Position numbers and translations under genes: made by a program. Shown here piece by piece: positions 1-21,015 of a DNA stretch of 21,015 nucleotides. The DNA is from a virus. The DNA is taken from the IMG/VR virus record IMGVR_UViG_3300031688_000170, positions 1 to 21,015 of that record; one strand, 5' to 3'. The notes below the pieces were generated by a model. It had not been told where the DNA came from, searched no databases, and worked only from the letters and a program-made list of their open reading frames with translations. Numbering within the stretch: position 1 is the first letter of the stretch; the number at the start of each line of letters is the position of its first letter.

Positions 1-1
1 C

Positions 2-97
2 CAAGCAAATCAACCATCACAAACATACGTAATAAGTCAAGAAGTAACAGATAGCCAAGAGGCACAATCATATATTAATAACCAAAGAACCCTATAA
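2..97 (+). CDS. C-terminal end of a tape-measure-like virion protein (partial)
   Basis: An open frame enters from the left edge and stops at a TAA at 95-97, giving the last 31 residues of a longer protein. The tail contains TYVISQEVTDSQEA followed by a short helix-like stretch ending in NNQRTL. Many Bacteroidota phage tape-measure or large virion proteins end in a similar 'Y-V-V/I-S-x-x-V/I-T' segment; this is recalled family knowledge, not a search. The stop lies one base before the ATG of the protease gene, so the two are almost certainly co-transcribed. The body of the gene lies outside the window, so tape measure versus another large tail or injection protein cannot be decided. Confidence 0.6.
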   Translation, partial: QANQPSQTYVISQEVTDSQEAQSYINNQRTL

Positions 98-98
98 A

Positions 99-686
99 AT
101 GAAAGTAGTTGAATTTGTAATAAACGAACAAGAAGATGACTTCGGTGTCTTCGCAATATCATTAGTAGACAAGCCTGCCATTGAGGAGAATTTCATGTAT
201 TTCTCAGAGGATAAACAAACCTTCGCAACCATCGACACAGATGAGCGTATTGTAATGGGTGCAGTTATGATTCCTGATTTAGAAATTATGCGAGTAGATG
301 AGAACGGAGAGAAATATAAATGTTTCTTTTCTAAGGAAACGGTGAAGAGAGTAAGCCAATTGTATATGCTTAACTCTAAACATCAGAACGCTACTATCGA
401 CCACGCTAGAACGGTAAACGGAATCACTACAATAGAAACGTGGTTGGTTGCTGATACTAAACATGATAAGACACAAGCCTTTGGTTTAAGTTATCCAGTA
501 GGTACTTGGGTTGCTACTATGAAGATAGACAACGAAGACATATGGCAGAACTATATCAAGGAAGGAGTTGTAAAAGGTTTCTCTGTAGAAGGTTACTTTA
601 ATGAAAAGAAACAAGAAATGAGTGAAGATTCTACGTTAGATGCTATTAGGCAAATCATTAGGAATGACGAAAACGCAACAAACTAG
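99..686 (+). CDS. Prohead protease, XkdF-like (peptidase S78-type)
   Basis: A 195-residue protein of the size expected for a phage head-maturation serine protease of the XkdF type, which trims scaffold and capsid N-termini inside the prohead. Visible family features are the N-terminal 'ISLVDKPAIEENFMYF' segment, a histidine at about residue 102 in the DHARTVNG stretch, and a serine at about residue 162 in GFSVEGYF. The last two are the likely catalytic His and Ser. The gene starts one base after the preceding stop and lies two genes upstream of the capsid gene, the usual place for this enzyme. No frameshift or truncation is visible. Confidence 0.85.
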   Translation: MKVVEFVINEQEDDFGVFAISLVDKPAIEENFMYFSEDKQTFATIDTDERIVMGAVMIPDLEIMRVDENGEKYKCFFSKETVKRVSQLYMLNSKHQNATIDHARTVNGITTIETWLVADTKHDKTQAFGLSYPVGTWVATMKIDNEDIWQNYIKEGVVKGFSVEGYFNEKKQEMSEDSTLDAIRQIIRNDENATN

Positions 687-692
687 CTATAA

Positions 693-716
693 TACTATTT
701 ATAATAAAAGACACAC
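693..716 (+). promoter_or_regulatory. Candidate phage-specific promoter motif upstream of scaffold gene
   Basis: The 30-base gap between protease and scaffold candidate carries TACTATTTATA at 693-703, followed by ACAC at 711-714. The same 11 bases, with ACAC at the same offset, occur at 2933-2943 before another virion gene. Neither copy contains the housekeeping TAnnTTTG element. This could be a late promoter for the sigma factor encoded at 16833; that link is inference, and the AT-rich background makes chance similarity possible. Confidence 0.3.
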
Positions 717-1310
717 ATGGAAACATTGAGTAAAATTAAGGTTCTTTTAGGAATGCAAGAGGCAACTCCTGTAGAATTAGAGGAAGCGAAAGAGCAAATG
801 AAGTTCGAGGACATCGCTTTAGAAGATGGTACTGTAGTAAGTGCTGATGCTTTGGAAGTAGGTGCTTCTGTATTCATTATGGTCGAAGAAGAAAAGCAAC
901 CTTTACCAGTAGGTGAGTATGCTCTAGCTGACGGATCGCTTTTAGTTGTTATTGAAGAAGGTATTATTGCCGAAATCAAAGCAGTAGAAGAAGAGAAGGA
1001 AGAGAAAGTAGAAGAGGTAGTAGAAGAAGAAATGTCTGTAGAAGATAATTCTAAAACTGCACTTATGGAAACTATCGGATTGCTAGAAAACTTAGTACAA
1101 GAGTTTGCTTCTATTAAAGAAGAATTTGCAGCTTTAAAAGTAGAGGCAAAAGAGAACGCTACGAAAGTAGAAGAGTTCGAGCAAGTAGGAGAAGAGGTTA
1201 AGCCAAGTCCTGAAGGAAACTTTAGTAGCTCAACAACTCTATCACCATTAGAATTTAATAAACTTACAGCTCAAGGTCGTGTACAATATTTAATTAACAA
1301 AAATAAATAA
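717..1310 (+). CDS. Acidic protein, probable capsid scaffold
   Basis: A 197-residue, strongly acidic protein between the protease and the major capsid protein, the standard position of a scaffold. The N-terminal half has two small beta-type units, one around LEDGTVVSADALEVG (about residues 36-50) and one around LADGSLLVVIEEG (about 70-82). A Glu/Val-rich stretch follows (about 90-112), then a predicted coiled coil (about 120-160) and a Ser/Thr/Pro-rich tail. A methionine at about residue 105 begins the coiled-coil part and could be an internal start, as some phage scaffolds have; there is no direct evidence for that. The assignment rests on position and composition, not on a clear sequence match. 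Confidence 0.6.
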   Translation: METLSKIKVLLGMQEATPVELEEAKEQMKFEDIALEDGTVVSADALEVGASVFIMVEEEKQPLPVGEYALADGSLLVVIEEGIIAEIKAVEEEKEEKVEEVVEEEMSVEDNSKTALMETIGLLENLVQEFASIKEEFAALKVEAKENATKVEEFEQVGEEVKPSPEGNFSSSTTLSPLEFNKLTAQGRVQYLINKNK

Positions 1311-1316
1311 AACATT

Positions 1317-2210
1317 ATGGCAGATTCATTAACTAAACTATACGCAGGCGAAGAGGCTGCAGGGTTTATTTCAGCATCACTATTAAGTGGTGAAACATTA
1401 GCAAAGGGAAATATTACAGTACTTCCTAATGTAACTTATAAAGTAAATTTAAAGTCTTTTGACTTGTCAGCTTCATCTGTAGTAGATGCAACTTGTGATT
1501 TTACTGATGCAGGTGATATTACTTACGTAGAGAAAGCTCTTACTCCTGATAACTTCGGATTGAATAAGCAGATGTGTAAGAAAGATTGGTTAAGTACTTA
1601 TGCAGGTTCTCAAATGAGAGCGGGTTTAGATGGTACTCTACCAGCAAACTTCCAAGAATATATCATCGGACACGCAGGAGCGTTAGTAGGTCAGGAAGTT
1701 GAGAAATCAATTTGGCAAGGTGCGGCAGCTACAACAGGTGAGTTCGATGGATTCGAAGCACTAGCAGCAGCAGATGGTACAGTTGTAGATGTAGCAGGTG
1801 CTACTTTATCAGCAGCAAACATTGTAGCTGAATTAGGTAAAGTAAGAGATGCTATCTTAGATGCTAATTACGGACAAGAAGATTTAGGTATCTACATCGG
1901 AACGGCTGCAATGAAATTCTATATCTCAGCTCAAGCTGCTTTAGGTTACCAAGACCAATTCCACGTTGGAGTTTCTGAGGCTAACTTCGAAGGTACTAAG
2001 TTAATTCTTGCTCCTGGTATGTCAGCTAACAAAATGATCGCAGCTCGTAAGACTAACTTATTCTTTGCAACTGATTTAGCTTCTGATATGGCAGAGGTTC
2101 GTGTATTGGATATGACTGAGAATGACGGTTCTGACAACGTAAGACTTGTTATGAAGTGGAATGCAGGTGTAGGTTTTGCAACTGGTTCGGACGTAGTTTT
2201 ATACGCATAA
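1317..2210 (+). CDS. Major capsid protein (HK97-fold type)
   Basis: A 297-residue protein matching the general look of Bacteroidota phage major capsid proteins: an acidic N-terminal region with a VEKALTPDNFGLNKQMCKKDW segment, a helix leading into 'EKSIWQG', then 'GEFDGFEAL', and a C-terminal domain ending in a VRLVMKWNAGVGF strand. These are recalled family resemblances. It follows the scaffold candidate after six bases. The absence of a long N-terminal delta-like domain fits a separate scaffold. Codon use is regular and the gene is followed by a stable hairpin, as expected for the most highly expressed virion gene. Confidence 0.85.
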   Translation: MADSLTKLYAGEEAAGFISASLLSGETLAKGNITVLPNVTYKVNLKSFDLSASSVVDATCDFTDAGDITYVEKALTPDNFGLNKQMCKKDWLSTYAGSQMRAGLDGTLPANFQEYIIGHAGALVGQEVEKSIWQGAAATTGEFDGFEALAAADGTVVDVAGATLSAANIVAELGKVRDAILDANYGQEDLGIYIGTAAMKFYISAQAALGYQDQFHVGVSEANFEGTKLILAPGMSANKMIAARKTNLFFATDLASDMAEVRVLDMTENDGSDNVRLVMKWNAGVGFATGSDVVLYA

Positions 2211-2221
2211 TATTAATTAAT

Positions 2222-2250
2222 AGAGGGGGTTTAATCGCTCCCTCTTATTT
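2222..2250 (+). terminator. Hairpin after capsid gene, weak or partial terminator
   Basis: AGAGGGGG (2222-2229) pairs with CTCCCTCT (2238-2245) over 8 bp with one G-U, loop 2230-2237. Only a broken T stretch (TTATTT) follows, so it may attenuate transcription or protect the capsid mRNA 3' end rather than stop it completely. Confidence 0.5.
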
Positions 2251-2265
2251 AAACATAAAAGATAT

Positions 2266-2844
2266 ATGGCTTGTTTAGTAGCAAACGGTAGAGCTTTAGA
2301 ATGTCGAGAGAGCATTGGAGGGATAAGAAACATTTACTTTGTGAACAACAATGTTATGGGAGCTTATACTATTGATGTAGATGGAGAGTTAGATGATTTA
2401 GGTGCTGCAAGTTCAGCATATAAGTACGAACTTAATCCACAATCCTCAGACTTTGATGAAGCGATTACTGTGTCAGAAGAAAACGGAACGGTATTTTATG
2501 AGCAAACTATTAATTTAGCTTTGCCTAATTTATCAAAAGATGCGTTAAAAAACCTTAAGGTATTAGCTCAGGGTAGATTTCAAATCTTTGTAGAGGACAA
2601 TAATATTAATGAGGCTACTGGCTTCGGTGATGTATACCTTGCAGGTGCTTATAATGGTATGACCGTAACAGGTGGGAACATTGGAAGAGGGAAAGCGTTC
2701 GGAGATATGAGCGGTTATAACTTAGCTTTGGTAGGTAGAGAGCAGCGTGCTGCACTTTCAGTAGTACCGAGTGCAGTTGTAGCAGATACTATCTTCGGAG
2801 GTCTTACAACTTCAGGTAATAGACCTGCAATAGTTACTTCTTAA
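2266..2844 (+). CDS. Putative major tail (tail tube) protein
   Basis: A 192-residue protein immediately downstream of the capsid gene. It has the pattern of a small structural protein common beside the capsid gene in Bacteroidota phages: an N-terminal 'RALECRESIGGIRNIYF' segment, a central SEENGTVFYEQTINLALPNLS stretch beginning at about residue 68, and a C-terminal 'GKAFGDMSGYNLALVGRE' segment. Homologues of this pattern are usually placed with tail-tube or major tail proteins; this is from memory. Its own hairpin upstream and terminator downstream suggest separately tuned, high expression, as expected for a tube subunit. A head decoration role cannot be excluded. Confidence 0.5.
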   Translation: MACLVANGRALECRESIGGIRNIYFVNNNVMGAYTIDVDGELDDLGAASSAYKYELNPQSSDFDEAITVSEENGTVFYEQTINLALPNLSKDALKNLKVLAQGRFQIFVEDNNINEATGFGDVYLAGAYNGMTVTGGNIGRGKAFGDMSGYNLALVGREQRAALSVVPSAVVADTIFGGLTTSGNRPAIVTS

Positions 2845-2866
2845 AGTAAAATTATAATTCAATACT

Positions 2867-2897
2867 AAAGCTCTACTTAACGGTAGGGCTTTTTTTA
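2867..2897 (+). terminator. Rho-independent terminator
   Basis: A 10-bp stem (2867-2876 AAAGCTCTAC with 2883-2892 GTAGGGCTTT, one T-G wobble), six-base loop, then a run of Ts through 2896. It ends the capsid/tail-tube transcript. Confidence 0.85.
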
Positions 2898-2932
2898 TGC
2901 AAACAAAACAAAACGAGTAAATTACTATTTAT

Positions 2933-2957
2933 ATATATACACACTTAAACAAAGAAG
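2933..2957 (+). promoter_or_regulatory. Candidate phage-specific promoter motif, second copy
   Basis: TACTATTTATA at 2933-2943 with ACAC at the same relative offset as in the 693 copy. It lies between a strong terminator and the next virion gene, where a new promoter is needed, and no TAnnTTTG element is present. Recognition by the phage sigma factor is inferred only. Confidence 0.35.
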
Positions 2958-3215
2958 ATGCCTACAAATTTAATAGTAAGACAAGGAACAACGGGAGTTG
3001 TAGTTACTCCAAGTGATTCGACAGATATAACGGGTTCAAACGCTAACACTCCTGCTACGTTGTTTGTGGGTACTGGTGGGAATATTGATGTGATCACTTT
3101 AGGGGGTTCTACATTACTTCTTAAAAATATTGCAGATGGTTCTTTCTTACCTATTCAGGTAACAAGAGTAAAAGCAACCCTTACAACTGCAACGGACATA
3201 GTAGCTATATTTTAA
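2958..3215 (+). CDS. Small beta-rich virion-associated protein
   Basis: An 85-residue protein with a pattern seen in many unrelated tailed phages: 'IVRQGTTGVVVTPSDSTDI', then 'LFVGTGGNIDVITLGG', then 'LPIQVTRVKATLTTATDIVAIF'. Such proteins are generally annotated as hypothetical and lie among head or tail genes; an accessory role on the particle surface is plausible but unproven. It is the first gene after a terminator, and its stop lies three bases before the LamG gene start. No signal peptide or membrane segment. Confidence 0.6.
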   Translation: MPTNLIVRQGTTGVVVTPSDSTDITGSNANTPATLFVGTGGNIDVITLGGSTLLLKNIADGSFLPIQVTRVKATLTTATDIVAIF

Positions 3216-3218
3216 GGT

Positions 3219-4685
3219 ATGATTAATATCATACAAAATTCAATTGGTGCATTAGCTAAAAGGCTAGGCATCGTAAATAAGAACCTCCAAATGTGGTTAG
3301 GCTTTTATAAGTCTGATTGGGTTGGGGGTGAATTAGTAGTTAAAGACAAATCGACCAACTCGAACGATGCGAAGTTGTTTACAGGTAAGGCTTTGAGTTT
3401 TGATGGAGTGAATGATACTGTAAGTTTAGGAACTAAATCTATGCCTAATACATCTGCTGCAACTATAACATTTTGGTGCAATCCTGTTTTAAGTTCTAGT
3501 ACAGGCGATAGAGCTGTTATAAGATATGGTATGACTAATGTATGGTTTAGTAATAACAATCAATTACAAGTATATCCTGATGTTAGTGGTAGTGCAGTAA
3601 TTTTTTCTATTTCAGATGCATCAAATAAATATCAAAGATTTGTTGTTTCAATTTCAGGGACAACTACAACATTATATATAGACGGGGTTTTAATTGGTTC
3701 AGCAAGTAGTGCTACCATAAGTACTACAGCAAAACCAAGCTTTATTGCTTCTTACAGCTCAAATAGATATTTACCTGCAAAACTTTCCGACTTCCAAATC
3801 TACAACGCAGCTTGGGATTCAGACGATGCACTATTCGACTACAACAACCCGAACCACCTCGTAACGGATAACCCTAATACGACTTTAACCTTATCGAATC
3901 TATCGGCTTACTACGCTTTAAGTGAGGGTAGTGGTTCAATAGCTTACGATAGCTCAGGTGGTGGTAATAATGGAACTATTACGGGTGCTACATACGATGA
4001 TCAACAACCGACTATACCACAATTAGGTATGATGGATTGGGTAAAGAGTACTCCAGTAGCTACAGAGGTTACACTTATACAAGCACCAAATAACAAAGGT
4101 TACGACATACTAGGTAACTCGCTTCGATTAAGAGAGAGAGGGTTTAATTTAGATGGTAGTGGCTATGCCGAAGTGGCTGATGACGATTCACTTGACTTCG
4201 GTACAGGTGATTTTAGTATTGAAGCATGGGCTAAAGCTAAAACTGATGGGAGTATAAATGTTATTGTAAGCTTAGGTGGTAGTTATAATGGTGTGAACTC
4301 GGCAGGAATAGGCACACATCAAGCAGCTTCTAAATTCTTGTGTTATGTAGGTGGTTCTGCTATGTACTCAAATGATGAGTTTGAATTAGGTGATTGGTAT
4401 CATTTAGTAGTAACTAGAAATTCAGGCTTGTGTACTTTGTATATAGATACGGTTACTCAAACCGACACAGAAACTAACACAAATAGTATTACAAATACAT
4501 TAGTTAAACATGTTGGGCGTGATTCAGGAGTAGATAGATTCTATACTGATATAATAGACGAACCTAGACTATACAACAGAGCTTTAACTCAGAAGGAAAT
4601 AACCAACAACTACAAAGTAGGTTTAAAAAATCACAAAGTAGGTTCAGCATTTAGTACAGAGTTCTCGAGTGAATTTGGATTTTAA
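3219..4685 (+). CDS. LamG / concanavalin-like adhesin, likely host-range protein
   Basis: A 488-residue protein with two laminin-G/concanavalin A-like jelly-roll domains. The first begins near residue 60 at LSFDGVNDTVSLG; the second begins near residue 310 at FNLDGSGYAEVADDDSLDFG and ends at DEPRLYNRALTQKEI. Between them is a 'YYALSEGSGSIAYDSSGGGNNGTI' stretch of the kind that usually opens another LamG unit, so the architecture may be two and a half repeats. LamG domains bind carbohydrate, which suggests receptor or surface polysaccharide attachment. No signal peptide is seen, as expected for a virion protein. It ends in an odd Phe/Ser/Glu-rich tail (FSTEFSSEFGF). It could be a tail fibre or a head decoration fibre. 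Confidence 0.75.
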   Translation: MINIIQNSIGALAKRLGIVNKNLQMWLGFYKSDWVGGELVVKDKSTNSNDAKLFTGKALSFDGVNDTVSLGTKSMPNTSAATITFWCNPVLSSSTGDRAVIRYGMTNVWFSNNNQLQVYPDVSGSAVIFSISDASNKYQRFVVSISGTTTTLYIDGVLIGSASSATISTTAKPSFIASYSSNRYLPAKLSDFQIYNAAWDSDDALFDYNNPNHLVTDNPNTTLTLSNLSAYYALSEGSGSIAYDSSGGGNNGTITGATYDDQQPTIPQLGMMDWVKSTPVATEVTLIQAPNNKGYDILGNSLRLRERGFNLDGSGYAEVADDDSLDFGTGDFSIEAWAKAKTDGSINVIVSLGGSYNGVNSAGIGTHQAASKFLCYVGGSAMYSNDEFELGDWYHLVVTRNSGLCTLYIDTVTQTDTETNTNSITNTLVKHVGRDSGVDRFYTDIIDEPRLYNRALTQKEITNNYKVGLKNHKVGSAFSTEFSSEFGF

Positions 4686-4694
4686 AAGATAAAC

Positions 4695-4931
4695 ATGGCA
4701 AAGCAAGATTATAAATCAACATCTATAAGGGATAGGTACAGAACTTTGGTAAAACAAATGAGTTTACCTAAGTTTAAACCTGAAAAAAATGAGGTTCGAG
4801 GTAGAGCTGAACTGTTAGATATGTTGGAAGAAATGTTTGAAAGTAAAGAAAAACATATAACAGCTGAAAGTATTAGAGCTTTTTTAAGCATCTTAGTTAA
4901 ATCAACTAAAAATAGTACAGATGATAGGTAA
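4695..4931 (+). CDS. Hypothetical small charged protein
   Basis: A 78-residue highly charged protein with a basic first half and a mostly helical second half (ELLDMLEEMFESKEKHITAE). I do not recognise a family. It follows the LamG gene by nine bases and overlaps the next gene by 11 bases, so it is translated as part of the virion operon. It could be a chaperone or assembly partner of the adhesin, as small helical proteins after fibre genes sometimes are, but this is inference from position only. Confidence 0.55.
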   Translation: MAKQDYKSTSIRDRYRTLVKQMSLPKFKPEKNEVRGRAELLDMLEEMFESKEKHITAESIRAFLSILVKSTKNSTDDR

Positions 4932-5280
4932 CATATTTATATGCTTAGAAGAGCAAACTTATAAAGGATTAATTCCTGAAGAGTTAGAAGGTTCTTACGC
5001 TCGTAAAACTTACGACGAAGATGGTGAGTTGTTAAATATTCTACCTACTACATTCGAAGAGGTTGGAGTAGATAACAGAATCAAGTTCGGTAGTGTTATC
5101 GAAATAGACGTGAACGGAATTAAGCACTATGTAATGGAGTTTAACGCTTCATGGTTGCAAAGTGAGGTCACTACATTAATTAACTTAGGGAATGGTTTAA
5201 ACTATCCTAGTAATACCTTGCTTACAAATGCAGAGGCTATAAGTTTAATTAACCAGTATACAAATGATATACCTGAATAA
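4921..5280 (+). CDS. Hypothetical virion-region protein
   Basis: A 119-residue acidic protein, unrecognised. It has an N-terminal mixed alpha/beta stretch, a central beta-like 'FGSVIEIDVNGIKHYVMEF' segment and a helical C-terminus rich in Asn and Leu. No membrane segment or metal-binding motif is visible. It overlaps the preceding gene by 11 bases and the next small gene by 17 bases. Its location between adhesin and portal suggests a structural or assembly role; nothing more specific is supported. Confidence 0.55.
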   Translation: MIGNIFICLEEQTYKGLIPEELEGSYARKTYDEDGELLNILPTTFEEVGVDNRIKFGSVIEIDVNGIKHYVMEFNASWLQSEVTTLINLGNGLNYPSNTLLTNAEAISLINQYTNDIPE

Positions 5281-5437
5281 ATTAAGAGGTACGTTTTTTA
5301 TTACTTACTTAGTGGGTGATAAGATACAACTACAAACACAAAGAGAAGATTATAAAACTGCTAAGACCTACGCAAAATCATTAGGTAAAAAGCATAAAGT
5401 TAAAGTAAATGATAAAGCTAAAGCACGAACAGAGTAA
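5264..5437 (+). CDS. Small basic hypothetical protein
   Basis: A 57-codon reading frame starts at an ATG inside the end of the preceding gene and stops at 5435-5437 inside the start of the next one. It bridges what would otherwise be a 128-base gap in a tightly packed operon. The product is strongly basic in its second half (REDYKTAKTYAKSLGKKHKVK). The overlaps on both sides fit the style of the neighbours and argue for a real gene. Function unknown. Confidence 0.5.
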   Translation: MIYLNKLRGTFFITYLVGDKIQLQTQREDYKTAKTYAKSLGKKHKVKVNDKAKARTE

Positions 5438-5807
5438 TACGGTTTATCTATCATTAGAAGAAAATTCTACTAATGCTTATGATAACTATTATTTACTTAT
5501 ATTTACTAATCTACAAACACGAGTTAGCGAAGCGAAAGTGGTAACTAAAGGAGATGTAAATGTAAGGTCGGTAGCTTTAACTTTCAACGTAAACACAGGA
5601 GCAGAACCTAAGTATACAATGCAGGAGATGAGTTTCTTTTCCTACGATGTATATGAACAAACAGAAGCGACTAACGAAGATCCATTAGATGCCAGTGTTC
5701 TCGGATTGCGAGAGGTTGGCAAAGCGTGGGTAGGTGGTACGAGTGAGGTGGTTTATATTAAACAAGCCGAAGCAAACAATACTAATAGTGTATATTTAAA
5801 AGTATGA
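5409..5807 (+). CDS. Hypothetical beta-rich virion protein
   Basis: A 132-residue protein with an opening 'IKLKHEQSNTVYLSLEEN' followed by 'YYLLIFTNLQTR' and alternating hydrophobic/polar residues suggestive of a beta sandwich. Proteins with this opening occur among structural genes of flavobacterial phages, and I recall them only as uncharacterised. It overlaps the small gene upstream by 29 bases and the portal start by four bases (ATGA), so translation is probably coupled to the portal. A baseplate, neck or decoration role is possible. Confidence 0.55.
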   Translation: MIKLKHEQSNTVYLSLEENSTNAYDNYYLLIFTNLQTRVSEAKVVTKGDVNVRSVALTFNVNTGAEPKYTMQEMSFFSYDVYEQTEATNEDPLDASVLGLREVGKAWVGGTSEVVYIKQAEANNTNSVYLKV

Positions 5808-7531
5808 GTTTCAAAGTAATAAATTTCGCATCAATCAACACACCTAAAGCAGTCGAAAGCCCTGCTAAGGATTGGGTTGCTTACGGTGAAGAGAACGATT
5901 ATTTCACTTATCTAATTGATAGGTGTAATGGTTCAGCAGTTTCTAACGCTATTATCACGAGTGTAAGCGACCAAATCTACGGAGAAGGCTTATCTGCTAC
6001 TGATAGTTCTAAGCGACCTTTAGACTACGCTAAAATGCGTACTATATTCAGAGGTGAAGATGTGCGAAGAGTAGCAGGTGATTTGAAAAAGCTTGGAATG
6101 GGTGCATTTAATGTAGTTTGGAATAAGGGAAAGACTCAAATACTCAAAGCAAAGCACATACCGATGCAGAACCTACGACCTGAAAAGGCTACGGAGGGAG
6201 AAATTAAAGGTTGGTACTATTCAGATAATTGGAGTGAGTACAGGAAAGATAGATACAGACCTAGAAGAATAGAATCTTTTGACGGTTCACGAGGAGAGGA
6301 AACTCAAATATTAGTTATTGCTCCTTATTCGGCAGGGTTCTTTTACTTTAGTCCTGTAGATTATGTAGGTGCTTTACCATGGTCAGAGATAGATGAGGAA
6401 ATAGCAAACTACCACAAGACAAATATCCAAAACGGATTTGCTCCTACAATGCTTATAAACTTCAATCAAGGAGTTCCTACAGAAGATGAGCAAGGAATGA
6501 TTGAGAATGCTATCGAACGCAAATTAATAGGTACAGGTGGTAAAAAGTGGCTTACGAGTTGGAATGATGACCAATCAACTGCTACTACAATAGAAACAAT
6601 ACCTATTTCAGAAGCTTCAGAGCAATATAAATTCTTATCTGAAGAATCTACACAGAAAATATTAATAGGGCATAGAGTAACAAGTCCTATGCTATTCGGT
6701 ATTAAAGATGCAACTGGTTTAGGTAATAATGCAGACGAGATTAAAACGGCATCACAGTTGTTTGATAACAAAGTAATACGACCAAAGCAAAACATCATAC
6801 TAGAAGCAGTTGATAGTATATTGGCAGTTAATGGAATTGTATTAGATTTATTCTTTAAGACTATCGAACCTATTGAGTTTGTAGAAACTGAAGGATTAAA
6901 TATAGAAGAAACAGAGAAAGAAACAGGTGTTAAAATGTGCGAGAACTTTTCTAAGGAAGACGAGAAGCAGGATTTTATAGTAGCTACTGAGTTAATAGGA
7001 TTAGGTGAAGAACTTAGTAGCGATGAATGGGAATTAATAGCCGATGAAGATGCAGAAGAACACGAGGATTTATTAGCCTTTGAGTTTGCGAGTACTGGAG
7101 TTGCAAGACCTAACGCAAAGAGTGAGCAGGATAAGACTATCAACGGCTTTATGTATAAAGTTCGATACTCTTACGCTCCGTTAAAAACAAGCTCTAATAG
7201 TAGAGAGTTCTGTCGTAAGATGGTGAACGCTGATAAACTTTATAGAAAGGAAGATTTAATAGCAATGGGTTCTAAGTCTGTTAATTCAGGTTGGGGTGAA
7301 GGTGGAGCAGACACTTATTCTATATGGAAGTATAAAGGTGGAGGTGCTTGTCATCACAAGTGGAGAAGAAAGACATTTAAGAGTACTATTAAATTAGATG
7401 TTAAAAGTCCTTTAGCTCCAACGGTAAGCACAGGTAAAGCAGACTCAGAAGGTTACAGAGTACGGAATGATAGAGAGGTTGCTATGAAGCCTATCGATAT
7501 GACTAACAAAGGATTTATAAAGAAAAGATAA
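5804..7531 (+). CDS. Portal protein with C-terminal minor-head-like extension
   Basis: A 575-residue portal, the dodecameric ring through which terminase pumps DNA. Residues about 1-380 show the portal pattern: SPAKDWVAYGEENDYF near the N-terminus, a 'HIPMQNLRPEK' turn, a 'YHKTNIQNGFAPTMLINF' helix, and 'ILIGHRVTSPMLFGIKDATGLGNNADEI' in the stem/wing region. From about residue 425 there is an extra domain with 'VRYSYAP', SNSREFCRKMV and a GGGACHHKWRR motif, resembling the end of MuF-like minor head proteins; this would make the gene a portal plus minor-head fusion. The gene overlaps its upstream neighbour by ATGA and its downstream neighbour by TAATG. Portal assignment is firm; the C-terminal label is tentative. 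Confidence 0.85.
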   Translation: MSFKVINFASINTPKAVESPAKDWVAYGEENDYFTYLIDRCNGSAVSNAIITSVSDQIYGEGLSATDSSKRPLDYAKMRTIFRGEDVRRVAGDLKKLGMGAFNVVWNKGKTQILKAKHIPMQNLRPEKATEGEIKGWYYSDNWSEYRKDRYRPRRIESFDGSRGEETQILVIAPYSAGFFYFSPVDYVGALPWSEIDEEIANYHKTNIQNGFAPTMLINFNQGVPTEDEQGMIENAIERKLIGTGGKKWLTSWNDDQSTATTIETIPISEASEQYKFLSEESTQKILIGHRVTSPMLFGIKDATGLGNNADEIKTASQLFDNKVIRPKQNIILEAVDSILAVNGIVLDLFFKTIEPIEFVETEGLNIEETEKETGVKMCENFSKEDEKQDFIVATELIGLGEELSSDEWELIADEDAEEHEDLLAFEFASTGVARPNAKSEQDKTINGFMYKVRYSYAPLKTSSNSREFCRKMVNADKLYRKEDLIAMGSKSVNSGWGEGGADTYSIWKYKGGGACHHKWRRKTFKSTIKLDVKSPLAPTVSTGKADSEGYRVRNDREVAMKPIDMTNKGFIKKR

Positions 7532-8028
7532 TGGCAGCACTATTTTGCAACGAAGATAAATTAAAGAGTTCTACGGCGATTAATTACAACGTAGATACTG
7601 CATTCTTGTTACCTTTTTTAAAGATAGCACAAGATAAGAATATGCAGGTTATATTAGGGACTGACTTATACGAAAAGTTGGAAGCTGATATAGTAGCAGG
7701 AAGTATTACAGGTAACTATAAAGTGTTAATTGATGACTATGTACAAGATAGTATTATCCATTACGCATTAGTTGAGGCTTTACCGTTTATATCCTTCCAA
7801 ATTAAGAACGGATCGGTAACTCAAAAGAATAGCGAGAACGGAACTGCTGCCAGTAAATCAGATATTAATTGGTTGATTCAAAAAGAAAGAGATACAGCCG
7901 AGTTTTATGGTCAAAGAATCGTAGATTACCTATGTGAAAATTCTAGTTTGTTTCCTGAATACTCAAGTAACTCAGGTGCAGATATGAATCCAATTTCTAA
8001 TGCATACAATACAGGTCTAAGGATATGA
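7531..8028 (+). CDS. Head-tail connector/adaptor-like protein (DUF6712 type)
   Basis: A 165-residue, mainly helical protein directly after the portal, sharing one base with its stop codon. The 'LLPFLKIAQDKNMQVILGTDLYEKLEAD' opening, the 'YVQDSIIHYALVEALPF' helix and the C-terminal 'ERDTAEFYGQRIVDYL' helix are typical of a Bacteroidota phage family I recall as DUF6712, thought to be equivalent to gp6-like adaptors that close the portal and connect the tail. It ends with an ATGA overlap into a tiny gene. The position supports the adaptor role; sequence evidence is pattern recall. Confidence 0.65.
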   Translation: MAALFCNEDKLKSSTAINYNVDTAFLLPFLKIAQDKNMQVILGTDLYEKLEADIVAGSITGNYKVLIDDYVQDSIIHYALVEALPFISFQIKNGSVTQKNSENGTAASKSDINWLIQKERDTAEFYGQRIVDYLCENSSLFPEYSSNSGADMNPISNAYNTGLRI

Positions 8029-8093
8029 TATACAAGCCAAAGAAGAAGAATATAAAGAAGCTATTAATATATTTAAGCTCAGTTAATGTATAG
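8025..8093 (+). CDS. Possible 22-residue peptide
   Basis: ATG overlaps the preceding TGA (ATGA) and the frame stops at 8091-8093, just inside the next gene. The product is a lysine-rich N-terminus followed by a short hydrophobic stretch (LLIYLSSVNV). It may be a real small peptide, or simply a frame that couples translation from the adaptor gene to the lysis cassette. No family recognised. Confidence 0.3.
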   Translation: MIYKPKKKNIKKLLIYLSSVNV

Positions 8094-8232
8094 AGATGTA
8101 ATAGAAACAAATGTTATAAATACGGCTGCACTTGGCATAAGCTTTGCAGATATTAATGGATTCTTAACGGCTATTGTATTAATAACAGCAGCCTTATATA
8201 ATATCAAGAAGATAGGAAACGAGAAAAACTAA
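8086..8232 (+). CDS. Small single-span membrane protein, lysis cassette
   Basis: A 48-residue protein with one hydrophobic span (about residues 22-40, GFLTAIVLITAALYNI) followed by a short Lys/Asn tail, giving an N-out/C-in-like profile. Its stop overlaps the start of the DUF5675 gene (TAATG). Small proteins of this pattern often sit beside endolysin genes in flavobacterial phages, so a holin, antiholin or spanin-like accessory is a reasonable guess. Nothing in the sequence proves membrane permeabilisation. Confidence 0.6.
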   Translation: MYRDVIETNVINTAALGISFADINGFLTAIVLITAALYNIKKIGNEKN

Positions 8233-8636
8233 TGAAAGCACACTTACTTAGATTACGAGATGATGGGGTTCAAACCTTAGGAGCTTTAGTTATTTATGAT
8301 GGTGTAGATAAGGTTTTTGAATGCGTTACTTTAGAGCTACCTTGGAAGGGTAATAAGACTAATGTTAGTTGTATACCTAAAGGAGTCTATAACGTAGTGC
8401 ATAGAGAAAGCACTAAGTATGGTGACCACTTGCATATAGAAGATGTAAACGATAGAAGCTATATACTTATTCATGTAGCTAATTACGTAAGCCAACTAAA
8501 GGGTTGCATTGCATTAGGTAAAAGATTTGCAGATATTAACGGAGATGATGCTTTAGATGTAGTATCTTCAAGAAATACGTTAAAGAAGTTGGTTGATATT
8601 ATACCAATTGAAGGAATAACCTTAGAGATTATTTAA
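8232..8636 (+). CDS. DUF5675-family protein, candidate peptidoglycan-acting lysis enzyme
   Basis: A 134-residue protein with the DUF5675 pattern: the conserved 'IPKGVYNVVHRES' turn and an IHVANYVSQLKGCIALGK segment at about residues 80-97. The His and Cys in this segment recall the His...GC active site of YkuD-type L,D-transpeptidase folds. In Bacteroidota phages this family often takes the endolysin position, and no other lysozyme, amidase or peptidase is present in the window. It lies among small membrane proteins, supporting a lysis role. It lacks a signal peptide, so it would need a holin or similar for export. Enzyme activity is inferred. Confidence 0.65.
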   Translation: MKAHLLRLRDDGVQTLGALVIYDGVDKVFECVTLELPWKGNKTNVSCIPKGVYNVVHRESTKYGDHLHIEDVNDRSYILIHVANYVSQLKGCIALGKRFADINGDDALDVVSSRNTLKKLVDIIPIEGITLEII

Positions 8637-8637
8637 T

Positions 8638-8790
8638 ATGATTGGTTGGGATATTGGAATAGGAGTTTACACAGGAGTACTAATCGGAGTTTGGTCTGAT
8701 AAATTTGGCGATGGTTACAAGCATTGCCTATATATACCTTTTATATTCATTGAAATTAATACATATTATGACACAGATTCTAGCAAATAA
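8638..8790 (+). CDS. Small hydrophobic protein, lysis cassette
   Basis: A 50-residue frame starting one base after the DUF5675 stop. It has a Gly-rich hydrophobic N-terminus (MIGWDIGIGVYTGVLIGV) and a second hydrophobic patch (LYIPFIFIEI). I recall small proteins with this opening and an 'LYLPF' motif as conserved but uncharacterised in flavobacterial phages. It overlaps the next gene by 23 bases. Probably membrane-associated and part of the lysis module. Confidence 0.5.
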   Translation: MIGWDIGIGVYTGVLIGVWSDKFGDGYKHCLYIPFIFIEINTYYDTDSSK

Positions 8791-8926
8791 TTGGGGAGAG
8801 TTACTTATTGGATTTTTAGCATTCGCTAAGATAATAGTAAACCTTACACCAACAGAAAAGGACAACAAAATCTTCGGTTACTTTGATGACATCGTAGGGT
8901 ACTTCGTAAAGGATAAGAGAAAATGA
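8768..8926 (+). CDS. Small membrane protein, holin-like candidate
   Basis: The start at 8768 is chosen over an in-frame ATG at 8705 because the longer version would be read through most of the upstream gene. The conserved-looking part begins with TQILANNWGELLIGFLAF. The product is 52 residues with one membrane span (about 9-26), then 'LTPTEKDNKIFGYFDDIVGYF' and a basic tail. This pattern is common beside lysis genes in Bacteroidota phages. It overlaps the following gene by ATGA. Confidence 0.6.
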   Translation: MTQILANNWGELLIGFLAFAKIIVNLTPTEKDNKIFGYFDDIVGYFVKDKRK

Positions 8927-9135
8927 ATCCCTTATTCGCAAAAGGCGTATTAGCTATTATCCCTGAGATGTTTAAAGACGTTAAAGGAAAGTGGAGCAGT
9001 AAGAGAACTGTTAGTGGTGTTTTAGCTATCGCTGCAGTTACTCAAATAGACGCTACTGGTATCACTTGGCAAACGCTTGTATTAGCAACGATTGCAATAA
9101 TACCTTTATGCTTTTCGGTATTCGAGAAAAAGTAG
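8923..9135 (+). CDS. Small membrane protein, holin-like candidate
   Basis: A 70-residue protein with a short amphipathic N-terminus, a basic central stretch (KDVKGKWSSKRT) and a C-terminal membrane segment (about residues 48-64, TLVLATIAIIPLCFSVF) ending in Glu-Lys-Lys. A weaker hydrophobic stretch lies at about 31-40. The size and topology fit a small holin or accessory lysis protein. The start overlaps the previous stop (ATGA), so the two are translationally coupled. It is the last gene of the lysis cassette. Confidence 0.6.
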   Translation: MNPLFAKGVLAIIPEMFKDVKGKWSSKRTVSGVLAIAAVTQIDATGITWQTLVLATIAIIPLCFSVFEKK

Positions 9136-9159
9136 TATATTCGTGCTAAACAGAAAGAC

Positions 9160-10251
9160 ATGGCACAAAGAAAGAACAACAGATTTCGGTTAAAAGGTGA
9201 TGAGATAGACATCATAAAGAAACACCGAGCAAACACCCTAGACAATTTTAACGACAATTCATCACTTGATATTCATCTGCTTGAAAGAGGGATTGATAAG
9301 AAGGACGTTGTATCCGTTAAACATTGGCAGAACATGGGCGGAGAACTTAGGTTCTCAATCGTTACTAAAGATGGGCAAGGTGGATTCGATGAAGGTGGAA
9401 TGTTCGAAAGACTAAACACCTTTATAAAAGATCACGCACCTACTTATCCAAAAGTAGAACACAACGAAGGAACTCACTTATTAGTTATCAATCCTGCAGA
9501 CATTCATATCGGGAAGTATGCGAACGCTGAAGAAACTGGTGAAGCTTACAATACTGATATTGCAGTTGCAAGAGTTATAGAAGGTGTTCAAGGTCTTATC
9601 ACTAAAGCACAAGGTTTTAAAGTAGAAAGAATACTCTTTTGTATTGGAAACGATATACTACATGTAGATAATGTATATAATACTACTACAAAAGGAACTC
9701 CACAAGATTGCGATGGTAAATGGTGGGAGCATTTTGAAATAGCTTTACAACTATACGTTAAATGTGTTGAGATGCTTAGAGAGATAGCTCCAGTTGATTG
9801 CGTTCACTCTATGAGTAACCACGATTACCAAAGTGGATTTCATTTAGCGCACGCATTGAAGTCTTGGTTTAGGCTTGCAGACGATGTTTCGGTAGATGCA
9901 GGTGTAGCACATCGAAAGTATTATACTTATGGTTCTAACTTAATAGGTTTAGAGCATGGTGATGGTGCTAAGATGGATAACCTACCGATGCTAATGGCAC
10001 AAGAACAACCACAAGAATGGGCAAATACTAAGTATCGATATTGGTATCTTCACCATTTACATCACAAAGTTAAATATAAATGGCGAGATGCTAAAGACTT
10101 TATAGGTGTTACCGTTGAATACTTACGCTCACCTAGTGCAGCCGATTCATGGCACTCAAGAAAAGGATATACAGGTTCACCGAAAGCAGTAGAGGCTTTC
10201 ATTCACGAACGAGAGCAAGGTCAGGTCGCAAGACTAACACACTTCTTTTAG
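9160..10251 (+). CDS. Calcineurin-like metallophosphoesterase
   Basis: A 363-residue protein whose C-terminal two thirds carry the metal-ligand motifs of the calcineurin-like phosphoesterase superfamily in order: 'NPADIHIG' (D and H near residues 114-116), 'CIGNDILHVDN' (GxD equivalent near 173), 'SMSNHDYQ' (GNHD equivalent near 227), 'GLEHGDG' (His near 266) and 'HHLHHK' (GHxH equivalent near 300). The first about 100 residues are basic and helical. Substrate unknown; DNA exonuclease (SbcD/Mre11-like), nucleotide phosphatase or RNA-end processing are possible. It starts 24 bases after the lysis cassette and is followed by a strong terminator. Confidence 0.8.
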   Translation: MAQRKNNRFRLKGDEIDIIKKHRANTLDNFNDNSSLDIHLLERGIDKKDVVSVKHWQNMGGELRFSIVTKDGQGGFDEGGMFERLNTFIKDHAPTYPKVEHNEGTHLLVINPADIHIGKYANAEETGEAYNTDIAVARVIEGVQGLITKAQGFKVERILFCIGNDILHVDNVYNTTTKGTPQDCDGKWWEHFEIALQLYVKCVEMLREIAPVDCVHSMSNHDYQSGFHLAHALKSWFRLADDVSVDAGVAHRKYYTYGSNLIGLEHGDGAKMDNLPMLMAQEQPQEWANTKYRYWYLHHLHHKVKYKWRDAKDFIGVTVEYLRSPSAADSWHSRKGYTGSPKAVEAFIHEREQGQVARLTHFF

Positions 10252-10262
10252 TTAAGTATCAA

Positions 10263-10290
10263 AGGGTTACAGAAATGTAGCTCTTTTTTT
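10263..10290 (+). terminator. Rho-independent terminator
   Basis: A 9-bp stem (AGGGTTACA 10263-10271 with TGTAGCTCT 10276-10284, two wobbles) with a GAAA tetraloop and seven Ts (10284-10290). It closes the virion/lysis/phosphoesterase transcript. Confidence 0.85.
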
Positions 10291-10322
10291 ATGCAATAAA
10301 GCTCACTTTATTCTATTAATTA

Positions 10323-10353
10323 TTTGCGTAATCAAATTAAAGGTTTATCTTTG
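10323..10353 (+). promoter_or_regulatory. Bacteroidota housekeeping promoter
   Basis: TTTG at 10323-10326, exactly 19 bases, then TATCTTTG at 10346-10353, an ideal match to the Bacteroidota TTTG-N19-TAnnTTTG consensus. It lies just after a terminator and 24 bases before the next ATG, so it drives the early-type operon. Confidence 0.85.
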
Positions 10354-10377
10354 TAGGGAACTAAAAAAGCAAAAGCT

Positions 10378-10548
10378 ATGAAGTATATTATTTATGACAT
10401 CGAATCACAAAACTATGTCGATATCTTTTACTCAAGAACAGAGTACAAAGACCAAGCAGAAGTATTTAATTCAGAAGCTGATGCGTTACTAGAAATTCAA
10501 ACGCAAGGCACAAGTTCAATGATTGTAATACATAAAGATGATGAATAG
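10378..10548 (+). CDS. Small acidic hypothetical protein
   Basis: A 56-residue protein, first gene behind a near-perfect host-type promoter. It opens with 'MKYIIYDIESQNYVDIFYSRTEY' and has an alternating alpha/beta look and an acidic tail. I do not recognise the family. First genes after such promoters are often host-takeover proteins, but this is context only. It overlaps the next gene by 11 bases. Confidence 0.6.
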   Translation: MKYIIYDIESQNYVDIFYSRTEYKDQAEVFNSEADALLEIQTQGTSSMIVIHKDDE

Positions 10549-10972
10549 AGATTTAAAGAGTATTAGCAAGCTGATAGAGGACATTACTAGAGATATTGAT
10601 GGATTAGTATTAGATGGTGATTTGTATGCCATAGAATCTATCGTATTAGCTAAGAAGTTTGAGAGTGCTGCAAAGCATTTAAAAGACTATTGGGAAGAAG
10701 ACGCTTTACTTAGTACGGAAGTTTGGAAAGGTCAGGAGTTCGAAGGGTATACGGCAACACAAAAAGATGGAGCAAGAAGATATAGCTTCAAGCATTTAGA
10801 TAACTGGAATACTTTAAACGATCAACGTAAGGAGTTAGAATCTGAAAGTAAAAACGCTTACTTACAATTTCTAAACGGTAATGTTATAGTCGATTCTGAT
10901 GGGGTTATAGTTCCACAAGCTGAACCTGTAGCATCAAAACAAAGTATAGTATTAACTAAAAATAAATACTAA
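10538..10972 (+). CDS. Hypothetical helical protein of the early operon
   Basis: A 144-residue charged, mostly helical protein, unrecognised. The N-terminal about 55 residues form a likely coiled coil (SKLIEDITRDIDGLVLDGDL onward), the centre contains 'YTATQKDGARRYSFKHLDNW', and the C-terminus is low-complexity. A second ATG three bases downstream (10541) is an equally good start. It overlaps the upstream small gene. The position before putative recombination and ssDNA-binding genes makes a DNA-metabolism accessory role plausible, without direct evidence. Confidence 0.55.
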   Translation: MMNRDLKSISKLIEDITRDIDGLVLDGDLYAIESIVLAKKFESAAKHLKDYWEEDALLSTEVWKGQEFEGYTATQKDGARRYSFKHLDNWNTLNDQRKELESESKNAYLQFLNGNVIVDSDGVIVPQAEPVASKQSIVLTKNKY

Positions 10973-10999
10973 TTAATAGTTCATTCAATTATTAATTCA

Positions 11000-11007
11000 T
11001 ATATTTG
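11000..11007 (+). promoter_or_regulatory. Promoter -7 element (TATATTTG)
   Basis: A perfect TAnnTTTG match 22 bases before the ATG at 11030. No clear TTG/TTTG is found about 19 bases upstream, so this is either weak or dependent on an activator. Confidence 0.5.
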
Positions 11008-11029
11008 CTTCAAACAAAACAACTAAGCT

Positions 11030-11248
11030 ATGAGAGATTTAGAATTAAGATTAAAGCAAGAAGTAAGAGATAGATTGAATTTATCTTATAAAGATTATCC
11101 TACTACGTGTAAGGCTGTAGAAGATTCTTTTAAAGGTAAAGTATCTTTCATTGAATTGAGTCTATTAGAAGCAAACGATTTACTAAGAATGACTACAGGA
11201 GAAACACTTTCTTTTGTTAGTGTTAACGCATTATTTGAAGATAACTAA
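11030..11248 (+). CDS. Hypothetical small protein
   Basis: A 72-residue protein, charged and helical in the first half (RDLELRLKQEVRDRLNLSY) with a hydrophobic second half that has no membrane span. Not recognised. It begins after a TATATTTG promoter element and ends with the TAAGATG junction also used by the next two genes, marking the start of a tightly packed operon to 12737. Confidence 0.55.
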   Translation: MRDLELRLKQEVRDRLNLSYKDYPTTCKAVEDSFKGKVSFIELSLLEANDLLRMTTGETLSFVSVNALFEDN

Positions 11249-11249
11249 G

Positions 11250-11447
11250 ATGGGAAAACTAAAAGAATTATTTTTGAGAACGAGGGTTCAGCATTTAGAT
11301 AGAGATGAGATGATCGAGCAACAGATGAACAACGAATATGCTAGACATTGCGAATTATCACAAGAGTGGAATTCAGGAGAACGCTCACCAGTTACACGCT
11401 CACTATTAGAGTGGGAGCATTTAAACAAACCTTGTAAAACTAACTAA
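11250..11447 (+). CDS. Hypothetical small charged protein
   Basis: A 65-residue charged protein. The start at 11250 is preferred over an in-frame ATG at 11214 because it forms the TAAGATG stop-start junction seen repeatedly here and avoids a long overlap with the upstream gene. The product is rich in Arg, Glu and Gln, likely helical, with a central 'LDRDEMIEQQMNNEYARHCE' stretch. No family recognised. Confidence 0.55.
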   Translation: MGKLKELFLRTRVQHLDRDEMIEQQMNNEYARHCELSQEWNSGERSPVTRSLLEWEHLNKPCKTN

Positions 11448-11448
11448 G

Positions 11449-11823
11449 ATGGATAGAGAAAAGATAGCAGAATTGTACAAGAAGTACAACCTAGCAAAAG
11501 AAGATATATACAAGCATCAACATTATCTAATTATCTCTCGTAGTGGTATAGATAAGATACAAGCAACGGAAGGAATAGAGATAGCTTACGAGGTTATCAA
11601 ATGTGAAACTAACTTCTGTGTTGTGAAAGCATCAACGAAGGGATTAGAAACATTTGGAAGTGCTATAAAAGGAGCTTCGTTTAAAGATGGTAATACGAAC
11701 TCATGGTATGTTATGGAGATGGCAGAAAAGAGAGCAATGAGTAGAATAGTATTAAAGGTTTGTGGATTCTATCAATTAGGAATTTTCGGAGAAGATGAGA
11801 GCGAAGACTTTAAACGTAAATAA
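11449..11823 (+). CDS. Possible ssDNA-annealing-like recombination protein
   Basis: A 124-residue protein with 'KHQHYLIISRSGIDKIQATEGIEIAYEV', 'ASTKGLETFGSAIKGA' and 'SWYVMEMAEKRAMSRIVLKVCGFYQLG'. The last segment resembles the 'A-x-K/T-R-A-x-x-R-x-L' helix seen in Erf/Rad52-like phage annealing proteins, and the order of features is compatible with a very short member. This is a resemblance only; I also recall the family as uncharacterised in Bacteroidota phages. Being in an operon with an SSB-like protein supports a recombination or repair role. It is followed by a TAAGATG junction. Confidence 0.4.
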   Translation: MDREKIAELYKKYNLAKEDIYKHQHYLIISRSGIDKIQATEGIEIAYEVIKCETNFCVVKASTKGLETFGSAIKGASFKDGNTNSWYVMEMAEKRAMSRIVLKVCGFYQLGIFGEDESEDFKRK

Positions 11824-11824
11824 G

Positions 11825-12043
11825 ATGGCAGCAAACGGTAGAGGGTGGCAACCACAAAGCCCATTTCAAGAGATTGTATTTAATACATATACTACAAAAT
11901 CTAATGCTTGTAAAAGATTAGGATTAGCTCAGTATACTATTGATAAGCTCTTTAAAGATGAATTAAGATTAACGATCAAGCAACTAAACGCTTTGTCGTG
12001 GGATTCAAAACTAACTATTAACGATATATTAAAAACGCTATGA
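11825..12043 (+). CDS. Small HTH-like protein, possible DNA-binding regulator
   Basis: A 72-residue protein. The start at 11825 (TAAGATG junction) is chosen over an in-frame ATG at 11795 that would lie inside the upstream gene. The middle contains a helix-turn-helix-like pattern, 'TKSNACKRLGLAQYTIDKLF', followed by 'LTIKQLNALSWDSKLTINDIL', the size of a Cro-like single-domain regulator. It might bind the palindrome at 12842-12864, but nothing links them beyond proximity. It overlaps the next gene by ATGA. Confidence 0.5.
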   Translation: MAANGRGWQPQSPFQEIVFNTYTTKSNACKRLGLAQYTIDKLFKDELRLTIKQLNALSWDSKLTINDILKTL

Positions 12044-12432
12044 TTGAGGTAATATTGGAAAGAAGTGCAAGAGCTAATAAAGTTTCCGTAGGTGAGATAG
12101 TATCACAAGGTGAAAAGCTATTTGTAAGAGAAGCACGAGCTATGGTAGTAGGTGCAATGGACGAAGTCGGTTTAACTGATGAAGTTATAAAAGAGGCTAT
12201 AAATAAAGGCACTGCTGAGCTTAAAGATATGAGAGCGATGCACAAACAACAATTAAAAAGAGCAGGATATTACTCTCAGGGCTATATGGAAGTAATGTGT
12301 TACATAAACGAACCAGAAATAAACGAAAGCGACTACACAAGCAGAGAAGAACGATCATTACAAGCAGTCATTATGGGGCTGAAATCAGAAATCGAATCAT
12401 TACAAACAAAAATAATCCAATTAAAATGGTAA
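12040..12432 (+). CDS. Hypothetical protein with DnaA-domain-IV-like N-terminus
   Basis: A 130-residue helical protein. Residues about 8-60 (AnkVSVGEIVSQGEKLFVREAR, then 'GLTDEVIKEAINKG') loosely follow the helix arrangement of the DnaA C-terminal DNA-binding domain, in which a sensor-like 'VSVxEI' is followed by an 'xxREARAM' helix. The match is weak. The C-terminal 40 residues form a likely coiled coil (QAVIMGLKSEIESLQTKIIQL). It overlaps the previous gene by ATGA and the next by seven bases. Could be a replication accessory or simply helical. Confidence 0.4.
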   Translation: MIEVILERSARANKVSVGEIVSQGEKLFVREARAMVVGAMDEVGLTDEVIKEAINKGTAELKDMRAMHKQQLKRAGYYSQGYMEVMCYINEPEINESDYTSREERSLQAVIMGLKSEIESLQTKIIQLKW

Positions 12433-12737
12433 TCAAAGGAACGGTATTAGCAATCAAAGATTTACAAGTAATCTCTGAGAAGTTTAAGAAGCAAGAAGTA
12501 ATAATCAAGCAAGAAGGTGTAGAGTACGACGCTGATATACCGATTGAGTTTATACAAGACAAAGGTATTGAGCTTGTAAAAGGTATGGCAGTTGGTGGTT
12601 CTTACGAAATAGACATCAATATAAGCGGTAGAGCTTGGAAGGATAGGTACTTTGTAAGCCTTAAAGCTTGGAAGGTTTCAAAAGTAGAGGTTGCTCCTGA
12701 AGGAAACGAGCCTACTGGTGATGGAATGCCCTTTTAA
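12426..12737 (+). CDS. DUF3127-family OB-fold protein, SSB-like
   Basis: A 103-residue protein. The start at 12426 is preferred over an upstream ATG at 12297, which would add a basic 43-residue stretch read out of frame through the preceding gene. The pattern matches DUF3127: 'MVIKGTVLAIKDLQ', then 'KFKKQEVIIKQEGVEY', then 'VGGSYEIDINISGRAWKDRYFVSLKAWKVSKVE', a five-strand OB fold. The C-terminus is DGMPF, very like the acidic-Pro-Phe tip with which bacterial SSB recruits repair and replication partners. It therefore probably coats ssDNA during phage replication. It is the last gene of its operon, followed by a terminator. Confidence 0.75.
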   Translation: MVIKGTVLAIKDLQVISEKFKKQEVIIKQEGVEYDADIPIEFIQDKGIELVKGMAVGGSYEIDINISGRAWKDRYFVSLKAWKVSKVEVAPEGNEPTGDGMPF

Positions 12738-12764
12738 AAGAGTGGTAAACCTACTCAGTTGGTT

Positions 12765-12805
12765 AAACCTAGAGAGGCTGTGAAAAGTTTCTTTAGGTTT
12801 TTCTT
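12765..12805 (+). terminator. Rho-independent terminator
   Basis: An 11-bp stem (AAACCTAGAGA 12765-12775 with TCTTTAGGTTT 12790-12800, one wobble), 14-base loop, then TTTTT-type sequence running into 12802 (interrupted by C12803). It closes the operon ending with the SSB-like gene. Confidence 0.75.
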
Positions 12806-12812
12806 GTTTACT

Positions 12813-12844
12813 ATTGTAAATTAATAATATTAGTTGTATATTTG
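12813..12844 (+). promoter_or_regulatory. Bacteroidota-type promoter overlapped by an inverted repeat
   Basis: ATTG at 12813-12816, 20 bases, then TATATTTG at 12837-12844. It lies between two terminators, so it would start a transcript at about 12850. The -7 element and start region are covered by the palindrome at 12842-12864, consistent with control by a repressor or by RNA folding. Confidence 0.7.
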
Positions 12845-12864
12845 CTACCGTTGTGTGGTAGCAA
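12842..12864 (+). repeat. Perfect inverted repeat, operator or leader hairpin
   Basis: TTGCTACC (12842-12849), seven-base spacer, GGTAGCAA (12857-12864), a perfect 8-bp inverted repeat placed over the promoter's 3' edge and predicted start site. It can act as a DNA operator; if the RNA starts far enough upstream, it can form a leader hairpin. Confidence 0.65.
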
Positions 12865-12928
12865 CTTATATAAAACTTTATAAAGCCTATTCTTGCGAGC
12901 CTACCACCTCAAAGGAGTAGGTTTTTTT
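12850..12928 (+). ncRNA. Short leader RNA with attenuator-like alternative pairing
   Basis: A transcript from the promoter above would run about 75 bases and meet a terminator before any gene. GTGGTAG (12855-12861) is exactly complementary to CTACCAC (12901-12907), which is part of the terminator's 5' arm, so pairing of the two would disrupt the terminator. Alternatively, GTGGTAG is tied up in the 12842-12864 hairpin. This is the arrangement of a transcription attenuator controlling the HNH/initiator genes downstream; a free small RNA is the other reading. Structure is by eye only. Confidence 0.45.
12900..12928 (+). terminator. Leader terminator (attenuator)
   Basis: CCTA(C) at 12900-12904 pairs with (G)TAGG at 12917-12921, with an inner CC/GG or CTC/GAG pairing, followed by seven Ts (12922-12928). 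It is only six bases before the HNH start codon, an unusual place for a terminator unless it regulates that gene. Confidence 0.65.
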
Positions 12929-12933
12929 ACATT

Positions 12934-13284
12934 ATGACTTCAAGAAAATATTACGAGAAAACTTTAAATGTTAAAGTTCCTAAAGATTTCGATGTACATC
13001 ACATTGATTGTAATAATAAAAATAATGATATTCGTAACCTTGTAGCTATACCAAAGATAGTTCACTCTAGGTATCATAAAGCGAAAAACGGTTTCAATTC
13101 TGAAATAAGTGAAGGATATATAAATTTATCTTTTAACTCTTGTAATAATGGTTTAAGGTATTATTTAAACGTAATAGAGGAAATGGATTTATCTTTACGA
13201 GAATGCTTTAATTACATTTCTTATAGAGATTACTTGCTAGGAGAAAAACCTTTATGTACTTTAACATCACCTAAACCTTATTAA
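12934..13284 (+). CDS. HNH endonuclease, homing-type
   Basis: A 116-residue protein with a compact HNH motif in the first half: 'KVPKDFDVHHIDCNNKNNDIRNLVAIPKIVHSRYH', with the paired His, the Asn-Leu in the middle and the terminal His. It lacks a recognisable DNA-specificity domain beyond a helical C-terminal half. Free-standing HNH genes of this kind are common mobile passengers in phages. It stands between the regulated leader and the replication initiator, two bases before the initiator start, so it would be co-expressed with replication genes. No duplicated flanks were seen that would reveal its insertion point. Confidence 0.75.
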   Translation: MTSRKYYEKTLNVKVPKDFDVHHIDCNNKNNDIRNLVAIPKIVHSRYHKAKNGFNSEISEGYINLSFNSCNNGLRYYLNVIEEMDLSLRECFNYISYRDYLLGEKPLCTLTSPKPY

Positions 13285-13286
13285 TT

Positions 13287-14063
13287 ATGAAGATAAAATC
13301 TGTATTAAGTCAAGGAGCGTTCTGGCAAATAAATAAGTCATTAGCTCAAAAGGTAGGTTTAGAATCTGCATTACTATTGTCAGACCTTATAGATAGGGAG
13401 TCTTATTTTGAAGGAAGGGATATGTTAATAGATATTAATGGTGAGGGTTATTTCTTTGTTACCAGTAAACAGATAAGTGATGCAACTACATTATCTTACA
13501 GGAAGCAAAAGAAGTGTATTACAACCCTTGAAGAGCAAGGAATGATTAAGACTTTTTTAAGGGGAGTACCTGCAAAACTACACTTTACTATATGTGAAAG
13601 TAAGATTTGGCAAAGCGTAAATACTAGTATTAGCGAAACGCTAAAACTAGATTTAGCGAAAACGCAATACAAGAGTGAGCGAAACGCTAATTCTATTAAT
13701 AATAATAAAGAAATAAGAATAGATAATAATAATAAAGATAAAGAGGTAGAGATATATTTCGATAATTTAGAGATTAATAATTTGTTTAAAGAGTTTCTAA
13801 ATCTAAGAATATCTTTAAAAGCTAAAAACACAGAGAGAGCCGTTAAGCTTATATTAAAAAAATTGGAAGGATTACCTTCAGAACTACAAACAGAGATGTT
13901 AGAGCAGTCAATAGAGAACTCTTGGAAGAGTGTATTCCCTATTAAGCGACAATTTAAAAGCACACCGAAGCCAAGTTTAGCAAAGCAGTACTTTCCTGAG
14001 ATGTTTAACGATCCATTTGCTACTGATTTAAAAATAGAAGATAATAGAAAACTGCTTGAATAG
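13287..14063 (+). CDS. Replication initiator (DnaD/O-like, winged helix)
   Basis: A 258-residue protein. Residues about 1-115 look like a DnaD-type N-terminal winged-helix domain (LSQGAFWQINKSLAQKVGLE, then 'GYFFVTSKQISDATTLSYRKQKKCITTLEEQGMI'). Residues about 115-155 are an Asn/Lys/Asp-rich linker, and the rest is a helical C-terminal domain of the kind used to recruit helicase or loader. The linker DNA contains four iteron-like repeats in 23-bp phase and an adjacent AT-rich stretch, the arrangement of lambda O and its origin. This strongly supports an origin-binding role. No helicase gene is visible in the window, so the host helicase is probably recruited. Confidence 0.7.
   Translation: MKIKSVLSQGAFWQINKSLAQKVGLESALLLSDLIDRESYFEGRDMLIDINGEGYFFVTSKQISDATTLSYRKQKKCITTLEEQGMIKTFLRGVPAKLHFTICESKIWQSVNTSISETLKLDLAKTQYKSERNANSINNNKEIRIDNNNKDKEVEIYFDNLEINNLFKEFLNLRISLKAKNTERAVKLILKKLEGLPSELQTEMLEQSIENSWKSVFPIKRQFKSTPKPSLAKQYFPEMFNDPFATDLKIEDNRKLLE
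13607..13690 (+). repeat. Iteron array inside the initiator gene (probable origin)
   Basis: The palindromic unit TTAGCGAAACGCTAA occurs at 13630-13644, as TTAGCGAAAACGCAA at 13653-13667 and TGAGCGAAACGCTAA at 13676-13690. A degenerate fourth (10 of 15 bases) lies at 13607-13621. All four start exactly 23 bp apart, about two helical turns. The array lies in the linker-coding part of the initiator gene, as in lambda-type origins. The 8-bp gaps rule out a CRISPR array. Confidence 0.75.
13691..13740 (+). other. AT-rich probable DNA unwinding element
   Basis: Immediately after the iterons, about 50 bases are nearly free of G and C. They contain TAATAATAATAAAG twice (13697-13710 and 13724-13737), 27 bp apart. 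An A+T-rich stretch beside iterons is where initiator-driven melting takes place in lambda-like origins. It also codes for the Asn-rich linker, so codon bias could contribute. Confidence 0.6.
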
Positions 14064-14093
14064 TTGGTAGTCTAAAAAATTAGTATACATTTA
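14064..14093 (+). promoter_or_regulatory. Probable promoter with one mismatch
   Basis: TTG at 14064-14066, exactly 19 bases, then TACATTTA at 14086-14093 (consensus TAnnTTTG, last base differs). It lies in the short gap before the ATG at 14107. Confidence 0.5.
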
Positions 14094-14106
14094 CAAAAAC
14101 AACGAT

Positions 14107-14787
14107 ATGGAAATAGGAAAAGAATCAAGCGATGAATTATTAAGTTTCTGTGGTATGACATTAAAACGATGTCTATTTGAGATGAGCCAAAACAAAGATC
14201 AAGCCGATATTGTAATCATGGCTAACATCTTAATGACTGATTTAAACCAAACATTTCACCGATTAACTAAGGAAGATGTTACATTAGCATTTCATAGAGG
14301 AGTAAGAACAGGAGAACAACTTGCAATCAATCCAAGAACTTGGTGTAACTGGTTAAATTCTCAGAAGTTGAAATCTAACGCTACAAGGATTAACTCTGCT
14401 CAGCTTAACGAGAAGTTGTTAATTGATACAGAGTTCGGTAAAGTGGATAAAAAGCAGGTTCTGAGGGATTTCTTAACGCTTTGCGTAATCGAACCATACG
14501 AACAGTATTGTAATGATGAAGATATAAGTATACAAGGAGTTAATCAAATCTACTTATGGCTAGAGAAAAACGGATTTCTATTTGTTGATGAAGAGGAGAA
14601 GGAAAAGATTTGGCGTGAAGTGCAAGGAATGATTAAGCGGGGTAAGATGTTTGTACAGAACAACGCTAAGAAATATCACCCTGTAATAATGTGCAGAGAG
14701 ATAGCAATTATAAACCTCTTCAGAGATATGAAAGAGATGAAAGTAAACCTAAGAGTAGAAATTTTAAAGATGCTAGATAATGAATAA
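14107..14787 (+). CDS. Hypothetical replication-region protein
   Basis: A 226-residue helical protein directly after the initiator gene. Two parts can be made out: an N-terminal half with 'HRLTKEDVTLAFHRGVRTGEQ' and a 'NPRTWCNWLNSQKL' motif, and a Lys/Glu-rich C-terminal half with a long helix. No Walker or metal motif is present, so it is not an ATPase-type helicase loader. The position suggests a replication accessory protein, for example a primosome or loader partner. I recall similar proteins in flavobacterial phages only as hypothetical. It overlaps the next small gene by eight bases. Confidence 0.55.
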   Translation: MEIGKESSDELLSFCGMTLKRCLFEMSQNKDQADIVIMANILMTDLNQTFHRLTKEDVTLAFHRGVRTGEQLAINPRTWCNWLNSQKLKSNATRINSAQLNEKLLIDTEFGKVDKKQVLRDFLTLCVIEPYEQYCNDEDISIQGVNQIYLWLEKNGFLFVDEEEKEKIWREVQGMIKRGKMFVQNNAKKYHPVIMCREIAIINLFRDMKEMKVNLRVEILKMLDNE

Positions 14788-14920
14788 AGAAAAGAAGATA
14801 GTTACAGACAATAACTGGGTGCTTGTCGTAGGTGGTCAATTACCTGATATAAAGAGCCAAGAGTCTTTAGATAAGAGAGCTAAACGAAGAAAAAAATACA
14901 ATGTAAGAGATGAAGAATAA
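14780..14920 (+). CDS. Small basic hypothetical protein
   Basis: A 46-residue frame linking two genes. It starts inside the end of the upstream gene and ends inside the start of the VRR-NUC gene, so the three form a continuous translational relay. The sequence has a short hydrophobic centre (NNWVLVVGGQLPD) and a Lys/Arg-rich end (LDKRAKRRKKY). Function unknown. Confidence 0.5.
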   Translation: MNKEKKIVTDNNWVLVVGGQLPDIKSQESLDKRAKRRKKYNVRDEE

Positions 14921-15254
14921 AGAAGATGATTTACAAACCGCAGTAGTTACCTACTTAAAACTAGAATACAAAGCTTTGTTCTGTGCTTCTCTAGGTGGTC
15001 AGTATCAGAAGTATCAATCTCAGAGAATGAAAGCAAAGAGAACGGGATATGTAGCAGGGTTTCCTGACTTGTTTGTGTATGAACCCAAAGGAAAGTACAA
15101 CGGTTTAGCTATAGAGCTTAAGGTTAAAGGTAATTACGCAAGCCCTAAGCAGAAAGATTGGTTATTTTATTTAACTGAACGAGGTTATAAAGCTGAAGTT
15201 TGTACTGGATTCGACCAAGCAAAAGAATTGATAGATAATTATTTCAATCAATAA
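14910..15254 (+). CDS. VRR-NUC domain nuclease
   Basis: A 114-residue protein with the VRR-NUC core of the PD-(D/E)XK superfamily: 'DLQTAVVTYLKLEY' (entry helix with catalytic Glu/Asp context), 'SLGGQYQK', 'GYVAGFPDLFVYEP' (the conserved Gly-x-Pro-Asp-Leu) and 'NGLAIELKVK' (the E-x-K pair), ending 'SPKQKDWLFYL'. Stand-alone phage VRR-NUC proteins are structure-specific nucleases, some shown to cut Holliday-type junctions in related families. A role in resolving replication or recombination intermediates before packaging is likely. It starts inside the upstream small gene. Confidence 0.8.
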   Translation: MKNKEDDLQTAVVTYLKLEYKALFCASLGGQYQKYQSQRMKAKRTGYVAGFPDLFVYEPKGKYNGLAIELKVKGNYASPKQKDWLFYLTERGYKAEVCTGFDQAKELIDNYFNQ

Positions 15255-15262
15255 ATTAGTTT

Positions 15263-15270
15263 TATATTTG
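15263..15270 (+). promoter_or_regulatory. Promoter -7 element (TATATTTG) before a gene-free region
   Basis: A perfect TAnnTTTG element nine bases after the VRR-NUC stop. The -33 region is poor (ATTTC-type). It would start RNA near 15277, at the head of the folded region. Confidence 0.55.
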
Positions 15271-15276
15271 CAACAT

Positions 15277-15490
15277 CAAAGAGGAGTTCTGCTTGAGTGA
15301 GCTAATACTAATTGAACGGAAGAGTGTTAATTTGGGGATCAACTTAACATTAAGAGAGCAAGCCACTTGAACGCTGCACAGAAGTCCTATCGAAATCTGA
15401 AAAGGTTTAGTTTCAACACGATAGGCGAGGTTTAAATCGAGGGATTTAACAGTCAGCGTAGGTTGGGCAAGGGATTTCCCAACCTACTAT
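15277..15490 (+). ncRNA. Structured gene-free region, candidate ncRNA or long structured leader
   Basis: The 253 bases between VRR-NUC and MazG hold no credible reading frame, but they contain complementary arms that can fold into one multi-helix RNA: 15283-15291 with 15379-15387 (one G-G mismatch); 15293-15303 with 15361-15370 (bulge at A15300, two wobbles); 15323-15330 with 15344-15351; 15386-15392 with 15419-15425 (CCTATCG/CGATAGG); 15432-15438 with 15443-15449 (GAGG loop); and a perfect 10-bp stem 15458-15467 with 15478-15487. The first and fourth share two bases at their junction. A -7 element precedes it. No T-run follows, so it may continue into the MazG mRNA as a leader. No known family could be assigned by eye. 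Confidence 0.55.
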
Positions 15491-15507
15491 GAACTAAGAT
15501 TAGTAAG

Positions 15508-15813
15508 ATGGATTACATACAATTAGAAGATAAGGTAAATAAGTGGGCTGAAGATAAAGGTATCTTTGATAAGGGTACTACTTACGGACAAGCAGACAAA
15601 ACAATAGAAGAAGCTCAAGAGATAAAAGATGCTTTACTATTAAATGACAGAAGCGAACTTATAGATGCTTTAGGTGATACATTAGTTACTTTAATAATTC
15701 AGGCTAAGATGAATGATTTAGATTTATTGCAATGCTTAAACGTGGCGTACGGAGTAATTAGTAAGCGAGAAGGTGAAATGATTGGAGGAGTGTTTGTAAA
15801 GAATACTAATTAA
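15508..15813 (+). CDS. MazG-like nucleotide pyrophosphohydrolase
   Basis: A 101-residue all-alpha protein with the MazG signature: 'IEEAQEIKDAL' (Glu34, Glu35 and Glu38 as metal ligands) followed by 'SELIDALGDTLVTLI' (Glu50, Asp53 and Asp57). MazG-type enzymes hydrolyse NTPs or dNTPs to monophosphates and pyrophosphate. In phages they are thought to clean or reshape nucleotide pools and possibly affect alarmone signalling. It is downstream of the structured region, which may serve as its leader. The length is typical for a single-domain member. Confidence 0.85.
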   Translation: MDYIQLEDKVNKWAEDKGIFDKGTTYGQADKTIEEAQEIKDALLLNDRSELIDALGDTLVTLIIQAKMNDLDLLQCLNVAYGVISKREGEMIGGVFVKNTN

Positions 15814-15823
15814 TAGTAACAAG

Positions 15824-15904
15824 ATGACACAAAAACTATTTGTAATTACAGCAGTAGTATTAATTATAGCATTTAAGCTATACGATAAATCAGTAAACAG
15901 ATGA
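15824..15904 (+). CDS. Possible 26-residue membrane peptide
   Basis: ATG ten bases after the MazG stop. The product is almost entirely one hydrophobic helix (LFVITAVVLIIAF) with a charged tail. Its stop overlaps the next start (ATGA). Small single-span peptides are frequent in these phages, but a chance frame cannot be ruled out. Confidence 0.4.
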   Translation: MTQKLFVITAVVLIIAFKLYDKSVNR

Positions 15905-16038
15905 ACAAAGATTTGGAAAAGAAACCTACAGAAGTAGCATCAGCTATGTTTGAGAACTGGTTAAATGACTTAGAGGATAAAGAGCAACCTGAAGCTTGTA
16001 GTATTGATAACGAAGATTGTGAAGCTTGTGGATCGTAG
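15901..16038 (+). CDS. Small acidic, cysteine-containing hypothetical protein
   Basis: A 45-residue acidic protein starting by an ATGA overlap. The C-terminal 15 residues hold three cysteines (EACSIDNEDCEACG), which could bind a metal. The N-terminal half is a charged helix. It overlaps the start region of the next gene by up to 35 bases. Not recognised. Confidence 0.45.
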   Translation: MNKDLEKKPTEVASAMFENWLNDLEDKEQPEACSIDNEDCEACGS

Positions 16039-16222
16039 TATAGAAGAGAAGGTATGTGCTAAGATATTAGAACGTGCTGAGATGGGGAAGAACAAATACG
16101 GTACTACAATGGAACGAACAGACCTAACTATACAGGAGTGGCTAACTAATGCTCAGGAAGAAGCAATGGATTTGGCTATATATCTAGAAAAAATTAAAGA
16201 AACTTTAAATGAAGGAATGTAA
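16004..16222 (+). CDS. MazG-like/all-alpha NTP pyrophosphohydrolase, 3' end replaced
   Basis: About 72 residues from a TTG at 16004; GTG at 16019 or 16028 are alternative starts, and no ATG is available before the conserved part. The pattern 'ERAEMGKNKYGTTMERTDLTIQEWLTNAQEEAMDLAIYLEKI' is common in phages. The 'EEAMDLAIY' helix fits the metal-binding helix of small MazG/dUTPase-like all-alpha pyrophosphatases. The final codons (LAIYLEKI and onward) are repeated, in synonymously different form, at 16547-16594 beyond the GIY-YIG gene, showing that the current 3' end is a replacement brought by that insertion. The product is presumably still functional. Confidence 0.65.
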   Translation: MITKIVKLVDRSIEEKVCAKILERAEMGKNKYGTTMERTDLTIQEWLTNAQEEAMDLAIYLEKIKETLNEGM

Positions 16223-16550
16223 ACAATGTTTTATTTCATTCTCCTTAGATAGATTTGCTATAGATAAAAGGGTAAGTGAAAGTTACACTAGACCAAGATG
16301 TAAGACATGTGAGAGGATTGATAGATCAAAAAAGGAGAAAGATGGTTTTACTAGCGTTTACTATCTACCTGAGGATCATTATGTAGGAATGACTGGTAGA
16401 GTAAAAAAAAGAATGCAACAACATAAATCTGCAGGTAAGAATATAGCTAACTATAAAATTCTTAGAGTTTTCGAGAATGAAATAGAAGCTCACTTGTATG
16501 AAACAAAACTACATTGGCTTGGGTTTTGTGGGTTTCAATTCAGAGCTTAG
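16209..16550 (+). CDS. GIY-YIG endonuclease with N-terminal zinc finger, mobile
   Basis: A 113-residue protein. An N-terminal C-x2-C ... C-x2-C zinc-finger-like unit (Cys4, Cys7, Cys31, Cys34) is followed by a compact GIY-YIG domain: 'SVYYLP' near 49-54 (GIY), 'YVGMTGR' near 58-64 (YIG plus Arg), 'KKRMQQHKS' and a Glu-rich helix with the likely catalytic Glu98 in 'EIEAHLYE'. It starts 14 bases inside the pyrophosphohydrolase gene's end, and its stop codon lies on the junction where the displaced original end of that gene begins. This is the footprint of a free-standing homing endonuclease that converted its target's 3' end. Confidence 0.8.
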   Translation: MKECKQCFISFSLDRFAIDKRVSESYTRPRCKTCERIDRSKKEKDGFTSVYYLPEDHYVGMTGRVKKRMQQHKSAGKNIANYKILRVFENEIEAHLYETKLHWLGFCGFQFRA

Positions 16551-16594
16551 CTATATATTTAGAGAAAATAAAAAGCATAGTTGGCAATGAGTAG
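16547..16594 (+). pseudogene. Displaced original 3' end of the pyrophosphohydrolase gene
   Basis: Read in frame, these bases give LAIYLEKIKSIVGNE and then TAG. The first eight residues are identical to those at the end of the upstream gene, where LAIYLEKIK is followed by a different ending. The DNA differs at third positions (TTG/TTA, CTA/TTA, GAA/GAG, ATT/ATA), so this is a diverged homologous copy, not a recent exact duplication. It has no start codon and is now a remnant, with a promoter's -33 lying inside it. Confidence 0.75.
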
Positions 16595-16613
16595 CACAAT
16601 TATTGTATATTAG
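16581..16613 (+). promoter_or_regulatory. Probable promoter (TTG-N22-TATATTAG)
   Basis: TTG at 16581-16583, 22 bases, then TATATTAG at 16606-16613 (one difference from TAnnTTTG). It faces a short hairpin-terminator unit rather than a gene. Confidence 0.5.
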
Positions 16614-16617
16614 CAGT

Positions 16618-16682
16618 AAGAATTTCCACTTCTTAGTTGTTTTGATGGGGGTGAAGGTCATAGCTTCACTCCCTTTTTTTAT
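16618..16682 (+). ncRNA. Candidate about 60-nt small RNA or attenuated leader
   Basis: From the promoter above, RNA would begin near 16619 and end at the terminator at about 16680 without crossing a start codon. TAAGAA (16617-16622) and TTCTTA (16630-16635) can form a first hairpin, and the terminator is the second. This is the second promoter-hairpin-terminator unit in the window, after 12837-12928. It could be a small RNA, or a leader that limits expression of the sigma factor operon. Confidence 0.4.
16647..16681 (+). terminator. Strong rho-independent terminator
   Basis: A 10-bp stem (GGGGGTGAAG 16647-16656 with CTTCACTCCC 16664-16673, one G-U), seven-base loop, then seven Ts from 16674. 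Confidence 0.9.
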
Positions 16683-16705
16683 AACTAAGATTAAAAACAA
16701 CTACT

Positions 16706-16870
16706 ATGAGAGGATTAATCAATCACACAATATTAAAAGGAGTTAAGAAGGGTGCTAAAGCTCACGTAATAAGAAGATACCTTTCTATATACTACAGAAT
16801 TAAAATAGGACACAGAGCGTTCATTACAAGGTATGGAACAATTAAAAAACGTTATAGCAGCACGTTATAG
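16706..16870 (+). CDS. Small very basic hypothetical protein
   Basis: A 54-residue frame between the terminator and the sigma factor gene, overlapping the latter's start by 38 bases. The product has a high Lys/Arg/His content and several aromatic residues (RRYLSIYYRIKIGHRAFITRY), suggesting nucleic-acid or acidic-surface binding. The start context (AACTACTATG) resembles other starts here. Plausible as a small phage effector; not recognised. Confidence 0.45.
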   Translation: MRGLINHTILKGVKKGAKAHVIRRYLSIYYRIKIGHRAFITRYGTIKKRYSSTL

Positions 16871-17360
16871 CGAAGTAAGTAATATAGCTCTTAAAGTAAC
16901 TAAGGGTAATAGGGAAGATGCACAAGACCTCACACAAGAGGTTTATCTTATAATGCTCGAATATGACCAAAGCAAACTACTTCAAATAGTGAGCAATGGT
17001 CATTTATTGTTTTGGGTAACAAGGGTAATGATGAACCAGTACCAATCTTCTAAGGCTTCATCTTTCAAGAAGAAACACAAACCTTTGCCAATAGATGAGA
17101 ATGCAATCATAAGCACTCTAAGAGCTGAGAACATTAACGAAGTAATAGAAGAAGATTTAGAATACTATCGTAAGCTAGACTTAATCAACAGGTCAATGGA
17201 GGATTTACACTTCTACGATAAGACTCTATTTAAAGTCTACTACGAATCAGACCATACTATCAGAAGTTTAGCACAAGCTACAGGTATAAGTACGACATCT
17301 ATCTTCCTAACTATTAAGAAAGTTCGAAACTATATCAAAGATGAAGTTAAAAACAAGTAG
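16833..17360 (+). CDS. Phage sigma-70-family (ECF-like) RNA polymerase sigma factor
   Basis: A 175-residue protein with the two-domain ECF layout. Region 2 includes 'GNREDAQDLTQEVYLIMLE' (about residues 25-43), the core-binding helix, and is followed by 'HLLFWVTRVMMNQYQSSKAS'. Region 4 is 'HTIRSLAQATGISTTSIFLTIKKVRNYIK' near the C-terminus, a helix-turn-helix for the -35-type element. Such proteins redirect host RNA polymerase to phage promoters. The shared motif at 693 and 2933 before virion genes is a possible target. It overlaps the zinc-ribbon gene by 20 bases. Confidence 0.75.
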   Translation: MEQLKNVIAARYSEVSNIALKVTKGNREDAQDLTQEVYLIMLEYDQSKLLQIVSNGHLLFWVTRVMMNQYQSSKASSFKKKHKPLPIDENAIISTLRAENINEVIEEDLEYYRKLDLINRSMEDLHFYDKTLFKVYYESDHTIRSLAQATGISTTSIFLTIKKVRNYIKDEVKNK

Positions 17361-17721
17361 CAGAACTTATCAGGAGCGAATGAGTATATGCAAAGTATGT
17401 CCTCACTTCCGTAAATCAGTAAGTCAATGTAAAAAGTGTGGTTGCTTTATGAAAATCAAAGCACAAATAGCATTCACTAAATGTCCAATTGGTAAATGGG
17501 ATAGAGAGAACGACTTAACAACCGATCAATTAAGTATATTAAAACGATTACTAAATCAAATCGGATCAGATAAGATTAGTAGAGAGGGTAATGTAGGAAT
17601 TACAAACCTATATAATGAGATATTTGGAATGAATAAGAAAGTTTCAAATTGTGGCACTTGTGTTGCACAGACAATAAAAGAATTAAAAGATGTATTGAGT
17701 AGTTATGAAGATAGAAAATAG
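17341..17721 (+). CDS. Zinc-ribbon protein of unknown function
   Basis: A 126-residue protein. Residues about 17-50 contain 'CKVCPHF', 'CKKCGCFMKIKAQIAFTKCPIGKW', a four-cysteine zinc-ribbon pattern with a fifth Cys, found in many Bacteroidota phage proteins. The C-terminal half is helical and contains 'CGTC'. A methionine 14 residues in is an alternative start. The gene lies between sigma factor and ParB-like protein and overlaps both (20 and 17 bases), so the three are co-translated. It may help bind DNA or polymerase; the function is unknown. Confidence 0.65.
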   Translation: MKLKTSSRTYQERMSICKVCPHFRKSVSQCKKCGCFMKIKAQIAFTKCPIGKWDRENDLTTDQLSILKRLLNQIGSDKISREGNVGITNLYNEIFGMNKKVSNCGTCVAQTIKELKDVLSSYEDRK

Positions 17722-18154
17722 AAAAATAAGCGAGTTAAAGTTTGCAGAGTATAATCCACGAACGATTAACAAGAAACAATTCAAAGATTTAAAAGCAAGC
17801 TTAAAGAAGTATAGTTTAATTGATCCTATAATTATAAACTCCTCTAAAGATAGAGAGAATATTATCATAGGAGGACATCAACGCTCTCGTGCTTGGCTTG
17901 AATTAGGAAACGACACAATACTATGCGTGGTTTTGGACTTATCTTTAGCTGACGAAATGGAGCTTAATTTACGCTTGAATAAAAACGGAGGTAAATTTGA
18001 CGATGATTTACTCTTGAACTATTTCGATGAGGATTTACTATTCGAAGTAGGGTTTACTGTAAACGATTTAAACATCAACTTGGATAAGTACGAAGACAAT
18101 ACTTTAGCAGAAGAAACTAAGAACGTATGCGAGTGTTGTGGCGAACCTCTATAA
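17705..18154 (+). CDS. ParB/sulfiredoxin-fold protein
   Basis: A 149-residue protein with the ParB N-terminal domain: 'KISELKFAEYNPRTINKKQFKDLKASLKKYSLIDPIIINSS', then the nucleotide-binding 'IIIGGHQRSRAWLELG' motif. It lacks the central helix-turn-helix of true ParB, so it is not a partition protein. The C-terminus ends in a Cys cluster (CECCGEP). In phages this fold, which binds and hydrolyses nucleotides, is frequently encoded just upstream of a DNA methylase, as here, and is thought to take part in DNA modification or its control. Confidence 0.8.
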   Translation: MKIENRKISELKFAEYNPRTINKKQFKDLKASLKKYSLIDPIIINSSKDRENIIIGGHQRSRAWLELGNDTILCVVLDLSLADEMELNLRLNKNGGKFDDDLLLNYFDEDLLFEVGFTVNDLNINLDKYEDNTLAEETKNVCECCGEPL

Positions 18155-18173
18155 GTTTAGGCACTACCTACTA

Positions 18174-18230
18174 ATGGGGTTAATCGGCGCTATAATATTC
18201 AGTATTACATTAATACTATTAACGACATGA
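18174..18230 (+). CDS. Possible 18-residue hydrophobic peptide
   Basis: The frame encodes a single hydrophobic helix (GLIGAIIFSITLILL). Its stop overlaps the methyltransferase start (ATGA). It fills the 72-base gap after the ParB-like gene. It may be a real micro-protein or only a coupling frame. Confidence 0.3.
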   Translation: MGLIGAIIFSITLILLTT

Positions 18231-18934
18231 TTGAATTATATAAAGGAGATTGCTTAGAAGTTATGAAGGGTATACCTTCAGGTAGTGTAGACGCAATCAT
18301 TACTGACCCACCGTACGGAACGACTGCTTGTAAGTGGGATTCAGTTATAGACTTCGCTCTAATGTGGGAACAACTGAATAGGATCATTAAGCCGAACGGA
18401 GCTATCGTATTATTTGGAAGTGAACCTTTTAGTAGCTTCTTAAGAGTCTCTAATATATCTAAATTCAAATACGATTGGATATGGGATAAGAAGAAGGCGG
18501 CCAATTTCATGTCAGTTAAAAGTAGGCCGCTAATGGATTACGAAAAGATAAGCGTATTTAATCATAGTAAAGAAAACTATAAACCTCAAATGACTGTCGG
18601 TAAAACTAGAAAAAAGGGTGGTTACTATTCAAAGCACGAGCAAGCATTGAGTAGTGGCACTGAAGCAAAAGTTAATAATTTATACTACCCTAAGGGTATA
18701 CTACACTTTACTAAGGCAAGCAACAAGGACGCAGGTTTGCACCCAACACAAAAACCAGTACCACTAATGGAGTATCTTATTAAGACCTACACTAATGAAG
18801 GGGAAGTAGTATTAGATTTCACAATGGGTTCAGGTAGTACAGGAGTAGCAGCAAAGAATACAAGCAGAAGCTTTATAGGGATAGAACAAGACGAGAAGTA
18901 CTTCAGTATAGCAAAGGACAGAATCAATGCGTAA
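18227..18934 (+). CDS. Site-specific DNA methyltransferase (N6-adenine/N4-cytosine, beta class)
   Basis: A 235-residue amino-methyltransferase. The catalytic DPPY motif is at residues 27-30, and the SAM-binding 'FTMGSGSTG' motif is near residue 198, after a 'HPTQKPVPLMEYLI' motif. The motif IV before motif I order is that of the beta class (N6_N4_Mtase). No restriction enzyme gene adjoins it, so it is probably an orphan that protects phage DNA from host restriction or marks it for packaging or replication. It overlaps the tiny frame upstream (ATGA) and the HNH gene downstream by eight bases. Confidence 0.9.
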   Translation: MIELYKGDCLEVMKGIPSGSVDAIITDPPYGTTACKWDSVIDFALMWEQLNRIIKPNGAIVLFGSEPFSSFLRVSNISKFKYDWIWDKKKAANFMSVKSRPLMDYEKISVFNHSKENYKPQMTVGKTRKKGGYYSKHEQALSSGTEAKVNNLYYPKGILHFTKASNKDAGLHPTQKPVPLMEYLIKTYTNEGEVVLDFTMGSGSTGVAAKNTSRSFIGIEQDEKYFSIAKDRINA

Positions 18935-19193
18935 ACACACTAAAATATACTTAGAGTTCTTTAACTTTGATGAGTGCGATTATATACCATGTGAAGTATG
19001 CTCTTCACCAGCCCAAGACATTCACCACATTGAAGCTCGTGGTATGGGAGGGAGTAAGGTAAAGGATTACATCGGTAACCTACAAGCAGTTTGTAGGCCT
19101 TGCCATATTAGATACGGAGATAAGACACAGTATAAGGATATGCTGATTGAGATACATATGAACTACATGGATAAATACGGAAAACTACAATAA
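18927..19193 (+). CDS. HNH nuclease, packaging-associated
   Basis: An 88-residue protein with a zinc-stabilised HNH motif: 'CEVCSSPAQDIHHIEARGMGG', then 'GNLQAVCRPCHIRYG', with two C-x2-C pairs and the His-His/Asn/His catalytic set. Small HNH proteins directly upstream of terminase genes act with terminase in cutting or maturing the genome in several phages (HK97 type). The position, one base before the small terminase gene, suggests that role here. It is distinct from the HNH at 12934, which has no zinc cysteines. Confidence 0.8.
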   Translation: MRKHTKIYLEFFNFDECDYIPCEVCSSPAQDIHHIEARGMGGSKVKDYIGNLQAVCRPCHIRYGDKTQYKDMLIEIHMNYMDKYGKLQ

Positions 19194-19194
19194 G

Positions 19195-19554
19195 ATGGAA
19201 GAGAGAAAAGAGCAAAACAGAACAAAATTAGCTAAAGTACAGATGCTTAAAGCTTTAGAGAAAACGCTTGGAATTGTTACAGGTGCTTTAAAGATTGCAG
19301 AGATAACTAGAACTACCTACTACTCTTGGCTTAAGGCAGATGAGGAGTTTGCTGCTAAGGTTAAGGCAATGGATAACCTAGTACTTGACTTTGCTGAGAG
19401 TAGTTTAATGAAGCAAATCAAAGAGGGTAATCATTCAAGCACTCAATTCCTTCTTAAGAATAAAGGAAAGATTAGAGGGTACGGTGATAAGTTAGATATT
19501 ACCAGTAATGACGAAACGATTAAAATACATATAGATCTTGGAGATAAGTCCTGA
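19195..19554 (+). CDS. Terminase small subunit
   Basis: A 119-residue protein with an N-terminal helix-turn-helix ('LEKTLGIVTGALKIAEITRTTYYSWLKADEEFAAKV') and a central helix 'AESSLMKQIKEGNHSSTQFLLKNKGKIRGYGDK', the classic pattern of phBC6A51-type small terminases. It recognises the packaging start on phage DNA and recruits the large subunit. It begins one base after the HNH gene and overlaps the large subunit start by 17 bases. Confidence 0.85.
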   Translation: MEERKEQNRTKLAKVQMLKALEKTLGIVTGALKIAEITRTTYYSWLKADEEFAAKVKAMDNLVLDFAESSLMKQIKEGNHSSTQFLLKNKGKIRGYGDKLDITSNDETIKIHIDLGDKS

Positions 19555-20848
19555 ATTTACGAGTAAGCAGAAGGATTGTTTAAGATTCCTATTCGATGAC
19601 TACACAAACGAGGTTCTATTTGGTGGTGCTGCAGGTGGTGGGAAGTCGTGGGTAGGTTCTGCATGGCTTGTTACTATGTGTTTGCGTTATCCTAAGACAC
19701 GTTATCTAATGGGGCGTTCTAAGTTAGATGCATTAAAGAAGACTACGTTAAACACGTTCTTTGAGGTGTGTGGTGCTTGGGGTTTAAAGAGTGGAGAACA
19801 TTATACTTTCAACGGATCGAGTAACATTGTTACATTTAAGAACGGTTCAGAGATAATACTTAAAGATTTATTCTTATATCCTTCAGATAGAAACTTCGAT
19901 AGTCTTGGTTCGTTAGAGATTACTGGAGCATTCATTGATGAGGTTAATCAAGTGACATACAAAGCAGTTAATGTAGTGCAGTCTAGGATTAGATATAAGC
20001 TAGATGATTACGGAATCATTCCAAAGCTTCTAATGACTTGCAACCCTGCAAAGAATTGGGTGTATACTGAATACTATAAACCTGCTCAATTAGGTACACT
20101 TAAATCATATAGAAAATTCATACCTTCTCTAGTAACAGATAATCAATTTATATCTAAACATTATGAGAAGCAACTATCGAAGCTTGATGAGGTTTCAAAA
20201 CAAAGGTTACTATTTGGTAACTGGGAGTATGACGCTTCAAGTGATTCACTTATTAACTACGATAGTATCTTAAACCTATTCGATAACAAAGGAGCAGAAG
20301 GTGAGAAGTATATCAGTTGTGATGTTGCTCGTATGGGTGAAGATAAATCTGTAGTGATGTTATTCGAAGGGTTACACGTGGTAATGATTAAGACATTCGA
20401 TAAGAATACAATCACCGAGTTAGCAGAATACATTAGAGAGCTACAGAAGAACCACCAAGTAAAGTTATCTAATATAATTGTCGATAGTGATGGTGTCGGT
20501 GGTGGGTTGCAAGATGTACTCAGGTGCAAAGGATTCATCAACAACGCTTCACCAATTAAGAAAGAGAACTTTCAAAACCTTAAAACACAATGCTATTATA
20601 AACTAGCAGACTTAATTAACAAAGGGCAGTTAGGGATTACTATTAGAGATGTAGACACACGCAAACACATTACAGAAGAATTAGAGCAGGTTAGAACTAA
20701 GGACATAGATAAAGATGGTAAACTTAAGATAGTACCTAAAGATGTGGTTAAATCTGTGATAGGTCGTTCTCCTGATTACTCAGATGCTTTAGCAATGAGA
20801 ATGTTTTACGAGTTACGTTCTAAGGTTGGAAGGTACGCAGTTAGGTAG
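19538..20848 (+). CDS. Terminase large subunit (ATPase/nuclease)
   Basis: A 436-residue packaging motor. The Walker A motif GGAAGGGKS is at about residues 29-37, the Walker B 'ITGAFIDE' at about 128-135, and the coupling motif 'LMTCNPAKNWV' at about 165-175. The RNase H-like nuclease has Asp262 in 'SCDVAR', Asp316/318 in 'IIVDSDGVGG' and Asp413/416 in 'SPDYSDAL'. The frame opens with a TTG codon; no upstream ATG is available, and the TTG start overlaps the small subunit by 17 bases. It is followed by a promoter, not a terminator, so its transcript may run on. Confidence 0.95.
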   Translation: MEISPEFTSKQKDCLRFLFDDYTNEVLFGGAAGGGKSWVGSAWLVTMCLRYPKTRYLMGRSKLDALKKTTLNTFFEVCGAWGLKSGEHYTFNGSSNIVTFKNGSEIILKDLFLYPSDRNFDSLGSLEITGAFIDEVNQVTYKAVNVVQSRIRYKLDDYGIIPKLLMTCNPAKNWVYTEYYKPAQLGTLKSYRKFIPSLVTDNQFISKHYEKQLSKLDEVSKQRLLFGNWEYDASSDSLINYDSILNLFDNKGAEGEKYISCDVARMGEDKSVVMLFEGLHVVMIKTFDKNTITELAEYIRELQKNHQVKLSNIIVDSDGVGGGLQDVLRCKGFINNASPIKKENFQNLKTQCYYKLADLINKGQLGITIRDVDTRKHITEELEQVRTKDIDKDGKLKIVPKDVVKSVIGRSPDYSDALAMRMFYELRSKVGRYAVR

Positions 20849-20853
20849 ACTAA

Positions 20854-20872
20854 TATATTTGTTGTATGTTTG
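20854..20872 (+). promoter_or_regulatory. Two adjacent promoter -7 elements
   Basis: TATATTTG at 20854-20861 and TATGTTTG at 20865-20872, both perfect TAnnTTTG, 11 bases apart in the 46-base gap after terminase. A TTG at 20826-20828 is 25 bases upstream of the first, slightly too far. They precede the ATG at 20895. Confidence 0.6.
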
Positions 20873-20894
20873 TGGAAACTAAAACAAGACTAAG

Positions 20895-21015
20895 ATGAAT
20901 GAATCACAAACGATAACTTTAGACATTTCAGATAACGACCTTAAATCACAAGTTGAGAGGTATGCTAAACAAAGAGGTGTAGAGGAGCTAGAAAATGCCA
21001 TAGATATGATTGACA
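20895..21015 (+). CDS. Start of an unknown gene (partial)
   Basis: An open frame from ATG at 20895 runs to the window's right edge, giving 40 residues, acidic and helical (LDISDNDLKSQVERYAKQRG). The TAAGATG context around its start resembles other starts in the window. It lies behind paired promoter elements and so begins a new transcription unit. Too short to assign a function. Confidence 0.6.
   Translation, partial: MNESQTITLDISDNDLKSQVERYAKQRGVEELENAIDMID

What the first reader, a model, noticed from the sequence alone, without database searches (positions are those of the whole stretch)
15277..15507. A roughly 230-base structured region with no gene, between VRR-NUC and MazG
In a genome where genes overlap almost everywhere, this stretch has no reading frame but at least five strong complementary arms (including a perfect 10-bp and a 7-bp stem) that can form one nested, multi-helix fold, preceded by a TATATTTG element. 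No T-run follows the last stem. It could be a phage ncRNA, a riboswitch-like leader controlling MazG, or a remnant ribozyme/intron. It did not match tRNA, tmRNA, RNase P or 6S features by eye.
Basis: partly seen in the sequence, partly recalled or inferred. Interest (0 to 1): 0.75.

Follow-up and report, generated by a model that had tools for sequence, protein, structure and literature searches.

The report
Modular pseudoknot RNA of Bacteroidota phages
The gene-free gap holds a real folded RNA, built from swappable pieces that each start with a tiny knot; it belongs to an undescribed family carried once per genome by many uncultured viruses of marine and freshwater bacteria, and what it does is unknown.

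Summary
Window 15277-15507 encodes a structured RNA with homologues in more than 100 IMG/VR contigs but none in Rfam 15, 50,697 phage records (BLAST), or one genome-collection scan (one chance hit). It is modular. Each module opens with a ~27-nt H-type pseudoknot: a 5-bp covarying stem (score 0.56 versus 0.17 in shuffles), plus A[C/A]G upstream pairing with C[G/U]U in its loop. The middle pair is C-G in 109 and A-U in 55 of 165 modules. It switches on both sides together in five otherwise identical backgrounds. A covarying GNCC...GGC hairpin, an optional third hairpin and a terminal hairpin with a GGGA-type loop follow.

The window has one complete unit (15352-15487) and one divergent unit (15279-15349), behind a Bacteroidota promoter (TATATTTG). 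It is not a MazG riboswitch: 119 downstream genes fall into 48 clusters, and a close relative has the RNA without MazG. Longer contigs (26-95 kb) carry the motif at essentially one place. In some relatives tRNAs are embedded in the array.

Best reading: a stand-alone, probably trans-acting phage ncRNA, perhaps a protein-binding scaffold or decoy (loosely like GOLLD/ROOL or pseudo-ToxI). Structure is shown by covariation; transcription and function are inferred.

The parts
15263..15270 (+). TATATTTG, match to the Bacteroidota -7 promoter element TAnnTTTG
   Evidence: consensus as quoted in PMC7366714. In five relatives the element starts exactly 13 nt before the first module, which puts the expected start of transcription at the pseudoknot
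15279..15303 (+). Unit 1 pseudoknot module (divergent): AAG 15279-15281 can pair with CUU 15292-15294; stem AGUUC 15285-15289 with GAGCU 15299-15303
   Evidence: L006 has a counterpart with compensating stem changes (GGUUC/GAAUC). Absent from sister L002. Model R1 matches only its loop (E 1.2)
15325..15349 (+). Unit 1 terminal-type hairpin (about 10-bp arms, loop UUGGGGAUC)
   Evidence: same GGGGAU loop type as terminal hairpins of relatives
15352..15378 (+). Unit 2 pseudoknot module: S2 = AAG 15352-15354 with CUU 15366-15368; S1 = G15358, C15359, A15361-C15363 with 15373-15377; A15360 bulged
   Evidence: R1 match 34.4 bits, E 7e-8; S1 covariation; S2 covariation
15384..15426 (+). P2 hairpin GNCC...GGC: G15384-C15426, bulged U15385, 15386-15392 with 15419-15425; inner hairpin AAAUC/GGUUU weaker
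   Evidence: R2 match 81 bits, E 3e-14
15431..15449 (+). P3 hairpin UUAAAUC-GAGG-GAUUUAA (optional module, replaceable by a second GUCC...GGC hairpin in relatives)
15451..15458 (+). Conserved linker AGUCAGCG (ARUCAGYG)
15458..15487 (+). Terminal hairpin, 10 perfect base pairs, loop CAAGGGAUUU (family loop GGGA[U/A]); no U-run after it
   Evidence: z = -4.46

Best explanation
The region is a locus for a stand-alone structured phage RNA of a family not in Rfam. Transcription starts at the Bacteroidota-type promoter just upstream (inferred). Each unit opens with an H-type mini-pseudoknot that ties up the first nucleotides of the RNA, continues with one to three exchangeable hairpins, and ends in a strong hairpin with a conserved GGGA-type loop; knotted 5' end and hairpin 3' end would make a stable RNA (inferred). 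Because the motif occurs at essentially one place per longer contig, next to ever-changing genes, sometimes with tRNAs inside the array, it most likely acts in trans. My best guess at the mechanism is a scaffold or decoy for a host or phage RNA-binding protein or ribonuclease that recognises the repeated pseudoknot and the GGGA loop. Shown: homology, secondary structure, pseudoknot, modularity, near-single copy, no fixed partner gene. Inferred: transcription, stability, action in trans, binding partner.
For: 56 distinct modules, 5-bp stem: 94.6% of cells paired, covariation 0.564 against 0.171 +/- 0.023 shuffled and at most 0.13 slid. 20 units from a MAFFT alignment: 0.429 against 0.188 +/- 0.019. 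103 units fitted to the model: 10 of 13 pairs with double changes. Pseudoknot pair 2-16 C-G 68, A-U 34, one exception, although the model contained no such pair; 164 of 165 in a model-free count; both forms occur in five otherwise identical module backgrounds. The confident R1 hits lie at one place in 14 of 16 contigs of 26-95 kb; in one more (G003) they lie at the two contig ends, and one (G016) has only a chance-level hit. 119 downstream ORFs in 48 clusters. tRNA next to or between modules in several loci.
Against: No transcript data. TAnnTTTG occurs within 60 nt upstream of the first module in only 11 of 141 arrays, against 4.2% in random windows, and many arrays start right after an upstream stop codon, so many copies may lie inside longer mRNAs. 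No U-run terminator separates the RNA from the next gene. No binding partner is identified.
Confidence: 0.5

Rival explanations
1. Cis-acting leader: the pseudoknot and hairpins sit at the 5' end of a long phage transcript and act in cis as an mRNA stabiliser or as a processive antitermination element (like HK022 put RNA), whatever gene follows.
For: Always on the coding strand, directly upstream of a gene, without a terminator; diverse downstream genes fit a general cis effect; five arrays have a promoter -7 element exactly 13 nt upstream.
Against: Embedded tRNAs and long multi-module arrays are not needed for this; essentially one place per contig; the module set changes between near-identical phages.
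Confidence: 0.27
2. RNA-based anti-defence decoy: the ~33-nt tandem pseudoknots mimic a type III antitoxin (ToxI-like) or a similar regulatory RNA of the host and neutralise a host ribonuclease toxin. This is a specific sub-case of the best explanation, not an extra one.
For: H-type pseudoknots with tandem spacing of 33 nt in 16 of about 44 neighbouring pairs; type III repeats are 34-36 nt H-type pseudoknots (PMC5086642); phage phiTE escapes ToxIN with pseudo-ToxI repeats (PMC3475682); no toxin found next to it.
Against: Most arrays have a single module (100 of 141); conserved P2, P3 and terminal hairpins have no counterpart in ToxI; no Rfam match at all.
Confidence: 0.12
3. Recombination anchor: the conserved sequence is kept as a site where gene cassettes (MazG, Mom, GIY-YIG endonuclease) are exchanged.
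For: MazG present/absent and Mom in its place directly 3' of the RNA in phages with otherwise 87-97% identical flanks.
Against: Compensatory changes including G-U and a pseudoknot on one strand only require a folded RNA; a DNA anchor would conserve sequence, not pairing.
Confidence: 0.06
4. Riboswitch or leader specific for MazG.
For: Position in this one genome.
Against: L002 and L003 keep the RNA without MazG; 48 clusters of downstream genes; MazG relatives L029-L036 lack the motif.
Confidence: 0.01
5. Unrecognised self-cleaving ribozyme or intron remnant.
For: Small pseudoknot with conserved unpaired GA dinucleotides and variable outer parts, as in small ribozymes.
Against: No hit to any Rfam ribozyme or intron model; no conserved flanking exon sequence; recurring tandem modules.
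Confidence: 0.04

Closest known systems
GOLLD and ROOL RNAs
   Same: Structured phage ncRNAs of unknown function, often near tRNA islands, with tRNAs sometimes inside the RNA; GOLLD has a universally conserved 3' part and a less conserved 5' part (PMC12286853).
   Different: No match to any Rfam model; here units are ~100-180 nt built of repeated mini-pseudoknots and exchangeable hairpins, in Bacteroidota-type phages; multimer formation untested.
ToxI-type (type III) RNA antitoxins and phage phiTE pseudo-ToxI
   Same: Tandem H-type pseudoknots of about 33-36 nt; phage versions exist without a toxin gene.
   Different: Usually one or two modules, followed by other conserved hairpins; no toxin gene; no sequence or Rfam match.
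phage T4 stable RNAs C and D
   Same: Small RNAs of unknown function beside phage tRNAs (own knowledge).
   Different: No comparison was run; sequence kinship not claimed.
HK022 put RNA
   Same: Phage leader RNA with conserved hairpins upstream of varied genes (own knowledge).
   Different: Acts in cis at the start of early transcripts; two simple hairpins; no kinship tested.

Membership tests
GOLLD / ROOL | Match to the Rfam covariance model | tested here: not met
   No hit at gathering score in the window or 15 related loci; none with relaxed threshold in the window region, L181 or L123
GOLLD / ROOL | Carried by phages, often next to tRNAs | tested here: met
   All homologues are viral contigs; tRNAs adjoin modules in L115, L135, L136, L163, L181, L192, L193, L202, L203. 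The window itself has no tRNA
GOLLD / ROOL | Homo-oligomeric RNA cage | not testable with these tools
   Needs cryo-EM or mass photometry
Type III antitoxin (ToxI-like) | Tandem repeats of ~34-36 nt, each an H-type pseudoknot | tested here: inconclusive
   Pseudoknot shown; 33-nt tandem repeats in a minority of arrays; one complete plus one divergent module in the window
Type III antitoxin (ToxI-like) | Terminator and a toxin gene directly downstream | tested here: not met
   Downstream ORFs in 48 clusters, none of the ten tested matches a toxin model; no U-run after the last hairpin
Riboswitch of mazG | Conserved association with mazG | tested here: not met
Known ribozymes and introns | Match to an Rfam model | tested here: not met
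tRNA / tmRNA | ARAGORN or Rfam match in the region | tested here: not met

The most novel reading that the evidence does not exclude
A new class of phage RNA whose repeated mini-pseudoknots form a multivalent RNA-protein or RNA-only particle that disarms a host RNA-based defence or reprograms host RNA metabolism, with tRNAs carried as optional modules of the same particle.
Probability: 0.22. Interest if true: 0.9.

Novelty: new variant of a known kind. Interest (0 to 1): 0.74.

Why it matters
A widespread RNA family of abundant but uncultured aquatic Bacteroidota phages has apparently gone unrecorded, probably because no isolate in the collections searched carries it. It has strong covariation, a defined pseudoknot and a modular build that swaps parts between phages, so structure and function are directly testable. 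If it is a decoy or scaffold it adds a new RNA-based weapon to the phage arsenal; if it is cis-acting it reveals an unknown control layer in a phylum whose promoters and RNA chaperones differ from the textbook models.

Tried and rejected
Rfam at gathering and relaxed thresholds on window and relatives: nothing except tRNAs. BLASTN of five different query stretches against 50,697 phage records: only chance matches. Pattern scan of 84,980 bacterial and archaeal genomes: one match, an actinobacterium (Rhodococcus), judged chance. R1 on five isolates with related terminases (11b, phi10:1, Versailles, BS-TP3, P12002L): no hit. Long-range pairing ACGCUG/CAGCGU seen by eye between module and linker: fails in several relatives, dropped. 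Pairing of AGUC with GRACUA flanking the terminal hairpin: present only in the clade near the window. Loop-loop pairing between GAGU and the terminal loop: not consistent. Resemblance of UACGAGAG to the sarcin-ricin loop: explained by the pseudoknot pair and not pursued. Literature searches for such an RNA found nothing. Search of prokaryote relatives is not possible for a virus record.

Full report
Check of the observation. The window is a 21-kb virus record with a terminase 51-56% identical to Flavobacterium phage 11b and Cellulophaga phage phi10:1. Between VRR-NUC (14910-15254) and MazG (15508-15813) there is no ORF of 40 aa or more. TATATTTG at 15263-15270 matches the Bacteroidota -7 element TAnnTTTG (PMC7366714). 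Energy alone is unconvincing: z -1.98 on the + strand, -3.16 on the - strand, and strongly significant by itself only for the terminal hairpin. Rfam 15 has no match in the window.

Homologues. VRR-NUC relatives in IMG/VR led to copies of the element, some directly downstream and some after other small genes. After removing duplicates and high-GC chance matches I counted 141 distinct arrays: 100 with one module, 38 with two, three with more. The commonest spacing of neighbouring modules is 33 nt.

Architecture. A unit reads: A[C/A]G-WGA-[5-bp stem with a bulge around the loop YRCKNGARY]-A-linker-[GNCC...GGC hairpin]-[optional hairpin]-ARUCAGYG-[terminal hairpin with a GGGA-type loop]. In 56 distinct modules the 5-bp stem is 94.6% paired with covariation 0.564 against 0.171 +/- 0.023 in shuffles, and at most 0.13 when the partner is slid. 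In 20 full units aligned by MAFFT, module stem plus P2 give 0.429 against 0.188 +/- 0.019. P2's inner hairpin is weaker (73% paired, no double changes). A covariance model of module plus P2 (R2) finds 107 matches in the loci, and 10 of 13 pairs show changes on both sides, with the caveat that this alignment was fitted to the model.

Pseudoknot. Mutual information on that alignment exposed a pair that the model did not contain: column 2 with column 16, C-G in 68, A-U in 34, one exception, flanked by A1-U17 and the invariant G3-C15. Counted as a structure it gives 0.311 against 0.076 +/- 0.018. In a model-free count over 165 modules it is C-G 109, A-U 55, one exception. Both forms occur in five module backgrounds that are otherwise identical. 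Topologically this is an H-type pseudoknot: the three nucleotides 5' of the module pair into the loop of its hairpin. In the window these are AAG 15352-15354 with CUU 15366-15368.

What the window holds. One complete unit at 15352-15487, and before it a divergent unit at 15279-15349 (pseudoknot-like module plus a GGGGAU hairpin). The sister contig L002 (93.8% identical over the RNA) lacks unit 1 and lacks MazG; L003 has a Mom-family gene instead of MazG; flanks stay 87-97% identical. RNA modules and the gene next to the RNA are therefore gained and lost independently.

Not a MazG regulator. 119 first downstream ORFs fall into 48 clusters: Mom, GIY-YIG endonuclease, photoproduct lyase-like, DnaA C-terminal domain, DUF3127 and many unknowns. 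MazG relatives lack the motif.

Copy number, distribution, neighbours. In 14 of 16 contigs of 26-95 kb the confident R1 hits lie at one place; in G003 they lie at the two contig ends, and one contig (G016) has only a chance-level hit. No copy was found in isolates by BLAST or by R1 on five related phages, and the genome-collection scan gave one chance match. In a subfamily (L135, L136, L181, L192, L193, L202, L203, L206) the order is promoter, extra 5' modules, a UAACAAGUCGGUUA hairpin, a tRNA, then module, P2, P3, terminal hairpin and a gene. Five arrays have TAnnTTTG starting exactly 13 nt before the first module; overall 11 of 141 have it within 60 nt against 4.2% in random windows, and 53 of 141 start within about 15 nt of an upstream stop codon.

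Mechanism. Near-single copy, changing neighbours, knotted 5' end, strong 3' hairpin, interchangeable middle and optional tRNAs speak for a stand-alone stable RNA acting in trans; repeated conserved loops suggest a protein-binding scaffold or decoy. This is inference. The main rival is a general cis-acting leader (stabiliser or antiterminator), because the element always precedes a gene and has no terminator. A ToxI-like decoy is a concrete sub-hypothesis: type III antitoxins are tandem 34-36-nt H-type pseudoknots (PMC5086642) and phage phiTE uses pseudo-ToxI repeats against ToxIN (PMC3475682). GOLLD and ROOL are the closest known kind by life style (phages, tRNA islands, embedded tRNAs; PMC12286853), but the family is not a member of either by Rfam.

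Novelty. I found no description in the papers searched (open-access library only). The RNA family appears new; the broad kind (structured phage ncRNA of unknown function) is known.

Noticed in passing
window 12738-12933: Another gene-free stretch folds far better than shuffled sequence (z -5.73, 0 of 200). It holds TATATTTG at 12837-12844 and ends in a hairpin with a T-run just before an HNH endonuclease gene. Parts of it are conserved in L042, L119, L113.
   Followed up: partly
window 16551-16705: Gap between two small genes that is conserved at 71-99% identity in many relatives, with a low folding z-score nearby.
   Followed up: no
L135:3663-3738, L192, L193, L202, L203: tRNA-like genes next to the RNA modules called by ARAGORN with a four-base anticodon (agtc), i.e. 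an 8-nt anticodon loop: frameshift-type, decoy or degenerate tRNAs.
   Followed up: no
L049 and L111, between P2 and the next module: Sequence with a tRNA-like 7-bp acceptor (CAAGGAU/AUCCUUG) and T-arm but about 110 extra bases in the middle; not recognised by ARAGORN. Possible interrupted or oversized tRNA.
   Followed up: partly
upstream of arrays in L059, L064, L123, L127, L139, L171, L179: A second conserved gene-free motif (GUGAUUA...GGUUAAAC...AUAAUCUC...GUAAGACUUCG...AACCUGAGAGCCU) precedes the arrays; probably a further RNA module.
   Followed up: no
L135, L136, L181, L123, L131, L144 upstream of the tRNA or module: Small conserved hairpin UAAC-AAGUCG-GUUA followed by AUCCU recurs as another module.
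   Followed up: no
L049, downstream genes: The leader ACUAAAACAAGACUAAGAUG is repeated almost unchanged in front of several successive genes, a possible SD-independent translation start context in these phages.
   Followed up: no
window 16833-17360: Weak PHROG match to an RNA polymerase sigma factor (E 9e-5); a phage sigma factor could read the promoter of the RNA.
   Followed up: no
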